The notes below the pieces were generated by a model, which saw only the letters and a list, made by a program, of their open reading frames with translations, was not told the DNA's origin and did no database searches. From contig NZ_LMUM01000004.1 in NCBI RefSeq assembly GCF_009765985.1, forward strand, positions 1 through 64,000: a stretch of 64,000 nucleotides of DNA, given 5' to 3'. How positions within the stretch are numbered: position 1 is the first letter of the stretch; each line of letters starts with the position of its first letter. The position numbers were made by a program, and so were the translations under genes. The stretch is from Acidobacterium sp. S8 (GTDB lineage: Bacteria > Acidobacteriota > Terriglobia > Terriglobales > Acidobacteriaceae). Below, piece after piece: positions 1-64,000 of this stretch.

Positions 1-90
1 GCGGAACCGATCCTCGTCCGAAGGGCACTATCGTGGCAGCTGTGAGCGGAACCGATCCCCGACCGAAGGGCACTATCGTGGCAGCTGTGA
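1..90 (+). repeat. 45-bp tandem direct repeat, two copies
   Basis: Positions 1-45 and 46-90 are two head-to-tail 45-bp copies differing at two bases, and a third copy starts at 91 but diverges at once. The unit is 15 codons long and frame 2 (positions 2-118, ending in TGA at 116-118) stays open through both copies. So this may be the end of an upstream protein with a 15-residue repeat that enters from outside the window. Equally it could be non-coding tandem duplication. The window edge prevents a decision. Confidence 0.8.
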
Positions 91-173
91 GCACACTGTC
101 GTAACCGTCAAAGTCTGAATGAATTTCTACAAATCGCCTGCTGTAGAGACGCGAGCAGGATTAAGATCGTACC

Positions 174-947
174 GTGGATCTGTCGGTATTAGACCGAATT
201 TTATGGGCGGCTGGCTTTGCGGGGAACACTGTTCTCCTTTTTGTGCTGCTTTCCCGTAAACGTTGGAAGAGTTTTCCGGTATTTACCGCATGGATAGGGT
301 TCAACAGCCTACGAACCGTAGCTCTATTTTTTATCTATCGTTACGGCAGCGACCGCTCGTACACATCCGCTTACTGGAGTGCTTCCTGCATCGATCTGGC
401 CGTTCAACTTGGGATTATTTTTGAGATAGCGCGCAATGTATTAAAACCTGGTGGTCTCTGGATCCAGGATGCCAAAAAGATGTTTTCCCTCCTCGCGGTC
501 GTCGGCGCAGCAGTCGCTGCGGTCATCGCATACTTTATAAAGCCGACTTTCACCATCCCGATAGGCTTCTGGATCGAAAAAGGGAATCTTTTTTCATCGA
601 TGCTGATCGTGGAACTCGTTGTTTCCATGATGTTTGCATCTAGCTATTTGGGGCTCGTTAAAAATAATCACGTCATGCGAATCGGTGAAGGATTGGCGGC
701 ATGGGCCGCTGTCGCCCTCCTCTCGGAGGGCGGTTATAGCCATTTTGTGGGTAGATGGCAGGGGAAGGCACTAGATTATTTCCGAACTTTTACCTATCTC
801 TTTGTCACAATTTATTGGATAATTTCTTTATGGCGTCCGGAACCCGAACGTCGTACACTTGCTCCTAATATGCAGGCTTATCTCGATAACCTGCACCAGC
901 AGTTGCAGTCAGAATTGACCAGCATACGTAAAATAGAGAAGCACTAA
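174..947 (+). CDS. polytopic membrane protein of unknown function
   Basis: The 257-residue product shows about six to seven hydrophobic segments (near residues 7-25, 40-56, 72-90, 104-122, 140-160, 172-186, 208-222) and a polar, probably coiled C-terminus rich in Gln and Leu. It starts at GTG 174; a GCAGGA-like Shine-Dalgarno lies rather far upstream (about 14 nt). It ends 9 nt before the next gene, so the two are probably one transcript. I recognise no catalytic motif or family. The charged C-terminal tail would most likely be cytoplasmic. No function is proposed. Confidence 0.7.
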   Translation: MDLSVLDRILWAAGFAGNTVLLFVLLSRKRWKSFPVFTAWIGFNSLRTVALFFIYRYGSDRSYTSAYWSASCIDLAVQLGIIFEIARNVLKPGGLWIQDAKKMFSLLAVVGAAVAAVIAYFIKPTFTIPIGFWIEKGNLFSSMLIVELVVSMMFASSYLGLVKNNHVMRIGEGLAAWAAVALLSEGGYSHFVGRWQGKALDYFRTFTYLFVTIYWIISLWRPEPERRTLAPNMQAYLDNLHQQLQSELTSIRKIEKH

Positions 948-956
948 AGGCTGCCA

Positions 957-1484
957 ATGGGATATCTCGCACTAGGTACGTTTGGAGTGGTTGCGGTTAT
1001 TGCGCTGATTTATGCGCAAATCCGGTCACGCAAGCTGCTTTCTAAGGACTGGCAAACCCTGGTTTCTTCCATCGAGCCAATGCATATGCGCGGGCTCGAG
1101 CTGGTTGCGCTCGACCATCTGAATCCTGAAAAAAATCAGCTTCGCCTGGAACCGGATGAGATCTGGGGACTGATTGGTGGCTCAGAGGGGCTTCGTCGCA
1201 TGGAGCACAATGCGGATCTCATGATCGCCTTGGCTGCTTACGTTCGCAACTGGAACTACGATCAATCTATTATTGTGGCCGAACGCATCCGCCATGATTC
1301 GCTTCTTTTGAAGCGTGCGGTTCGCCGGGTTCGCTGGGGAGCGCGTCTGCGCAGCGGCCGTCTGCGGGTTCCGTTCTACGTGCACCAAGCAGCAGCTTCG
1401 TACTATCTGATGACCAAGCGTCTCCTAGCACTTTACGAGACAAATCAGTACCTGCTTTATCCCGTTCTTGCAGAAGCTCTGTAA
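957..1484 (+). CDS. single-span membrane protein of unknown function
   Basis: The 175-residue product has one N-terminal hydrophobic segment (about residues 4-21) followed by a soluble, mainly helical and Arg-rich domain. It follows the preceding membrane protein by 9 nt with an AAGG Shine-Dalgarno, which argues for co-translation and a shared role. The soluble part (about residues 30-175) shows no motif I can name; the pattern LRRMEHNADLMIALAAY suggests amphipathic helices. The stop codon lies inside a perfect hairpin (1481-1500). It is a real gene by coding pattern, but function is unknown. Confidence 0.7.
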   Translation: MGYLALGTFGVVAVIALIYAQIRSRKLLSKDWQTLVSSIEPMHMRGLELVALDHLNPEKNQLRLEPDEIWGLIGGSEGLRRMEHNADLMIALAAYVRNWNYDQSIIVAERIRHDSLLLKRAVRRVRWGARLRSGRLRVPFYVHQAAASYYLMTKRLLALYETNQYLLYPVLAEAL

Positions 1485-1516
1485 CCTCAATCGAGGTTAC
1501 AGGACTTTCCTGTCCT
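1481..1516. terminator. hairpins between convergent genes
   Basis: GTAACCTC-AATC-GAGGTTAC (1481-1500) is a perfect 8-bp stem with a 4-nt loop, followed at once by a weaker stem AGGAC-N6-GTCCT (1501-1516). They sit between the converging ends of the gene at 957 and mtnA and include the stop codons of both. There is no strong T-run, so termination would be inefficient or factor-assisted. The palindromes would serve both strands. Confidence 0.45.
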
Positions 1517-2573
1517 AGTTCGCCGCGGCAGCGGCTTCCAAAACAATCAATGATTCAGCATACGGCGCGCGTAATACGCCGCGCTCTGTAATGATGGCTG
1601 TCACATACTTTGCCGGTGTTACGTCGAATGCGGGATTCTCAATCCCTACACCGTGCGGCGTAAGCTGTTTTCCGGCATGGTGCGTCACTTCGATCTCGGC
1701 GCGCTGTTCAATCGGAATTTCATCTCCAGTCGGGGTAGCCAGGTCAATGGTCGACCACGGCGCGGCAACATAAAACGGAATACCGTGCTCTTTGGCCATA
1801 ATGGCGACAGAGTACGTCCCGATCTTGTTCGCCACATCGCCGTTTGCTGCGATACGATCAGCACCCACAACAACCGCGTGGATTTTCCCCTGGCGCATCA
1901 GGCTTGCGGCCATATTGTCGCAAAGCACCGTCGTCGGAATGCCGTCGTGCATCAGCTCCCAAGCGGTAAGACGCGCCCCCTGCAGGAATGGGCGGGTTTC
2001 ATCGGCATATACGTGAATAGCCTGACCCCGCTCGACAGCAGCGCGGATGACGCCTAGCGCGGTTCCATAGCCGCAGGTAGCGAGAGCGCCGGCATTGCAG
2101 TGTGTCAGCACACCGCCGGATTCTGGCAGAAGCTCTGCTCCATTCGCGCCCATGGACTTGCAGGCAGCAATGTCCTCGTCGTACATGACGAGCCCTTCCT
2201 TGATCAGCGCGTCGGCTACCGCCTTGCGGGTAATCCCAGCCTGTGCAGTCAATGCAGCAAAGCGATCCCGCATCCGGGCAATCGCCCAAAATAAATTCAC
2301 GGCTGTCGGCCGCGTGGCTGCGAGTGTGTTGCAGATGGTATCGAATTCCTTGGCCAGCTCCGGGATGGTCGCGGCTTTGCTTTGCTTCACTCCAAGCGCA
2401 ATGCCCATCGCGGCGGAAACGCCGATAGCGGGCGCGCCACGCACCACCATTGTCGTAATGACGTCAGCGACCTGCTGGTAGCTGGTGGCGAGCACATAAG
2501 TTTCTTCAAGCGGAAGCTTCGTCTGATCGAGGAAGCGTACGCCTTCCTGAGTCCATTCAAGTGTGGGAATCAT
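1515..2573 (-). CDS. mtnA: S-methyl-5-thioribose-1-phosphate isomerase
   Basis: MtnA converts methylthioribose-1-phosphate to methylthioribulose-1-phosphate in the cytosolic methionine salvage pathway. The 352-residue length is normal for the family (eIF2B alpha/beta/delta-like fold). Visible hallmarks are RGAPAIG (45-51), the catalytic cysteine in GVLTHCNAG (Cys159), [19 protein letters not shown] (189-207) and the catalytic aspartate in VGADRI (Asp239). These match the Cys/Asp pair known from characterised MtnA. No other salvage gene (mtnP, mtnK) is adjacent. It is the last gene of a closely spaced minus-strand run. A paralogous ribose-1,5-bisphosphate isomerase is the only realistic alternative. 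Confidence 0.93.
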
Positions 2574-2639
2574 GCTGTTTATAGTTTACAAGGACGCAGA
2601 ACTAGATGCTGGTCAGGATGACGATCAGAGAATACGGCT

Positions 2640-2969
2640 TTACCGGCGTACGGTCCCGGAACCGGTCTTAATCCGTCTGTTTCGCAGCCACTTCGCCATC
2701 CCCAGCAGCGACAGCAGAAAGCCAAAGGGAAGGCACATCATGGCGACAATAAGCGCAAGCCAGCCGGAGTTTGTATGTGGCCCTTGTTTTCCAATTCCGC
2801 CGAATACAAAGTGAGCCAGCGCCGCAGCAAGGACGCCGGCAGCCAGAGTTCCGCCGCCCGATTGCAGTAGTTGCCGCGTTCCATCGCCCGATTCGGCTGG
2901 AATATTCAGCGGCTCATCACTCGTAAGGAGCGGCTGGTGTTCCGGCGATTGTTCGGTCACGAGCGGCAT
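2640..2969 (-). CDS. small membrane protein, two spans
   Basis: This 109-residue protein has a polar N-terminus (about 1-36) and two hydrophobic segments, about residues 40-56 (Gly/Ala-rich) and 68-90. It ends in a basic tail (KWLRNRRIKTG), which suggests both ends are cytoplasmic. It lies 45 nt downstream of the DUF420 gene and 66 nt upstream of mtnA on the same strand, so it may be carried on the oxidase-maturation transcript. I recognise no family. Confidence 0.6.
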   Translation of the reverse strand: MPLVTEQSPEHQPLLTSDEPLNIPAESGDGTRQLLQSGGGTLAAGVLAAALAHFVFGGIGKQGPHTNSGWLALIVAMMCLPFGFLLSLLGMAKWLRNRRIKTGSGTVRR

Positions 2970-3014
2970 GGCTGAAAATTTACCTCAATGATGAAAAGCG
3001 TCGAATACTAACTT

Positions 3015-3551
3015 TTACCGCCATACCGCAAGCATGGCGTAGACGATCACTCCCGTCACAGATACGTAAAGCCAAATCGGATAAGTAAACCGGGCAATTT
3101 TCTTATGCTGAGGAAAGCGGCCTGTCAGCGAGAAGAAAAAGGTGATCAGGATCATCGGCAGTGCAACAACGGATAACAAAATATGGCTGATAAGGAGCGC
3201 AAGATAAGCCGTCCGTACCGGACCGTGACCGGGAAAGCGCATTTCTCCGTGCAGTGCGTGGTTGGTGATATACGTAACCAGAAAGAGCGATGAGAAGACA
3301 AAAGCCGTAATCATCGAGGCCCGGTGCGCGGGGATATTACGCTTGCGAATGTAGGAAAAGCCAACCACCAACGCTGCGGCGCTCATCGCATTAAAAAGCG
3401 CATTGAGCGCAGGCAGAAAGAGCAGGCGTGACGCATATTCCTGCGACGGCGGATGCACATAAACGAGCCACAACAGAAAGAGTGTAGCCACGGCGCTGAT
3501 ACCGATAATGGTTGCGATGGGTGTCCGGCTAGTCGTTTGTGTTGCTTCCAT
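3015..3551 (-). CDS. DUF420 family membrane protein (YozB/CtaM-like)
   Basis: The 178-residue product has five predicted membrane spans and the DUF420 signature: conserved His in the helices (ITNHALHGE and LISHILLSVVALP) and the C-terminal HKKIARFTYPIWLYVSVTG. Members such as Staphylococcus CtaM are needed for maturation of heme-copper oxidases and are often encoded with heme A/O synthases. That fits here: the gene closes a run heme O synthase - ABC ATPase - ABC permease - DUF420, starting 22 nt after the permease stop. The membrane histidines could bind heme or copper, which is an inference. Confidence 0.85.
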   Translation of the reverse strand: MEATQTTSRTPIATIIGISAVATLFLLWLVYVHPPSQEYASRLLFLPALNALFNAMSAAALVVGFSYIRKRNIPAHRASMITAFVFSSLFLVTYITNHALHGEMRFPGHGPVRTAYLALLISHILLSVVALPMILITFFFSLTGRFPQHKKIARFTYPIWLYVSVTGVIVYAMLAVWR

Positions 3552-3573
3552 CTTCAGTTCTTTACCTCGGCGG

Positions 3574-4404
3574 TTAGGCAGCTGGTTTGTTGGTCCGGCG
3601 ATTGACGATGGCCCATGAAGCGGCGAAGGTCAGCACGCAAAAAGCCAGTGTAACTGCCAGATTCATAGCAAGCGAAAACTCTGTCGCCTGCGCGGGAAAG
3701 AGAGCATTCCGCAGCGCATCGACCCCGTAAGTGAGCGGGTTGAGCCGCATGAGGATGCGCAGCCAGCCCGAAGCTCCACTGGCCGGAAAAAGCGCGCCCG
3801 AAAGCATCCATAAGGGCAGCAGGATCAGGTTCACGATAGCGTGGAAGGCCTGCGGCGAATCCATCGGCCACGCGATGGCGAAGCCGAGAGCCGTCAACTC
3901 GAAGCTGATCATCACAATGGCAGCGACGCTGACGGCAATGGCGGAGAGGCTCGGATGCACACCGATCAATGGCGTAAAGACGAGGAAGACAATTCCCTGA
4001 ATCGAGGCGAGCGTGGCCCCGCCGAGCACTTTTCCCAGCACAATAGACGAGCGGCTCACCGGCGCAGCAAGAACCGAAAGTAGAAAGCCCTCGTTGCGAT
4101 CCTGAATGAGCGACATCATGCTGAAGATCGCGGTGAAGAGGACAATCATCACCACGGCGCCAGGAAAAAAGTAGCCGAGGTATTCACCTGATCCGGCGCT
4201 GCCGCTATGAAAGCTGTGAGCGAAGCCAGAGCCAAGGACAAACCAAAAGAGAAGCGGAGACGCGATCACGCCGACCACGCGCGCCTTCTGGCGATAGAAG
4301 CGCACGATCTCGCGAAGCCAGAGCGTGTATGCGGGCGTCCAGATGCCGACTTTTCGCGGCTGATGAATCCGGGGAGCGGAAGCGGTTGCAACAACAGTAG
4401 CCAT
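3574..4404 (-). CDS. ABC-2 type transporter permease
   Basis: The 276-residue product is a six-span ABC-2 permease (DrrB/YadH-like): a cytoplasmic N-terminal helix with REIVRFYRQKARVVG, then spans near 40-58, 78-100, 120-145, 155-180, 185-205 and 245-265. The QDRNEGFLLSVLAAPVSR stretch is typical of the family. Its start codon overlaps the stop of the ATPase gene by one base (TAATG), so the two are translationally coupled and form one exporter. The substrate is unknown; the location between ctaB and a DUF420 gene suggests a part in cytochrome oxidase or heme maturation. Confidence 0.88.
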   Translation of the reverse strand: MATVVATASAPRIHQPRKVGIWTPAYTLWLREIVRFYRQKARVVGVIASPLLFWFVLGSGFAHSFHSGSAGSGEYLGYFFPGAVVMIVLFTAIFSMMSLIQDRNEGFLLSVLAAPVSRSSIVLGKVLGGATLASIQGIVFLVFTPLIGVHPSLSAIAVSVAAIVMISFELTALGFAIAWPMDSPQAFHAIVNLILLPLWMLSGALFPASGASGWLRILMRLNPLTYGVDALRNALFPAQATEFSLAMNLAVTLAFCVLTFAASWAIVNRRTNKPAA

Positions 4405-5408
4405 TACGCTGACTCCCTTTCCGTCCAGAAGCGATGGCCAGTGCGCTGGATGAAGACATCCTCCAGGCTGGGCTTGGCCACCGAGATGCCGTCCACGAGG
4501 CCGGGAAAGGCTTCAACCACTTCTGTAACGAACTTATGGCCTTGCTCATGCTCCAGCCGAACAGCATTTCCCAGCACCGACGGAGAGAGGATGAAGCGAT
4601 TGGCAATTTTCTGCGAAAGAGCTTCTGCCGCTAATGCATCCGCAGTTTCAAACGTAACCACATCGCCGCCAATCTCTGACTTCAACTCAAGCGGCGATCC
4701 CAGCGCTACCAGTTTGCCTTCGTTCAGAATGGCCAGCCGGTCGCAATGCTCCGCCTCTTCCATCAAGTGTGTGGTCACAAGAATCGAGACGCCTTCTTCG
4801 TCGCGCAACATGCGCAGGTACTGCCACACATCGCGACGCGCACCAGGATCGAGGCCGGTAGAAGGCTCATCGAGCAGCAGAATCGAAGGTGAATGAATAA
4901 GACCCTTGGCCAGCTCGACTCGGCGCTGCATCCCGCCGGAGAGAGTTTCGACAGTGTCCTTTGCGCGGTCCGATAATCCAACGCGGGCCAGTACTTCTTC
5001 CATGCGGCGTTTCAGCGTAGCGCCCTTCAGACCATAAAGATGTCCCTGGTGCTTCAGATTCTCAGCGACGGTCAGTTTGATGTCGAGGCTTCGCGCCTGA
5101 AAGACGATGCCGGTCTGCTGGCGAACTTTATTCGGCTCACGCGCAGCGTCGAATCCCTGAAGATAAGCCTTGCCGCCGGTCGGCACCATCAACGTCGAGA
5201 GAATGCGGAAGAGCGTCGTCTTGCCGCTGCCGTTCGGTCCGAGTAAGCCGAAAATCTCCGCAGGCCGCACCTGGAACGTAAGATGGTCGAGCGCGGTCCT
5301 CTCTCCGTAATTGTGGCTCAGGTCGACGATGCTGATGGGCTGCAGCTCCCCGGCTTTGTTGCCGGTGAGGTTCTTAGGCGTTGGGGTTGATCGAATCACG
5401 GTTGCCAT
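4404..5408 (-). CDS. ABC transporter ATP-binding protein
   Basis: This 334-residue ATPase has Walker A GPNGSGKTT (near 58-66), a Q-loop at GIVFQ, signature LSGGMQRR (near 157), Walker B ILLLDEPSTGLDP and H-loop VTTHLMEEAEHCD. After the nucleotide-binding domain (about 28-255) comes a C-terminal extension of about 80 residues (VVTFETADALAAEAL onward), common in DrrA/CcmA-like ATPases. It powers the permease encoded directly downstream. It begins 5 nt after the end of ctaB, so operon membership is clear. The transported molecule cannot be read from sequence. Confidence 0.92.
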   Translation of the reverse strand: MATVIRSTPTPKNLTGNKAGELQPISIVDLSHNYGERTALDHLTFQVRPAEIFGLLGPNGSGKTTLFRILSTLMVPTGGKAYLQGFDAAREPNKVRQQTGIVFQARSLDIKLTVAENLKHQGHLYGLKGATLKRRMEEVLARVGLSDRAKDTVETLSGGMQRRVELAKGLIHSPSILLLDEPSTGLDPGARRDVWQYLRMLRDEEGVSILVTTHLMEEAEHCDRLAILNEGKLVALGSPLELKSEIGGDVVTFETADALAAEALSQKIANRFILSPSVLGNAVRLEHEQGHKFVTEVVEAFPGLVDGISVAKPSLEDVFIQRTGHRFWTERESA

Positions 5409-5413
5409 AGAAA

Positions 5414-6466
5414 CTACTTTCCTGACGCGTTCAGCATGAGAACAATGAGCAGCACGGGCAGATAGATGACGCTGACCTTCAGCAGATCACGTGCATACAT
5501 CTTCGACTCCACAATGCTGCGAGCGCGTGTGATGCGTCCAAAGCGGATGGTGTATCCCAGATAAACAAGGCCCAGCAACAGGGCGGTGACTCCATAAATC
5601 TTACCTGCGATGTGCAGATAGACGGGCAACAGGCTGACCGGGATCATCAGCACCGCGTACGTCAGCGCCTCAAGTACCGTGGACCAGCCGTCTGGCTGCA
5701 CCACCGGCAGCATGCGAATGCCGGCGCGTCCGTAATCTTCTTTGTAAAGCCACGCAATGGCCATAAAGTGAGGGAACTGCCAGACAAAAAGAATGGCGAA
5801 GAGCGCAACCGCTGGCCACTCGATTGTGCCGCGCGCAGCCGTCCAACCCAGCAACGGAGGCATCGCTCCGGGAAAGGCCCCGATGAAAGTAGCGAGTGTG
5901 GTGTAGCGCTTGAGCGGCGTATATATCGCTACATAACTGAAAGCGGTGATCAGCGTCAGTGTTCCGGTGACGAGATTCGTCGCGTATGTAAGCCATACGG
6001 CCCCGGCGATCATGGCGGACATGCCTAGGATCAATCCGTGGGTCAGGCTGATGCGTCCGGAAGCAGCCGGACGCTGCGCCGTGCGGATCATCTTTGCATC
6101 CAGCTTGCGCTCCAGCACTTCGTTCAAGGCAGCGGAACCGGCGGAGACCAGACCGATCCCAAGCAACGCAGCAATCAAACCCGGTTGTACGCTGCTGATG
6201 CCGCTTCGCATCGATCCGAGATAAAAACCTGCCCACGCCGTCATCACGACAAGCGAAGTCACGCGAAATTTGAAGAGTTCAGCGTAATCCGCAATGCGCG
6301 AAGCGGTTTCGCCTGCGCGAAGATGGGGATGGCCGTCTCCCGCTGCCGCAACCGTGGAGCGTTCTTCGGTGACAGTAGCGGATAGGGCCGGCGGCGCCGA
6401 CGCGGCTGGCGTCATTGGGCTACCCGGAATATGGGGAATTGTGCGGCTGGGACCACTCCCCATCAT
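5414..6466 (-). CDS. ctaB: protoheme IX farnesyltransferase (heme O synthase)
   Basis: CtaB/CyoE transfers a farnesyl group to heme B to form heme O for heme-copper oxidases. The UbiA-fold product (350 aa) has the first polyprenyl-diphosphate site NEVLERKLDAKMIRTAQRP (around 133-151, N-x3-E-x3-D type), TAWAGFYLG in span 1 and the second polar loop YKEDYGRAGIRMLPVVQPDG. About nine spans are visible. The first ~55 residues are Pro/Ala/Thr-rich and probably disordered, and the true start may be a later ATG (6415). It opens a tight operon with the ABC pair and DUF420; no oxidase subunit or ctaA lies in the window. Confidence 0.93.
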   Translation of the reverse strand: MMGSGPSRTIPHIPGSPMTPAASAPPALSATVTEERSTVAAAGDGHPHLRAGETASRIADYAELFKFRVTSLVVMTAWAGFYLGSMRSGISSVQPGLIAALLGIGLVSAGSAALNEVLERKLDAKMIRTAQRPAASGRISLTHGLILGMSAMIAGAVWLTYATNLVTGTLTLITAFSYVAIYTPLKRYTTLATFIGAFPGAMPPLLGWTAARGTIEWPAVALFAILFVWQFPHFMAIAWLYKEDYGRAGIRMLPVVQPDGWSTVLEALTYAVLMIPVSLLPVYLHIAGKIYGVTALLLGLVYLGYTIRFGRITRARSIVESKMYARDLLKVSVIYLPVLLIVLMLNASGK

Positions 6467-6517
6467 ACCAAGCGAGAGGCGGCTGCGAGTTTTCCGCGAA
6501 AGTTTTTCAAATTTGGT

Positions 6518-7588
6518 TTAAATCTGAATAGAACTTACAGGTTTGGGCTCAGAGATGATTGGCTCGGACTTGACCGCATATTCGTTCAGCAGCACGGCAA
6601 CGAGAACCGCCGTCGGTACCGCCACCATGGCGCCCACGATACCGTCGAAGGCAGACCCCAGCAACAGAGCTACGATCACAGCGAGACCAGGCAGATCGAC
6701 GCTGGAGCGCATGATGCGCGGCGTAAGAAACGATGTTTCCACCTGCGCGTAGATCGCGTAAAAAATGACAATGCCGAGAACGCGCCCCCAGGAGTCGATA
6801 GCGGCCACAAGAATCGCGAGTGTGACGGTAACGATCGCTCCGGCGATGGGGATGATATTGAAGAGTCCCATCAACACCCCGAGCGCATAGGCATAACGAA
6901 CATTGAGCGCGACGAAGAGAATGGTGCTGGAAACGCCGAGAATCAGCATCAGCGTGCCCTGGCCCAGTAGCCATTTGCCCATCCGGCGTTCCGCACGAGC
7001 CAGCGTCATATCAAGCCGCTGCCTCATGCCGACGGGGAAGAAACTCAGGACCCAGTGATATGCGTTCTCCCCTTCCAGCATGAAATAGACAGTGAGGATG
7101 ATGGCCGTGATGATGTCGAAGAGCTTGTTCGCCCAATGACGGATCGAGAGCAGCATATAAGTGGCGAAATTTCCCGCAAAGTCCTGCAATTTCTCATTCA
7201 GGGTCGCCACATCCACCCTTTGCATTAACGGAATGCGGCGGACACGAGAGAGCAGTTGCGGCCCTCGTGTAGGCATTTCGTTAATGAATTCACGAATATC
7301 CCGCACGACGGGAGGAAGCGCGAAAACGGCGAAAAGCGTTATGCAGCCCGCAGCAACGAGGAAGAGAATACCGATAGCAGCGCCGCGCCCGGGACTCCAC
7401 TTGCCGATGCGCAGCTTCATGATGCCGCCCAGCACAGGCATCAGCACAACAGCAAAGAGGGCGCTCACATACAGCAGCACCAGCACCTCGCGCACATACC
7501 AAGCGAGGTATAGGCCGATTGCTAGAGAAAATGTAAAAACGATATCGCTGCGTAAGCTCCGGCGTCGTGGGGCGAGCGTATCGGTCAT
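6518..7588 (-). CDS. AI-2E family transporter (PerM/YdiK-like permease)
   Basis: The 356-residue product has the AI-2E/PerM layout: two N-terminal spans (about 17-55), a third near 75-92, a long soluble helical region (about 95-165), then spans near 160-185, 215-240, 245-275, 282-300 and 310-340. The family's C-terminal pattern is visible as LGVLMGLFNIIPIAGAIV and LTPRIMRSSVDLPGLAVIV. Members export autoinducer-2 or act as Na+/H+ antiporters or general permeases, so the substrate is not predictable. The start overlaps the aroK stop by 4 nt (7585-7588), indicating translational coupling. Confidence 0.85.
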   Translation of the reverse strand: MTDTLAPRRRSLRSDIVFTFSLAIGLYLAWYVREVLVLLYVSALFAVVLMPVLGGIMKLRIGKWSPGRGAAIGILFLVAAGCITLFAVFALPPVVRDIREFINEMPTRGPQLLSRVRRIPLMQRVDVATLNEKLQDFAGNFATYMLLSIRHWANKLFDIITAIILTVYFMLEGENAYHWVLSFFPVGMRQRLDMTLARAERRMGKWLLGQGTLMLILGVSSTILFVALNVRYAYALGVLMGLFNIIPIAGAIVTVTLAILVAAIDSWGRVLGIVIFYAIYAQVETSFLTPRIMRSSVDLPGLAVIVALLLGSAFDGIVGAMVAVPTAVLVAVLLNEYAVKSEPIISEPKPVSSIQI

Positions 7589-8148
7589 GCGGGGATATTG
7601 TCCTTGAGCAGGGCGCTAACTGCGGTGAAAATCACCTGCGATGCTTCCTCGGTATTCAGGAACGCTGTTTCTACGGTCATGTGCGCACTTTCATAGTGCG
7701 GCAGGCGCGACTCGAAACGGGTCAGCAGACGCTCACGATCGTTCAACACCGGGCGAATTGCTGCTCCTGGCTGTTGTTCGCAGCGAGAAATTAATACTTC
7801 AAGTGGAGCTTTCAGGAAGATTATGCAGGTATCGGGTGCTCGGAGCAAAAGTTCGCGTGTAGCCGACGACTCCATAGCCCCGCCCCCCAGCGCCAGCACC
7901 AGCCGATCTTCATCCAGCAATTCCCGAATCAGATCCGCTTCCAGTCGGCGAAACTCCGCTTCACCGTACGTCGCAAACATCTCTGCAATCGAAGTGCCCA
8001 TGCGCGATTCAAGCACATGGTCTACGTCCAGAAAACTCCACTGAAGCCGTGGCGCGAGCAATGCGCCGACACTTGATTTGCCGGCGCCCATAAATCCCAC
8101 CAGGACGACCCGCGAGATGCTCGCTGGTAATTGGACCTTTATCTCCAT
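7585..8148 (-). CDS. aroK: shikimate kinase
   Basis: Shikimate kinase phosphorylates shikimate at the 3-OH in aromatic amino-acid synthesis. The 187-residue length and P-loop GFMGAGKSS (18-26) fit. Substrate-site residues include the Asp of FLDVDHVLE, the Arg in EAEFRRLE, LALGGGAM, and the lid/adenine-side Arg in AAIRPVL and SRLPHYE. It lies 37 nt after the anti-sigma gene and overlaps the AI-2E permease gene by 4 nt. A gluconate-kinase-like enzyme is the only close alternative, and the GGG and RLPHY patterns favour shikimate kinase. Confidence 0.92.
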   Translation of the reverse strand: MEIKVQLPASISRVVLVGFMGAGKSSVGALLAPRLQWSFLDVDHVLESRMGTSIAEMFATYGEAEFRRLEADLIRELLDEDRLVLALGGGAMESSATRELLLRAPDTCIIFLKAPLEVLISRCEQQPGAAIRPVLNDRERLLTRFESRLPHYESAHMTVETAFLNTEEASQVIFTAVSALLKDNIPA

Positions 8149-8185
8149 GCGTTCTCTGCATTATAAGAACGCTTGACGCCGCAGG

Positions 8186-8479
8186 CTATGTTCGTTTGCC
8201 AGAGTGAACCGCAGTTTTGCTGTCCGCTCCATGATCGCTGCGGATCGCTGATTGAATGTTGTCCCAGACCACCGGGCTGGGATCGTGGATCGGCAATAGC
8301 AGTTTCGCCTGCGCTGCGATGTACTCCAGGTCCCTCACAAGCGCCGAGCAAGTCTCGCAGCCCTGCACATGCTCTTCCTGGCTTACGTTTGCGCCCGATT
8401 CGAACAGTTCAGGCAGTTTCTCTTGAAATTCCGCGCAATTCATTGATGTCCCATCTTGCAGGTTGCGTGCACTGCTCAT
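8186..8479 (-). CDS. small soluble anti-sigma factor, zinc-finger (ZAS) type
   Basis: The 97-residue protein carries the ZAS motif H-x3-C-x2-C in [17 protein letters not shown] (about residues 36-52) preceded by an N-terminal helix ([15 protein letters not shown]) that normally contacts the sigma factor. No membrane span follows, so it should act in the cytosol. Its ATG overlaps the sigma-factor stop (ATGA, 8476-8479), the classic coupling of an ECF sigma factor to its inhibitor. An internal ATG 12 codons downstream (MNCAEF) is a possible alternative start. The inducing signal is unknown. Confidence 0.85.
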
Positions 8480-9195
8480 GCAATCGACTCCTCTTTCCTC
8501 TGGCCGGAGCGGAGAAGATCGCGCAGCTTCATGCGCGCTTTGTGCAACTGCGACTTGCTGTTACCGATGGAGCAGCTCAGCATGTCCGCAATTTCGTTGT
8601 GTTCATAACCTTCCACGTCGTGCAGCACAAAAACTAGTCTGTAGCCGGGAGGCAGGTTTTCAACAGCGCGCTCCAGGGCGACACGGTCGATGGAGCCCGA
8701 CAGAACGAGGTCGCGCTCTCCAATGTCTTTACGTGGGCCGTCATCCTGTGAAGGCTCCAGCGTCTCTTCCAGTGATACTTGCGGCAAGCCTTTCTTTCTC
8801 AGGTGCATGAGCACTACATTCACGGCGAGACGATGAAGCCACGTCGAGAATGCAGAATCACCGCGAAAGGTGCCGATCTTACGGTAAAGCTGAAGAAATG
8901 CTTCCTGGGTCAGGTCCTCGGCTTCCGCAACATTGCCCAGCATACGCAGGCAAAGGGAATAGACCCGACGTTTGTGTAGTGAATAAAGAATTTCGAATGA
9001 GTGCCCATCGCCAGCCTGGGCCTTTGCAATAGCCTCGGCTTCGCCTGCGATCGGGGGATTTCTGCGCATGTGTTGTATGGGTTTCTGTTCTTCCGTAGGT
9101 CTTGCGTTCATCCGCAGTCCGCCTGTCTTGAAAATTCCACGCTTTGCGTTTTCCGTCAATGGATTATCGGATTTCGTCTTTAGTGCAAGGTTCAT
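8476..9195 (-). CDS. ECF (RpoE-type) RNA polymerase sigma factor
   Basis: Region 2 is visible as [19 protein letters not shown]...[19 protein letters not shown] with [19 protein letters not shown], and region 4 as [19 protein letters not shown]...[26 protein letters not shown]. It has no region 1 or 3, as expected for group 4 sigma factors. I use ATG 9195; a TTG at 9216 and an ATG at 9111 (with AGGCGGA upstream) are alternatives, so the first ~30 residues are uncertain. It is translationally coupled to the ZAS anti-sigma gene. The 16-bp tandem repeat at 9251-9281 just upstream may be part of its control region. Confidence 0.92.
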
Positions 9196-9250
9196 GAAGA
9201 ATCCGTTTCGTTGCAAACATTTTTAGGGCTGAAGGTAAGAAGGCGATCGC

Positions 9251-9281
9251 CCGCAAATGGTTGCCACCGCATATGGTTGCC
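9251..9281. repeat. tandem 15-bp repeat upstream of the ECF sigma gene
   Basis: CCGCAAATGGTTGCC (9251-9265) and CCGCATATGGTTGCC (9267-9281) are separated by one base and differ at one position. They lie in the 85-105 bp gap between the sigma gene start and the end of the E1-like gene. Two binding sites spaced 16 bp apart (about 1.5 helical turns) could serve a regulator of the sigma operon. This is only suggested by position. Confidence 0.6.
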
Positions 9282-9300
9282 GCTATGAGAACTTGGCTCG

Positions 9301-10350
9301 CTAAGAACCGATAAATCGTGCATAGAGGCTGCGCGCCTGTGTAATGTCCGTGGTGCCTTGGATCAGCGCTCGTCCATCGGCAAAAACGGTAATAATATAG
9401 GCGTCGCGCTCGAAACGCAGAAGCAGATTGTTGAAGCGAACCGTGCCGTGCGGCCGGAGCCTCGCTTCCATTTCAGCGAAATCGACGGGCCGATGATGCT
9501 CGTGAATCTGCACCGAGTTGCGGCCACAGAGAGTAATGTGAGGCCGGCCTTCGCCGCGTAAATGCGCGAAATCCCGCTGCTGGCAGACTTCGCAGTCCGC
9601 CCTCGGACGGCTGGCAGCAACCTCGGAACGCTCATTCGTCCACAGGTCAAACGACAGCAGGCTTCGTCGTAGCTTATCCTTCGCTCCCGTGAGCAGTTTG
9701 AGCGCCTCCGTTACCTCGATCGAGGCAGCAAGGTTCACGGCGGAATTAAGAATTCCAGCAGTATCGCAGGTTTCCACCGTGCCGCCCGGCGGTTTGGGAA
9801 AGATGCAGGCAAGGCAGGCGGTCTCTTCAGGAACGATATTCATGGTGACCGCATACGCGCCGATCGCCGCAGCATAGATCCAGGGTTTTTGCTGCTCCAC
9901 CGCGTAGTCGTTGATAAGGTAGCGGGTTTCGAAGTTGTCGGTGGCATCGAGAACCAAGTCTGCGCCGGAAAGCAGTTCGTGAATATTTGCCGGGACAAGA
10001 TCGGCAATCTGTGGCTTGACTGTTATTTCGCTGTTGAAAAGCATAATTTTGCGCCGCGCAGCCTCCGCCTTCGGCAAAGCCAAACGCGCATCCTCTTCAT
10101 CGAAAAGCACCTGCCGCTGCAGGTTGCTCTCTTCCACAAAGTCCCGGTCGATCAGTGTGAGTGTACCCACGCCGGCACGGGCAAGCAGGCCGGCCGAAGC
10201 TGCACCCGTCGCTCCGCATCCTACAATCGCCACATGGGCTTTTTTGAGCTTTTGCTGTCCCTCCACGCCGATTCCGGGATATAAAATCTGACGTGAATAC
10301 CTTTCGGCAACCTGTGCGGTCTGCATGGTTTCCCTTTCCTTGCTCGACAT
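9301..10350 (-). CDS. ThiF/MoeB/HesA family E1-like adenylyltransferase
   Basis: E1-like enzymes adenylate the C-terminal Gly-Gly of ThiS, MoaD or related sulfur carriers. Visible are the nucleotide-binding loop VAIVGCGATGAASAGLLARAG cut short here to its core GCGATG (about 45-50), RQVLFDEEDA, the conserved DATDNFETRYLINDY, zinc cysteines CLAC and CEVC, and the active-site region ETCDTAGIL. After the ThiF domain (to ~250) an ~100-residue C-terminal extension follows, with no rhodanese active-site cysteine obvious. ATG 10326 with AAGGGAAACC upstream is an alternative start. No ubiquitin-like partner is adjacent, but the MoaD-MoaE fusion at 34.2 kb could be a client. Confidence 0.87.
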   Translation of the reverse strand: MSSKERETMQTAQVAERYSRQILYPGIGVEGQQKLKKAHVAIVGCGATGAASAGLLARAGVGTLTLIDRDFVEESNLQRQVLFDEEDARLALPKAEAARRKIMLFNSEITVKPQIADLVPANIHELLSGADLVLDATDNFETRYLINDYAVEQQKPWIYAAAIGAYAVTMNIVPEETACLACIFPKPPGGTVETCDTAGILNSAVNLAASIEVTEALKLLTGAKDKLRRSLLSFDLWTNERSEVAASRPRADCEVCQQRDFAHLRGEGRPHITLCGRNSVQIHEHHRPVDFAEMEARLRPHGTVRFNNLLLRFERDAYIITVFADGRALIQGTTDITQARSLYARFIGS

Positions 10351-10479
10351 TTTAGTTATGTCCTCGGCTCTAAACGTCTCTGGTTAGTATAGAAAGTTGA
10401 CGGCGCTTCCATCTTCGGGGAGGAAGTTTGCCGAAAGATGCAAGGCTGCATCCTAAAGCTCGGGGATCGAGGGTAGCGA

Positions 10480-13400
10480 TTGGATTTTTGCTGCAAATTC
10501 TGGACTGGTATCTGGCGCAAAGCCGTTCGCGGAGCAGGCACCCTCGTTCTGGCCAGCCTGTCCGTTTGTTTTGCACAGGCTACGCAGCCACAGGCTCCTT
10601 CCGATGATCAGGTCCAGTACAGCACCCTGCGCAGCTGGGCGGGGCTGCAGGTGGAGGCGGTGCAATTCAAGGGAATTGACGATGAACGGCTTGCTCCGCT
10701 GCCCGATCAACTCGCGCAGCAGCCGCACCAGGCGCTCGACCCGATGAAAGTGCGCGAGAGTCTGCGGCGTCTATACGAGACCGGCCTCTACAAGGACATC
10801 TCCGTGGAAGGCGTGCGTCACGGAAACGCGGTGACGATCATTTTCACCGGCGCACCAAATTATTTTGTTGGCCGCGTGACCGTCAACGGAGTGAAGAGCG
10901 AACGCCTCTCCGGTGTCCTGGAGCGGGCGACGAGAATGAACGCAGGCACAATCTTCACCGACAGCAAATTGCTCGAAGCGCAGAAGCTTATTCAGCAGAC
11001 TCTGGAGGGAAACGGTTACTACCAGGCAAAGATATTTGCCAGTACTACGGTTGACGACTCAAATTTTCAGGTAAGTGTCGCCTTTCAGATTGTGCAGGGT
11101 ATGCAGGTGCGAGTTGGAAATGTCGCCGTGCGGGGCGACGGCGACATGACGGTCGAACAGTTTCGAAAGAAGGGCAAGCTAAAGGAGAACTCGAAGGTCA
11201 ATCGCGATACGGTCAGCCGCGCACTGGGCCGCCTGCGGAAGAATTATCAGAAGAAGGACCGCCTTGAAGCCACTGTGAAGCTGGATTCGCGCGAGTATCA
11301 GCCGCCCGTAAATCATCTCGATTACGCCTTCACCACTCAAAGAGGCCCGCTCGTTCAAATTCTCGTAAATGGCGCCAATCTCAGCAAGGGAAAGATCAAG
11401 GATCTTGTGCCCGTCTACGAGGAAGGCACGGTCGATCAGGATCTGTTGAACGAAGGCGACCGCCGCATCCGCGATTACTTTCAGCGTGACGGCTACTTCG
11501 ATGTGAAGGTCACGCATGAAGAGGCGAAGGTCGACCCACAGCATTCCATCATTACCTTCACCGTCACGCAGGGCGTAGTGCACAAGGTCGTCGCAGTAAA
11601 TATTCGGGGGAACAAGTACTTCGACAACACTCTGATTCGTCAAAGATTGAGCGTCGAGAAGGCGACGGTAGTGTATCGGCATGGGCTTTACAGCCAGGCT
11701 CTCGGGCAGGCCGACGTGAACGCGATCGTCGCCCTTTATCAAAGCAACGGTTTCAGCAATGTGAAAGTGACACCGGAAGTGAAGGATATTGATACTGAGG
11801 GTGGAAAGCCTTTGAAAGAGGCCGAACTTAGCATTGACTACACCATCGATGAAGGCGTTCAGCAACGCATCGGCGCCTATGTCATCAATGGATCGGGCCA
11901 GATTCCACTGTCTACTCTTACCCCGCTGCTCAATACGCAGTCAGGCCAGCCCTATTCTTCGCTGAATATTGCACAGGATCGTGATGCAATCCTGACTTAC
12001 TATTTAAGCCACGGCTTCGGCAAAGTAGAAGTAAATCTGACGCAGAGGCCGTCATCAGCGAATGCGAATCTTATCGATATAACCATGGATATCTCCGAGG
12101 GCGAGCAGGTCTTCGTCAATCGCGTGTTGATCTCGGGGTTGCATTACACCCGTCCTACAACGATCGAGGACCGCGTTCTGATCCATCCAGGCGATCCTCT
12201 CAATCAGACCGCGTTGCTCGACACGCAGCGTAAGCTTTACGACCTCACGCTCTTTAACCAGGTCAACACCGCCATTCAGAATCCGCAAGGCTACGAGCTG
12301 CGTAAAAATGTGCTGCTGCAATTCACCGAGGCCCGGCGCTGGGCCCTCAGCTATGGCTTCGGCTTTCAGGCTCAGACCGGAAACCCGCAGAGCAATTGCC
12401 TCAATCCGTCTTCGCTGATCGCACTGGGTATTGATCCCTCGACCTACCACTGCAGCCCGAACGGAAATACCGGCGTCACGCCGGCCGTGCTGTTCAATGT
12501 TTCACGCATCAACCTGCGCGGCACCGACAAGTCCATCTCGCTGAACACAACTTATGGCTCGCTCGAGCAGAGGGTACAGTTCATCTTCTCCAATCCCCAT
12601 CTATTTAATAACCCTAAGTTCGATGCGATTCTTTCCGGCGGATACACGAATGCGCAGGATGTAACAACCTATGCATCGTCGCGCCTGGAGGGATCGGTTC
12701 GCGTGACCCATCACGTGAATAAGCCGAACACTCTGATCTATCTGTTCAGCTATCGCCGCGTAAAAGTCGATCCCAACAGCGTGCAGGTTGCGCCGGATGA
12801 AATTCCACTGGTCTCCGAACCGGTGCGCGTCGGCGGCCCCGGAATTACATGGATTCGCGACACACGCACGCCCACTCCTCTCGACGCCGTCAGCGGCACA
12901 TACAACACAATTCAGGAATCGTGGGCTGATTCGCATTTTGGATCGGAGGCCGACTTTAACCGCTTCGACGCGACCAACTCCACTTTCTACCGCTTCGGCA
13001 ACCTGAACAGGTGGGTCGTGGCTCGCAGTACACGATACGCCGCCGAGCGTTCTTACGGAGGAGAACAGTACCAGATGATTCCGCTGCCGGAACGGCTCTA
13101 TGCCGGCGGCGCGCAATCACATCGCGGTTTCGGCATCAACGCCGCTGGACCGCGCGATTCGGTGACGGGCTTTCCAATCGGCGGAGCAGGCGCATTTATC
13201 AACAGTACCGAGCTTCGCATGCCCAACCCGACGCTGCCATACGTGGGCAACAGCCTCGGCTTCGTGCTCTTTCACGATATGGGGAACGTCTTTGAGAACG
13301 CCTCTGATATCTGGCCCAGCTTCGTCCGCGTGCAACAGCCCCATCGAGATACCTGTAAAGACCTGAGTCTGGCTGACCAGGAAGTTCCACATTCTGATTC

Positions 13401-13635
13401 CAGCACTGGCGGAGCCGGGACATGCAGCTTCAACTATTTTTCCCATGCCGTCGGATTAGGTGCACGCTACCACACGCCTATAGGGCCGGTACGTTTCGAT
13501 TTCAGCTATAACCTGAATCCGCCGATTTATCCCATCATCTACGACTACTCCAATCCGACGAATCCGATTGAGAATCCGCATGTAGGACAGGCCGGCCATT
13601 TCAACTTCTTCTTCAGCATCGGGCAGGCATTCTGA
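10480..13635 (+). CDS. Omp85/BamA-family outer-membrane assembly protein with about seven POTRA repeats
   Basis: The 1051-residue product starts at TTG 10480 behind GAGGG and has a signal peptide (cleavage after CFAQA, about residue 36). Seven POTRA-like units can be read from their strand motifs: VQFKGID, GRVTVNGV, VGNVAVRGDG, VQILVNGANLS, VVAVNIRGNKYFD, GAYVINGSGQ and VNRVLISGLHYT (about residues 52-615). The rest (about 625-1051) is a 16-strand-type barrel with PERLYAGGAQSHRGFG, the family lid motif, and a C-terminal aromatic residue. BamA usually has five POTRAs and TamA three. The downstream SurA-like and tamB genes are coupled to it, so it could be the BamA or TamA equivalent, or both. 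Confidence 0.9.
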   Translation: MDFCCKFWTGIWRKAVRGAGTLVLASLSVCFAQATQPQAPSDDQVQYSTLRSWAGLQVEAVQFKGIDDERLAPLPDQLAQQPHQALDPMKVRESLRRLYETGLYKDISVEGVRHGNAVTIIFTGAPNYFVGRVTVNGVKSERLSGVLERATRMNAGTIFTDSKLLEAQKLIQQTLEGNGYYQAKIFASTTVDDSNFQVSVAFQIVQGMQVRVGNVAVRGDGDMTVEQFRKKGKLKENSKVNRDTVSRALGRLRKNYQKKDRLEATVKLDSREYQPPVNHLDYAFTTQRGPLVQILVNGANLSKGKIKDLVPVYEEGTVDQDLLNEGDRRIRDYFQRDGYFDVKVTHEEAKVDPQHSIITFTVTQGVVHKVVAVNIRGNKYFDNTLIRQRLSVEKATVVYRHGLYSQALGQADVNAIVALYQSNGFSNVKVTPEVKDIDTEGGKPLKEAELSIDYTIDEGVQQRIGAYVINGSGQIPLSTLTPLLNTQSGQPYSSLNIAQDRDAILTYYLSHGFGKVEVNLTQRPSSANANLIDITMDISEGEQVFVNRVLISGLHYTRPTTIEDRVLIHPGDPLNQTALLDTQRKLYDLTLFNQVNTAIQNPQGYELRKNVLLQFTEARRWALSYGFGFQAQTGNPQSNCLNPSSLIALGIDPSTYHCSPNGNTGVTPAVLFNVSRINLRGTDKSISLNTTYGSLEQRVQFIFSNPHLFNNPKFDAILSGGYTNAQDVTTYASSRLEGSVRVTHHVNKPNTLIYLFSYRRVKVDPNSVQVAPDEIPLVSEPVRVGGPGITWIRDTRTPTPLDAVSGTYNTIQESWADSHFGSEADFNRFDATNSTFYRFGNLNRWVVARSTRYAAERSYGGEQYQMIPLPERLYAGGAQSHRGFGINAAGPRDSVTGFPIGGAGAFINSTELRMPNPTLPYVGNSLGFVLFHDMGNVFENASDIWPSFVRVQQPHRDTCKDLSLADQEVPHSDSSTGGAGTCSFNYFSHAVGLGARYHTPIGPVRFDFSYNLNPPIYPIIYDYSNPTNPIENPHVGQAGHFNFFFSIGQAF

Positions 13636-14405
13636 TGATGAGACGGATACAGATACGAAGAGCCTGGCTGCTTGCAGCATTCGGAATCTGCCTGTGCGGG
13701 CGTGTCCTGGCGCAAGCGCCTGCCAATACTGCGCCGCCGGCTTCCGGCGAGCAGCCGATCGTGCTCGATCGTGTCATCGCCCTCGTCAACGGGGATGTGT
13801 TGTTGGAGAGCGATGTGCATGAAGAGATGCGCCTCGTCGTTTTGCAGCCCATCATCGCTCCGCAAGGACAGAATACGAAGGAACGTGCCGCGCGCAGACT
13901 CATCACCCGCAATCTGATGCTGAGGCAGATGAGAGAGCAGCAGCAAATCAAATATGCCGTAACCGACGACGAAGTACACAAGAGCCTTGCCGAGCTCCGC
14001 GAAGATCTTCCGGCTTGCAAAAGCGCTAAATGCACCACCGACGAGGGCTGGCATGCATTTCTCAAGGCAAACTTACTGACTGAGGATGAAGTAGAAGCCT
14101 ACTGGCGCCAGCGTCTTGAGATTCTCAAGTTCATCAACCTGCGGTTCGGCTCAAGCATCCGCATCTCGCGGCAGGACATGCAGAAGTATTATCAGGCGAC
14201 CATTGTGCCGACCTTTGAAAAAGAGAAGCAGAAAGCGCCAACGCTCAACAGCGTCGCCCCGCGGATTCAGGAGATTCTGCTCCAGCAACAGGTGAATTCG
14301 ATGCTGCATGACTGGCTGGAAAATCTGCGTGAGCAGGGCAGCGTGCAGATTCTCGATCCTGCTTACGGACAAAACAGCGGCTCTGACGATGAGGGTGGAG
14401 AGTGA
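13635..14405 (+). CDS. SurA-like periplasmic chaperone without PPIase domain
   Basis: The 256-residue product has a signal peptide (RRAWLLAAFGICLCGRVLAQ, about 9-28) and the SurA N-terminal fold: LDRVIALVNGDVLLESDVHE, a basic helix with RRLITRNLMLRQM, and ADLxE-like helices to the C-terminus. There is no rotamase (parvulin) domain, so it would act as a holdase for outer-membrane proteins rather than an isomerase. Its ATG overlaps the last base of the Omp85 stop codon, and its stop overlaps the tamB start by 4 nt. The position between Omp85 and TamB genes supports a role in delivering substrates to the assembly machinery. Confidence 0.85.
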   Translation: MMRRIQIRRAWLLAAFGICLCGRVLAQAPANTAPPASGEQPIVLDRVIALVNGDVLLESDVHEEMRLVVLQPIIAPQGQNTKERAARRLITRNLMLRQMREQQQIKYAVTDDEVHKSLAELREDLPACKSAKCTTDEGWHAFLKANLLTEDEVEAYWRQRLEILKFINLRFGSSIRISRQDMQKYYQATIVPTFEKEKQKAPTLNSVAPRIQEILLQQQVNSMLHDWLENLREQGSVQILDPAYGQNSGSDDEGGE

Positions 14406-17400
14406 GTACGCAGCCACTGCCGCCGCCCAGCGCGCCGCCAGCGCCCGCGCCAAAGAAGAAAGTGTGGCTGCGTGTGCTCGCAGTCGCATTTGTTGTTCTG
14501 CTTCTGCTGGTCGGCGGAATCATCTGGTATGCCTCTACGCAGCAGTTCCAGAATCTGGTGCGTGAAAAGCTGGTTTCGACCCTCGAGCAGGCCACCGGCG
14601 GACGCGTCGAACTCGGTGTATTCAAGTGGTCGATACGCCATCTTGCATTTGAGGCCGATGAATTGACGATCCACGGTCTCGAGGCGCCCGGCGAGATTCC
14701 TTATGCTCACGTCGACCGTATCTATGTCCGCATAAAAATACTCTCTTTCTTCAGTCCGAAGGTAGACCTGAATTACCTCGAAGCCGATCATCCAGTCATC
14801 CATCTCATCGTTTATCCGAATGGCTCGACGAATCAGCCCACTCCGAAAACCGAGAGTAGCGGCAAGCCGATAACGGACACGCTCTTTGATCTCAAGGTAG
14901 GCAGGACCGAAGTTCATAACGGCGTCGCCATCGTCAATCAACGCACAACACCTTTTAATCTCGCCGCCAATGATCTTGGCGTCGTCGTCACCTATGCTCC
15001 GCTGCGCGATCACTATCTGGCGACGGTGCATGCTGCCGACGTTGTAGCGCAGCAGGGAAAAGCGCCGCCACTGAATTCGCAGATTGATCTCTCCGTCGAC
15101 ATGGGCCGCAACACGCTCAACGTATCGCAGCTCAAGCTCCAGAGCGGATCGTCAGTCCTCACCGCAACAGCCGCCGTCAATGATTTCGCGAACCCGCAAT
15201 GGAATCTGGCAGCGCAGGGAAAAATCGACGTACGTCAGGTGATGGCGCTGGCCCCCGTGGACGGAGTGGACCGCGGCATTGTCGATCTCAACTTAAAAGG
15301 GCAGGGAACACGGACGCAATTTGTTCTCTCCGGCCCAATCCATGTCTCTGGTGCCGGTTATCACGTTGACACCGTGCGCATCAGCGGTATCGACGTGGAC
15401 ACGCAATTGAACGCAACCGAAAAAGAACTCGCTCTCGCCAACATCCGAGCACGCATCCCACGCGGTGGTAACGTAACCGCCGAGCTGCGGCTCACTGACT
15501 GGCTTGGCACGGCTCTCGCACAGCCCGGCCAGCCGTCTACGCCGTCTGTCATGCGGGGTACCATCCGCGCAAAGTTCAGCGGCATTACGCTGCACACATT
15601 AATGGCCACCGTTGCGCCGCGCGAATATCAAGAGCTCGGCTTCGACACAATAGCGGTCGGCACCGGAGCGGTCGATTGGACCGGAGACGCCTCCGATCTA
15701 TCCGCGCACGCCGCCGTTATTTTGTCGCCTTCAGCACGGACCCCCGCAAACGAGGTGCCGCTCACCGGAGTCGTAGACGCAACCTACTCTCAGAAGAACG
15801 GCAATGTGCAGATCAAGCAGCTGCAGGCGCACACGCCGGGTACGCAAGTGGACGTCTCCGGAGGCCTCGGTGTATACCCTGTCAGCCGCCCGTCGACACT
15901 GCAGGTAAATCTTGAGACGACCAATCTCGGTGAATTCGACGAAGCCCTTACAGCGTTAGGCGTCAGCTCGCAAGGAAAGAAGGGCGTGCAGGCGATTCCG
16001 CTGCATCTGCAGGGGCAGGCGCAATTTCACGGAACAGTATCCGGCAGTCTCGTAGACCCGGATGTAAAAGGCCACCTCGTCGCAAACAACTTCGACGTCG
16101 TGCTGCCTGCCGCAGAGCCCGCACCCGCTGTACAACAGGTGAGCGCGGCTCCTCCTGCGTCACCCACGCCGCCTGAGCAGCAGCCGACCGCGGCTCCAGT
16201 GGCTGCCGAGCGCACCATCCACTGGGATTCCCTCGTAGCCGATGCTGAATACTCATCGCGGCTGATCGCCATTCAGCAGGCTGTACTCACGCACGGCAAG
16301 ACATCCATTCACGCTTCAGGGCAGGTGCAGGCGCACCATATCTCTGCGCATCACGAGGCATTCGACGAGGAATCGGCAATCAGTGCCGACGTACAGGTGC
16401 AGAATGCTGCGATCGATGAGGTTCTGGCTATGGCGGGCCAGAATATTCCAGTCACCGGAACGGTAAATCTGAATGCCCGCGCAGGAGGCCAGATCAACAA
16501 TCTGAATGGCGGTGGCCATCTTTCCATTCAGGGAGGCCAGGCTTACGGCGAGCCCTATCACAGCCTGAATGTGGATCTGAAATTTGCTGGCGATGAAATC
16601 GCTATCGCAAAACTCACGTTCCTGCAGGATGGCGGCCGGATCACAGGCAGCGGCGGCTTCGGAACGCGCACAAAGCAGTTCCATTTCCAGGCCGATGGCA
16701 GCGACTTCGATCTTAGTCACACCGAGCACTTCAAAAGTGAGAAATACCCAATCACAGGCCAGCTTGTCTTTTCTGCAGAAGGTTCCGGAACCGCGCAGGC
16801 TCCGAACATCCAGGCCACAGCTCATCTGACAAAGATCACAGTAGGCAGTCAGCAGAATGGTGCTGTCGATCTTGAAGCCCACACCGACCACAACAATCTG
16901 CTCATGGCCGTAGCCGGACATCTGGGCACAGCATCGCTGCAGGTGAATGGACAGACGTCAATCTCAGGCGATTACACCGCACAGGCACGTGCATCGTTGA
17001 CGAACCTCGACATCAATCCTTTTCTCGAAATGTTCAACGTGCAAGGGGTGAAAGGGCACTCGTCGATCTCCGGAGTCTTGACCGTGAGCGGACCGCTGAG
17101 CCAGCCGCGTCAACTGCAGGGCGACGTGCAGATCAGCCAGCTCTCGGTTGCGCTCGGCGGCATTCCACTCAAGAGCGACGGACCGCTGCATGCTCGGCTC
17201 ACCAACGGCGTCATGCAGCTCGATCCGCTTCACATCACCGGCGACAACACCGATCTGCGTGTGCAGGGACGCGTCGGCATCTTCAGCACTAACCATCTCA
17301 TCAACGCGCACACGCAAGGCTCAGTCAATTTAAAGCTGCTGCAGACGCTCGATTCGACCGTCACATCTTCCGGTGAGGTCACCTTCACCGTGGATGCAAG

Positions 17401-18574
17401 TGGCAGCACAGACCGCCCAGAGCTGACCGGGCAGATGCAGTTTGCAAATGGTGCCATGAGCATCGAAGACGTTCCCAACGGCCTCAGCCAGCTGAATGGC
17501 ACACTTATCTTCGATCAGGATCGCCTGCAGGTAAAAGATCTCACTGGAGTCACGGGCGGCGGCCACATCAGCATCACCGGCTTTATCACCTACCAGCAGG
17601 GAATCTATTCCGATCTCACAGCCACCGGAACCGATATCCGTATCCGCTATCCCGCCGGCATTAGTTCCATGATCAACACGAAGCTGCGTCTGCAGGGCAC
17701 GCAGAACAGCCTTACACTCGGCGGCAGCGTTCTGTTGACGCGCTTTACCATCAGCCCGAATCTCGATTTCGCCAGCTTCGGCGGTCCCGCAAGCGGCGTG
17801 GCGCCTCCGCCTGATCCGAATGCCTTTTCAAATCGTGTGCGGCTGAATATCCACGTCACGTCTGCGCCTGAGCTCGATTTCCAGAACTCATTTGCCAAGC
17901 TCGCCGGAGACGTCGATATACGCGTGCACGGCACCGTCGCCCAGCCCACAGTGCTGGGACACATCAACGTCACCGAAGGTAGCGCCACATTTGCCGGAAC
18001 GAAATATCAGCTGCAGCATGGCGATATTTATTTCAATAATCCTGTGCGCATCGAGCCGACCATCGACCTCGACGCCACGGCGCACGTCGAGGACTATGAC
18101 ATCACTATCGGGCTGCATGGAACACCCGACAACTTGTCGCCTAACTTCCGCTCTGAGCCGCCGCTGAGCCAGCAGGACATCTTCTCGCTCTTAGCCATGG
18201 GCCGCACGCAGGAGGAGCAACAGATTTACTCCATGCAGGCACAGCAGGCGGGCGTCAATACCTCGGCAGACGCTCTGCTCGGCGGCGCGCTCAATGCAAC
18301 CATCAGCAGCCGGATTCAAAAATTATTCGGCGGTGGCAGCGTAAAAATCGATCCTTCCTGGGTCGGCTCGGTCGGCAACTCTACCGCGCGTATCACCGTC
18401 TCGCAGCAGGTCTCAAAAAATGCGACCCTCACCTACGCGACGAACATCAACTCAACCGCACAGCAATTGATCCAGGCCGAGGTCAACGTAACGTCGACAG
18501 TATCCGTTCTGGCGGTGCGCGATGAATCCGGTGTATTCAGTCTCTTGTTTAAAGTGCACAGACGTTACCGTTAG
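14402..18574 (+). CDS. tamB: TamB-type translocation and assembly module protein (DUF490)
   Basis: The 1390-residue protein starts at GTG 14402, overlapping the previous stop (GTGA). After a Pro-rich cytoplasmic tail there is one membrane anchor (about 22-44), then a very long beta-rich AsmA/TamB-like region, which in the family forms a hydrophobic groove for lipid transport or OMP insertion. A Pro/Ala linker lies near 575-600 (PASPTPPEQQPTAAP). The C-terminal DUF490 domain is clear in ATFAGTKYQLQHGDIYFNNP, IEPTIDLDATAHVEDYDI and LSQQDIFSLLAMGRTQEEQ. Coupling to an Omp85 gene matches known tamA-tamB pairs. Confidence 0.92.
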   Translation: MSTQPLPPPSAPPAPAPKKKVWLRVLAVAFVVLLLLVGGIIWYASTQQFQNLVREKLVSTLEQATGGRVELGVFKWSIRHLAFEADELTIHGLEAPGEIPYAHVDRIYVRIKILSFFSPKVDLNYLEADHPVIHLIVYPNGSTNQPTPKTESSGKPITDTLFDLKVGRTEVHNGVAIVNQRTTPFNLAANDLGVVVTYAPLRDHYLATVHAADVVAQQGKAPPLNSQIDLSVDMGRNTLNVSQLKLQSGSSVLTATAAVNDFANPQWNLAAQGKIDVRQVMALAPVDGVDRGIVDLNLKGQGTRTQFVLSGPIHVSGAGYHVDTVRISGIDVDTQLNATEKELALANIRARIPRGGNVTAELRLTDWLGTALAQPGQPSTPSVMRGTIRAKFSGITLHTLMATVAPREYQELGFDTIAVGTGAVDWTGDASDLSAHAAVILSPSARTPANEVPLTGVVDATYSQKNGNVQIKQLQAHTPGTQVDVSGGLGVYPVSRPSTLQVNLETTNLGEFDEALTALGVSSQGKKGVQAIPLHLQGQAQFHGTVSGSLVDPDVKGHLVANNFDVVLPAAEPAPAVQQVSAAPPASPTPPEQQPTAAPVAAERTIHWDSLVADAEYSSRLIAIQQAVLTHGKTSIHASGQVQAHHISAHHEAFDEESAISADVQVQNAAIDEVLAMAGQNIPVTGTVNLNARAGGQINNLNGGGHLSIQGGQAYGEPYHSLNVDLKFAGDEIAIAKLTFLQDGGRITGSGGFGTRTKQFHFQADGSDFDLSHTEHFKSEKYPITGQLVFSAEGSGTAQAPNIQATAHLTKITVGSQQNGAVDLEAHTDHNNLLMAVAGHLGTASLQVNGQTSISGDYTAQARASLTNLDINPFLEMFNVQGVKGHSSISGVLTVSGPLSQPRQLQGDVQISQLSVALGGIPLKSDGPLHARLTNGVMQLDPLHITGDNTDLRVQGRVGIFSTNHLINAHTQGSVNLKLLQTLDSTVTSSGEVTFTVDASGSTDRPELTGQMQFANGAMSIEDVPNGLSQLNGTLIFDQDRLQVKDLTGVTGGGHISITGFITYQQGIYSDLTATGTDIRIRYPAGISSMINTKLRLQGTQNSLTLGGSVLLTRFTISPNLDFASFGGPASGVAPPPDPNAFSNRVRLNIHVTSAPELDFQNSFAKLAGDVDIRVHGTVAQPTVLGHINVTEGSATFAGTKYQLQHGDIYFNNPVRIEPTIDLDATAHVEDYDITIGLHGTPDNLSPNFRSEPPLSQQDIFSLLAMGRTQEEQQIYSMQAQQAGVNTSADALLGGALNATISSRIQKLFGGGSVKIDPSWVGSVGNSTARITVSQQVSKNATLTYATNINSTAQQLIQAEVNVTSTVSVLAVRDESGVFSLLFKVHRRYR

Positions 18575-18705
18575 GCCACATCACTTTGTGCTGTCATTAA
18601 AAAATTTTCGAACCGCTACCGCAACCAAATGCGGGTAGAATGTGTCCGAGGAAACAGACGGCTGCTTTAAATCCTTTTTTGTTTGCGCAGCCAGGAGAGC
18701 AATAA

Positions 18706-19497
18706 ATGAAAAATGTACTACGCAGTCTCACTCCTGTTTTCGTAGCTGCTTTGTTGGCGGTTTCGCCTGCGTTCATTCCCACCCCATCCACCATGGCCAT
18801 CGCTCAGGATGCGGGCAAAGACAACCAGATACTGGCCGAAGTTCAAAACAAGGCGCTCAATAAGTCGAAATTCAAAGATGTAAAAGCGTCGGTCGAAAAT
18901 GGGGTCGTGACACTCACCGGAACGGTAGATGTCTACGATACCAAAGCCGATGCCGACAAGCGTGCCCATCGCATCAAGAACGTGAAAGGCATCGAGAACA
19001 ATATTGAAGTCGAAGGCCCTGAAATTCCTGATGCGGAATTGCAGGATAAGCTCGTAAGGGCAATTCAGTATGACCGCGTCGGCTATGGAACCACGGCTTT
19101 CAACGCAATTGGTGTGCAGGTGCAGAACGGCGTCGTAACCCTCGGTGGTCATGCCTACGGTCCAGTGGATGCCGATTCAGCCGTCGCCGTAGCCGCCAAC
19201 ACCAAGGGCGTGAAAGACGTCGTCAACGATATCCAGGTCGATCCGGTATCGCCGATGGATGATCGCAGCCGCATCGCGGTATACCGCGCAGTATACGGAT
19301 TCCCCAGCCTGAATAAGTACGCCATCGATCCCGGCAAACCAATACGCATCTCGGTGCAGAACGGTAATGTCACGCTCTATGGCGTAGTCGACAGTCAGGC
19401 AGACAAGGACGCCGCTGGAATTCGTGCCAACTCTGTGCCTGGAGTCTTCAAGGTAACCAACAATCTCGTCGTCGCAAATCAGCCTGAGAAGAAATAG
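18706..19497 (+). CDS. secreted protein with three BON domains
   Basis: The 263-residue product has a signal peptide (cleavage near SPAFIPTPSTMAIAQ, about 25-36) and three consecutive BON domains (about 43-110, 118-188, 195-262), each ending with the typical turn GxVTLxGxV: VENGVVTLTGTVD, VQNGVVTLGGHAY and VQNGNVTLYGVVD. BON domains bind phospholipid membranes; OsmY- and DolP-like members act in envelope stress and outer-membrane integrity. It has its own terminator downstream (19519-19548). A ribosome site GGAG lies just before ATG 18706. No lipobox cysteine is present, so it is soluble in the periplasm. Confidence 0.88.
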   Translation: MKNVLRSLTPVFVAALLAVSPAFIPTPSTMAIAQDAGKDNQILAEVQNKALNKSKFKDVKASVENGVVTLTGTVDVYDTKADADKRAHRIKNVKGIENNIEVEGPEIPDAELQDKLVRAIQYDRVGYGTTAFNAIGVQVQNGVVTLGGHAYGPVDADSAVAVAANTKGVKDVVNDIQVDPVSPMDDRSRIAVYRAVYGFPSLNKYAIDPGKPIRISVQNGNVTLYGVVDSQADKDAAGIRANSVPGVFKVTNNLVVANQPEKK

Positions 19498-19518
19498 CCT
19501 GATTTGCATCGCTATCAC

Positions 19519-19548
19519 AACGGCCTCGCTGCGGCGGGCCGTTTCTTT
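19519..19548 (+). terminator. rho-independent terminator after the BON gene
   Basis: AACGGCC (19519-19525) pairs with GGCCGTT (19537-19543) and is followed by TTCTTTT. It lies 22 nt after the stop codon of the BON-domain gene and before the UbiA-type gene. Confidence 0.75.
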
Positions 19549-19585
19549 TGGCTTAAACTGTTAACAGGAGCTGTTACGAACAAAG

Positions 19586-20449
19586 ATGGCACTGCTGCGA
19601 AGCGTCGGCACTACTCTTGAAATGATCAAGTGGGAGCATTCAATCTTTGCTCTCCCATTCGCCCTCACAGGTGCCATGCTGGCAGCCGGGGGCTGGCCTC
19701 GTTCGTTTCAGATTCTCTGGATCGTCGTCTGCATGGTCACAGCCCGGTCCGCGGCGATGGCCTTCAATCGCTGGGTCGATGCCGATCTCGACGCGGCGAA
19801 TCCCCGCACCAGCATGCGCGCCATTCCCGCCGGACATCTCTCACGTGGCTTCGTCGCGGCCTTCACCATCTTCATGGCCGTGCTCTTCATCCTCGCGACT
19901 TCGCAGTTGAATCGCCTCGCGTTCTATCTTTCACCGCTGGCTCTCGCTATCGTATTGCTTTACTCCTATACCAAGCGCTTCACGCGCTGGTCGCATCTGT
20001 TTCTCGGCCTCGCGCTGGGCAGCGCTCCATCGGCCGCGTGGATCGCCATTCGTGGCACGCTCGATCCCCGCATTCTGGTGCTTACCGCTGCCGTATTATT
20101 CTGGGTCGCAGGTTTTGACGTGCTCTATGCCTGCCAGGACGCGGAGCATGACCGCGCTCACGGATTGAACAGCATTCCTTGTGCCATTGGAATTTCAGGA
20201 GCTTTCTGGGTTGCGCGCATCATGCACGCAGCCATGCTCGGATTGCTGCTGTGGCTCGTTCATCTCTTCGCACTGGGCCCCATCGCCCTCGTCGGCATAG
20301 CCTTGGTTGCCGCACTGCTGCTCTACGAGCACCTCATCGTTTCGCCAACCGACATGCGCCGTCTGAACGCAGCCTTCTTCACCATGAACGGCGTCATCTC
20401 CGTCGTCTTCTTTATTTTCGTAGCCGCCGCCTTGCTGATCCGGCGTTAA
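19586..20449 (+). CDS. UbiA-family polyprenyltransferase (MqnP/UbiA type)
   Basis: The 287-residue integral membrane enzyme has the two Asp-rich prenyl-diphosphate motifs: NRWVDADLDAANPRT (near 58-72) and DVLYACQDAEHDRAHGLNS (near 177-195), plus YTKRFTRW. The segment YACQDAEHDR is typical of the futalosine-pathway menaquinone prenyltransferase MqnP and of 4-hydroxybenzoate octaprenyltransferase. About eight spans are visible. Acidobacteria often use menaquinone-8, so MqnP is favoured over UbiA, but no mqn or ubi gene is adjacent to settle the substrate. A strong bidirectional terminator follows at 20465. Confidence 0.85.
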   Translation: MALLRSVGTTLEMIKWEHSIFALPFALTGAMLAAGGWPRSFQILWIVVCMVTARSAAMAFNRWVDADLDAANPRTSMRAIPAGHLSRGFVAAFTIFMAVLFILATSQLNRLAFYLSPLALAIVLLYSYTKRFTRWSHLFLGLALGSAPSAAWIAIRGTLDPRILVLTAAVLFWVAGFDVLYACQDAEHDRAHGLNSIPCAIGISGAFWVARIMHAAMLGLLLWLVHLFALGPIALVGIALVAALLLYEHLIVSPTDMRRLNAAFFTMNGVISVVFFIFVAAALLIRR

Positions 20450-20464
20450 CCTCCTGCCAAAAAG

Positions 20465-20492
20465 AAAAGCCCCGCATATAGCGGGGCTTTTT
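20465..20492. terminator. bidirectional rho-independent terminator
   Basis: AAAAGCCCCGC (20465-20475), loop ATATA, GCGGGGCTTTTT (20481-20492). The A-rich left side and T-rich right side allow it to work for both the prenyltransferase gene on the plus strand and the csbD-like gene on the minus strand. Confidence 0.9.
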
Positions 20493-20505
20493 GAAACAGT
20501 AGGAA

Positions 20506-20802
20506 CTATGCTGGTTTGCTGTGCCGGTCAATGTTCTCGTTGACGCGTTCCTTCATGTCCTGCACCTTGTTGGAAACGTGCTCCCGAGTATCATTTGCCT
20601 TGGCTTCCGCCTCGCGACGGTTGGCATCAGTATTATCCTTGGCAACTTCCTTGGCGTTGCCCCATGTCTCCTTCGCCGCGCCCTTTACCTGCTCGGCCAG
20701 GCCCTTGTTGGCCAGGTTCTGGTTGCCAACTGCTTCGCCGACTTTTTCCTTTACCTTGCCAGATGCTTGATCGAATTTTCCGCTTACCTGGTCCTTATTC
20801 AT
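20506..20802 (-). CDS. CsbD family stress-response protein
   Basis: The 98-residue, highly charged protein begins MNKDQVSGKFDQASGKVKE, the CsbD signature, with GLAEQVKGAAKETWGNAKE and further amphipathic Lys/Glu-rich repeats. CsbD proteins are abundant small general-stress proteins of unknown biochemistry. I use ATG 20802, which has GGAG five bases upstream, rather than the GTG two codons earlier. The C-terminal half (about 60-98) extends beyond the usual ~60-residue domain with more of the same helical repeat. It sits between a strong terminator and a DUF5670 gene, another small stress-associated protein. Confidence 0.88.
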   Translation of the reverse strand: MNKDQVSGKFDQASGKVKEKVGEAVGNQNLANKGLAEQVKGAAKETWGNAKEVAKDNTDANRREAEAKANDTREHVSNKVQDMKERVNENIDRHSKPA

Positions 20803-20876
20803 AACCACTCCATTGAGTAGAGTCTCAGTCGATGAAAAGGCTGAGACGGGTTAGCTTACAAATTGCCCGCGCGTCG

Positions 20877-21029
20877 TTAAACTACGGGGCGCCGTCCGCT
20901 GATCAGTTGGATCAACAACACAATCAGTGCCACAACCAACAGGATGTGGATATACCAGCCAATTGCGTGGAAACTCACCAGACCCACCAGCCACAACACC
21001 AACAGAATCACAAAAATTGTCCAAAGCAT
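20877..21029 (-). CDS. small hydrophobic membrane protein, DUF5670/lmo0937 type
   Basis: This 50-residue protein consists of two membrane helices: MLWTIFVILLVLWLVGLVS, a short turn FHAIGWYIH, then ILLVVALIVLLIQLISG, ending in RRPVV. That pattern (a WxxGxxxFHxxGxxIHxLLVxAxxxLL core) defines the lmo0937/DUF5670 family of tiny stress-related membrane proteins. ATG 21029 has AAAGGAGAA about 9 nt upstream. A longer reading back to 21230 is possible but lacks support and would run through the control region of pheA. It is probably transcribed separately from, or ahead of, the csbD-like gene. Confidence 0.85.
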   Translation of the reverse strand: MLWTIFVILLVLWLVGLVSFHAIGWYIHILLVVALIVLLIQLISGRRPVV

Positions 21030-21153
21030 TCTCGTCGTTCTCCTTTGCCTTCGCTTGCTGCCTACCGCATGAAATAGCCCACGGTGTGATATGGTGCGCT
21101 TGACGCCTTTTGGGTTGCCGTGAAGAAAAAAGGTTTGGAGGAAAGTCAGCAGG

Positions 21154-21978
21154 ATGCGGGTCGCAATACAAGGTGAACCAGGTTCGTTCAGCCACGAAGC
21201 AGCAGCAAAGCAATTTCCTGAGGCAACCATTTACCCCTGCACCTTATCGGCAGACGTCTTTCGTGCCCTCAATTCCAAAGAAGTCGACGCCGCCGTTATT
21301 CCCATCGAGAACAGCCTGGCTGGATCGGTCGTCGAGCACTACGATCTTCTTCTCGCACATGACGTAGCCGTTGCCAGCGAGACTCTCCTGCGTATCCGCC
21401 ACAACCTCATCGCAGTACCCGGCACACAGCTGGCCGAACTCACACGCGCCTACTCGCATCCCGTCGCTCTTGCCCAGTGCCGCAGGTTTTTCAGCGAACA
21501 TCCGGTTATCGAAGCTGTTCCTTTTTACGACACAGCCGGAAGTGCCAAGCACATCATCGAACAAGGCGACCGCAAAGCCGCCGCCATCGCCAGCGAACGC
21601 GCTGCGCACTACTATTCCGGCGAAATCCTCGCCGCCGGCATCGAAGACAATCCCGAGAACTACACACGCTTCTTCCAGATTCGCCGCCGTCAAGATGTGC
21701 TGCCCGACTCCAGGGCCGACAAAGTCAGTCTCGCCTTCACCGTCGAAAACCGCCCGGGAACACTCGTTTCCGCGCTCGAAGTCTTCGCCAGTCAGGGAAC
21801 CAATCTCACCAAAATCGAGTCGCGTCCCGTTCAGGGAAAGCCCTGGCAATACGTCTTCTATGTCGATTTCCAGCTTTCAACCCAGACGCAGGCCGACAAG
21901 GCGCTCGATCTCTTACGCCAGCACTGTTCCATGGTGAAAGAGCTCGGACGATATCGCTCCGCTACACAAGCCGAATAA
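21154..21978 (+). CDS. pheA: prephenate dehydratase
   Basis: The enzyme converts prephenate to phenylpyruvate in phenylalanine synthesis. The 274-residue product has the catalytic domain (about 1-178) with GEPGSFSHEAA, the ENSLAGSV loop and the catalytic NYTRFF motif (Thr-Arg-Phe), then an ACT domain (about 190-265) with NRPGTLVSALEVFASQGTNL and the Phe-binding ESRP motif. No chorismate mutase domain is fused. ATG 21154 follows GGAGGAAAG. The ACT domain predicts allosteric feedback by phenylalanine. Confidence 0.95.
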   Translation: MRVAIQGEPGSFSHEAAAKQFPEATIYPCTLSADVFRALNSKEVDAAVIPIENSLAGSVVEHYDLLLAHDVAVASETLLRIRHNLIAVPGTQLAELTRAYSHPVALAQCRRFFSEHPVIEAVPFYDTAGSAKHIIEQGDRKAAAIASERAAHYYSGEILAAGIEDNPENYTRFFQIRRRQDVLPDSRADKVSLAFTVENRPGTLVSALEVFASQGTNLTKIESRPVQGKPWQYVFYVDFQLSTQTQADKALDLLRQHCSMVKELGRYRSATQAE

Positions 21979-22118
21979 TCTCGGTTCCCTTTCAACTTAG
22001 TACCGTTTCACGCCGATGAAAGTCCGGAAGGAACAGATGCGCGTCTCAGTTGCGTATCTGCATCCAAACTGGAAGAAACTGGCCTGAATCAAAATTTCTG
22101 CACGGCTAAAAATGTCCG

Positions 22119-22152
22119 CCGTCATTCTGACGACTAACGGGAGGAAGAATCT
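22119..22152 (+). repeat. dispersed CCGTCATTCTG...GAAGAATC element, copy A
   Basis: The element begins CCGTCATTCTG and ends GGAAGAATCT, with a variable centre. A second copy with the same ends and the same length of 34 bp is at 24873-24906, so the pair brackets lon in the same orientation. Similar GTCATTCTG...GAAGAATC stretches are common between genes in acidobacterial genomes (from memory, not searched here). Confidence 0.5.
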
Positions 22153-22290
22153 TGGCATGTTTCAGGGAAATCAGACCGAAGCCCCCGCGAAGGAACAAAT
22201 AACTTCTTCTGTATCAATAGGTTTTTCTCTTAGAACCGGGATTTGCGACTTTCTACTGCATTTGTAATCAAATAGTTAAAATTAATTGCG

Positions 22291-22310
22291 ATCAGATCAT
22301 ATAATCTGAT
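22291..22310. promoter_or_regulatory. inverted repeat with TATAAT core upstream of lon
   Basis: ATCAGAT (22291-22297), CATATA, ATCTGAT (22304-22310) is a perfect 7-bp inverted repeat. TATAAT (22300-22305) lies across its centre and could be the -10 box, although no good -35 is seen 17 bp upstream. The lon start is 13 nt further down, with GAAGG as ribosome site. A repressor on this palindrome would block transcription; the regulator is unknown. Confidence 0.4.
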
Positions 22311-22322
22311 AAGAAGGCACTC

Positions 22323-24764
22323 ATGGCTAGCGACTTTCTCAGCGTCATTCATCCGAGCGACCCCAGGCAGCGCGAAGATCGCCCGGAAGGACGGGTTCTT
22401 CCCGTTCTCCCGGTGCGGGATACGGTTTTGTTCCCGCACGCCGTTCTTCCGCTCACGGTTGGCCGCGAGAGTTCCATCCAACTTATACAGTCGCTTGGCG
22501 AGGAAAAGACCATCGTTGTCGTCGCGCAGCGCGACGCGCATCTTGACACTCCCAAACCAGCTGATTTGCATGCTTACGGCACCTTGGCGACAGTGCACAA
22601 GGTAGTAAAGATGCCCAATCAGAGCCTCTTCGTCTTCACTGAAGGCACGGAGCGCGTCAAGCTGGGCGAATTTACACAGACTGAACCCTTCATGATCGCC
22701 AGCGTTGAGGCGATCCCTGAAACCCCGGCCGAAAAAGGACCGGAACTTGAAGCGTTGCAGCGCAACGTTCTCTCGCAGTTCCAGCAGATCGTCTCTGCAT
22801 CTCCGACACTTTCCGACGAGCTTTCCACTATCGCTTCGCAGATGGATGACCCGGCGCGCCTTAGCGACTTCGTCGCCTCCTCGCTGCCGTTCCTCACCAC
22901 TGCGGATCGTCAGGACCTGCTTGAGACCACCAACGTCATCACCCGTCTGGAGCGCCTCAACAAGCACCTGGTAAAAGAGCTCGAAGTCCAGCAGCTGCGC
23001 AACAAAATTCAGTCCGAAGTGCAGGATCAGGTGCAGCAATCGCAGCGTGACTACTACCTGCGCGAACAGCTCAAGGCCATCCAGAAGGAGCTCGGCGAAC
23101 AGGACGAGGCCCAGAAGGACATCGAAGAGCTTCGCCAGAAGATCGAAGACGCCGGCATGCCGGAAGAGACAAAGAAAGAAGCGCTGAAAGAGCTCAGCCG
23201 CCTCTCGCGCATGTCTCCCATGGCCGCCGACTACTCGCTCACGCGCAACTACATCGAGTGGCTCGCCATTCTGCCGTGGGCAAAGTCTTCCGGTGAAGAA
23301 GTCGATATCTCCAAGGCAAAAGAAATCCTCGACGAGGATCACTACGACCTCAAGAAGGTGAAGGAGCGCATTCTCGATTACCTCGCCGTGCGTCGCCTCA
23401 AGCCTGACATGAAGGGACCTATCCTCTGCTTCGTCGGACCTCCAGGCGTCGGTAAAACATCGCTGGGCCGCAGCGTAGCCCGTGCCCTGGGACGCAAGTT
23501 CCAGCGCATCTCGCTTGGCGGCATGCATGACGAAGCCGAGCTTCGCGGACATCGCCGTACTTACATCGGCGCTCTGCCCGGCCAGATCATTCAGAACCTG
23601 CGTCGCGCAGGCACGAATGATCCCGTCTTCATGCTCGACGAGATCGACAAGCTGGGCCGCGATTTCCGTGGCGATCCAGCCTCGGCGCTGCTCGAAGTTC
23701 TCGACCCGGAACAGAACAACACGTTCCGCGACAACTACCTCGACCAGCCATTCGATCTGTCGAAGGTGCTCTTCATCTGCACAGCAAACATGCTGGACAC
23801 GATGCCTGCACCATTGCTCGATCGTATGGAGATCATCGACCTGCAGGGCTATACCGAGGAAGAGAAGCGGCACATCGCACGTCGCTACCTCGTCCCTCGC
23901 CAGATCAAGGAGAACGGCATCACGGTCGAGAACATCGAGTTTCCTGACGAAGCCATCTCCTACATCGTGCGCCATTACACACGCGAAGCTGGCGTGCGTA
24001 AGCTTGAACAGTTGATCGGCACCGTCTGCCGCAAGCAGGCGCGCCGCATCGCGGAAGGCAAGACGGAGAAGCTCGTCGTCAACAAGGAAATCATTCACGA
24101 GTTCCTCGGCGGCATCAAAGTTCGCGTCGATACCGAGATAGCCGAGCGCACCCGGCGTCCGGGCGTGGCCGTAGGCCTTGCGTGGACACCGGCAGGCGGC
24201 GACGTGCTCTTCATCGAAGCAAACAAGATGAAGGGCAAGGGTGGATTCACCATGACCGGCCAGATTGGCGAAGTCATGCAGGAATCCATGCAGGCCGCCC
24301 TTACTTGGGTCCGTTCCAACGCAAAGTCGATTGGTCTAGAAGAGGACTTCATGAAGGACATCGACCTGCACATTCACGTTCCCGCAGGCGCGATCCCTAA
24401 AGACGGTCCTTCGGCAGGCGTGACTATGGCGACGGCGCTCATCTCTCTGCTGACTGATACTCCCGTGCATCCGTTGACCGCGATGACTGGTGAAATCACC
24501 CTCAGCGGCAATGTCCTGCCCGTTGGCGGTATCAAGGAGAAGTTCCTTGCCGCGAAACGTGCAGGCGTCAAGCAAGTCATCCTCCCGGCAGAGAACCGGC
24601 TGAACGTGGAAGAAGACCTGATGCCCGAGCAGATTGAAGGCGTAGCGATCCATTATGCCCGCCAGATCGAGGATGTCCTCAATGTGGCTCTGCCAAAGTC
24701 CAAACAGGAAGAGCAGAAGGACGAAGAGGAACGCGAAGAGATCCTCCAGCACGCCGACGCATAA
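22323..24764 (+). CDS. lon: ATP-dependent protease Lon
   Basis: Lon degrades misfolded and regulatory proteins in the cytosol. The 813-residue product has the N-terminal LON substrate domain (about 25-220, starting LPVLPVRDTVLFPHAVLPL), a coiled coil (about 225-300), the AAA+ module with Walker A GPPGVGKTS (near 370) and Walker B VFMLDEIDKLG, and the C-terminal serine protease domain with KDGPSAGVTMATAL (Ser697) and GGIKEKFLAAKRAG (Lys738) as the catalytic dyad. The C-terminus is acidic (QEEQKDEEEREE). A terminator lies at 24812. Length and order are normal for LonA. Confidence 0.97.
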   Translation: MASDFLSVIHPSDPRQREDRPEGRVLPVLPVRDTVLFPHAVLPLTVGRESSIQLIQSLGEEKTIVVVAQRDAHLDTPKPADLHAYGTLATVHKVVKMPNQSLFVFTEGTERVKLGEFTQTEPFMIASVEAIPETPAEKGPELEALQRNVLSQFQQIVSASPTLSDELSTIASQMDDPARLSDFVASSLPFLTTADRQDLLETTNVITRLERLNKHLVKELEVQQLRNKIQSEVQDQVQQSQRDYYLREQLKAIQKELGEQDEAQKDIEELRQKIEDAGMPEETKKEALKELSRLSRMSPMAADYSLTRNYIEWLAILPWAKSSGEEVDISKAKEILDEDHYDLKKVKERILDYLAVRRLKPDMKGPILCFVGPPGVGKTSLGRSVARALGRKFQRISLGGMHDEAELRGHRRTYIGALPGQIIQNLRRAGTNDPVFMLDEIDKLGRDFRGDPASALLEVLDPEQNNTFRDNYLDQPFDLSKVLFICTANMLDTMPAPLLDRMEIIDLQGYTEEEKRHIARRYLVPRQIKENGITVENIEFPDEAISYIVRHYTREAGVRKLEQLIGTVCRKQARRIAEGKTEKLVVNKEIIHEFLGGIKVRVDTEIAERTRRPGVAVGLAWTPAGGDVLFIEANKMKGKGGFTMTGQIGEVMQESMQAALTWVRSNAKSIGLEEDFMKDIDLHIHVPAGAIPKDGPSAGVTMATALISLLTDTPVHPLTAMTGEITLSGNVLPVGGIKEKFLAAKRAGVKQVILPAENRLNVEEDLMPEQIEGVAIHYARQIEDVLNVALPKSKQEEQKDEEEREEILQHADA

Positions 24765-24811
24765 AAAGACCCGTCAAGCCTGATGGGCAAAATTGCTAAG
24801 AATAGATACAG

Positions 24812-24852
24812 AAGGGCATAGGCATGACTCCGGTCATGCCCTTTCCTTTTTA
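24812..24852 (+). terminator. rho-independent terminator after lon
   Basis: AAGGGCAT (24812-24819) pairs with ATGCCCTT (24836-24843), with a nested alternative stem GCATGAC-TCCG-GTCATGC, and a run TTTCCTTTTT follows. It lies about 48 nt downstream of the lon stop codon. Confidence 0.8.
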
Positions 24853-24872
24853 GAGTCTCCCATCCAGCAGTG

Positions 24873-24906
24873 CCGTCATTCTGCGGAGCAAAGCGACGAA
24901 GAATCC
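24873..24906 (+). repeat. dispersed CCGTCATTCTG...GAAGAATC element, copy B
   Basis: Same ends as the copy at 22119-22152 (CCGTCATTCTG at the left, GAAGAATC at the right), with a centre CGGAGCAAAGCGAC. It is directly downstream of the lon terminator and in the same orientation as copy A. Confidence 0.5.
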
Positions 24907-25018
24907 AGAGGATGCAAAGAAGCGAATATCACTCCAGATATGGAGGCTTAAGAGGTTATTCCGATTCAAGCGCGAGCGAGAAGCGGGCGTGTTTAGGTTG
25001 AGGCCGGGTGCCGGGTGC

Positions 25019-25045
25019 CCCATCCTTTGCGAAGCAAAGGGTGGG
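25019..25045. repeat. REP-like hairpin
   Basis: CCCATCCTTTGC (25019-25030), loop GAA, GCAAAGGGTGGG (25034-25045) forms a 12-bp stem with a single G-T type mismatch. It is preceded by a short duplication CCGGGTG-CCGGGTG (25004-25017 region). There is no T-run, so a terminator role is unlikely. Short palindromes of this kind, 'CCCATCCTT...AAGGGTGGG', resemble repetitive extragenic elements known from acidobacterial genomes. Confidence 0.6.
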
Positions 25046-25154
25046 ATAGCAAAACAGCCTGAGCCAGAATGATGGGATACAAGATTTAAGGTGGAAGCGG
25101 CGGCCTTTAGCCCGGTGAAAAAAACTTCGTACCAAACAGGGAGGGATATTCCCT

Positions 25155-26546
25155 TTAGGTGTAATCACAAACCAGCAAAGTCAGATCGTCATCCTGCTCG
25201 ACAGACCATGCCCGCACCCGAGCAAGAATCAGGTCTGCAGTCTGATCCGGACTAAACCCAGTGCATTCCCTCAGCAGCGCGCGAAGCCTCTCGCTGCCGA
25301 ACTGCTCTTCTTTCGTGTCCTCGGCTTCGATGATGCCATCGGTATAAAGCACAATCCGGTCGCCCTTTCGTAGCTTGCAGGCAATCGACGTATAGACCGC
25401 GTGCGAAAACAACGCCAGCATGATGCCGTTTTCTTCAACCGTAGTCACCTCACCGTCGCGGATCAGCAACATCGGCGGATGGCCGGCGGCGGCATAGCGC
25501 AGTTCACCCGCCTCAGCATCCAGGTACACATACGCAGCGGTGACAAACTGGTTCTGCGTATTCCCGCAGAGAGTCGTATTCATTCCGGCCAGTAGTTCTG
25601 CCGGGTGCGCCGCATGTTCTTTCTGCGAAGTAGCAGCCAGCTTCACCATGGACGCGATCAGCGCCGCGGGCACCCCATGGCCGGAAACGTCGGCAATCAG
25701 CAACCCGGCTTTCCCATCCTGTACGGCGAGGAAGTCGTAGAAGTCACCGGCCACAGAAGTCATCGGCACATAGCGCGCCACCACTTTGAAGTGTGGCGAA
25801 ACAGGAAACATTGGAGGAAGAATAGAAAGCTGGATGCGTTTGGCTACATCCAGTTCCTTATGCAGAGCGTTAAGCTGCTGATCACGCTCCACAGCACGCC
25901 GCGACGCCACATAGCCCAGGCAGCAAAGGAATATGGCAAAGCCATACGGTTCTACACGCGTATAAAAACCGAACGCGCCAACAATGTTGTTCCACAAAGC
26001 AAATGCGGCAAAGATGAGCAGACCGTTGCGAATTATGACGAAGTCTTTTGTATCCGCCTTGCGATCGCGGAGAAACGACTGCGCGATCAGGATAAGCAGA
26101 GCAACGATGAGGACACCATTGTTAATGTGTCGCAGAAGCAGTACTGACGCTCCCAGACTGTTGGCAACCAGCAGAGACAGCATAAGGACGGTAAAAACCG
26201 GAGTAAGTATCCGGCCTATCCGGCCAAGATATCCGCTTGCCTGAAAAAAGAAAAACCCCGGAATACTGACCAGGAAATCCTGGGCAACGATGAGGCGGAA
26301 AAAGAAATTCGAGGGCGGTACCATCATGGCCAGGAAATTCGACTGCACCCATAGGCGACCGCCATAGAGAATCGCGAATATCCCAAGCCAGAAAAGCAGT
26401 GCGTCGAATCTGCGTCGGATGGCGATAAATCCCAGCGCAATCAGTCCGACCGTCATAAAGGATGAACCCAAAAACAAATACAGCTCATCCCGATGAAAGA
26501 TGTGGAGAACTTCGCTGGCTGTAAGTTGGGAATCGATCAGCAACAT
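25155..26546 (-). CDS. membrane-bound SpoIIE/RsbU-type protein phosphatase
   Basis: The 463-residue product has about seven membrane spans in residues 25-220 (7TM-DISM-like sensor region), a short coiled linker (AVERDQQLNALHKELDVAKR) and a C-terminal PP2C-type SpoIIE domain (about 250-463). The metal-site aspartates are visible in SVAGDFYDFLAV and LLIADVSGHGVPAALIAS and near the end in LYTDGIIEAED and DDLTLLV. Such enzymes dephosphorylate anti-sigma-factor antagonists (STAS proteins). No partner anti-sigma kinase or STAS gene is adjacent, so its target is unknown. The membrane region may sense an external or lipid signal. Confidence 0.9.
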   Translation of the reverse strand: MLLIDSQLTASEVLHIFHRDELYLFLGSSFMTVGLIALGFIAIRRRFDALLFWLGIFAILYGGRLWVQSNFLAMMVPPSNFFFRLIVAQDFLVSIPGFFFFQASGYLGRIGRILTPVFTVLMLSLLVANSLGASVLLLRHINNGVLIVALLILIAQSFLRDRKADTKDFVIIRNGLLIFAAFALWNNIVGAFGFYTRVEPYGFAIFLCCLGYVASRRAVERDQQLNALHKELDVAKRIQLSILPPMFPVSPHFKVVARYVPMTSVAGDFYDFLAVQDGKAGLLIADVSGHGVPAALIASMVKLAATSQKEHAAHPAELLAGMNTTLCGNTQNQFVTAAYVYLDAEAGELRYAAAGHPPMLLIRDGEVTTVEENGIMLALFSHAVYTSIACKLRKGDRIVLYTDGIIEAEDTKEEQFGSERLRALLRECTGFSPDQTADLILARVRAWSVEQDDDLTLLVCDYT

Positions 26547-26681
26547 TGCAGAGGATGGTAAATCATCCTTTCACCGCTATCGAGAACGAGTGTGGTTATT
26601 CCGAGCCACAGGCGAAGAATCCCAGCGATGCGAGCTTCCGGTATCGCTGGGGATGGCAAGAAACAACTACGTTGTCGAAAG

Positions 26682-27584
26682 CTATGGATGCAGTTTCTTT
26701 TCCCGCAGCCAGACCACCAGCGCTTCAGGATCGTCGGTAATGATCGCATCGACCTTGGCATCGACCAGCGCCTGCCATTCCTCAGGAGTATCCGCGGTCC
26801 ATGGAACAACCTGCAATCCGGCAGCATGCGCCGCAGCCACCTTTTCTGGCGTCACCAGGTGAAAATCCGGACTGATAATCTGAGCCTCCGTCTTCTTACC
26901 GATCGAGACAAAATCTTTATCGTGATCGGTGATGCCTATCATCTCGTCGCCTTTTGGATCGCCGACCAGCGCCGAAAGCCGGATCGAAGGATCGAGCTTC
27001 TTCATCGCCGCCAGCGTGCGGAAATCGAAGCTCTGCAGAATTACCCGAGACTGAAGCCCGTGCTTCTTCACCGCGTCGTCGATCAGCTTCACGAACACTT
27101 CCGGCGTCGGCGTCAGCTCCGGATGGCTGGGAAAGCTCTTCGTCTCCACGTTGAAATCAAACTTGCCCTGAGGCGCAAGATCGAGCACCTGGTCGAAGGT
27201 AGGAATCTTTGTTCCCGGCACCGCTTGCTGTTTTGGGAAGGCAGCCAGTGTCTTCGACCCGCAGTCATACTGTTCCACCTGCGCCAGCGTCAGCGTATGG
27301 ATCGCCGTGTGCGGAGGCACCTCCGGTCCAACACAGACACGTTCGCCGGGGTGGTCAGGTGTGATGAAAGGGAAGTGAGAGACGACAAGAACATTGTCCT
27401 TGGTCACGGCAAGATCAAGCTCCAGCACGTCGGCGCCGTGCTGAATCCCATACTCAAACGCAGGAATCGTATTTTCGGGCCGAGCTGCACGTGATCCCCG
27501 GTGTCCATGGACCAGGATCGTCTGCGCGTTGGAAGTAAAAGCGATCAAGGAAGTAGCAAAGAGCCAAGTAAGAGTCCGCAACAT
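26682..27584 (-). CDS. secreted glycerophosphodiester phosphodiesterase
   Basis: The enzyme hydrolyses glycerophosphodiesters to glycerol-3-phosphate and an alcohol. The 300-residue product has a signal peptide (LTWLFATSLIAFTSNAQT, about 4-21) and the GDPD TIM-barrel motifs: HGHRGSRAARPENTIPAF (catalytic His-Arg and Glu), the metal ligands in VLELDLAVTKD and the second catalytic His in VVSHFP. The C-terminal half has FDFRTLAAMKKLDP and the family's VVPWTADTPEEWQALVDAKV with DAIITDDPEAL. Export suggests phospholipid-headgroup scavenging in the periplasm. It is monocistronic as far as can be seen. Confidence 0.92.
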   Translation of the reverse strand: MLRTLTWLFATSLIAFTSNAQTILVHGHRGSRAARPENTIPAFEYGIQHGADVLELDLAVTKDNVLVVSHFPFITPDHPGERVCVGPEVPPHTAIHTLTLAQVEQYDCGSKTLAAFPKQQAVPGTKIPTFDQVLDLAPQGKFDFNVETKSFPSHPELTPTPEVFVKLIDDAVKKHGLQSRVILQSFDFRTLAAMKKLDPSIRLSALVGDPKGDEMIGITDHDKDFVSIGKKTEAQIISPDFHLVTPEKVAAAHAAGLQVVPWTADTPEEWQALVDAKVDAIITDDPEALVVWLREKKLHP

Positions 27585-27694
27585 AGCGCGAGTGTATTTT
27601 GTTCTTTAATGTGGGGTGTTGCAACTGGATGAAATCAATGAGGAAACCAGATCATAATCGGCTCGAATTTCTCCGTTAATATCAGAGTCAGCGA

Positions 27695-28243
27695 ATGCTC
27701 ACCATCGGCCATTCCACGCTGCCTATTGATATCTTTCTAGCCATCCTGAAGGAGAATGGCGTCGAGAGGCTGGTCGATATCCGTACCATCCCAAAATCGC
27801 GTCATAATCCGCAATTTGCGCAGGAAAACCTGCAAAAATCGCTCGAAAATGCGCAAATAAACTACTGTTGGCAAAAGAATTTGGGCGGCCTGCGGCATCC
27901 GCTCAAGGACTCCATCAATACCGGCTGGCGCAACTCAAGCTTTCGCGGTTACGCCGATTATCTGCAGACGCCAGAATTTTCCGCCGCCCTGGATGAGCTG
28001 CTCGCAGCCAGTCCGCATGAACAGACTACGGTGATGTGCGCGGAAGCCGTTCCGTGGCGCTGCCATCGTTCCCTCGTCGCTGATGCGCTGCTCGTGCGAG
28101 GCATTGTGGTTGAAGACATCTACTATGACACGAAGGGTCACAGTCGCCGCGAGCCGCATAAGCTGACCTCATTTGCGAGAGTGAAAGGAAAGCGACTCTG
28201 GTATCCGGCGGAGGACGATCTGTTTGCCGGGGTCGATATCTAA
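27695..28243 (+). CDS. DUF488 family protein
   Basis: The 182-residue product starts MLTIGHSTLPIDIFLAIL, the DUF488 hallmark (TIGHS), and continues with VDIRTIPKSRHNPQF, LGGLRHP, FRGYADYLQTPEF and the conserved C-x-E-x3-WRCHR segment in TTVMCAEAVPWRCHRSLVAD. The conserved Arg, His and Cys residues suggest a nucleic-acid or nucleotide-related enzyme, but no reaction is established for the family. It is cytosolic, with no signal. The next small membrane gene follows after 29 nt and may be co-transcribed. Confidence 0.88.
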   Translation: MLTIGHSTLPIDIFLAILKENGVERLVDIRTIPKSRHNPQFAQENLQKSLENAQINYCWQKNLGGLRHPLKDSINTGWRNSSFRGYADYLQTPEFSAALDELLAASPHEQTTVMCAEAVPWRCHRSLVADALLVRGIVVEDIYYDTKGHSRREPHKLTSFARVKGKRLWYPAEDDLFAGVDI

Positions 28244-28272
28244 GCTCGCTTCAGGGTAAAATTCACTTCCAT

Positions 28273-28482
28273 ATGGCTGCTTCTGAACGCAAATCGCGCC
28301 GCTCTTACTGGTATTGGTTGCTTTTGCTCCCGGTTTTGGGACTGATGTTCCCCGGCATCTACGCGAGGTCGGCTCCGGTATTGTTTGGCTTTCCATTTTT
28401 TTACTGGTACCAGATGGCCTGGATTGTATTGACCGGGATTCTCACGGGAATTGTCTACCTGGCGACGCGCAATCGCGCCTGA
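28273..28482 (+). CDS. DUF3311 family small membrane protein
   Basis: The 69-residue product has a basic N-terminus (ERKSRRSYWYW) and two spans (about 13-30 and 44-63). The central AR-SAPVLFGFPFFYWYQ segment is the DUF3311 pattern (GxPFFYWYQ). In many bacteria DUF3311 proteins are encoded beside sodium:solute symporters, as possible accessory subunits; no such transporter lies here, which makes this an orphan copy. It is 29 nt after the DUF488 gene with only a weak ribosome site. Confidence 0.8.
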   Translation: MAASERKSRRSYWYWLLLLPVLGLMFPGIYARSAPVLFGFPFFYWYQMAWIVLTGILTGIVYLATRNRA

Positions 28483-28542
28483 AATAAGCCGGAATCTGTG
28501 AAGTTAACATCTGGATTACTCGCGCTGCACCATTTTTGGAGC

Positions 28543-28597
28543 TATACTTCTCCATAGATGGAGAGAACACATATTTCTCTCTTCGTCGGGGAGAAGG
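28543..28597 (+). promoter_or_regulatory. candidate promoter, palindrome and Shine-Dalgarno of the toxin-antitoxin operon
   Basis: A TATACT box (28543-28548) precedes the inverted repeat TCTCCA-TAGA-TGGAGA (28549-28564). A very strong Shine-Dalgarno GGGGAGAAGG (28588-28597) lies 5 nt before GTG 28603. The palindrome overlaps the expected transcription start, which suits autorepression by the antitoxin. No clear -35 box is visible. Confidence 0.4.
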
Positions 28598-28602
28598 TTT
28601 CT

Positions 28603-29052
28603 GTGGCAAGTCATACCGGCAATCAGGCTCTTGCGTATCCGGCAACCATGTATGCACCGCCTGCTCTGCCCGATCTTTCACGGCCAGAGGAGCGCCGGCG
28701 TCTTTCGCCGGCTGCATTGCGGGCATTTTTCAATATCGTCGATCGCTGGAGCATACGCGACGAAGAGGCGATGCTGCTGCTCGGCGGCATTTCCAGCAGC
28801 GGTTATTACGAGCTGAAAAAGAAGCCGAATCGCGTCCTCGATCAGGATCGTTTGCAGCGGATTTCTTATCTGATCGGCATCTTCAAGGCACTCAATATTC
28901 TTTACAGCACCAGGCTGGCCGATGGCTGGGTGCAGCTGGCGAACAGCAATCCACTCTTTACGGGTCGCACGCCTCTCACATACATGCTTCAGGGCGGCAC
29001 TCCGGCAATGGAGAGAATACGCAGTCTGCTGGATGCAAGACGCGGTGGTTAA
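28603..29052 (+). CDS. Xre/MbcA/ParS-type antitoxin (DUF2384)
   Basis: The product (149 aa from GTG 28603) has a helix-turn-helix-like N-terminal half (ERRRLSPAALRAFFNIVDRW, then EAMLLLGGISSSGYYELKK) and the C-terminal toxin-binding domain of the MbcA/ParS family (YLIGIFKALNILYS, WVQLANSNPLFTGRTPLTYM, LQGGTPAMERIRSLLD). It neutralises the RES toxin encoded 20 nt downstream and probably represses the operon. I prefer GTG 28603 because of its strong Shine-Dalgarno; an in-frame ATG at 28558 has none and lies within a palindrome. That would add 15 residues. Confidence 0.87.
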   Translation: MASHTGNQALAYPATMYAPPALPDLSRPEERRRLSPAALRAFFNIVDRWSIRDEEAMLLLGGISSSGYYELKKKPNRVLDQDRLQRISYLIGIFKALNILYSTRLADGWVQLANSNPLFTGRTPLTYMLQGGTPAMERIRSLLDARRGG

Positions 29053-29072
29053 TAAGCTCACTCCCCCAAAAT

Positions 29073-29903
29073 ATGAGCAGGCCCAAAACAGAGAATCTGG
29101 TCAATCCGCGCGATCCTTCGGGTTTGCTGCCAGCCGTACGGGCGCAGATGGAAGCTCATCCCGAAGCCCCTGTCCAGGAAGATTTACAGGCAAGAGAGCA
29201 GTTGCCGCCAGTAACGCCGTTGCGGCGCTTCGATACTCACCGCCTGCTCCCGGCGAAGTACGGCTCCAATTATGAATCGGTGCTCACCCGCATCGCCGAT
29301 AGCGATGAGCATCTGCAACAGATCTTCGAATTGGACAACGCTACGAATGCGCGTCTCGAAGCGGAAGAGAATCTACGCCCGGGCATCACGCAGCGCGAGC
29401 TGGTCTTCAACATTCCGCATTACCGCATTATCAATGCAGCCTTTACCCATGCCAATCCTCTGGGCGCACGCTTTTCTACGCCCGATCGTGGCGCATGGTA
29501 TGCGGCCTTTGAACTTGCAACCTCAAAAGCTGAGGTCATGTTTCACAAGTCGGTGGAATTTGCCGAGGTGGACTGGAGAGAGCGCGAGATCTTGCAATAC
29601 GACGAGTACCTGGCGGATTTCTCCGGCGGCTTCCACGATCTGCGTCCGGAGGCGCAGCCGGAAGATAGACGCGAGCGGTACACCGATTGCCTGGACCCGG
29701 CAAGCTATATCACTTCTCAGAAGCTGGCCGTCGAACTGCTGCATCAAGGTTCAATAGGCGTGATTTATCCCAGCGTCCGGAGGAATGGCGGAACGTGCAT
29801 TGCCTGCTTCCGGCCGAGCGTGGTAGCCAATGTTCGTAAAGGGAATCGGTTTCGTATGACATGGACTCCGACTCGAACCGTCTTTGCCAAAGAAGGATTT
29901 TGA
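29073..29903 (+). CDS. RES-domain toxin with N-terminal extension
   Basis: RES toxins (MbcT, ParT, Res) degrade or transfer ADP-ribose from NAD+, depleting NAD. The RES fold is visible around residues 85-260: RITHPREVFN-like start NIPHYRIINAAFTHANP, then GARFSTPDRGAWYAAFELA (conserved Arg, Tyr) and the Glu in TSKAEVMFHKS, with SITSQKL-like ASYITSQKLAVELL and GVIYPSVRRNGGTCIACF near the end. It starts at ATG 29073. The first ~70 residues (Pro/Gln/Glu-rich) precede the domain and are longer than in small RES toxins. The open frame continues upstream to 28536, but this overlaps the antitoxin gene and is not coding. Confidence 0.9.
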   Translation: MSRPKTENLVNPRDPSGLLPAVRAQMEAHPEAPVQEDLQAREQLPPVTPLRRFDTHRLLPAKYGSNYESVLTRIADSDEHLQQIFELDNATNARLEAEENLRPGITQRELVFNIPHYRIINAAFTHANPLGARFSTPDRGAWYAAFELATSKAEVMFHKSVEFAEVDWREREILQYDEYLADFSGGFHDLRPEAQPEDRRERYTDCLDPASYITSQKLAVELLHQGSIGVIYPSVRRNGGTCIACFRPSVVANVRKGNRFRMTWTPTRTVFAKEGF

Positions 29904-29932
29904 GCCGTAGTCCACGCATACGTAACGAGTGT

Positions 29933-30190
29933 TTATCTGGAGGTGGCGTCCGATCCATGCTGCTTTACCATCTTGTTATAAATACCAAGTAGCAGGAAGG
30001 GCGCTGCCCACTGGCCAACGAACAGAGCGTGATGTTCCTTGCCGCTGGCTTTAAAAATCAGTGAGGCGACCATGGATGCAATTGAAGCGCCAAGGAAAAG
30101 GCTACTGGGCGTCTTTGCTGAGTAGCGCTCCATGGCTGCTGTAAGTTGGTCTTCTGCGACTTCTCCGTGGTGCACGCGATAATCCGTCAT
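29933..30190 (-). CDS. small membrane protein of unknown function
   Basis: The 85-residue product starts MTDYRVHHGEVAEDQLTAAM, then has two hydrophobic stretches (about residues 30-45 and 55-70) separated by KASGKEHHALFVGQW. ATG 30190 has AAGGAG 9 nt upstream, so I reject a longer start at 30235. The sequence resembles small membrane proteins common in this lineage but I cannot name a family. It is convergent with the RES toxin gene. Confidence 0.6.
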   Translation of the reverse strand: MTDYRVHHGEVAEDQLTAAMERYSAKTPSSLFLGASIASMVASLIFKASGKEHHALFVGQWAAPFLLLGIYNKMVKQHGSDATSR

Positions 30191-30528
30191 CTTCAGTCTC
30201 CTTGAGGTCGTTACATATACGGAGATGCAAAGCAACAGCTCACATTCGTGCGGCGATGAAGTGTAGCTTCAGCCCATAAAAGATCGGACTGCAAATTTCC
30301 ATGTTGCTACCACGCAAAAGTTCGTCCTGATTTGCCTAAAGTAAATTTTGGAAAAAGTTTCAGTATCGTTCCGAAACAAAGCCATTTAGTAAATCGTCTG
30401 TTGGTTATAGATGTGAGATTTTAGCTATTAATTACGCGATGACGTCCTTTATGGGCTTAGGATGTTCCTAGCCAACCTTCGCGATGTTTGATCGCATCCT
30501 TGCATGATGATCCATTTGGAGGTGTTTC
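30191..30528. other. 338-bp intergenic region between divergent small genes
   Basis: No coding sequence is supported. The only notable element is a palindrome at 30454-30473 whose half-site TTAGGA/TCCTA also occurs at the PadR promoter. The rest is AT-richer than flanking genes and probably holds both promoters. Confidence 0.6.
30454..30473. promoter_or_regulatory. palindrome GGC-T-TAGGA-TGT-TCCTA-GCC
   Basis: The arms TAGGA (30458-30462) and TCCTA (30466-30470) plus flanking GGC/GCC form a near-perfect palindrome with one bulged T. It lies about 55 bp upstream of the zinc-finger gene and shares the TTAGGA/TCCTA half-site with the PadR operator candidate at 31018-31055. Confidence 0.4.
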
Positions 30529-30831
30529 GTGATCGATCGCTGTTTCAATCCGGCCTGCAGGAGAACGCTTGATTATTTGCGAGACGGGCGCGTGGTGCGC
30601 GTGATTCGCGGCAAAAACGAAGATGTATCCGTAGAGCATTACTGGTTGTGCGGGCCCTGCTATCTGACACACGATTTTGAGTTTCCCCCGGATGGCACAG
30701 TGAGCCTGAGAATGAGAACGAATGACAGCCACGAGGAATTCTTCCTGCGCGATGTGGTACTACCCGAGCGAAGACGAGGAAAAAGGCTTTCGGACACAAA
30801 CCGAGCCAGTTTTGATGGAAAAGTAGCTTAA
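30529..30831 (+). CDS. small putative zinc-binding protein
   Basis: The 100-residue product has cysteines arranged as C5-x3-C9 (RCFNPACRR) and CGPC (about residues 41-44, in HYWLCGPCYLTHDF), a plausible zinc site. The C-terminus is basic (PERRRGKRLSDTNRA). GTG 30529 is preceded by GGAGGT with 5-nt spacing, a strong start. I do not recognise the family; similar short zinc-ribbon proteins with a conserved WLCxxC are frequent in Acidobacteria. No neighbour hints at its role beyond the PadR-like half-sites upstream. Confidence 0.7.
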   Translation: MIDRCFNPACRRTLDYLRDGRVVRVIRGKNEDVSVEHYWLCGPCYLTHDFEFPPDGTVSLRMRTNDSHEEFFLRDVVLPERRRGKRLSDTNRASFDGKVA

Positions 30832-31009
30832 AGCGGCGGCCGCTTCGCGATTTCAAGCTGCCGATGGTCTGAACGCGGCCGCAGAGTAAACAAACACTTA
30901 GGACAATCAAAACCAACCTATAGCTGTTCCTTCCCATACTGATCCTCCATCGTTATTCCCAATTCCAGACCAATTTCGACCCGGATAATCCATTGTCTGT
31001 TTTCTTTCC

Positions 31010-31058
31010 TTGACAGCTTAGGAGAGGCAGCGTTACATTCCTAATCATCTTAGGAGGG
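31010..31058 (+). promoter_or_regulatory. PadR promoter with TTAGGA/TCCTAA operator candidates
   Basis: TTGACA (31010-31015) is followed 17 bp later by TTACAT (31033-31038). Three half-sites lie across it: TTAGGA (31018-31023) in the spacer, TCCTAA (31039-31044) and TTAGGA (31050-31055). The last two form a perfect palindrome with a 5-nt spacer that also covers the Shine-Dalgarno GGAGGG before GTG 31062. This layout predicts autorepression by the PadR protein. Confidence 0.6.
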
Positions 31059-31061
31059 ATC

Positions 31062-31403
31062 GTGACTGACCAGGCTCAGCTTCTCCCCGGCACACTCGAT
31101 TTGCTGATTTTGAAAGCCGTCTCTCTCGGTCCTCTGCATGGCTACGGAGTTCTCCTACGCATAGCGCAGATTTCTGCAGAGGCGCTACTGATTGAGCAGG
31201 GCGCTTTGTACCCGGCGCTTTTCCGGCTGGTGCGTCAGGGACTGCTGCAGGCAAGCTGGGGTGTTTCCGATAACAATCGCCGCGCCAAATTCTATGAGCT
31301 GACCACCGCAGGCCGGAAACGCTTGCAGGAGGAAACAGAAGGCTGGAACCGTCTTGCCGTTGCCATTGCCACCGCGCTCGCTGCGCAGCCGGAGGAGGTA
31401 TGA
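31062..31403 (+). CDS. PadR family transcriptional regulator
   Basis: The 113-residue winged-helix protein has the PadR N-terminal fold: LLPGTLDLLILKAVSLGPLH, HGYGVLLRI, EALLIEQGALYPALFRL and the wing NNRRAKFYELTTAGRKRL. It represses target promoters until an inducer, often a phenolic or toxic compound, binds. It starts at GTG 31062. The ADOP permease gene follows 70 nt downstream, an arrangement that is frequent in Acidobacteria, so the permease is the probable target along with the PadR gene itself. Confidence 0.92.
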   Translation: MTDQAQLLPGTLDLLILKAVSLGPLHGYGVLLRIAQISAEALLIEQGALYPALFRLVRQGLLQASWGVSDNNRRAKFYELTTAGRKRLQEETEGWNRLAVAIATALAAQPEEV

Positions 31404-31473
31404 GACTCACAAACCATCCGGCGCAGCGAGCTTTGTCTGTCAATCCTTTGACCCTGTTACGCGAGGAGTAAGC

Positions 31474-34125
31474 ATGCGATTCATTGAATATCTTCGTTCT
31501 CTTAGTTCTACTTTGTTACGGCGTGGACGGATCAATGGCGAGATGGAAGAGGAGCTTCGCTCACACGTCCAGCACCGGGCCGATGATCTGGAGCGCTCCG
31601 GAATGCCTCGCGCTGAGGCGAAACGGCGTGCGCAAATCGAATTTGGCGGTCATGAACGATACCGGCAGGAAAGCCACGAATCACTTGCCGGCAATTATCT
31701 GGAAACCTTCTCGCAGGATGTGCGGCACAGCGTGCGCGTGCTGTGGAAGTCGCCCGGCTTCACGGCCGTCGCAGTGTTCACACTGGCACTCGGCATTGGC
31801 GCAAACGCAGTCGTGTTCAGTGTGATGAACGCGCTCATCCTGCGGCCGCTGAATGTGCCCAATCCGCAGAGCCTGTACATGCTGGAAAAGGGCAAAGACA
31901 ATGTCCCGATGCAGTCGTATCCCGACTATGCGGACTTGCGTGACCGTAACCGCAATTTTGATGGAATAGCGGCCTACAGCATGTATCCAGCAGGATTGAA
32001 TACGGGCAAGAACCCGTCAACGGTGTGGATTTATGAGGCGAGCGGGAATTATTTCGATGTGCTGGGCATCCAGCCCTATCTCGGACGCTTCTTTCATCGC
32101 GCCGATGAGCATGGTCCGAACAGCGCTCCATATGTCGTAATCAGCTTCAACTATTGGCGCAGCCATTTTCAGGGCGACGCAGGTGTGGTGGGCCGAGTCG
32201 TGCAACTGAACAAGCATCCCTTCACAATTCTTGGCGTAGCTCCTCCCAAATTTCGCGGGACCGAACTCTTTTTTTCTCCGGATCTGTGGGCAGAGATGAT
32301 GAACCAAGAGCAGGTGGAAGGCTGGAATGCACTGACTGAGCGCGGTGCTCGAAGCATCTGCCTCATTGGACGATTAAAAGCAGGCATCACCCCCACACAG
32401 GCAGTGGCCGATCTGAATTCAATCGGCGCCGATCTCGCGAAGACCTACCCAAAAGACGATGCAGACGAAACTTTCGCGCTTACGCGTCCCGGATTAGTTG
32501 GTGATATGCTCGGTCGTCCGGTACGGGCATTTGTTACTGGTTTAATGCTGCTTGCAGGGCTTATTCTGCTCGCAGCCTGTGCGAATCTAGGCAGTCTGTT
32601 TGCCGCTCGCGCGGCAGATCGAGCGCGCGAAATTGCACTGCGCCTTGCGCTCGGATCGAGCCGCAAACGTGTGCTGCGCCAATTGCTGACCGAGGCAGTC
32701 ATCATTGCCCTGACCGGTGGTGCTGCTGGCGTGGTCGGAGGCGTGGTGATTCTCCGCTGGCTGAGTACCTGGCAGCCGGTGCCGAATATGCCGATCAATG
32801 TGCCGGTCAATCCGGACGCAGCCGTGTATGTGGTTGCGCTGGTGCTGGCTTTGATCAGCGGGCTGCTCTTTGGCATCGTGCCAGTGCGTCAGGTGCTTCG
32901 CGCCAATCCCTATCAGATTGTCAAAGCCGGTTCTGCGAGTGGTGCAGGCCGGAGATTTACCGGCCGCGACCTGCTGCTGATTGTCCAGATCACCATCTGC
33001 GCCGTACTAGTGACATCTTCTCTTGTGGCCGTGCGCGGGCTTGTGCGTTCGCTGCATAGCAACTTCGGGTTTCAACCACAAAATGCAATGGTGGTGGATT
33101 CCGATCTGGGCATGGCCGGGTATAGTGGCGATGGGACGCAAGTCATGCAGAAGCGCATGATCCAGGCCATGCAGGCAATTCCCGGTGTCAGCTCTGCAGG
33201 AATGATTGAGCGTCCGCCCCTGGCGATGGGATGGAGCACTTCCATGGTCTTCAAAGACACCACAACGGATTTCAGAGTCTCAAATGCCGCTGCGGAGTCC
33301 ATGATTTATCGCGTATCTCCGGAGTATTTCCAGGCCGCTGGCACAGCTCTCCTGAGAGGAAGCACCTTTACATGGCATGACGACAAGGACTCGCCACGTG
33401 TCGCCGTCGTGAATCGCGAATTCGCACGGCGGATTTTTGGTTCAGAGGCCAGTGCGTTGGGCGGATACTACAAAACGGTCGAAGGCACCCGCATCCACAT
33501 TGTTGGCATTGTCGAGGACGGCAAATACAAGACTCTTACTGAAGATCCACAACCGGCTATGTTTTATCCAATTCTGCAATCTCCCACGAGTGCAAGCTGG
33601 CTGATAATTCGCTCGAACCGCGACCCGCACCAGCTAGCCATCACGATGGAAAAGACTTTGCGAGGTCTCGATCCGGGACTGCCATTCACCATCCGTACAT
33701 GGAGCCGAGAGTTGGACAGCGCTCTCTTCGGCTCGCGTGTGGCGACGATTGCGCTGGGAGTATTGGGGGCACTCGGTGCGATGCTGGCGGTTACGGGTAT
33801 CTTCGGAATGGCTGCTTATTCCGTGAGCAAACGCCTGCGTGAGCTTGGAATCCGGGTCGCCCTCGGCGCACAACGCAGTGAAGTGCTGGGAGCGGCACTT
33901 GGGAGGGCCTTCCGCCTCCTCGCGCTGGGCTCGATCGCTGGCCTTCTATTGGGAATGGCGGCGTCGAAAGTGCTGGCCTCGGTAGTTTACGAGGCTACGC
34001 CGCGCGATCCGCTCGTCCTGGGCGGCGTTGTGCTCATCATGTTGCTGCTGGGCTTGCTGGCTACATGGATTCCGGCACAACGCGCGCTGAGTGCCGATCC
34101 GCTGATGCTTTTACGCGAGGAATAG
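31474..34125 (+). CDS. ADOP-type ABC transporter permease (MacB/FtsX-like)
   Basis: The 883-residue protein has an N-terminal cytoplasmic helical extension (about 1-70, with RRGRINGEMEEELRSHVQHR and ERYRQESHESLAGNY) typical of PadR-linked ADOPs. Then come two MacB_PCD + FtsX units: first span SPGFTAVAVFTLALGIGANA, periplasmic domain to ~345, three spans (about 360-480), second periplasmic domain and three C-terminal spans ending PAQRALSADPLMLLREE. No ATPase is encoded nearby, so it is an 'orphan' permease. ATG 31474 is chosen for its GAGGAG site; a longer frame upstream overlaps padR. Function may be export or mechanotransmission. Confidence 0.92.
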   Translation: MRFIEYLRSLSSTLLRRGRINGEMEEELRSHVQHRADDLERSGMPRAEAKRRAQIEFGGHERYRQESHESLAGNYLETFSQDVRHSVRVLWKSPGFTAVAVFTLALGIGANAVVFSVMNALILRPLNVPNPQSLYMLEKGKDNVPMQSYPDYADLRDRNRNFDGIAAYSMYPAGLNTGKNPSTVWIYEASGNYFDVLGIQPYLGRFFHRADEHGPNSAPYVVISFNYWRSHFQGDAGVVGRVVQLNKHPFTILGVAPPKFRGTELFFSPDLWAEMMNQEQVEGWNALTERGARSICLIGRLKAGITPTQAVADLNSIGADLAKTYPKDDADETFALTRPGLVGDMLGRPVRAFVTGLMLLAGLILLAACANLGSLFAARAADRAREIALRLALGSSRKRVLRQLLTEAVIIALTGGAAGVVGGVVILRWLSTWQPVPNMPINVPVNPDAAVYVVALVLALISGLLFGIVPVRQVLRANPYQIVKAGSASGAGRRFTGRDLLLIVQITICAVLVTSSLVAVRGLVRSLHSNFGFQPQNAMVVDSDLGMAGYSGDGTQVMQKRMIQAMQAIPGVSSAGMIERPPLAMGWSTSMVFKDTTTDFRVSNAAAESMIYRVSPEYFQAAGTALLRGSTFTWHDDKDSPRVAVVNREFARRIFGSEASALGGYYKTVEGTRIHIVGIVEDGKYKTLTEDPQPAMFYPILQSPTSASWLIIRSNRDPHQLAITMEKTLRGLDPGLPFTIRTWSRELDSALFGSRVATIALGVLGALGAMLAVTGIFGMAAYSVSKRLRELGIRVALGAQRSEVLGAALGRAFRLLALGSIAGLLLGMAASKVLASVVYEATPRDPLVLGGVVLIMLLLGLLATWIPAQRALSADPLMLLREE

Positions 34126-34181
34126 AACCCTGACAACCTGCTGCTCGTTTCGGCGTCTAAAAGATCAGTATTCTAGACGTT

Positions 34182-34880
34182 ATGCAGGTGCGGGTTCTTT
34201 TGTTCGGAGTCTTGAAGGATATCTTACCGGCAGCGGCGAGCACCGTCGATCTGCCGGATGGCGCGACGGTAGACACTCTACTCGATTATTTTCGCGGAGA
34301 GAAACCGACTCGCGATGAGCTTTGGGACTCGCTGGCGGTTGCCGTCAATCATGATTATGCCCCGCGTACACTTGCCCTGTCCGATGGAGATGAAGTAGCG
34401 CTGCTGCCCCCTGTGAGCGGCGGCGCGCAGGCTTCCCATATCGCCCTGGTACGAGAGCCGATCCATGCTGAGTCACTCGTTGCAAATTTGAAACAGGGAG
34501 AGGATGGCGCGGTTGTCGTCTTTGACGGCATCGTGCGCAACAATACACGCGGCCGTCGCACTCTGCATCTCGTTTATGAAGCCTACGAAGAAATGGCTTT
34601 GAAGCAGATGCGAGAGCTTGCGCAGCAGGCGATTGAGCAATTCTCTGTCCGTGAGGTGTTTTTGGTGCACCGCCTCGGCAAGCTTGAAATAGGCGAGACG
34701 AGTGTGCTGATCGCCGTAGCCTCAGCACACCGCCCCGCGGCTTTTGATGCCTGTCGCTGGCTGATTGATACGCTCAAAAAGACGGTTCCAATTTGGAAGA
34801 AAGAACATTTTGAAGATGGAGCCGTGTGGGCCGATGGTGAGCCTTTTCCGGAAGAAATGAAAGGCGTGGCTGCTTCATGA
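34182..34880 (+). CDS. MoaD-MoaE fusion, molybdopterin synthase
   Basis: Molybdopterin synthase adds sulfur to cyclic pyranopterin monophosphate. This 232-residue protein joins a MoaD ubiquitin-like domain (1-81, ending LLPPVSGG) to a MoaE domain (about 84-225). The MoaE part shows AVVVFDGIVRNNTRG, HRLGKLEIGETSVLIAVAS and HRPAAFDACRWLIDTLKK with VPIWKKEHF, including the catalytic-site lysines. MoaD normally needs a free C-terminal Gly-Gly for thiocarboxylation, so either the chain is cleaved after Gly81, as described for mycobacterial MoaX, or it works differently. It overlaps the VWA gene by 4 nt. Confidence 0.93.
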   Translation: MQVRVLLFGVLKDILPAAASTVDLPDGATVDTLLDYFRGEKPTRDELWDSLAVAVNHDYAPRTLALSDGDEVALLPPVSGGAQASHIALVREPIHAESLVANLKQGEDGAVVVFDGIVRNNTRGRRTLHLVYEAYEEMALKQMRELAQQAIEQFSVREVFLVHRLGKLEIGETSVLIAVASAHRPAAFDACRWLIDTLKKTVPIWKKEHFEDGAVWADGEPFPEEMKGVAAS

Positions 34881-35785
34881 GGCTTTTTCCCGCGGCGGCA
34901 GTTGCCTTCATCACTGCAGGTATTCTGAATGCGCAAACGTCTCCCCCCATTCGCGTCGATGTGAGGCTGGTAAATGTCTTCGTCAATGTGACGGATACGA
35001 ACGGTTCGCCAGTAGGCGGCTTGACCAAGGATGACTTCACGTTGGCGGAAGATGGCCATCCCCAGAAAATATCTGTCTTCGAACGTCAATCGGAGATGCC
35101 GCTCTCCATCGTGCTGGCCATTGACACCAGCGGCAGCGTGAACAAAGATCTCCCCGTTGAGAAGCGTGCCGCACATAACTTTGTACATTCGCTATTGCGG
35201 CCCGTGGACCGGCTTGACCTGATCGATTTTTCTTCAGAGGTAAGGGAAGTAGTGCCCTTTACCAACAAGCTGAGCCGCATCGACTACGGAATTGAAAACC
35301 TGATGACCGGCCCCGCCACGGCGCTCTATGCAGCGGTGTATCTGGCATCACAAAGTCTCATCAGCCAGCAGGGGCGTAAGGTACTGGTGCTGATCTCTGA
35401 CGGAAGCAACACGGTGAAGGGAACCGATTACGCCGATGCCCTGGAACAAGCAGTGCGCTCGGAAACAATGGTCTACAGCATCATCGATGTGCCTATTGCC
35501 GCCGATGCCGGACGCGATACGGGCGGAGAGCACGCGATGATTACGCTCTCACAGGAGACGGGCGGAAAATATTACTATGCCGACGCCGCGCACCTGGCCG
35601 AGGCCTTTCAGAAGGTTTCAGACGATCTCCGTACGCAGTATCTGCTGGCATACTACCCGGCGCATCGCATAGCAGATTCAGATTTCCGCACGATCGGCGT
35701 GACCGTCAAACAGCCTCCAAATATGCCTTATTCAGTGCGCCATCGCACCGGTTATTACGCGGCGTCCGGACAGTCGCTACAATGA
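34877..35785 (+). CDS. secreted VWA-domain protein, acidobacterial type
   Basis: The 302-residue product has a signal peptide (MRLFPAAAVAFITAGILNAQ, residues 1-20), an Ig-like N-terminal part (RVDVRLVNVFVNVTDTNGSP, GLTKDDFTLAEDG) and a von Willebrand A domain (about 75-270) with a canonical MIDAS, DTSGS (residues 83-87 region), and SDGSNT. This layout matches the 'VWFA-related Acidobacterial domain' family (TIGR03436 type), which is expanded in this phylum and of unknown role. ATG overlaps the MoaD-MoaE stop (ATGA). The metal site should bind divalent cation and a protein ligand at the envelope. Confidence 0.88.
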   Translation: MRLFPAAAVAFITAGILNAQTSPPIRVDVRLVNVFVNVTDTNGSPVGGLTKDDFTLAEDGHPQKISVFERQSEMPLSIVLAIDTSGSVNKDLPVEKRAAHNFVHSLLRPVDRLDLIDFSSEVREVVPFTNKLSRIDYGIENLMTGPATALYAAVYLASQSLISQQGRKVLVLISDGSNTVKGTDYADALEQAVRSETMVYSIIDVPIAADAGRDTGGEHAMITLSQETGGKYYYADAAHLAEAFQKVSDDLRTQYLLAYYPAHRIADSDFRTIGVTVKQPPNMPYSVRHRTGYYAASGQSLQ

Positions 35786-35789
35786 CTGT

Positions 35790-36101
35790 ATGGCTATTCT
35801 CAGTTCCGCGCGCCGTCGTCAGAAGTCTCCTCCTCCCGGCGATACCGGGCAGGAAGCGTTGTATCTCCGTTTTCTGAGCGATAAGCAGGTGCCCGTAGCA
35901 GTAAAAATGCGTGACGGCGAGACCGTTACCGGATGGATTGAATACTTTGACGATCGTATGATCCGGCTGACGCGCGAAGGTAAGCCAAACCTCTTTATCT
36001 ATAAGCATCAGATACGAACCATTACTGAGCAGGCAAGCCGCCATGGCGCACGAGCGAGGCAGGCGCGGAAAGAGGCTGCTCCAGAGGGAGAGGCCAAGTG
36101 A
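35790..36101 (+). CDS. Hfq-like Sm-fold RNA-binding protein
   Basis: The 103-residue protein shows the Hfq Sm1 pattern VPVAVKMRDGETVTGWIEYF with DDRMIRL and the diagnostic Sm2 motif IYKHQIRTI (Tyr71-Lys72-His73). It differs from enterobacterial Hfq by a basic N-terminal arm (ARRRQKSPPPGD) and a basic C-terminal tail (RHGARARQARKEA) in place of the acidic one. Hfq hexamers bind U-rich sRNA ends through the YKH-lined proximal site. The gene starts 4 nt after the VWA stop and its stop overlaps the next GTG start, so it belongs to one coupled transcript with unrelated functions. Confidence 0.8.
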   Translation: MAILSSARRRQKSPPPGDTGQEALYLRFLSDKQVPVAVKMRDGETVTGWIEYFDDRMIRLTREGKPNLFIYKHQIRTITEQASRHGARARQARKEAAPEGEAK

Positions 36102-36991
36102 GCCGACTGCCTGCGGATATTCATCTGGAATTTGCCGCTCCCGCCGCCGCAATTGCGCTCGAAGCGGGAGCGTTGATTCGGGACTTCTATCACCGCGGAG
36201 TTGCCACCGAATACAAATCAGACGTCGATCTTGTCACCGAAGCGGACCGCTCCTCGGAGAAGCTGATCGGTGAGCGATTACGCGCCAGCTTTCCCGGGTT
36301 TGGCATCTACGGTGAAGAGGGAACACGAGACAGCCTCGATCAGGAATATCGCTGGTACGTCGATCCGCTGGATGGCACCACCAATTTTGCGCACCGGTTT
36401 CCGGTCTTCTGCGTTTCTCTCGGCTTGGAACATCGCCCAGCCGGCTTAGCTGCAAATGAAGATGGAACGCTGATCGCCGGAGTGATCTACGATCCCATGC
36501 GCGAGGAACTTTTCCTCACGGAGAAGGGTAAAGGCGCATTTCTCAACGGGAAGAAAATCCATGCCTCTCGCACCGATCATCTTGGCGAGAGCCTTTTGGC
36601 TACCGGATTCCCCAGCAGATCGCGCCACCAGAATCCGAATATCTATTTCTATCAGCAGATTACCCTCCGCTCGCATGGAGTGAGGCGGGCAGGGTCGGCG
36701 GCCCTCGATCTGGCATATACAGCCTGTGGCCGCTTCGATGCCTACTGGGAGTTCAATCTCAACCCATGGGACACATCCGCCGGGGCGCTGCTGGTGACGG
36801 AAGCTGGCGGCACGGTGACGACATTTGACGGCAGCCCGTTCAAGCTGGACAGCCGTGAAGTGCTGGCGACGAATGGAATGATCGATGGGGAAGTGATTGC
36901 CCTCTTTCAGGATATGTTCGCCGGACGCGACCTCGAGCCCATTCCGACACCGGGCGATTTCGCAGCGATGCGCGCCGAACGCGGACGATAG
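36098..36991 (+). CDS. suhB: inositol monophosphatase family phosphatase
   Basis: The 297-residue enzyme has the IMPase metal-binding motifs GEEG (72-75), WYVDPLDGTTNFAHRF (around 87-102) and WDTSAGALLVTEAGG (near 226). Family members hydrolyse myo-inositol-1-phosphate, and SuhB in enterobacteria also takes part in rRNA transcription antitermination; histidinol-phosphatase or CysQ activities are alternatives. It starts at GTG 36098, overlapping the Hfq-like stop (GTGA). The C-terminus (DLEPIPTPGDFAAMR) is short and ordinary. The symbol is by family resemblance only. Confidence 0.87.
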   Translation: MSRLPADIHLEFAAPAAAIALEAGALIRDFYHRGVATEYKSDVDLVTEADRSSEKLIGERLRASFPGFGIYGEEGTRDSLDQEYRWYVDPLDGTTNFAHRFPVFCVSLGLEHRPAGLAANEDGTLIAGVIYDPMREELFLTEKGKGAFLNGKKIHASRTDHLGESLLATGFPSRSRHQNPNIYFYQQITLRSHGVRRAGSAALDLAYTACGRFDAYWEFNLNPWDTSAGALLVTEAGGTVTTFDGSPFKLDSREVLATNGMIDGEVIALFQDMFAGRDLEPIPTPGDFAAMRAERGR

Positions 36992-37081
36992 AAAAGTTTT
37001 GCTTTTTGCTCGCGGAGGCGTGTGGTCGGCTGCCTCACGCTGCTACAATAAATTCAATCACCTGCAATCGGAGAAGCTCTC

Positions 37082-37342
37082 ATGGCATATGTAATTGCTG
37101 AACCCTGTATCGGCACGAAAGACACGGCTTGCGTGGATGCGTGCCCTGTTGACTGCATCCATCCCAAGAAAGACGAGACTCCCCATGCCGACCAGGAACA
37201 GCTCTTCATCGATCCGGTAGAGTGCATTGACTGCGGCGCGTGTGTTCCCGTCTGTCCCGTTTCGGCGATTTTCGCAGCTGACGATCTGCCCGAAAAGTGG
37301 CAGAACTACACCGAGAAGAACGCTACCTTTTTCGGTCGCTAA
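37082..37342 (+). CDS. fdxA: ferredoxin with two iron-sulfur clusters (FdxA type)
   Basis: The 86-residue protein has eight cysteines: C9, C17, C21, C25 (CIGTKDTACVDACPVDC) and C48, C51, C54, C58 (CIDCGACVPVC, then P). The C-x7-C-x3-C-P spacing in the first set is that of 7Fe (3Fe-4S plus 4Fe-4S) ferredoxins of the FdxA type; the C-x2-C-x2-C-x3-C-P set binds the 4Fe-4S cluster. It acts as a low-potential electron carrier in the cytosol. GGAG precedes ATG 37082, and a TACAAT box lies at 37044. A terminator follows. Confidence 0.93.
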   Translation: MAYVIAEPCIGTKDTACVDACPVDCIHPKKDETPHADQEQLFIDPVECIDCGACVPVCPVSAIFAADDLPEKWQNYTEKNATFFGR

Positions 37343-37346
37343 GTTC

Positions 37347-37396
37347 CAGCATTCCGCATGACGCGCAACCGCTCCGGTTGCGCGTTTGTCTTTTTG
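37347..37396 (+). terminator. terminator of the ferredoxin gene; copy 1 of a duplicated element
   Basis: ACGCGCAACCG (37361-37371), loop CTC, CGGTTGCGCGT (37375-37385), followed by TTGTCTTTTT. The 46-bp stretch starting CAGCATTCCG at 37347 recurs at 38041 in the same orientation with about two differences. Confidence 0.85.
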
Positions 37397-37438
37397 CCCT
37401 GCAATTTATCTCCTGAATAGCGCATCATAATTGCGAAT

Positions 37439-37999
37439 ATGCATTTGACCGGCGCGTGGATACTCATCATCTTTTCTCTCCTTGCGACAGCTGCGATGCT
37501 GTTGCTTCTGCACCTTACCAAGATCGGTTTTCTGGTTCATCAAACTATACCCGACAGGCCGCGCCGCCGCCTTTTTCTGGCATCAGTAAGTTTCTTTATT
37601 ACGTTTGCCGGAGTTCGTCTTCTGGTCCGCTCGATTACGCACCACGTCGGCCCATTCGGATGGGTGATGGTCGACGGCCGTCACATTCATCATCTCGTCT
37701 GGGGAATCCTGCTCCTGCTGCTGGTTGGCTACTGCACTCTGGCCGAAGTGGGCACAGGAAACTCACCAACATCTATCTTCCTGAGCCGCCTGCTGTCGAT
37801 TTTGTACGGTGTTGGCGCAGCTCTCACTCTCGACGAATTCGCCCTTTGGCTGAACCTGCAGGATGTTTATTGGTCGCGGCAGGGAAGAGAGAGCATCGAT
37901 GCTGTGATCCTGTTCGGGGCAATCCTCGCAGCCGGAGCATGGGGCGCGCCACTCTTTAGCGCTTTAAATAGAAACAATCCTTTCAAGAGATTGAGATGA
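37439..37999 (+). CDS. polytopic membrane protein of unknown function
   Basis: The 186-residue product has about five spans (near 8-26, 44-64, 85-103, 118-138, 150-170). Conserved-looking polar residues are in RSITHHVGPFGWVMVDGRHI, HHLVWGI (tandem His at the start of span 3) and LDEFALWLNL. The HIHH-L-x2-G and DE motifs within membrane helices could bind metal, but I know no characterised homolog. It is flanked by two direct copies of a 46-bp terminator-bearing element, which suggests it was added or duplicated here. Confidence 0.7.
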   Translation: MHLTGAWILIIFSLLATAAMLLLLHLTKIGFLVHQTIPDRPRRRLFLASVSFFITFAGVRLLVRSITHHVGPFGWVMVDGRHIHHLVWGILLLLLVGYCTLAEVGTGNSPTSIFLSRLLSILYGVGAALTLDEFALWLNLQDVYWSRQGRESIDAVILFGAILAAGAWGAPLFSALNRNNPFKRLR

Positions 38000-38040
38000 T
38001 AGCTTGGTTATCTACATATCCGTGTTTTGGATCAAGATTT

Positions 38041-38086
38041 CAGCATTCCGTATGACGCGCAACCGCTCCGGTTGCGCGTTCGTCTT
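38041..38086 (+). repeat. copy 2 of the duplicated terminator-like element
   Basis: Direct repeat of 37347-37392, with the same 11-bp stem (38055-38065 / 38069-38079) and CTC loop but a weaker T-run (TCGTCTTCGAT). It ends the membrane gene at 37439 and faces the convergent glycosyltransferase gene. Confidence 0.8.
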
Positions 38087-38141
38087 CGATCCCAGTTTTT
38101 ACAGTCTCCGGGCCGTTTCCTAAGGCGTATCTGGAAATATT

Positions 38142-39200
38142 CTAGGGACAGCCACCAGGACAGCCATTCAAAAAATGGCCGACCTGCGGACCGATGACAT
38201 CTTCGTGGCAATGTTTCTGCCACCATTCGAGACCTGCCTGGCGGTAATGTTCCAGTGCAACGAAATCGCGCGCGTACCGTCGCAGCAGCCCAGGCAGTTC
38301 TTTCCAATGATCGACCTGGATGACAGGAGAGTTGCGTAAAAACGGTTCGTCCGGCAGGCGATTTGTGATGACTAGACATCCGGCCCGAAGGCCCTCATAC
38401 AGGCGATAGGTTTCCGCCATCGAGCCGCGCGGAGCCAAACAGATGCGACTGTTCATCATCTTCTTCGAATAGCTATTGAACTGAGCGGCTCGGCTGCTGG
38501 CATCAGCAGTACCGATATTATCGAGATCGATTTGCCACTCCGGATCGCGTTTGATCTCTTGCAGGGCACGCCATAGTTGCTTGCGCGCCTCTGCTTTCGA
38601 TGTCGATACCCAGTAGCGGTAGGTAGTAGGAGGTACCTCGCTGACAAGTTCACCGGCAAAAAAAGAATCGAGCGTGCGGTCTTGCATTGCAATTTGCGGC
38701 AACTCCTCCTGACTGTGATAGCCCAGAGGAATAGTGCAAATGCGCAGAATGGAGTGAAGACGCGGGGGCCATTCCGGATGCGGCGTGTGCAGTGCCTGAC
38801 GGGAGCGGTAATGCAGCATCCAATCACGCGCGTATTCGAAAGTCAGCACAGCATTGAGGCGGTTGATGGTCCATCGAGGCCGGAAGCCAAGGAATGGAAT
38901 GAAATGAAGATTCCGCACGATGCCGCGCACATGCAGTGCATAGGAGGGAACCTTGCAGCGCTCCTCCTGCAGGAGAACGGCAACTACATGCGGACCATAT
39001 TCAGGAAGCCTGACAGCATCTTTTGTAATGTAGAAATGAAGGGCGCGATCTTGAATACTTGGTTCAGCGAGTGAAAGCACCGCCAGCGGATAGCGCCACT
39101 CTGCCGGAAGGCTCGGATTCCATTGCGAGCCACCAGCTAGCTCAATGACAGGCCGATCAGATGTTGGCCACGCGGCGAAATATCGATGGGGTAAAAGCAT
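38142..39200 (-). CDS. exostosin-like (GT47-type) glycosyltransferase
   Basis: The 352-residue protein has a C-terminal GT-B nucleotide-sugar region: MMNSRICLAPRGSMAETYRL then YEGLRAGCLVITNRLPDEPF, which resembles the exostosin domain (SxFCLxPxG...R...E-x2-x-GCIPVI). The N-terminal half is unremarkable, with no signal or span. It ends GCPGGCP, an odd Cys/Gly tail. It follows a GT4-type gene with a 9-nt gap on the same strand, so the two probably act on the same surface glycan. The acceptor and donor are unknown. Confidence 0.6.
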   Translation of the reverse strand: MLLPHRYFAAWPTSDRPVIELAGGSQWNPSLPAEWRYPLAVLSLAEPSIQDRALHFYITKDAVRLPEYGPHVVAVLLQEERCKVPSYALHVRGIVRNLHFIPFLGFRPRWTINRLNAVLTFEYARDWMLHYRSRQALHTPHPEWPPRLHSILRICTIPLGYHSQEELPQIAMQDRTLDSFFAGELVSEVPPTTYRYWVSTSKAEARKQLWRALQEIKRDPEWQIDLDNIGTADASSRAAQFNSYSKKMMNSRICLAPRGSMAETYRLYEGLRAGCLVITNRLPDEPFLRNSPVIQVDHWKELPGLLRRYARDFVALEHYRQAGLEWWQKHCHEDVIGPQVGHFLNGCPGGCP

Positions 39201-39209
39201 CCGTTCGGT

Positions 39210-40379
39210 TCAGGCGCTGTACGGCATGGCTTGGAGCGCGATGCCTCGCGATCCGCATTTTTCCAACAGTTCTTGAATCGCCCGCTCGTACAGGACGGCC
39301 CCTCCACCCGCGACGGCACGCGCAGTCTCGCTGCTGTTCTTTGCAAGGTAGCTTCGTTCCTCTTCGTTTTCATAGAGGCGCAACAGAGAATCTGCGATCT
39401 GCTGATCATTGCGCGCGTCGACGATGATTCCGTCCTTCCCCTGGGTCAGTAACTCGGAGGCGCCGCAATTACGTGTGACGATACAGGGAACACCGTTGGC
39501 CATCGCTTCAAAGAGTGCCATCCCAAATCCGTCGTCCACACTAGAGAGCACAAAGGCGTCACAGCGTTGATAAAAGTCACTGATGTTCGGAACGTAATAG
39601 ACAATCTCCACATTTGGCAATTCCTTTAGCAACTGTGCCAATGCAGGAAATTGTGAGAAGTCCGCGCTGCTTCGAATGAGAAGCTTTGCGTTTGGGAGTG
39701 CCAGCTTCCTCCAGGCACGTAATAGATAGAGATAGCCTTTCCGCCGCGGTTCGCCGCCGACGATACCGACAGTGAAAACATCATTCCGTTTTTCGCGGAT
39801 AGTGCTGGGGATCGCGCACCGTCCGATGAGCGGCGCTTTCACCAACTTGCTTCGCAGTTCCGAAGGAAAGGTTCGCGCAGTGTAGTCAGACGGAACCAGA
39901 ATGGCATCGGCCTCTTCGTATTCACGCAGCTGACGTTCACGGAACCATGCCGGTTGTTCCCGAAACATCGAACCTAGTGCCGCAGACTCTTCGCGGACGA
40001 GATCCTGCTGAAAATCAACATGCGGGCAGGCACGGTCAAGCACATAACGCGAATCGCGCTGTTTTGCCTTCAGGCCTGAATAAAGAGAAGTGGACGCTAG
40101 CCCGAAAAAAATATCCGAACGGGCACAAATTGCCGCAACGCTTTTGTCCCATAGCGCCACTTCCTGCAGCGCCATCCGGGCAGGAAAATTCCTGTGCAAC
40201 AAACGTCCCAGGATGGTAAGTGGAGGAGGTACAAGGCGGGTGCGAGCTTCTTCAGACAAGCCTGGAAAGAACCGTCGCGGTGCACCGCTGTAGATCGTAA
40301 CGGAGTGATGTTTTCTGATTAGGGTGTTGGCCAGCAGAGCGGAATGAAATGGCCTGAAGACAGAAATCACCACTCTCAT
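39210..40379 (-). CDS. GT4-type glycosyltransferase
   Basis: The product (389 aa from ATG 40379) is a GT-B enzyme: MRVVISVFRPFHSALLANTL starts the first Rossmann strand, and the C-terminal donor site shows FTVGIVGGEPRRKGYLYLL with the E-x7-E motif in SSVDDGFGMALFEAMANGVP. Typical members transfer sugars to lipopolysaccharide or exopolysaccharide precursors at the inner membrane face. An earlier in-frame ATG (40406) would add 9 residues. It lies 3 nt after the corA stop and 9 nt before the exostosin-like gene, all on the minus strand. Confidence 0.85.
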   Translation of the reverse strand: MRVVISVFRPFHSALLANTLIRKHHSVTIYSGAPRRFFPGLSEEARTRLVPPPLTILGRLLHRNFPARMALQEVALWDKSVAAICARSDIFFGLASTSLYSGLKAKQRDSRYVLDRACPHVDFQQDLVREESAALGSMFREQPAWFRERQLREYEEADAILVPSDYTARTFPSELRSKLVKAPLIGRCAIPSTIREKRNDVFTVGIVGGEPRRKGYLYLLRAWRKLALPNAKLLIRSSADFSQFPALAQLLKELPNVEIVYYVPNISDFYQRCDAFVLSSVDDGFGMALFEAMANGVPCIVTRNCGASELLTQGKDGIIVDARNDQQIADSLLRLYENEEERSYLAKNSSETARAVAGGGAVLYERAIQELLEKCGSRGIALQAMPYSA

Positions 40380-40409
40380 ATACACCAATATTATCAGATT
40401 GGTCATTGC

Positions 40410-41276
40410 CTAGAGCCAATGGAAGCGGCGCAACAACCAAAGAAGTCCCGCCGTGCAGCTTGCCATCAACGCCAACACGATTGCTAGTCCATAATGAGCT
40501 TCAGAGCCGGGCAGCCCTTTGACATTCATGCCGTAAATGCCCGAGAGCACGAGCGCCGGCAACGCGATGGTGCTGAGAACCGTAAGCACCTTCATGACCT
40601 GATTTGTTCTGTTAGCCACACTCGAGAGATAAACGTCGAGGCACCCGCTAAGCAGATCGCGAAGCATCTCTACCTGATCGAGATTCCGCGCGATGTGGTC
40701 ATAAAGATCGCGCAGAAAAGGCCACATATCTTTTTTGATGTAGGGCGAATCCACGCGCTGCAGATGTGCCATCACATCGCGCGAGTGCACCAGGATTCGG
40801 CGAAGATTGATCAGGATGCGCTTAATGTCGAAGATGCGCGAGCGTGTATTAGGAGTCGCAGCCTCCATGGCGTCGTCTTCCAGTTCGTCAATGGTGTCAC
40901 TGAAATGATCGAGCACCGGAAAATAGCTGTCGAACGTCGTGTCCATGATTCTGTAGTAGAGCTGATCTGCCCTGGCATGATTATTGCTTGCGCGCAGATG
41001 ATCCATACGCTGTAGCGTGTCCACATCATTCGCTTCGATGACAGTGATCAGATAATCTTTGCCGAGAAAAAGATTGATATCATGCGCATCGATGCTGCCA
41101 TCGGCAGTCAGTTCGATGCACTTGACGACGGTAAATAGATAGCTTTCGCCCTCTTCGATTTTCGCGCTTTCAATGCGCTGCCGGCAGTCTTCAATGTGTA
41201 GTGGATGCAGGTGATATTGCTCAGCCAGCTTATCCAGCTCAGGACTTGAAGGGTCAACGATATTGTGCCATTCCAT
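40410..41276 (-). CDS. corA: CorA family Mg2+/Co2+ transporter
   Basis: The 288-residue product has the cytoplasmic CorA funnel domain (about 1-225) and two C-terminal spans. The signature YGMN is visible in LSGIYGMNVKGLP at the first span's end, and the last residues (LLRRFHWL) are basic as in the family. It forms a homopentameric magnesium channel. I start at ATG 41276 (MEWHNIVDPSS); the open frame runs 85 codons further upstream, but that part overlaps the neighbouring ADOP gene and lacks conservation. Confidence 0.92.
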   Translation of the reverse strand: MEWHNIVDPSSPELDKLAEQYHLHPLHIEDCRQRIESAKIEEGESYLFTVVKCIELTADGSIDAHDINLFLGKDYLITVIEANDVDTLQRMDHLRASNNHARADQLYYRIMDTTFDSYFPVLDHFSDTIDELEDDAMEAATPNTRSRIFDIKRILINLRRILVHSRDVMAHLQRVDSPYIKKDMWPFLRDLYDHIARNLDQVEMLRDLLSGCLDVYLSSVANRTNQVMKVLTVLSTIALPALVLSGIYGMNVKGLPGSEAHYGLAIVLALMASCTAGLLWLLRRFHWL

Positions 41277-41361
41277 GCTGTGAGGAATTGTACGGTCGGA
41301 AGGTTTTGGCTGCCAGCGCGTAAATGCAAAAGCACCGTTCGGCTGGCAGCCAACACTGTTT

Positions 41362-43803
41362 CTACTCGTAACGCAGCGTGGTTTGAGGATCGACTTTCGC
41401 TGCTCTGCGGGCAGGTATCCAACTTGCAAGCAGTGCAATCGATGCAAGAAAAATCGGAACCACGGTAAAGGTGAGGACGTCGTGTGGGCGAACTCCATAG
41501 AGAAAGCTGTTGAAGAGCTTTGCCACAGCAAGCGCGGCAGGCAGACCTATGATGAGGGCGATGAGAGTGAGCAACATCCCCTGGCGAAGGATGAGGCGCT
41601 GGATGGCTGCAAGCTGTGCGCCGAGAGCGATGCGGATTCCGATTTCGCGCGTACGACGGCTGACAGCGTAGCTCATTACACCATAGAGCCCGATGGAAGC
41701 GAGGACGAGTCCGATGAAGCCAAAGACTCCGAAAAGGGTTCCGGCGAGGCGGGGCAGGAACAGGGCGCTGCGGAGGTGGTCTTCCATTGTTTCAGCGTTA
41801 TAGACGGCCATGGATGGGTCGAGGGCATGAATCTGCTGGTGTATGGCAGAGAAAAGGTTCGCCGTGTCGGCTTCGGAGTGGACGATGAGGGTGTAGCCCA
41901 TAAAAGCGGGGTCGGTGCCGGTCGTCTGCGCAAGCGAACGGAAGAGAACTGGGCGTGTGTCTTCGCCGATGAAGCGTGACTTGATATTTCCGACAACGCC
42001 GATGACCTGATAGATATCACTGCCATCGCGGATGTGCTGGCCGATCGGGCTTTCGCCGGGAAAGAGCTTTTCAGCCAGGGCCTTATTGATGACGGCAACT
42101 TTTGGGCCTGTAGGGGATTCATTGGCGAAGTCGCGGCCCGCGATGCGGGGGATGCCGAGGGCTTCGAAGTACCCGGGCGTGGCCATATACATTTCGACGA
42201 TGGGAGCCTGCTGTTTCGGATTCCCTTCGGCCACCATGCCGTCGCTGCGATTGCCGCCGGAGAGCGGGATGCTGTCAGTAGCAGCGGCAGAGATGACGCC
42301 GGGGAGGGTGGCGACGCTGTCGCGAAGCTGGGTTAGGAACTGCGTAGTCTTGTCGGGCGAATAGCCGTGGATGCGTGGATCGACGGAGACCATGAGGACA
42401 TTGCGCGAACGGAAGCCGATATCGATGGTGGAAGCGTGTTCGAGGCTGCGCAGGAAGAGTCCTGTGGCAGAGAGCAGGATGATGGACATGGCGATCTGCG
42501 CGACGACGAGGACATTGCGCAGTGTGATGCGGCGACCGGGGCGCGCGAGCGCGTCTTCGCCTTTGAGGGCGCTGCTGAGTATGGGACGTGAAGCGATCCA
42601 TGCGGGGATAAGGCCGAAGAGCAGGCCGGTGCCGACGCTGAGAACAAAGGTGTAGACGAGGACGCGCCAATCGACGGTGACGGCTGTGTCGAGGGGAATG
42701 GGTGCGGGAATGCGGAAGGCTGTGAGCGCGGACGTTGCCCAAAGCGAAAGCGCGGTGCCGACGAGCCCGCCGCCGACTGCGAGGATGACGCTTTCAAGAA
42801 GCATCTGGCGAAGGAGCAGCCTACGCGTGGCTCCGAGGGCGATGCGAACCGCCATTTCACGCTGACGGGCGGCAGCATGAGCGAGAAGCAGATTCACGAC
42901 ATTGGCGCAGGCGATGGCGAGGACAAGCAGAACGACGATGGAGAGTGCGGCAAGGAATAGCAGGATCGTAGATTTGTCGCGCGCGGGCAGGGAGCCGGCC
43001 CGGTCGAGATAGAAGCCATTGTCTTTATCGGTTGCGGGGTAAGCCTTGGCGAAGTTCTGTGCGAATGTTTTAAGTTCGTTGGCTGCCTGCGTTTGCGTGG
43101 TGCCTGCCTTGAGACGGCCGTTGACTGCGAGCCAGTGGTTCTGACGCCCTTGCCATACGGTCACAGTGTTGCCGAGGGTGCTGGGGGCGAGAGTTTCGAT
43201 GTTGCCAAGCGGAACCCAATATTGTGGATCAAGGATGAGGTCGAGGCCGTGGAAGCCGGGAGATGCAACTCCGACGACAGTATATGGATGCCCGGAGAGC
43301 ATGATGGCTTTGCCGATGATCGCTGGGTCGGAAGAGAAGCGTCGCTGCCAGAGGCGGTAGCCAAGTACGATGACCTGGGCGTGCTCCTCGCTTGGAAGGA
43401 AGCCGCGGCCGAGGGCCATGCGAAGCTGGGCTACGTCGAAGTAGTTTGCTGTGGCGGCTTGCCCCCAAAGGCGCTCGGGTTCACCTTTGCCGCCGATGGA
43501 GGCGGGCAGGAGTTCGTAGTAGGCGGCGAGGCCGGAGAAGGATTTTGCCTGGTCGCGCAGGTCCGTGTAAAGCGGCCAGGGAAAGTTGTTGCAGCACTCA
43601 TTTTTGTCTGTGGTTTTCAGAGACAGTAGCGTGCTGGGATCGCCCACCGGTGGCGGAGTAAGCACGAAGTGGCTGACCATGGAAAAGATGGTGGAGTTGG
43701 CGGCGATGCCGAGCCCGATGGAGAGGACGACGGCGAGCACGAGACCAGGTGAACGGTAAAGACGCCGGAAAGTGTAGAACAGGTCCTGCCGCAGATTTGC
43801 CAT
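41362..43803 (-). CDS. ADOP-type ABC transporter permease (MacB/FtsX-like)
   Basis: The 813-residue protein has the duplicated MacB_PCD + FtsX layout: span 1 SPGLVLAVVLSIGLGIAANS (18-37), periplasmic domain with YRLWQRRFSSDPAIIGKAIM, three spans around 275-395 (IALGATRRLLLRQMLLES), a second periplasmic domain (about 440-660) and three final spans with EIGIRIALGAQLAAIQRLI and PARRAAKVDPQTTLRYE. It lacks the ~70-residue N-terminal extension and the PadR neighbour of the copy at 31.5 kb. No ATPase is adjacent. Confidence 0.9.
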   Translation of the reverse strand: MANLRQDLFYTFRRLYRSPGLVLAVVLSIGLGIAANSTIFSMVSHFVLTPPPVGDPSTLLSLKTTDKNECCNNFPWPLYTDLRDQAKSFSGLAAYYELLPASIGGKGEPERLWGQAATANYFDVAQLRMALGRGFLPSEEHAQVIVLGYRLWQRRFSSDPAIIGKAIMLSGHPYTVVGVASPGFHGLDLILDPQYWVPLGNIETLAPSTLGNTVTVWQGRQNHWLAVNGRLKAGTTQTQAANELKTFAQNFAKAYPATDKDNGFYLDRAGSLPARDKSTILLFLAALSIVVLLVLAIACANVVNLLLAHAAARQREMAVRIALGATRRLLLRQMLLESVILAVGGGLVGTALSLWATSALTAFRIPAPIPLDTAVTVDWRVLVYTFVLSVGTGLLFGLIPAWIASRPILSSALKGEDALARPGRRITLRNVLVVAQIAMSIILLSATGLFLRSLEHASTIDIGFRSRNVLMVSVDPRIHGYSPDKTTQFLTQLRDSVATLPGVISAAATDSIPLSGGNRSDGMVAEGNPKQQAPIVEMYMATPGYFEALGIPRIAGRDFANESPTGPKVAVINKALAEKLFPGESPIGQHIRDGSDIYQVIGVVGNIKSRFIGEDTRPVLFRSLAQTTGTDPAFMGYTLIVHSEADTANLFSAIHQQIHALDPSMAVYNAETMEDHLRSALFLPRLAGTLFGVFGFIGLVLASIGLYGVMSYAVSRRTREIGIRIALGAQLAAIQRLILRQGMLLTLIALIIGLPAALAVAKLFNSFLYGVRPHDVLTFTVVPIFLASIALLASWIPARRAAKVDPQTTLRYE

Positions 43804-43968
43804 GCTAGTCCTCTCTGTTGTTCGGATTACGTCTGTGGCAAACCCCAGGTTCCGTAAGAAATGTGGATTGAGGCATTTATTTCTTCATCTGGTCTGGTCG
43901 AATACGCGCAGCAAACAGAGCTCTTGCCTGCCTTCCATTATCATTATGAAATGGGCAGTATCTCCACA

Positions 43969-44826
43969 ATGGAGAAACAGAGGATTCTATCCCGCCGCCA
44001 ATTTCTCGGACTTTCCGGTCTGTCGATACTTGGCATGGGCCTCTACTCCGGCGAAATTGCGCGGCATGAGATCGATATTGTCCAGCGCACGATCCGGCTC
44101 GACGGTCTGCCGGATGCCTTTAAAGGTTTCCGCATTGTACAGATCTCCGATATTCATTATCAGAAGTTTACGGAAGAGTTTTTCCTCAAGCTTGTTCTGC
44201 ATGACGTGAACGCGCTGAAAGCGGACCTCGTTCTCCTCACCGGCGACTTCATCAGCACCCCAAGGGAAAAAAGCGATATCCCGGTAACGTGGGCGTATGA
44301 ATGTTCCGAGGTGCTGACGCGCATTGAGTGTCAGCAACGCTACGCCATCCTGGGAAACCACGATTGCGAGGTGAACGAGCCCGCAATTACGGATGCGCTG
44401 GAGACGCACCGCATCCCGGTGCTGAACAATAAAAGCGTTGCCCTGGAACGCGACGGTAAGCGTATCTGGCTTGCAGGACTCGCCGACTGGCTAAACGGCA
44501 AAGAGCGTCCGAATTACGAGAAGTCGATTCCAAAAGGTGTCAGGACCGACGGAAATCCGGTGATTCTGATGGCGCATGAACCAGATAGCGCCACTGAAGC
44601 GGTAAAGCACGGTGTCGATCTGATGCTTTCCGGGCACACGCATGGCGGACAGGTACGCATGCCATTTGTGCCGCCAGTCTATCTGCCTCCCATGGGCAAG
44701 AAGTACATCCAAGGGCATTTTCAGCTCGGCCCCATGCAGCTTTATGTCAACAGGGGCATCGGCACGGTTGGAGTACCCTTCCGACTCAACTGCCCGCCTG
44801 AAATCACTGTCCTTACATTGACATAG
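43969..44826 (+). CDS. Tat-exported calcineurin-like metallophosphoesterase
   Basis: The product (285 aa from ATG 43969) begins with a twin-arginine signal (SRRQFLGLSGLSILGMG). The metallophosphoesterase motifs follow: ISDIHY (DxH), LTGDFIS (GDxx), LGNHDCE (GNHD), LMAHEPD and SGHTHGGQ, which together ligate two metals. This YaeI/UDP-2,3-diacylglucosamine-like or phospholipid-type subgroup acts on phosphodiesters outside the cytosol. ATG 43951 is an alternative start. The start codon lies in a small palindrome (TCTCCA-CAA-TGGAGA, 43961-43975). Confidence 0.9.
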   Translation: MEKQRILSRRQFLGLSGLSILGMGLYSGEIARHEIDIVQRTIRLDGLPDAFKGFRIVQISDIHYQKFTEEFFLKLVLHDVNALKADLVLLTGDFISTPREKSDIPVTWAYECSEVLTRIECQQRYAILGNHDCEVNEPAITDALETHRIPVLNNKSVALERDGKRIWLAGLADWLNGKERPNYEKSIPKGVRTDGNPVILMAHEPDSATEAVKHGVDLMLSGHTHGGQVRMPFVPPVYLPPMGKKYIQGHFQLGPMQLYVNRGIGTVGVPFRLNCPPEITVLTLT

Positions 44827-45011
44827 TCCTGCTCAAATTTCCTCCGGAGCTATGAAAGACGAGATTGCGCCAGCATCTTTTTCGTGGCGACGGTAATATT
44901 TTTCGCGCTCATTTATAATGAGATAGTTCCTGACACAGCCAGGAGAAGCCGTTTTTCGCTCAGCGGGAACGTCTGCAAAGCGCTCAGATTCGAGAAGGTC
45001 ATTACCCATTC

Positions 45012-47015
45012 ATGATTCGTTTTCTTCAGAAGGACAGCCGCGCGGTGAAGGCGATCTTCATCGTGATTATCTCCGTAGCCTGCATCACCATGGTCGTCAC
45101 GCTGGTTCCCGGCATTTTCAGTGATCAGGTTTCCAGCGCGGATACATACGCGACCATTCACGGAAGCGGCGTCTTTGGCCGCATCTTCGGCTCCAGCGAC
45201 GAAGTTTCCACGCAGGAAGTACAGCAGCTCGCGCAGCGCATGCTGCAGCGTCAACAGCTGCCCGATTTCGTTCTGCCTTTCATGATGCAGCGCGTAGGGC
45301 AGGGGCTGATTCAGCAGCACATTGAATTGCAGGAAGCGAACCGCCTTGGAGTGAAGGTGACGGACGAGGATATTCGCTCGTTCCTGCACACCGGCATGTG
45401 GGGACAGGTGCTCTTTCCGAATGGGAAGTATGTCGGCGACGCGCAATACGCCAGCCTGGTGTCGCAGAACTTCGGTCTTTCCCGCGAGCAGTTTGAAAAC
45501 GAACTGAAGAAGGAAATTCAAGAAAACCGACTCCGTTCTTTCGTCACGGCTGGTATGACGGTTTCAGACCAACAGGTGCGCGAGTCATATCTGCAGCAGG
45601 GAACCAAGATCAAATTTGACTACGCCGTGATCAGCGCCGATGACCTGCGCAAGACGATCAACCCGTCTGATACAGAACTGCAGGCATTCTTCAAACAGAA
45701 TGCGGCGCGTTACGCAAAGGCGATTCCCGAGACGCGCAAGATTCAGTACATTGCCTTCAATACTTCCAACCTTCCGGGCGGCGCTCCGCAGGTCACGGAT
45801 GCAGAAGTGCAACAGTATTACAGCCAGCATCAGAAGGACTATCAGGTTGACGACCAGGTGAAGGTGCGCCACATCCTCATCAAGGTTGATCAGAATGCAG
45901 ATCCGAAAGCCGATGCTGCTGCGAAGCAGAAGGCAGAGGACATTCTGAAGCAGCTGCACAATGGCGGCAACTTCGCCGATCTGGCTAAGAAGAATTCCGA
46001 CGATCCGGGCAGCAAAGATCAGGGCGGTGAGCTTGGATTCCTCAAGCATGGCGTCACAGTGCCCGAGTTCGATAAGGCCGCCTTCGCGTTGCAGCCGGGA
46101 CAAACCTCAGACCTGGTACGCACCAAGTTCGGCTATCATATCATTCAGACGGAAGAGAAGCAGACTGCTCACACGCGGCCTCTGGATGAAGTGAAGCAGA
46201 CCATCGTATCTGTGCTGACACGCCAGAAGGAATCGGACGCGCAGCAGGCTTTCGGGCAGCAGCTGGCCAGCGAAGCGCAGAAGAACGGTCTGTCGCAGAC
46301 TGCTACTGCGCATCACCTGCAAGTGACAACGACTGACTACATCGCGCAGAATGCGATTATCCCCACGCTTGCCGACGGTTCGCAGATGCTGACCACAGCT
46401 TTCACGGCCAAACAAGGCGCTGCTCCACAGGTTGCATCCACTGGCGACGGCTATGCCGTCTTCCAGGTAGAAGATGTGCATGCGGCACACGCCCCGTCCT
46501 TCGATGAATACAAGTCGCATATTCAGGATGATTTCCGCGACCAGCAACTGCCGCAGCTTCTGTCTCGCAAGACCAGTGAACTGGCTGACAAGGCCAAGGC
46601 AGAAAACGATCTTGCCAAAGCTGCCAAAGAGGTTGGCGCAACAGTAAAGAGCAGCGATCTGGTGGGCCGCGATGCACAGGTTCCTGACATCGGACAATTG
46701 GCTTCAACGGCTCCGCAGCTCTTCGATCTTAGTGTTGGACAGATCAGCAATGCGATTCAGGGTCAGCGTACGGGAGCGGTCGTCAAGCTCACTCAGAAGC
46801 AGCAGCCGACGCCGGATGAGGTTCAGAAGAATTTCGACCAGACACGCGATTCACTGTTAGATCAGAAGCGCGAAGAGATGTTTGCCGTCTTCGTCACCAA
46901 CCTGACCGATAAGTACCAGAAGGAAGGCCGCATCAGCATCAGCAAGCGCGCGCAGCAGCCGGGGTTACCGGGAGCGCCCGGTGCTCCCGGAGCTCCAGGT
47001 GCTCCGCGGTCGTAA
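45012..47015 (+). CDS. PpiD/SurA-like membrane-anchored peptidylprolyl isomerase
   Basis: The 667-residue protein has one N-terminal span (about 13-34), a SurA_N-type chaperone region (about 60-270), a parvulin PPIase domain (about 283-385: VRHILIKVDQ, GGNFADLAKKNSDDPGSKDQ, GGELGFLKHGVTVPEFDKAA, GYHIIQTEE), and a second, degenerate parvulin-like region to ~600. It would fold outer-membrane and secreted proteins at the periplasmic face. The C-terminus ends in a collagen-like Gly-Ala-Pro repeat (GLPGAPGAPGAPGAP), which is unusual for PpiD. A TATAAT box is at 44914 inside CTCAT-N5-ATGAG. Confidence 0.92.
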   Translation: MIRFLQKDSRAVKAIFIVIISVACITMVVTLVPGIFSDQVSSADTYATIHGSGVFGRIFGSSDEVSTQEVQQLAQRMLQRQQLPDFVLPFMMQRVGQGLIQQHIELQEANRLGVKVTDEDIRSFLHTGMWGQVLFPNGKYVGDAQYASLVSQNFGLSREQFENELKKEIQENRLRSFVTAGMTVSDQQVRESYLQQGTKIKFDYAVISADDLRKTINPSDTELQAFFKQNAARYAKAIPETRKIQYIAFNTSNLPGGAPQVTDAEVQQYYSQHQKDYQVDDQVKVRHILIKVDQNADPKADAAAKQKAEDILKQLHNGGNFADLAKKNSDDPGSKDQGGELGFLKHGVTVPEFDKAAFALQPGQTSDLVRTKFGYHIIQTEEKQTAHTRPLDEVKQTIVSVLTRQKESDAQQAFGQQLASEAQKNGLSQTATAHHLQVTTTDYIAQNAIIPTLADGSQMLTTAFTAKQGAAPQVASTGDGYAVFQVEDVHAAHAPSFDEYKSHIQDDFRDQQLPQLLSRKTSELADKAKAENDLAKAAKEVGATVKSSDLVGRDAQVPDIGQLASTAPQLFDLSVGQISNAIQGQRTGAVVKLTQKQQPTPDEVQKNFDQTRDSLLDQKREEMFAVFVTNLTDKYQKEGRISISKRAQQPGLPGAPGAPGAPGAPRS

Positions 47016-47109
47016 CCAGATAGCAACAATGCAATGAGCAACCGGGGCTCGTGGTTTGGAATCTGTCGAATCACGGGCCTTTTTTTCTGGATGGGCGCGG
47101 GAAAATATT

Positions 47110-48636
47110 ATGCCATTTGAGCGGTCTTCGGGATTGCTGCTGCACATCACTTCGCTGCCTTCCTATGGCGGTATCGGGGACCTTGGCCCGGCTGCATATG
47201 CATTCGCAGATTTTCTGGCTGCAGGAAAGCAACGGCTCTGGCAGGTGCTTCCACTTAGTCCTACAGGTTATGGCAATTCGCCATACGCCGCGCTCTCTGC
47301 ATTTGCGGGAAATCCTCTGCTGATCAGCCTGGAAAAACTCTCCGAGTGGGGGTGGATCGCAGGCAGTCGAATTGCAGGATTACCTGGCCATTCAGGGAAC
47401 ATCCACTTTGAAGAAGTAGACAAGGTAAAGACGCCGCTGCTCGAAGAAGCAGCTCGCAATTTCCTCCATCATCATCAAGAGCCGGGCCTGAGCAAGCAAT
47501 GGGTGCGCTTTGAAGGCTACTGCAAAGAGAACGCAACGTGGCTGAATGACTACGCGCGCTACAGCATGCTGCGCCGAAAATTCAACGGCGCCGGGTGGAA
47601 CTCGTGGCCGCGCGAATATGCATATCGCGATGAAGGCGCCTTGTCCCGTCTCGAAAAAGAACAGGGAGAAGCGCTGGCCATCGAGCAGGTGATCCAGTTT
47701 GCTTTCGATGAGCAGTGGGTAGCCTTGCGGCAGTATTGCGCGGAACGCGATATTCACTTCATCGGCGATGTAGCCATCTTCGTAAACTATGACAGCGCCG
47801 ACGTATGGACCCACCGCGATATCTTCGAGTTGAACGAGGATCTTTCGCCGGTTCGAGTTTCAGGCGTGCCACCGGATTATTTCAGCGAAACAGGACAACG
47901 CTGGGGCAATCCCATTTATCGCTGGGATGTGCTCGAATCCCGCGGCTTCGACTGGTGGGTAGATCGCATCCGCCGCGCGCATTCGCTCTACGATCTCATT
48001 CGTCTCGACCATTTCCGCGGCTTCGAGGCTTACTGGTCGATTCCTGCGGAAGACGAAACTGCGGTCAACGGTGAGTGGATCAAAGCTCCCGGAGCGGCGT
48101 TGTTTTCGAAGCTGCAGGAAGCGCTTGGAGAGCTGCCTTTCATCGCCGAAGATCTCGGACTCATCACCGACGAAGTGGATGCGATTCGCGAGCAGTTCCG
48201 TCTGCCGGGCATGAGGATTTTGCAGTTCGGATTTTCCAACCGCGGCGCACACAACTATCTCCCGCACCGTTATGAGAAAAATTCGGTGGTCTATACCGGC
48301 ACTCATGACAATGACACGACGCGCGGATGGTGGGAGAATGGCGCTTCCGAAGCAGAAAAAGCGGCGGTAGAGGCTTACGTAAATACCGGCAACGAGGGCG
48401 CTGTATGGCCTCTCATCCGCGCGGCTGCCACTTCAGTGGCCGATATCTGCCTCTTTCCCGTCCAGGATGTGCTTGAACTCGGTTCGGAAGCCCGCATGAA
48501 TGTGCCTTCGCGCCCCGAAGACAACTGGACCTGGCGCTGTCCTGAAGGAAAATTAATGAAAGACTTGGCAAAGCGGCTAGCAACGCTCTCAGAGGTCACT
48601 GATCGCGAACGCTTGCCCGATTCTGAAGAGGAATAG
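47110..48636 (+). CDS. malQ: 4-alpha-glucanotransferase
   Basis: MalQ (GH77) moves malto-oligosaccharide units between glucans. The 508-residue product from ATG 47110 starts MPFERSSGLLLHITSLPSYG and shows the family motifs YGNSPYAALSAFAGNP, RLDHFRGFEAYW (catalytic Asp nucleophile), EDLGLIT (acid/base Glu) and TGTHDNDTTRGW. An earlier in-frame start at 47056 has no ribosome site and would extend into the region just after the ppiD-like stop. It converges on treY with a 5-nt gap, so both belong to glucan/trehalose metabolism. Confidence 0.95.
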   Translation: MPFERSSGLLLHITSLPSYGGIGDLGPAAYAFADFLAAGKQRLWQVLPLSPTGYGNSPYAALSAFAGNPLLISLEKLSEWGWIAGSRIAGLPGHSGNIHFEEVDKVKTPLLEEAARNFLHHHQEPGLSKQWVRFEGYCKENATWLNDYARYSMLRRKFNGAGWNSWPREYAYRDEGALSRLEKEQGEALAIEQVIQFAFDEQWVALRQYCAERDIHFIGDVAIFVNYDSADVWTHRDIFELNEDLSPVRVSGVPPDYFSETGQRWGNPIYRWDVLESRGFDWWVDRIRRAHSLYDLIRLDHFRGFEAYWSIPAEDETAVNGEWIKAPGAALFSKLQEALGELPFIAEDLGLITDEVDAIREQFRLPGMRILQFGFSNRGAHNYLPHRYEKNSVVYTGTHDNDTTRGWWENGASEAEKAAVEAYVNTGNEGAVWPLIRAAATSVADICLFPVQDVLELGSEARMNVPSRPEDNWTWRCPEGKLMKDLAKRLATLSEVTDRERLPDSEEE

Positions 48637-48641
48637 CCGAA

Positions 48642-51605
48642 TCAGACTTTGCTCGTCAGCATCGCGACAGGGTATTTCGCGAAGATATCGCGTAGCTGCA
48701 GCCTGCCTGCCTCATCAGCCTGCAGTTCCTCACCGGTGAAGACGTTTGTAAAAGTCTTCGGGGTGTCAGCCGGCAGCGAGAGCATCGCTCTTCCCCATAG
48801 ATCGCCTTCAAGGTTCTGCGGCTTTTCTTTTGACAGTGAGCAAGCGAAGCGGGGAACCACAACCAGAACCGCTTCTTTGGTCTTCTGATCCTGGCGCAAA
48901 AAAGCCAGGGCATTTTGCTGTCTTTCGACTTCGATGTTCAGCGGGATGTAATCTCCATGCCGAAAGAGCGAGTGCAGCTGGTTGCGCGTCGTCAGTGCCC
49001 GATGCATCGTCCACAATTTAATCCGCCCATCAGGCAGCGAGCGAAGAACTTCAGCGCACACGGATGCCGCGTCGTCGCGGTCGGCCGTCTCACGCAGCGC
49101 ATTTAAAGTCTCTTCACGATACGCATAATCAACCGGCCGCCGGTTATCGGGATCGACAAGGCTGAGATCCCATAGATCTGTGCCCTGGTAAAAATCCGGA
49201 ACTCCAGGCGAGGCAATTTTCAGTATGACCTGCGAAAGAGAATTGATAGCTCCGAAGAACTGTATCGGCCGCAAAAAAGTCTTCAACATCCCGACGAAAC
49301 GGGTTTCGCGTGCCGATCCTTCGGGAATCAAAATCGAAGTGAGAAACTTATTGACGGCTTCAAGGTAAGCAGGATTCGGATTGATCCAGCTGACATTCAC
49401 CTTCGCTTCACTGAATGCTTTCGCGCAGTATTGCTTCATTCGCTCGAGGAATTGTTGGCGATCTTCAAGCGTATTCATCTGCCAGGGCCACGCACCCACA
49501 ATCGTCTGGTAGATGAAATATTCTTCGTTTGCATCCGGGGCAATGCGGCCATCGCTCAGCGTCTGCTTATACTGCGCATTGATGCGGACCCAGCGCCGTA
49601 CGATGGAAGACCACTGCGTTGGTATTTCCGACAACACATTCAAACGGTTGCGTAGATCTTCGCTGCGCTTCGTGTCGTGTGTCGAAGTGCCAAGCATGGA
49701 GTCCGGCGACTTCTGCAGCCGGTCCTGATTGCTCGCATGAAAAAAATCAGCAGAGATGCCGAAAGCCTTCAGCGAACTGCCGACCTCATTGGAAGAAAGA
49801 AAGCGTGCGTAAACATAGAAGGCAGTATCTTCCACGCCCTTTGCCATCACCGGCCCGGTCAGTTGCTGAAACTTCAGCGCAAAATAAAGACGCGCCTGGT
49901 ATTTCTCATCATCGCGGTCGCCAAGAAGAAGCGTGTTCTGCAGAAAGTCGAACGCCGAACCATCGATCTCCGGGTTGTAATACTTGGCGCGCCAGATAGC
50001 TTGGGCAATAAATGCAATATCGCGATCCGTGTAGTGTCCGCGATCATCGATGTATGTCCTGTAAACGGGAAAGCATGCAATGGTTTCACGAATCACGGTT
50101 TCCAGCATGTTCTCCGTGAAGTCCCGCGCGCGACGGTCCGCATTCGCTAACTGATGAAGCAGGTTCGTGAGCACGTACACTTCGCTCGAAAGCGATGTAC
50201 GCATGATTTGCAGCTTAGACCGGTAGATGAGCTCACCGGGATCGACGCTGCGGCCAAGAATTTTCGCATATAAGGCGGTGAAATATTCTTCGTTCTGCGC
50301 CTGGATAAAAATATGGTTGGCAAGGTGGAGGAAATCGTATCCCGACGTTCCACGCACTGGCCACTCACGCGGAAGAGCTTCGCGAGGCTCCAGGATCTTC
50401 TCCACCACCGTGTAAAGCGGGCCTTCGCTGCGCGCCCAGTCATATCCTCGCAGCGTGTCCAGAATCTCAGTTTCGATGCCGTTCGGAGCGGCGGGCTCCT
50501 GGGTCGTTTCACCGAAACACTGGCTGGCCACATACAGCAATTGCAACCGAATCAGATACTGTCGAGGATTGAACATCCCGTCGCAGTGGTCTATGCGAAG
50601 GCCCGTGACCTGCTGTTTCGCCAGTAATCGGCGAACAAGGCAGTGGGTCTGCGCGAATGCCTGCGGATCTTCCATGCGCAGCCCTACCAGATCATTGACG
50701 TCGAAAAACCGCCGGTAATTGATCTCTTCCGACGAAGCGCGCCAATAAGCCAGCCTGTAGGGCTGTACTTCGAGCAGCGAATGCAGCAAGTCAAAGCTTC
50801 GCGGATCGCCTTCGGTTCCGTTGATGCGCTCGGCGGCAATCTGAAGCACAGGCTGCAATCCGGACGACAGCAGAGCCTTCTGCAGGCGCGGGCGAAGCTC
50901 AGACAATTGTTCACGGCGCTGTGCGGCGAGATTCGGATCGACTGTATCGTGAGGAGGAATATGCGCCAGTTCCTTCAACAGATCTCGAAAGGAAGACGGC
51001 ACGCCGTCCTTTTCATCGGTCTCGGGTGGAAAGAGGATGGGAATGGTGCGCGGCGCAATAGGAAACGAATGATCGTAATAATCGATCCGTGCGCGGCCGT
51101 TCTCAAAGGCTACCTGAATCTTTTTCTGCTCAAGTTCTTCGCCGTAACTGTTGCCGAGGATGGGCAGCAGCAACTTGTTACGCATATCCGCTTCAAGCGG
51201 CTCCCAGTCAATGTCGAAAAAATTGGCATACTCTGAGGCCCGGCCATTCTCCAGAATATCCTGCCACCATACCGAATTGTTATCCACGCCCATGTGGTTC
51301 GGAACAATGTCAAGCAGCAGTCCCATCTGGTTTTCACGTAGAGCAGCGGAGAGCTGATTGAAGCCGGCTTCGCCTCCCAGCTCTGGATTCAGCCGGTCGT
51401 GTCGAATCACATCATAGCCATGCTGGCTTCCTGCGCGTGCTTCGAAGATCGGCGAGCTGTACATGTCGCTTATGCCAAGCTGCCGCAGATAGGCCAAAAT
51501 CTTTTGCGCGTCGGCAAAAGTAAATTCCGAGTGCATTTGTAGGCGATAAGTCGAGATCGGCGCCCGCGCATCACTGCGCGCTACCTGCTGAATACACTCT
51601 TCCAT
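48642..51605 (-). CDS. treY: maltooligosyltrehalose synthase
   Basis: TreY turns the reducing end of malto-oligosaccharides into a trehalosyl unit. The 987-residue GH13 enzyme has YRLQMHSEFTFADA, DIVPNHMGVDNNSVWWQD, LRIDHCDGMFNP (nucleophile Asp) and STHDTKRSEDLRNRL, all typical. It is longer than many TreY (about 700-950 aa). I choose ATG 51605 because GAGGAAAAA precedes it; a frame reaching 51764 is open but overlaps the divergent small gene. TreZ, the partner hydrolase, is not in the window. TreX is not in the window either. Confidence 0.94.
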   Translation of the reverse strand: MEECIQQVARSDARAPISTYRLQMHSEFTFADAQKILAYLRQLGISDMYSSPIFEARAGSQHGYDVIRHDRLNPELGGEAGFNQLSAALRENQMGLLLDIVPNHMGVDNNSVWWQDILENGRASEYANFFDIDWEPLEADMRNKLLLPILGNSYGEELEQKKIQVAFENGRARIDYYDHSFPIAPRTIPILFPPETDEKDGVPSSFRDLLKELAHIPPHDTVDPNLAAQRREQLSELRPRLQKALLSSGLQPVLQIAAERINGTEGDPRSFDLLHSLLEVQPYRLAYWRASSEEINYRRFFDVNDLVGLRMEDPQAFAQTHCLVRRLLAKQQVTGLRIDHCDGMFNPRQYLIRLQLLYVASQCFGETTQEPAAPNGIETEILDTLRGYDWARSEGPLYTVVEKILEPREALPREWPVRGTSGYDFLHLANHIFIQAQNEEYFTALYAKILGRSVDPGELIYRSKLQIMRTSLSSEVYVLTNLLHQLANADRRARDFTENMLETVIRETIACFPVYRTYIDDRGHYTDRDIAFIAQAIWRAKYYNPEIDGSAFDFLQNTLLLGDRDDEKYQARLYFALKFQQLTGPVMAKGVEDTAFYVYARFLSSNEVGSSLKAFGISADFFHASNQDRLQKSPDSMLGTSTHDTKRSEDLRNRLNVLSEIPTQWSSIVRRWVRINAQYKQTLSDGRIAPDANEEYFIYQTIVGAWPWQMNTLEDRQQFLERMKQYCAKAFSEAKVNVSWINPNPAYLEAVNKFLTSILIPEGSARETRFVGMLKTFLRPIQFFGAINSLSQVILKIASPGVPDFYQGTDLWDLSLVDPDNRRPVDYAYREETLNALRETADRDDAASVCAEVLRSLPDGRIKLWTMHRALTTRNQLHSLFRHGDYIPLNIEVERQQNALAFLRQDQKTKEAVLVVVPRFACSLSKEKPQNLEGDLWGRAMLSLPADTPKTFTNVFTGEELQADEAGRLQLRDIFAKYPVAMLTSKV

Positions 51606-51742
51606 TTTTTCCTCGGAGGCTGGTTGCGGTTTCCTGCGATTAGATGCGAAAGGAATAAAGCGGGTTTTCACGCGGTGCGACTTTACGAAAGCGCCTTCTC
51701 GCGCAGACAATAGGAGAAAGAAATTCGATTTCCGAGGAACCG

Positions 51743-51925
51743 ATGCCCCTTTCCGGCGAAGCAATACGATTGATGAATTATGTCGACGATGTATCCGTTA
51801 CACTGCGCCGCGTTCTTGCGCTCGCGCAAACACTGACACCAGAGGAGCGCAAGCGTGTCAGCGATTATCTTAAGAATGCTCAGCCGAACGTCGAATCCGT
51901 AATCGCTTCGCTGCAGGGCAAATAA
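51743..51925 (+). CDS. small helical protein of unknown function
   Basis: The 60-residue product is predicted to be two or three helices: MNYVDDVSVTLRRVLALAQ, then LTPEERKRVSDYLKNAQ and NVESVIASLQGK. GAGGAA lies 4-5 nt before ATG 51743 and a strong hairpin follows the stop, supporting a true gene. No family is recognised. Its position diverges from treY. Confidence 0.5.
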   Translation: MPLSGEAIRLMNYVDDVSVTLRRVLALAQTLTPEERKRVSDYLKNAQPNVESVIASLQGK

Positions 51926-51930
51926 ACGCT

Positions 51931-51961
51931 ATTCCCACCTTGCGCGAATCAAGGTGGGAAT
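51931..51961. terminator. hairpin between small gene and CDGSH gene
   Basis: ATTCCCACCTTG (51931-51942), loop CGCGAAT, CAAGGTGGGAAT (51950-51961): a perfect 12-bp stem between convergent genes at 51743 and 51997. There is little T-run on the plus side. It can act on both strands. Confidence 0.65.
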
Positions 51962-51996
51962 GCCTTCACATAGACAGCTTTTGAGGCTGTGCGAGC

Positions 51997-52230
51997 TTAC
52001 TTTTGTGCGTCCGCCGCCGAGACGGCAGCTTCCGCAGCCTGGAAACCAATCTTCGAGTGGGTTCCATCGCAAAAGGGCTTCTTGGTAGAACCGCCGCACC
52101 GGCACAGCGAGAAAGCCGGCTTGCCGGTCAGATCCCATTCTTTGCCATCAGCATCCAGCAGTTTGCAAGGACCTTCCACGCGAAAGGGACCGTTCGGACG
52201 CACAGTGATTGTTACTTCGTTTTCAGACAT
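51997..52230 (-). CDS. CDGSH iron-sulfur domain protein
   Basis: The 77-residue protein has the CDGSH 2Fe-2S ligand pattern CRCGGSTKKPFCDGTH (3 Cys + 1 His, about residues 43-58), preceded by GPFRVEGPCKLLDADGKEWD. Such small cytosolic proteins are redox or iron-sulfur transfer factors with a pH-sensitive cluster. GGAG lies 9 nt before ATG 52230. The C-terminus is Ala-rich (AAEAAVSAADAQK). It is apparently monocistronic. Confidence 0.9.
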   Translation of the reverse strand: MSENEVTITVRPNGPFRVEGPCKLLDADGKEWDLTGKPAFSLCRCGGSTKKPFCDGTHSKIGFQAAEAAVSAADAQK

Positions 52231-52415
52231 TAGTTTTTACTCCGGAAAATGATGTAGCTCGACTCCGAGTGTAGCAAGCATTGGAGCTCAAGATCGCATA
52301 GGTGGGGATTCTCTCTTGCCGAGCTACGTAATTGCTGAGTATCTGCAGGCGCCGCGTGCTCACATCCAGATAAATCAAGAGCAGTTATTCTTAAGAATGC
52401 AGCACAAGCTCTGAG

Positions 52416-53171
52416 ATGAAGACGCGTCTGGACAAACTATTGCTGGAGCGACAATTGGCTCCAACCCGGGAAAAGGCTCAGGCGCTCATAATCGCAGGCC
52501 GGGTTCTCGTCAACGAGCAAAAGGTAGAAAAGCCGGGAAGCAGTGTCACGGATGATGTAACGATCCGCATTCTCGGCGATGACCTGCGTTATGTAAGTCG
52601 TGGCGGCCTTAAACTCGAAGCCGCACTGCAACGCTGGCAGATCGGCCTGGCTGGACGCTTCTGTCTCGATGTGGGCGCCTCCACTGGAGGCTTCACTGAT
52701 TGCATGCTGCAACATGGGGCAGCCCGCGTCCTGGCAGTGGATACCGGCTACGGACAGATCGCGCAGAAGCTGCGCAGCGACCCGCGCGTCACCCTCATGG
52801 AGCGCACGAATGCCCGACACATCGAGGCTGATGGCTTGCCGTCCGAAATCTCTTTTCTCGGTATGGACGTATCTTTCATCTCCGCGACACTAATTCTCCC
52901 GGCCGTCATTCCTGCCGCGTTCAAACAAGCAAATCTCAGCCATGAAGCCGTCGTGCTGGTGAAACCGCAGTTTGAAGCAGGCAGAGAGCATGTCGGCAAA
53001 GGTGGCATTGTGCGCGATCCGGCGGCGCACCAGCTGGCGATCGATAAAGTTCGCACCTGTGTCGAGTCACTTGGAGGCGAGGGAATCGAAATTTTAGATT
53101 CGCCAATACTTGGAGCCGAAGGGAACCGCGAGTTCCTTCTGTACGCCCGTTTTCCCAAAAGGGATGAATAA
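52416..53171 (+). CDS. tlyA: TlyA family rRNA 2'-O-methyltransferase / hemolysin-like
   Basis: The 251-residue protein has an N-terminal S4 RNA-binding domain (MKTRLDKLLLERQLAPTREK to about 65) and an FtsJ-like methyltransferase domain: FCLDVGASTGGFTDCMLQHG (SAM loop), VLAVDTGYGQIA, and the K-D-K-E-like catalytic residues seen in FLGMDVSFIS and VLVKPQFEAGREHVGKGG. Characterised TlyA methylates 16S C1409 and 23S C1920. It is followed by NAD kinase, a common bacterial pairing. Confidence 0.94.
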   Translation: MKTRLDKLLLERQLAPTREKAQALIIAGRVLVNEQKVEKPGSSVTDDVTIRILGDDLRYVSRGGLKLEAALQRWQIGLAGRFCLDVGASTGGFTDCMLQHGAARVLAVDTGYGQIAQKLRSDPRVTLMERTNARHIEADGLPSEISFLGMDVSFISATLILPAVIPAAFKQANLSHEAVVLVKPQFEAGREHVGKGGIVRDPAAHQLAIDKVRTCVESLGGEGIEILDSPILGAEGNREFLLYARFPKRDE

Positions 53172-53230
53172 CTCTAGCCGTCACGCATCCACAGTTCACT
53201 GCAACGGGTATGCGATTACACTGGAACCTG

Positions 53231-54088
53231 ATGCGACGCATAGCCATCATTTCGAAGCCACAGAAAGAAGAGCTCGTCACGCTTTTGCCGGAGTTGATTC
53301 TCTGGCTCCGTGCACGCGGCTTTGAAGCCATTCTCGACCCCGTGAGTGCTAATTACGCTCATGAGGAACGCGTCGTACCGCGCGACAAGATGCCGGATCA
53401 AAATCCGGAGCTGGTCGTCGTTCTTGGCGGCGACGGGACGCTTCTTGCCGCTGCGCGCGTCTTTGCGAAGACAAGCATTCCTATTATGAGCGTAAACCTC
53501 GGCTCGCTAGGTTTCCTGACCGAGGTGCGTCTTGCCGATATCTACACCACGCTGGAAGGATGGTGCGATAACTGCTGCACCATCGAAAGCCGCGCCATGC
53601 TTCATAGCGAGCTTTGCCGCGACGGCAAGATCTACGCCGAGCATGAAGCGCTGAACGATGTGGTTTTGTCGAAAGGCTCCATCGCCCGCATGGTCAATTT
53701 CACCATCCGGCTCGATAACCAGTTGGTGGCATCCTTTCGCGCCGATGGCGTGATCGTTTCGACGCCGACCGGTTCTACCGCATATTCGTTGGCGGCCAAT
53801 GGCCCTATCGTGGTGCCGGATGTCGATGCCCTCATCGTTTCTCCTGTGTGTCCCCATCTGCTTACTCTTAGACCGCTGGTCGTACGCGGCAATGCCAACC
53901 TGGCTTTGAGCATTGAAGGGATACCCGATCAGATGTATCTCACCGTAGATGGGCAGGAGGCGATACCCCTGAAGGTCGGAGATGAGCTGCATTGCCGCCG
54001 CTCGCAATACGGTGTGCGGTTGGTTCGTCTCGGCGCTGCCGGATTTTTTGACGTACTCCGGTCCAAGTTGAAATGGGGCGAGCGGTAG
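53231..54088 (+). CDS. nadK: NAD kinase
   Basis: NAD kinase phosphorylates NAD+ to NADP+. From ATG 53231 (MRRIAIISKP) the product is 285 residues. It has the GGDGT motif in VVLGGDGTLL (66-72), NLGSLGFLTEV, the NDVVLSKGS helix and TPTGSTAYSLAANGP, all NadK hallmarks. An earlier in-frame ATG at 53210 would add seven residues; the family usually begins at the strand of RRIAII, so I prefer the later one. It lies about 60 nt after tlyA and probably shares its transcript. Confidence 0.95.
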   Translation: MRRIAIISKPQKEELVTLLPELILWLRARGFEAILDPVSANYAHEERVVPRDKMPDQNPELVVVLGGDGTLLAAARVFAKTSIPIMSVNLGSLGFLTEVRLADIYTTLEGWCDNCCTIESRAMLHSELCRDGKIYAEHEALNDVVLSKGSIARMVNFTIRLDNQLVASFRADGVIVSTPTGSTAYSLAANGPIVVPDVDALIVSPVCPHLLTLRPLVVRGNANLALSIEGIPDQMYLTVDGQEAIPLKVGDELHCRRSQYGVRLVRLGAAGFFDVLRSKLKWGER

Positions 54089-54181
54089 GGCATACAGCCA
54101 TGAGTGCTGGATGCCTGCGACAAACAGCGTTAAAGTAAGAACAGATGCTCGAAGGTCTCCATCGCTTCGTCAGGAGCAACT

Positions 54182-54862
54182 ATGGGCAGCCTATTTCGTC
54201 CTGATCCGCAACCGTCCCCGCGCGATTGGCGCACGCCGGCATACTCCCTGGCAGCGCATGCGATTGTTCTCGTGCCAATCCTGATTGGCTCTATGCGCTC
54301 GCATCACGCCGTCATTGTCAGGCCGGCTATGGCGGGCTCTGCGCCGCAGGTTTCCATGCTGGAGCTCAGCCAGAGCGCATTATCAGACGCGATTGAAGCC
54401 AGGCCTGCCGCCGCAAAAATGACATCTGCTTCGCATGCGCCTGTTCACCCGCGTGTCAAAGCCCCGGAAAAGCCTGCGCTCGCGCCTGAGCCGCAGCAGG
54501 CCCAGACGTCCCTTAACGCAAGCTCATCCGGAGGCCGCCCGAATCCTGGTATCACCGGTCCTGGAAACAGTGCGCAGAGCATGTATCCTGCTTATCCAAC
54601 CCTCTCGCCGTCTCCGCCCGTGAAAGATCGAGCCCTGCTTCCGCAGGCAGACCAGAAAGTGATTATTGATGTAAACCTGGGAGCTGATGGAAAAGTGCAG
54701 CAGGCAACGCTGGTCAGCGGATTAGGAAACGCCCTCGACGGGATCGTGCTCGACACAGTCCGCGGATGGCAGTTTCATCCAGCCATGCTCAACGGCGGGC
54801 CAGTTCCTTCGAGCATCGAGCTGGTATTTCCTTTTAACCGGAATTACCCGCTCTCCGAATAA
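54182..54862 (+). CDS. TonB C-terminal domain energy-transducer protein
   Basis: The 226-residue protein has a short cytoplasmic N-terminus, one span (about 20-38, LAAHAIVLVPILIGSM), a Pro/Ala/Lys-rich periplasmic stretch (about 75-150, KAPEKPALAPEPQQAQ) and a TonB-like C-terminal domain (about 155-222: VIIDVNLGADGKVQQATLVS and LDTVRGWQFHPAMLNG). It would couple the proton-motive force, via ExbB/ExbD, to outer-membrane TonB-dependent receptors. No ExbBD genes are adjacent. It ends 5 nt before the convergent lipoprotein gene's end. Confidence 0.88.
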   Translation: MGSLFRPDPQPSPRDWRTPAYSLAAHAIVLVPILIGSMRSHHAVIVRPAMAGSAPQVSMLELSQSALSDAIEARPAAAKMTSASHAPVHPRVKAPEKPALAPEPQQAQTSLNASSSGGRPNPGITGPGNSAQSMYPAYPTLSPSPPVKDRALLPQADQKVIIDVNLGADGKVQQATLVSGLGNALDGIVLDTVRGWQFHPAMLNGGPVPSSIELVFPFNRNYPLSE

Positions 54863-54867
54863 TCCTC

Positions 54868-55467
54868 TTATTTTTTTGTGAGCTCTTCCAGCAGCACCTT
54901 CGCCTTCACAGCCAGGGTCTGAGCGCCATCAAGATCATTTTCCGCTAGCGCCTCCCTTGCTTTGGCCAGGAATACTCGTATCTGGGTTGAAGTGAGCTGC
55001 TCATTGGTGCTCAGTGTGCGATTGATCCCGTTCAGACCTTTTTCCGTGCTGTTGATCAACTGCTCGATATCGCCTCGGCCCGTGCTCACATTTCCGCTTG
55101 TTGAAGAGAGCTGTCCAATGGGGGAAGCATCCGGAGCAGGCCCGGTTGCGGCTTGCGTTTGAACCTTATCCGGTGTCGCGGTACTCGCCGTATCCGTGGT
55201 CGCAGGTTTGGTCGGGGCTGGTTTATGGTGGCTCGTCTTGCGTGGATGAGATTCCACAGCCGGCGCTGGCTGTGACTCCGCTACACCCACGTCTGGTGGG
55301 GGCGGTGGTGGCAACGCTGGCAGTGAAGGCACATGGGCCATATCCGCCGCGGGGGCGGTAGCCGGGGCCTGCGCCTGCGGCGGCGGGACAGAGTTCTGCT
55401 TATGCCGGCACCCGGACAGAAAAATAATAAATATGGCTGTCACCGCAATTAAGCGTGCGGTTTTCAT
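54868..55467 (-). CDS. Pro/Ala/Thr-rich lipoprotein
   Basis: The 199-residue product starts MKTARLIAVTAIFIIFLSGC with a lipobox LSGC, so Cys20 is the acylated residue. A long low-complexity Pro/Ala/Thr stretch (about 28-125, with PPPPPPDVG) leads to a helical C-terminus (about 140-199: QLINSTEKGLNGINRTLS, LAKAREALAENDLDGAQTLA). ATG 55467 overlaps the kinase stop as ATGA, with AAGGAG upstream; this places it as third gene of the two-component operon, possibly as its envelope partner. No family is recognised. Confidence 0.75.
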   Translation of the reverse strand: MKTARLIAVTAIFIIFLSGCRHKQNSVPPPQAQAPATAPAADMAHVPSLPALPPPPPPDVGVAESQPAPAVESHPRKTSHHKPAPTKPATTDTASTATPDKVQTQAATGPAPDASPIGQLSSTSGNVSTGRGDIEQLINSTEKGLNGINRTLSTNEQLTSTQIRVFLAKAREALAENDLDGAQTLAVKAKVLLEELTKK

Positions 55468-57392
55468 CCCCAAGGCTCCTTAGCAGTCGCAGTGCCAGTT
55501 GCGGCCCCTGTTTCCAGATATCCGCGCAATTTTGATTCAGAAGGGTTAACGACTGGAATTTTTAATATGAATGTCGTTCCCTGGCCCACTTGTGATTTTA
55601 CGTCAACCTGACCATTATGAAGCTGAATGATTCGATAGGTCATGGCAAGCCCAATGCCACTGCCCTCTTTTTTGGTCGTGAAATAAAGATTGAAGATTTT
55701 GGAGCGAATCTCGTCTGGAATCCCCTCTCCCTGGTCAGCGATGCTCAGTGCAGCCCACCGCGAATCCTCGCTGAGCCGGACGCTCAACTCTCCACCGGCT
55801 GCCATAGCCTGGGCCCCGTTCAGAACAACATTCAGCAATGCCTGCTTCATCAAATCAGCATCGACCTTCGCGATCACCGGATGCGGCGGTAGAGAGTTCA
55901 CGACCCGCACGCCCTGTATCTCCAACTCTGCGGAAGCAAGCATCAGGACTCCGTTTACGATCGTCCGCAGGTCTTGATCCACAAGTCGGAGTTCCACCGG
56001 CCGCGAAAAATCCACGAGCGTCTGGACCACTCGGTCCAGTCGCTGAATCTCATTCCGGATCACATCCAGATGACGTATGGCGGGGGAATCCTGCGCGCTC
56101 ATTTTATTGCGTAGCAACTCCAGATGCACGACAATTGCGTTAATCGGATTCTTTACCTCATGTCCAACGCCCGAGGTAAGCTGCCCAATCGCCGCCATAC
56201 GGCGCGAAATCTCGAGTTCTGACTCGATCTCCTGGACCGACTCGATGTCGTGCAGGGTCAGCAGCGCGCCCAGTCCCTGCCGCTGCTGTGGTCCGCGATC
56301 GTCATGAATGAAGTCCAGCGAGACCTCGACCCGCCTTCCCGTCTCCGTGACGATTTCCTCCTGTACCAGCGCGATACTCCTGTCAAATGCCTCGCGCACC
56401 AGGCTTCCGAGAACGGTAGTATTGTCAAAAATCTCGTGTACGCCAGCTCCGAGAATGGTGTCCCGTTCCACATTCAAGAACCGCTCAACCGAATTGCTAA
56501 CCAGTACCGCGCGCGCATCGTGCGTGAATAACATCATTCCATCCTGTAGGTTAGACAGGATTTGGTCAAGGTTTTCTTTAAGAGTGGCGAAAACCTCTTC
56601 CACGTTTCGCATGCGCCGTCCCAGGCGTTCAATCTTGTTCGAAACCTGCACGACCGTGTCTTTGGCATCCCCGGCTTCAACCTCTCCGGCAGGCTCCGGG
56701 CCAGGCTGTGATAACGCATCGAGCCGCTGGCTGATGATTTCGATCGGCCGCAGCGCGAGGTTGGAAACGAAGGCAGAAACAATGATTGTGGCGAATATCG
56801 TGATGCCGACAAGGCTGCCAGATTCATAGATCCACGGCAGGAAAGTGTTGCTCAGAAACGTAGTGCGAATCCCGATCCTGACATTTGCCAGAATCTGACC
56901 TTGTCGTTCCAATCCCAGCGAGATGTCATAGACGCGCGGTGGCCCGAATACCACCTCCAGCGTCTCGACTACCGACAATTTCCGAAGAGAGGCATACTTC
57001 GGACGAGAGGGCAGCACCTGCCCCTGTTGCGAAGGGTCCGTACTGATATACGCCCGATTTTCGGCGTCTGTAATCGAGATATCGAAGACGGTGGGCGAGT
57101 AGCTGATGACCGATTTCAGCAGCGCGTTGAGCCCGGCATCCTGCTGTATCGCAGTGGCCACGGCTTTATGCACCTGCACGGGGTCATTTGGATTAATCGC
57201 CATGTTGCGCGTGCCATTTTCAATCGCTTGCCGGGTGGCAAATTGAAGCTGGTGCGCGATGATATCCGTCGCGTTGTACGACTGCTCGATGTGCTCCTTC
57301 AGCAACTGGCTGAAATAGAGCCATGAAAGCACCGTAACGGTGACGAAGACCAGACAGGTGATCGCCACCACGAGTTTTGTTTTAAGCCGCAT
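55464..57392 (-). CDS. NtrB-like sensor histidine kinase
   Basis: The 642-residue kinase has two spans (about 6-27 and 190-212) around a periplasmic sensor domain of ~160 residues, a HAMP-like linker, a PAS domain (about 275-390, LDQILSNLQDGMMLFTHDA), a HisKA motif with the phosphorylatable His in LTSGVGHEVKNPINAIVVH (near 415) and a HATPase_c domain with DQGEGIPDEIRSKIFNLYF and GSGIGLAMTYRII. It phosphorylates the NtrC-type regulator encoded 22 nt upstream. The sensed signal is unknown. The gene overlaps the lipoprotein start by 4 nt. Confidence 0.93.
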   Translation of the reverse strand: MRLKTKLVVAITCLVFVTVTVLSWLYFSQLLKEHIEQSYNATDIIAHQLQFATRQAIENGTRNMAINPNDPVQVHKAVATAIQQDAGLNALLKSVISYSPTVFDISITDAENRAYISTDPSQQGQVLPSRPKYASLRKLSVVETLEVVFGPPRVYDISLGLERQGQILANVRIGIRTTFLSNTFLPWIYESGSLVGITIFATIIVSAFVSNLALRPIEIISQRLDALSQPGPEPAGEVEAGDAKDTVVQVSNKIERLGRRMRNVEEVFATLKENLDQILSNLQDGMMLFTHDARAVLVSNSVERFLNVERDTILGAGVHEIFDNTTVLGSLVREAFDRSIALVQEEIVTETGRRVEVSLDFIHDDRGPQQRQGLGALLTLHDIESVQEIESELEISRRMAAIGQLTSGVGHEVKNPINAIVVHLELLRNKMSAQDSPAIRHLDVIRNEIQRLDRVVQTLVDFSRPVELRLVDQDLRTIVNGVLMLASAELEIQGVRVVNSLPPHPVIAKVDADLMKQALLNVVLNGAQAMAAGGELSVRLSEDSRWAALSIADQGEGIPDEIRSKIFNLYFTTKKEGSGIGLAMTYRIIQLHNGQVDVKSQVGQGTTFILKIPVVNPSESKLRGYLETGAATGTATAKEPWG

Positions 57393-57414
57393 GCACTATT
57401 GGAAGGACGCCGGA

Positions 57415-58815
57415 TTATTCGTTAACAACATCCGCACTGCTGGCGCTGCCATACTCCTTCAGCTTGTTATGCAGAGTTTTGAGGCTGATGCCAAGAATCT
57501 CCGCCGCCTTGGTCTTATTATTATGCGTCGATTCGAGGGTTTTCATGATGAGGCGACGCTCAGCTTCATCCACGGTCGTTCCCACCTCAACTTGCACCAC
57601 ATTCGCGTCACTCTCAGCCACGTGCCGTATAGGTTTACTTCCGAAGCCAGGAGGCAAATGGCGGGCATCGACATATCCATCGCTGCAAAGGACCACGGCC
57701 CGTTCGATGGTGTTGCGCAGTTCGCGGACATTGCCGGGCCAGTCGTAGGCCATCAGCCGCACCATCACATCTTCATTCACGCCCGCCACCTGACGTTCAT
57801 GTTTTTCGTTCATATCCCGAAGCATCGAGTCCACAATCGCCGGAATATCTTCCTTGTGTTCGCGCAGCGGAGGCATATGGATATTGAAGACATTCAGCCG
57901 GTAATAAAGATCACCGCGCAGCTCGCCTGCCTCTACGGCATCTTCCGGTACCTTATTCGTAGCCGCCAGCACCCGGACATCAACCTCAGACTCAATCTTG
58001 CTGCCCAGTCGGCGCAGTTTGCGGTCCTCAAGAACCCGCAACAGTTTCGCCTGTGTGCCTACCGGCATCTCGCCGATTTCATCAAGCAACAGCGTGCCTT
58101 CCTCTGCAAGTTCAAAGCATCCAGCCCGACGCTCCAACGCTCCGGTAAACGCTCCTTTTTCATGCCCGAAGATCTCGCTTTCAATCAGTGTCTCCGGAAT
58201 GGCCGCGCAGTTTACCGCGACGAAAGCCTTGTTTTTACGCGGGCTTAGATCATGCAATGTGCGCGCGACGAGTTCTTTGCCGGTTCCGCTCTCGCCTGTA
58301 ATCAGGACAGACACGTTGCTCGTAGCCACCCGTTCGATCAGGCCAAAAAGCTCCTGCATTTTCTTTGAAGAGCCGACAAGCGGGCCAAGCACACCCGTAT
58401 CGCGCAGCTTGCGTCGCGTGACTTCCAGCTCCTGCTGGGTTTCACGCTGACGACTGGCATTTGCCAGAATCGTCCGCAACCGATTGGGATCGATCGGCTT
58501 CTGGATGAAGTCGTACGCACCGATCTTCATCGCTTCGACGGCCTGCTCGATGCTGCCTTGCGCTGTGATGACAATAACCGCCTGATCCTGCTGCTTCATC
58601 TCACCGAGGCGTTCCAGCAGCTCCAGCCCGTCCATCCGTGGCATTTTCAGGTCCGTAAGCACGATTCCGGGCTGCCACGCCTGGGCGCGCTCCAAGCCCT
58701 CAAGCCCATCACGGGCGGTGTCAGTGCGGTACCCCCATCCTGAGACAAGCTCCGCGAGTCCAGTCAGGGCATTTTCTTCGTCTTCTACAATCAAGACTTT
58801 TTCTTGAATAGACAT
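57415..58815 (-). CDS. sigma-54-dependent response regulator (NtrC type)
   Basis: The 466-residue regulator has a receiver domain (about 6-120; phosphoacceptor Asp in VLTDLKMPRMDG, Lys in DFIQKPID), an AAA+ domain with GESGTGKELVARTLHDLS (Walker A), the sigma-54 contact loop GAFTGA (KGAFTGALERRAGC) and LLDEIGEMP (Walker B), and a C-terminal Fis-type HTH (KTKAAEILGISLKTLHNKLKE). It activates sigma-54 promoters after phosphorylation by the kinase encoded next. It is the first gene of a three-gene operon. Target promoters are unknown. Confidence 0.96.
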   Translation of the reverse strand: MSIQEKVLIVEDEENALTGLAELVSGWGYRTDTARDGLEGLERAQAWQPGIVLTDLKMPRMDGLELLERLGEMKQQDQAVIVITAQGSIEQAVEAMKIGAYDFIQKPIDPNRLRTILANASRQRETQQELEVTRRKLRDTGVLGPLVGSSKKMQELFGLIERVATSNVSVLITGESGTGKELVARTLHDLSPRKNKAFVAVNCAAIPETLIESEIFGHEKGAFTGALERRAGCFELAEEGTLLLDEIGEMPVGTQAKLLRVLEDRKLRRLGSKIESEVDVRVLAATNKVPEDAVEAGELRGDLYYRLNVFNIHMPPLREHKEDIPAIVDSMLRDMNEKHERQVAGVNEDVMVRLMAYDWPGNVRELRNTIERAVVLCSDGYVDARHLPPGFGSKPIRHVAESDANVVQVEVGTTVDEAERRLIMKTLESTHNNKTKAAEILGISLKTLHNKLKEYGSASSADVVNE

Positions 58816-58926
58816 TCTTTCCTGCGAACAACTTCAATTTTGGGGACTTCTTCGTTTGTAACACGGCGATAGGACGATTGACTCGTGAATGAGCAACTAT
58901 GGGACCAAACAATATAGGACAGCTGT

Positions 58927-58968
58927 ATGTCAAATATGCTTGACATCAAAAAGCTTCAAATGTAAAGT
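58927..58968 (+). promoter_or_regulatory. sigma-70 promoter with overlapping palindromic operator candidate
   Basis: TTGACA (58940-58945), 17-bp spacer, TAAAGT (58963-58968) makes a good vegetative promoter reading into the membrane/XRE gene pair. The perfect inverted repeat ATGTCAA-N6-TTGACAT (58927-58946) covers the -35 box, as expected for autorepression by the XRE protein. A Shine-Dalgarno-like AGGGGGG precedes TTG 58992. Confidence 0.7.
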
Positions 58969-58991
58969 GAGCTTGTCATCAGGGGGGACTC

Positions 58992-59450
58992 TTGTCAATT
59001 CTTTGTGCCAATCGGTTCACGCCACTTCAGCGCCGCTCTGTACAGCGGTTTGGTGGCATTATGCTGCTTACCGTTGCGACCAACTTTACAAATCTCAACC
59101 TTCCTAATTTTTTATTCGACATCTTTCCCGGTCTTCAGCAGACCCTTCTGCATCACCAGCATCCATCGCCAATATTGCTCGTATTATTTTCCGTTGTTGC
59201 CATGATCCCCGTGCTGTTAGCGATGTGGGTAGCGGGAAATTATCTTACCTCTGAGCCGGATGAATTTATACGAAGTCTCGTCATTCGAGCTTTGCTCTGG
59301 GGCTTTGCCTTCACCATGGCAGGCGTTGCGGTGGCCGGTGTTTTCATGAATCTCTACAACAGGCCTTTCCCCCTTACCATTCTCAGCGCAGATATCTTTT
59401 TCATCTCCTCGGCCCTGGCTCTTCGAATCTGCCTAAGGAGCTATCGGTGA
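58992..59450 (+). CDS. four-span membrane protein paired with an XRE regulator
   Basis: The 152-residue product has about four spans (near 23-44, 60-82, 97-118, 128-146) and a short N-terminal tail with basic residues (FTPLQRRSVQRF). It starts at TTG 58992 behind AGGGGGGAC. The stop overlaps the start of an XRE regulator gene by 4 nt (ATGA-type coupling), a layout known from membrane protein + HTH pairs (DUF2178-like families). The family itself is not recognised with certainty. The pair may work as a membrane stress or peptide sensor with its repressor. Confidence 0.75.
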   Translation: MSILCANRFTPLQRRSVQRFGGIMLLTVATNFTNLNLPNFLFDIFPGLQQTLLHHQHPSPILLVLFSVVAMIPVLLAMWVAGNYLTSEPDEFIRSLVIRALLWGFAFTMAGVAVAGVFMNLYNRPFPLTILSADIFFISSALALRICLRSYR

Positions 59451-59635
59451 CAAACTGCCTGCGCGCTCTGCGGGCAGAGAGAAACTGGAGCCAGCTCGAT
59501 CTCGCTGAAAAACTTGGTGTCTCCCGCCAATCCGTCAACGCCATTGAAACCGGGCGATTTGATCCCAGCCTCCCTCTGGCGTTTCGTCTCGCCAGACTTT
59601 TCAACCTTCCTATCGAGTCCATCTTTTCGGAATAA
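59447..59635 (+). CDS. XRE-family HTH regulator, single domain
   Basis: The 62-residue protein is just a Cro/CI-type HTH domain: LRALRAERNWSQLDLAEKLG with VSRQSVNAIETGRFDPSLPL and ARLFNLPIESIFSE, typical of YozG/PF01381-type regulators. It starts at GTG 59447 overlapping the previous gene's stop. Its likely operator is the palindrome at 58927-58946. It has no effector domain, so the coupled membrane protein may modulate it. Confidence 0.92.
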   Translation: MTNCLRALRAERNWSQLDLAEKLGVSRQSVNAIETGRFDPSLPLAFRLARLFNLPIESIFSE

Positions 59636-59702
59636 AGAATCCTGTGAAGAGGAGGGCGAAGGCAAGCTAGACTCTGTTCTCAATAAAGGACTGGACGAAT
59701 CC

Positions 59703-60515
59703 ATGACCCGGAATCAGCAGCCAGCTTTAACGCTCTTTGCCGCAGGCATGATTGGCCTCGGCATCATCGCTCTTATTTACGGGGATTTCGCCCTCGTCTG
59801 GCAGCCAGTCGCTCCCTGGGTTCCGGGCCGTACCGCTCTTGCTTACGCCTCCGGCGTCATCATGCTCTTCGGAGGTATCGGGCTACTCTTTGAGGCCACT
59901 GTAACGTGGTCGATTCGCATTCTCTTTCCATACCTCATTCTTTGGCTTTTGCTCAAAGCTCCAGCCTTGTTTGTAGCGCCTCTGATCGAAGGAGTCTGGC
60001 TGGGATTCGGAGAATTAGCCATTCTCATGGCTGGCGGATGGGTTCTCTTTGCCCGCCTGGGTGCGACGCCAGATGGTTCCGTTTTGAATTCCATCGGCGG
60101 TGAGAACGGGGTCCGCATGGCGCGCATTCTTTTCGCGCTTGCAATCCTCCCGATCGGACTCGCGCACATTATCTACGTGAAGGAAACAGCCGCACTGGTG
60201 CCGCCGTGGCTTCCGTTTCGGACGGGCTGGGCCTACATCACCGGTGTTGGCCAGATAGCCTGCGGGGCCGGCATACTGCTTTCGATTCTCCCGCGAGTCG
60301 CCGCCATGATCGAAGCCGGAATGATCAGCAGCTTCGCGCTCCTTGTCTGGGCTCCCGCGCTTGTGACCACGCCGAAGACACGTTTCTCAACCACAGCTTT
60401 CCTCATCTCATGGGCAATCGCCGCAGGCGCTTGGGTAGTAGCCTTTAACACTCCCGCCAAAAAATCTGTCCCGATAGCGCAGACGATACCAAGTCCTTCA
60501 AAATCCATTGCGTAG
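59703..60515 (+). CDS. DoxX-like polytopic membrane protein
   Basis: The product (270 aa from ATG 59703) has about eight spans in two similar halves: residues 8-125 and 140-255 each show a span pair, then a GRTALAYASGVIMLFGGIGL or GWAYITGVGQIACGAGILL stretch. The repeated pattern (R-T-x-W/L-A-Y-x-(S/T)-G) suggests an internal duplication of a DoxX/DUF-type four-helix unit. Function is unknown. The open frame begins earlier (59514) but that part overlaps the XRE gene. AAAGGA lies about 11 nt upstream. Confidence 0.75.
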   Translation: MTRNQQPALTLFAAGMIGLGIIALIYGDFALVWQPVAPWVPGRTALAYASGVIMLFGGIGLLFEATVTWSIRILFPYLILWLLLKAPALFVAPLIEGVWLGFGELAILMAGGWVLFARLGATPDGSVLNSIGGENGVRMARILFALAILPIGLAHIIYVKETAALVPPWLPFRTGWAYITGVGQIACGAGILLSILPRVAAMIEAGMISSFALLVWAPALVTTPKTRFSTTAFLISWAIAAGAWVVAFNTPAKKSVPIAQTIPSPSKSIA

Positions 60516-60728
60516 ATCTGGTTTTTCAACAGGCTGCGGAAGGCTATAACTGTACCGTTTGTCACGGTTGCAGGATGTTGTAAAATAGGTGAAGCGAGTC
60601 CGACGTTCTTCCGTATCGTTCCTTGAGAAGCCCGGCCGCCTGAGCTTTGTTAGCGAGCTTCCCAGATTCAGCCTGGATATGAAAGCCCCAAGACATTGCA
60701 ACGATATTGATGAGGAGACAGAGTTTCC

Positions 60729-60908
60729 ATGGCTAAAATCGCCAAAACAGCAGACCGCAAGAAGGTAATGGACACGTCCAAGAGCACCGATTGTCCCAAG
60801 TGCAGCAAACCCACCCGCATCGTGAAGCGGGTCAAGGATCGCGAGCGCGGCATCCCCGGTGGCGTGTATATCTCCTGCTCGGCCTGCGATTTCTACGAAA
60901 AGCTTTAA
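60729..60908 (+). CDS. 59-residue zinc-ribbon protein
   Basis: A short gene, ATG 60729 to TAA 60906-60908, encodes 59 residues. It has a basic N-terminus (MAKIAKTADRKKVMDTSKS) and two C-x2-C knuckles, CPKC (22-25) and CSAC (50-53), separated by 24 residues with basic KRVKDRER. That is a classical zinc ribbon, of the kind that binds nucleic acid or acts in transcription/translation. GAGGAG lies about 10 nt upstream and a strong terminator follows 24 nt downstream. No family name is assigned. Confidence 0.8.
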   Translation: MAKIAKTADRKKVMDTSKSTDCPKCSKPTRIVKRVKDRERGIPGGVYISCSACDFYEKL

Positions 60909-60931
60909 TTCGAGCACAATCAACCCATAAG

Positions 60932-60965
60932 AAGCCCGGCCATTCGTGGTCGGGCTTTTTCTTTT
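60932..60965 (+). terminator. rho-independent terminator of the zinc-ribbon gene
   Basis: AAGCCCGGCCA (60932-60942), loop TTCG, TGGTCGGGCTT (60947-60957) with one G-T pair, followed by TTTCTTTTCT. It is a strong 11-bp stem with UUCG tetraloop. Confidence 0.9.
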
Positions 60966-61108
60966 CTTGGGAATAGTGGTGATAAAGCAGAGCCGGAAAT
61001 TTAACTACCTTTCCCTTTTGATTTCGTCAGTATGGGGGTGATCTGCGTCAATTCATCCGTTCCATGCGATGATGGTCGGCATTCCAATGCGAGGCGAGCG
61101 AGCGGCGT

Positions 61109-63477
61109 ATGCTGACCGTTCTTCAGGATTTTCGATATTCAGTTCGGCAATGTATCAGGCACCCCGCCTTCACCTTTACTGCGGTACTCTCGCTGGGGCT
61201 GGGAATAGGCGCGACGACTGCCGTATTCAGCGTCATTTACGCCGCTTTGATGAATCCTTATCCGTATAAAGCAGCGGACCGCATAGTTCGGCTGGTCGTA
61301 AAAAGCAAAGCTGACGAAGACGGAATGATGAATCTGAATGGGCCGCAGGTCCGCACCCTGAGGCAGTCGCCTGCGGTGGAAAGCCTCATTGCCATGGATG
61401 ACCGGTCGTTGTCTCTGACCGGAGGCGATTTCCCTGAAGATGTCGAGACGATTCTTATCACCTCGAACGGCTTTGATTTTCTGGGGATGCAACAACTGCT
61501 GGGCCGCGGCATCGAGCCTTCCGACGCGGTTGACGGGCAGGAACCCCAGCCGGTCGTGGTGTTGAGCTATAAGTTCTGGCAGCGGCATTTCATGGGGAAT
61601 CCGGATGTAGTGGGGAAGACGCTGCAACTGAACCGAAAGAGTTATCGCATTATGGGCGTCGCCGCGCCGCGCTTTACCTGGTACAGCGCCGATGTTTACC
61701 TGCCGCTTGATCTGACGCAGAACCCGAAGCTGGCCTACATCGTAGATTTACGCATCAAGCCGGGCATTACCCGCGAAGCTGCCGACGCGGCACTGCAGCC
61801 ATTAATGGAGCAGTTTGCGCGAGAGACGCCGAAGCAATTTCCGGAACATTTTCAGGTGGCTCTTGAAGGCCTGAACGACTGGGTGGTAAAGCGCATGGGG
61901 AAAACGCTGTATCTCCTCTTTGGCGGAGTGGCGTTGTTGCTTGCCATTGGGTGCGGCAATGTGTCGATTATGCTGCTGGCGCGCGGCACGGCGCGGCAAC
62001 ATGAACTGGCAGTGCGCGCGGCCATTGGAGCAAGTCGCGGAAGAATCGTGCGTCAATTGCTGACCGAGTCGCTGCTGCTTGCGCTTACTGGAGCTGCGAT
62101 GGGTGTGCTCGTGGCCTACGGAGCAGTGGCGGCGATGAAGGCGATACTTCCTCAGTATTCTTTCGCGCCGGAAGTTGTTGTCCGCCGGCGCTGCAGCTTT
62201 CTAGGCCTGAGGTTGGCAAGGTCGTTCAGTCAGGCGTACGCACGATTGCCGGAACCGTTCACGGACGCAGGACGCATAGTGCGCTCATCTCCGGCCAGAT
62301 TGCGTTGACGTTATTGCTACTGGCCAGAGCAGGCGCTGCGAGCGAGGGTTTCCTGCGGCTGCTGCACGCGCCGCTTGGCTACGACCCGCACAACGTTATT
62401 TCGATATGGGTTCCGTTTCACGAGAATTCGTATACGACCTGGGCAGCGCGGCTGGTTTACTTTGAACAGCTTCAGTCCAAATTGCGCGACGTGCCGGGCG
62501 TTACCATGACGGCTACCGCGACCAATGCCACGCCGCCGCAGGCGGGAGCGAATCTGCCATTCAGGCTTTTAGGCGAACCTGCGCTGGAAGAGCAGACGGC
62601 GCTGGTGAATCTGGTAGACCCGGAGTTCTTCCGTACGCTGCGCATCGCTGTCGAGCAGGGAAGAATCTGGAATGGAACGGAGAATCACAATGCTGCTCAT
62701 CTCGCTGTCATCAATCAAACTATGGCGCATCTCTATTTTCCGAAAGGCGATGCCGTAGGCAAATCCATCAAAATTCCGAGTCTCGAAAACCAACCGCCAG
62801 AGAATCTTGCCGCTTCGGGAATAGCAGATTCGTGGCTGCAGATTGTGGGTGTGGTGGGAGACAGCCGCAATGATGGATTGCGCAATCCCATCCGGCCAGC
62901 CATCTTTGTGCCTTATACCTTCTACATGCCGGGAGCTACACAGATTCTCGTCTGATCAGAAGTGCCGCCGCTCACGCTGCTGCACCCGATCCGTCTGGCG
63001 CTCGCCTCACTGAATCCTGATCAACAAGCAGCGCGCGTAGTCTCCGACCTCGACCACTGGATCAGCGATCAACCAGAGTGGCGGCATGAACATTTGATCG
63101 CATGGCTGTTTTCCTCCTTTGCCATACTGGCTCTTGCTCTGGCTTCAATTGGACTTTACAGCGTGGTGTCCTATTCCGTGGAGCAGCGAATGAATGAGTT
63201 CGGCATCCGCATGGCGCTGGGCGCGCAGCGCATACATGTGATGAAAATCGTTTTTGCATCGATCGCAGCGAGTATTGGCGGCGGCGTTCTGGCCGACCTC
63301 ATACTCACTCTGTCGTTGAATGCCTTTCTCTCCAGGTGGGTAGGAAGCAGGTTGCATGAGCCGGTCATGCTGCTGACGTGTGTTCTTCTGCTCGGGATGG
63401 TGGCGGCAATAGCTTGTTTTATGCCTGCTCGACGCGCCTCTCGCGTCGATCCGATGACTGCATTGCGCTGTGAATGA
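61109..63477 (+). pseudogene. decayed ADOP-type ABC permease gene (deletion/frameshift plus in-frame stop)
   Basis: Three open segments together match an ADOP permease. The first (61109 to about 62182) covers the start MLTVLQDFRYSVRQCIRHP, span 1 and the first FtsX spans. It then shifts frame: after EVVVR a segment of about 25 residues is missing and the product continues in another frame as PALQLSRPEVGK. The second segment (to 62955) ends at TGA 62953-62955 in ATQILV-stop-SEVPP, where homologous proteins would have Arg (CGA). The third (62956-63477) finishes the protein with PARRASRVDPMTALRCE. Two independent lesions argue for a pseudogene rather than sequencing error. Confidence 0.85.
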
Positions 63478-63483
63478 CAGGCG

Positions 63484-64000
63484 CTATCCCCGAAGAATAT
63501 TCAGAAACCGCTGTGAGCCCATATTGGCGTTGGGGAAGATTAGATTCATATCCCGCGCGCCGACCTGCTTGTAAGCCGTCTCGCCCAGCACCTGGCGAAA
63601 ATCCGTAGTGACGGTTAGGTCGCGCCCTTCGTTCAGTTGCTCTGGAGCGAGTCCCGGCCAGCGTCCGTAGACTCGTCCGCCCTGAACCGGGCCGCCCATG
63701 ACAAACATCACGTTGGCATGTCCGTGATCAGTGCCGCGTGTGCCGTTTTCGCGCGCAGTACGGCCAAATTCTGACATGGTGACGACGACAACATCTTCCG
63801 CCTGCGTTCCCATGTCGGTCCAAAATGCCGAGAGCGATTGGGAAAATTCGCGCAGCCTTTCCGCCAGCTGGCCGTTAACGCTGCCCTCGTTCTGATGATG
63901 GTCCCATCCGCCGATATCGGCAAAAGCCGCTTCAACACCCAGATTTGCCTTCAATAGCTGTGCGATCTGTTTCATGCTGTCGCCGAAAGCGCCTCTGGGA
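63484..64000 (-). CDS. DUF1501 family protein, C-terminal part (cut by window end)
   Basis: The gene runs off the right edge; 172 codons are visible in frame from 64000 to the stop at 63484. Recognisable DUF1501 features are FADIGGWDHHQNEGS, VVTMSEFGRTARENGTRGTD with HGHANVMFVMGG, and LTVTTDFRQVLGE, matching the alkaline-phosphatase-like fold of the family. The upstream codons (PRGAFGDS) continue the expected sequence before the first visible Met. DUF1501 proteins are usually encoded with DUF1800 partners and are exported; function is unknown. Confidence 0.88.
   Translation of the reverse strand, partial: PRGAFGDSMKQIAQLLKANLGVEAAFADIGGWDHHQNEGSVNGQLAERLREFSQSLSAFWTDMGTQAEDVVVVTMSEFGRTARENGTRGTDHGHANVMFVMGGPVQGGRVYGRWPGLAPEQLNEGRDLTVTTDFRQVLGETAYKQVGARDMNLIFPNANMGSQRFLNILRG

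Follow-up and report, generated by a model that had tools for sequence, protein, structure and literature searches.

The TAM of Proteobacteria consists of an Omp85 protein and an inner-membrane TamB encoded by adjacent genes; in E. coli tamA and tamB overlap by 4 nt with no gene between them, and TamA is described as carrying three POTRAs (PMC4104836). It is not settled how clients reach TamB's partner, or whether the main cargo of TAM is protein or lipid. In Acidobacteria, Heinz et al. reported in 2015 a second BamA in an operon with TamB, which in some cases carries seven POTRAs, the third being divergent, and placed this operon as the origin of TAM (PMC4494059); that paper did not decide if the odd POTRAs are true domains, and the words SurA, chaperone, isomerase, fused and fusion are absent from its main text. 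Spirochaetes, according to the same source, have five POTRAs and the reversed gene order TamB-BamA, and for Borrelia a hybrid BAM-TAM has been proposed with a BamA-type Omp85 encoded with TamB (PMC13382580), in an account that names SurA only in its reference list. The SurA core is reported to account for most of SurA's chaperone activity but not for every phenotype (PMC2556385), and to bind BAM with an affinity like that of full-length SurA, residues 23-28 being the segment that adds to BamA POTRA-1 (PMC11366764).

The locus described here lies in a 64,000-nucleotide stretch (the window) of the genome of Acidobacterium sp. S8, a soil bacterium. As in TAM, and as in Borrelia, an Omp85 is encoded with TamB; this Omp85 has seven POTRAs, unlike those of Proteobacteria or Spirochaetes; its gene precedes that of TamB, unlike in Spirochaetes, and a further gene, M, stands between the two, unlike in E. 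coli. All three are on the forward strand: Omp85 at 10480..13635 (1051 aa, from a putative TTG start), M at 13635..14405 (256 aa) and TamB at 14402..18574 (1390 aa, GTG start). Omp85 and M have 1 nt in common at the junction TGATG, and M and TamB 4 nt at the junction GTGA, which confirms the single overlapping operon given in the preliminary description, whose coordinates are right. Among 80 Acidobacteriaceae loci picked by Omp85 similarity alone, 75 keep the order Omp85-M-TamB and the remaining five run into contig ends, so the arrangement is not a chance one. A three-BON protein is encoded downstream of TamB (18706-19497); it was rejected as a part of the module, being within 1.5 kb of TamB in only 36 of the 64 loci with room for it.

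A signal peptide can be read by eye inside the first ~40 residues of Omp85, and Pfam (E up to 10) finds seven POTRA stretches followed by an Omp85 barrel. A stricter whole-genome Pfam search recovers six of the seven, and the seventh therefore rests on the AlphaFold2 model (mean pLDDT 85.3), in which seven beta-alpha-alpha-beta-beta units precede a barrel of 16 strands by our count. In model residues these are POTRA1 (57-126; 10648..10857), POTRA2 (129-205; 10864..11094), POTRA3 (211-287; 11110..11340), POTRA4 (291-363; 11350..11568), POTRA5 (368-457; 11581..11850), POTRA6 (463-539; 11866..12096, from Pfam and model) and POTRA7 (545-617; 12112..12330), which adjoins the barrel (12340..13632, from Pfam and model). 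The seven POTRA-like motifs that had been noticed from the sequence, with structure prediction suggested as the way to count them, are thus all kept, and the model supports all seven as genuine domains. Aligned over its whole length, E. coli BamA matches Omp85 at POTRA1-2 and then again at the barrel-side POTRAs, POTRA3 being the poorest profile match, and POTRA1-2 would therefore be the equivalents of the SurA dock; this equivalence is drawn solely from the whole-length alignment, assignment of single POTRAs to BamA by hhalign being too noisy.

By NCBIfam models Omp85 is a BamA (314.9 bits against TIGR03303, cut-off 297.15) and falls far below the TamA cut-off (78.3 against 625), with seven POTRAs in place of BamA's five. 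Such scores, and the hybrid proposed for Borrelia, favour the suggestion of the preliminary description that one Omp85 serves both as main insertase and as TamB partner. Against it, the genome has a second Omp85 (at C25) with five POTRAs, followed by an OmpH-family gene, and this answers the search for a second bamA that had been proposed; C27 encodes a BamD-like protein of the YfiO type (102.5 bits in one search, 99.6 in another), and both C27 and C29 encode SurA-type proteins that include rotamase domains, so the genome already has the means for general assembly. A canonical bamA-bamD set together with a three-POTRA tamA had been named as what would count against the shared role: the former is present, and no three-POTRA TamA was found in the genome. 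A hybrid of the Borrelia type has no BamA other than the Omp85 linked to TamB, whereas here there are two Omp85 proteins, and we rejected a hybrid as highly improbable.

M has a signal peptide, read by eye. Its SurA-N matches in Pfam (E up to 10) are weak and below cut-off, and no rotamase domain appears in that search or in the structural model (pLDDT 86.8), which is that of a SurA core without PPIase domain, as had been read from the sequence. Structural alignment pairs residues 44-240 of the model with SurA 25-426 in 8pzv_F (Z 12.5, 168 residues, 3.6 A), a chain of 175 modelled residues in which the PPIase domains are absent; Foldseek gives E 7.8e-6 for the same pair, and a profile comparison with 8pz1_F gives E 4.7e-11. 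By its model, then, M has the SurA core fold, an N-terminal domain plus a C-terminal helix, and it has an N-terminal strand motif in common with E. coli SurA, a protein from which M differs in lacking both PPIase domains, in its place in the TamB operon and in a kept cysteine pair (Cys128 in 62 and Cys133 in 64 of 65 homologues). The N-terminal strand, with consensus VVLDRVVAVVNG, aligns with the start of mature SurA, which we take to be the site of the segment that adds to BamA POTRA-1.

Weak Pfam matches and low identity across the phylum (only ~20-27% to the window's M outside Acidobacteriaceae) might point to a decaying, functionless SurA copy retained by the operon alone. We find this hardly credible: by our own count a full-length M-profile match without PPIase insert is found in at least ~102 of 199 phylum genomes, and the matched stretch is free of stops in at least ~91 of those ~102, other stops perhaps lying upstream of the start; moreover, the model is confident, the family has near-invariant residues, the two cysteines among them, and M survives at separate loci.

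Sixty loci fetched across the phylum at matches to the M query include 14 with the order Omp85-M-TamB, 29 with TamB-Omp85-M and three with M and Omp85 at a contig end. In the other 14 the match stands alone: M is unlinked in 12, one match lies at a contig end, and one (L086) we rejected as a lone M, since a long insert in the match marks it as a longer SurA-type protein. M is a steady third member of the TamB-Omp85 operon in Acidobacteriaceae, and across the rest of the phylum it occurs in either of two gene orders or away from the operon. The 12 unlinked genes, some of them by our reading near murA-like or other housekeeping genes, would suit a general periplasmic chaperone that happens to share the operon and works with canonical BamA no less than with the TamB partner, the extra POTRAs being unrelated; that BamA is bound by SurA cores (PMC11366764) favours this too. 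Against this, both gene orders preserve the linkage, as do the 75 family loci, and of the 11 unlinked-M genomes examined 10 retain an Omp85 that is linked to TamB and has a seven-POTRA arm (fused to TamB in two, and split over two frames in L221); in the eleventh (L228) TamB stands alone.

Compared by genome, M occurs with a seven-POTRA partner in 66 genomes and with only a five-POTRA fusion among the fetched partners in six, in five of which M lies ~3 kb from an unfused TamB, with room for an Omp85; four genomes (G011, G027, G115 and G192) have seven POTRAs and no M that we found, and 21 have neither. The Fisher test of this association (p 2.7e-12) takes no account of shared ancestry, and its sample includes many M genomes chosen for having M, as well as three exceptions, out of the four, that we put in manually; simple inheritance of one operon, or its loss, could explain much of the association. 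A further apparent exception, G120, was discarded because the two parts of its M lie at the ends of two contigs. A strict one-to-one relation fails on the four exceptions, which also speak for the general chaperone, an explanation we regard on balance as unlikely.

TamB has an N-terminal membrane anchor, read by eye (14462..14539), and a C-terminal PF04357 domain (17540..18556; 132 bits, cut-off 22.4), which bears out the link to TamB directly after M; with an Omp85 partner encoded alongside, these are features shared with TAM. No second TamB was found in the genome. In other Acidobacteriota we find TamB-Omp85 fusions, 41 frames in 37 genomes, which appear to have arisen more than once, the one-clade test having used 36 rows chosen out of 114 and groups defined once the tree had been inspected. 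In 38 of the 41, 12-55 residues separate TamB from the POTRA arm. The Omp85 part begins at POTRA3 in 33 of the 41, so that POTRA1-2, the equivalents of SurA's dock on BamA, are missing, and M stands beside none of the 41 frames. M does not track fusion as such, an idea we rejected: two clear fusions (G029 and G042) keep all seven POTRAs, and both genomes carry an unlinked M. In 14 genomes that have M, fusions lacking POTRA1-2 are present as well, as a second system. No earlier account of a TamB-Omp85 fusion or of a SurA-like gene in the operon was found in the openly accessible journal papers searched.

We favour a three-part, TAM-like envelope module of Acidobacteriota in which M is a dedicated SurA-like chaperone on POTRA1-2, with a probability of roughly 0.6. 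The seven-POTRA Omp85 would be a BamA paralogue in the position of TamA, bridged by TamB from its anchor in the inner membrane, and M a dedicated periplasmic chaperone, a SurA core that lacks the two PPIase domains. We infer that the N-terminal strand of M extends the edge of POTRA1 in the manner of SurA on BamA; unfolded barrel proteins would thereby be parked by M on POTRA1-2, while TamB would join the rest of the arm further along; the client, or lipid by way of the TamB groove, would then be handed on to the barrel. In Borrelia the TamB DUF490 domain is reported to bind BamA POTRA2 and not POTRA1 (PMC11361582), so POTRA2 may be shared, and TamB may chiefly move phospholipid rather than protein. 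A wider version, which we hold tentatively and at somewhat less than even odds, is that of a three-part TAM with a PPIase-free SurA core fixed on POTRA1-2, whose two-part bridge was repeatedly fused into a TamB-POTRA-barrel protein spanning both membranes, loss of the chaperone being accompanied by loss of its two docking POTRAs.

The fusions offer a natural construct with TamB and the POTRA arm as one chain. They can test the structure of the E. coli TamAB hybrid barrel, in which the last strand of TamB is reported to pair with the first barrel strand (PMC12800296): if so, the short linker of a fusion must reach back to the distal POTRA. Were the reading above true, the fusions would amount to a naturally occurring TAM in a single chain and would serve as a fixed ruler for the position of TamB's end along the POTRA arm, and a chaperone core fixed in the operon would mean that at least this TAM handles unfolded outer-membrane proteins.

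The overlapping Omp85, SurA-like and TamB genes of the preliminary description are borne out by gene calls, which place the Omp85 gene at 10480-13635, that of the middle protein, M, at 13635-14405 and that of TamB at 14402-18574, all on the + strand, with junction sequences TGATG and GTGA. At E up to 10, Pfam recovered seven POTRA stretches and an Omp85 domain in the first product, a weak SurA-N match in M and a TamB domain in the third. The genome (5.44 Mb, 99.99% complete; the window is from contig C6) holds one TamB, a BamD-like YfiO protein and only two Omp85 proteins; the second, recovered by the proposed search for another bamA, has five POTRAs, and its gene precedes one of the OmpH family. 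No three-POTRA TamA was found in this genome, where above-cut-off POTRA matches were confined to the two Omp85 proteins. Rotamase-bearing SurA-type proteins are encoded on contigs C27 and C29 and at 45225-46154 of the window, the last of which we take to be PpiD-like. Just downstream of TamB, 18706-19497 encodes a three-BON-domain protein, and a similar gene lies within 1.5 kb of TamB in 36 of the 64 family loci with room.

The suggested count of about seven POTRAs holds in an AlphaFold2 model built from 55 aligned sequences, in which seven beta-alpha-alpha-beta-beta units (block pLDDT 84-96), POTRA1 to POTRA7, occupy residues 57-126, 129-205, 211-287, 291-363, 368-457, 463-539 and 545-617, ahead of a 16-strand barrel (counted by eye). 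A stricter genome-wide search recovered six of these, and eight relatives gave five or six apiece at E up to 0.01. The protein passed the NCBIfam BamA model and missed the TamA model by far; its closest folds belong to BamA chains of E. coli (E 3e-44), the low TM of 0.38 by query length being expected because the Omp85 arm is longer and bent. Whole-length alignments set BamA POTRA1-2 on Omp85 POTRA1-2 and the last three on the last three, the extra stretch being about POTRA3-4. POTRA3 matches E. coli BamA least well by profile, in line with a 2015 remark (PMC4494059) that the third POTRA of seven-POTRA Acidobacteria BamA diverges and may not be a POTRA at all; the predicted structure supports a real domain.

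M, described as SurA-like without a PPIase domain, proved so by profile comparison (65 sequences): positions 44-189 match the SurA N domain (PDB 8pz1_F 41-181, E 4.7e-11), 214-246 match the C-terminal segment 417-449 below threshold, and the alignment skips both PPIase domains. Its model matches the SurA core 8pzv_F in Foldseek (E 7.8e-6, TM 0.75 by target length) and VIA (Z 12.5, 3.6 A, 168 residues), tied with the top VIA row, Leptospira LIC12922 (Z 12.9); helical bundles may reach such Z by chance, but all rows with Z of at least 8 are SurA-, PrsA- or PPIase-type. Asp45 is conserved in 63/65 sequences and Leu57, Ser59 and Asp60 in all 65. The near-invariant pair Cys128 (62/65) and Cys133 (64/65) could form a disulphide.

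Among 80 loci chosen by Omp85 profile alone, 75 carry Omp85-M-TamB, three with either TamB or Omp85 split between two frames and several with TamB leaving the contig; two others read Omp85-M to a contig end and three are cut inside or just after Omp85. Most named records matched by the Omp85 profile belong to Acidobacteriaceae (e.g. Acidipila, Silvibacterium, Edaphobacter, Granulicella). A single-sequence search with M hit 119/199 phylum genomes (E up to 0.01, full SurA matches included) and the profile 197/199, many extra matches being longer SurA-type proteins matched in the N domain alone; full-length, insert-free M occurs in at least about 102/199 among the matches listed. At 60 loci selected from all M matches, the order was Omp85-M-TamB in 14 and TamB-Omp85-M in 29, with Omp85 at contig ends in three; the match stood alone in 14 (12 unlinked M, a longer SurA-type protein, L086, and L076, which lies at a contig end). 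The unlinked M genes of L068, L064 and L094 lie near a murA-like frame, as read from sequence. Genomes lacking a full-length M row supplied a further 20 TamB loci, which comprised three TamB-Omp85-M with diverged M, nine fusions of TamB and Omp85 in one chain, one unfused seven-POTRA pair without M, five with Omp85 cut or matching only from about POTRA5, and two TamB alone.

Such fusions number 41 open frames in 37 Acidobacteriota genomes (three leave the 5' end and two the 3' end), for example L205 811-6930, L210 5383-11847, L214 5414-11620 and L217 5211-12032. Pfam gives the order TamB, POTRAs, barrel in six, and 32 of the 38 with an intact 5' end have a 19-residue segment of hydropathy >1.8 within the first 150 residues. 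Linkers measure 12-55 residues in 38/41 (outliers -6, 65 and 294). The Omp85 part begins at POTRA3 in 33/41 (profile 192-203, about window residue 204-215); other starts are at 173, 265, 279, 519 and 524 (one of the last two frames being truncated 5') and, weakly and unclearly, at 101 (G011). Two fusions, starting at 27 and 42, keep all seven POTRAs (G029, L223 4282-11568; G042, L222 5196-12401), and both genomes hold unlinked M. Within the stretches taken around each fusion, no M match lay beside any of the 41.

These fusions arose more than once: on a 114-row tree of the barrel, the fused/unfused label needs five changes, and a single clade was rejected with all fusions (p-AU 8e-61) and without the two seven-POTRA ones (p-AU 8e-21), in a 36-row subset with groups named after the tree was seen. 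One (L230, G009) is a separate fusion within a seven-POTRA clade and also has a late start, at 279. E. coli TamA groups, on a long branch (support 85-91), with five acidobacterial TamB-linked Omp85s. These (L198, L200, L201, L202 and L204, the last cut by the end of its stretch) aligned only from about POTRA5, and may represent genuine TAMs of the TamA type within this phylum.

Across 97 genomes, M and seven POTRAs co-occur in 66, M stands without seven in six, seven without M in four, and 21 have neither (18 with fusions, three with a shorter partner). The Fisher test on this table (p 2.7e-12) ignores shared ancestry, and many of the M loci were chosen for carrying M. In five of the six genomes with M but without seven POTRAs, roughly 3 kb separate M from an unfused TamB outside the stretches taken. 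The table covers rows other than G152 and 5'-cut ones without an N-terminus (including the G035 and G193 fusions); G011, G027 and G115 were entered by hand as seven-POTRA from whole-length alignment, and M status came from profile rows plus locus-level assignment for G014, G151, G175 and G120. SurA docks on BamA POTRA-1 with its core contacting POTRA-2 (PMC11366764), and TamA POTRA1 docks TamB (PMC4525385). We favour, at a probability of roughly 0.58, a TAM with its own SurA-like chaperone, in which M would sit on POTRA1-2 and TamB would meet the arm beyond them; direct joining of TamB to POTRA3 fits this proposed binding. M may instead be a general periplasmic chaperone that shares the operon by chance and serves canonical BamA as much, which we consider rather unlikely. 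Fourteen genomes with M also hold a fusion starting at or beyond profile 173, and therefore fusion and module can coexist; because these fusions lack POTRA1-2, and because Borrelia TamB DUF490 binds BamA POTRA2, not POTRA1 (PMC11361582), we place slightly less weight on M at POTRA1-2 and more on a general chaperone.

A second BamA-TamB operon, with seven POTRAs in some members, is already known (PMC4494059). Neither a PPIase-free SurA core as steady third gene nor TamB-Omp85 fusions were found in the literature searched. The core of the system is published already; the third subunit and the fusions are the new part, and both are testable.
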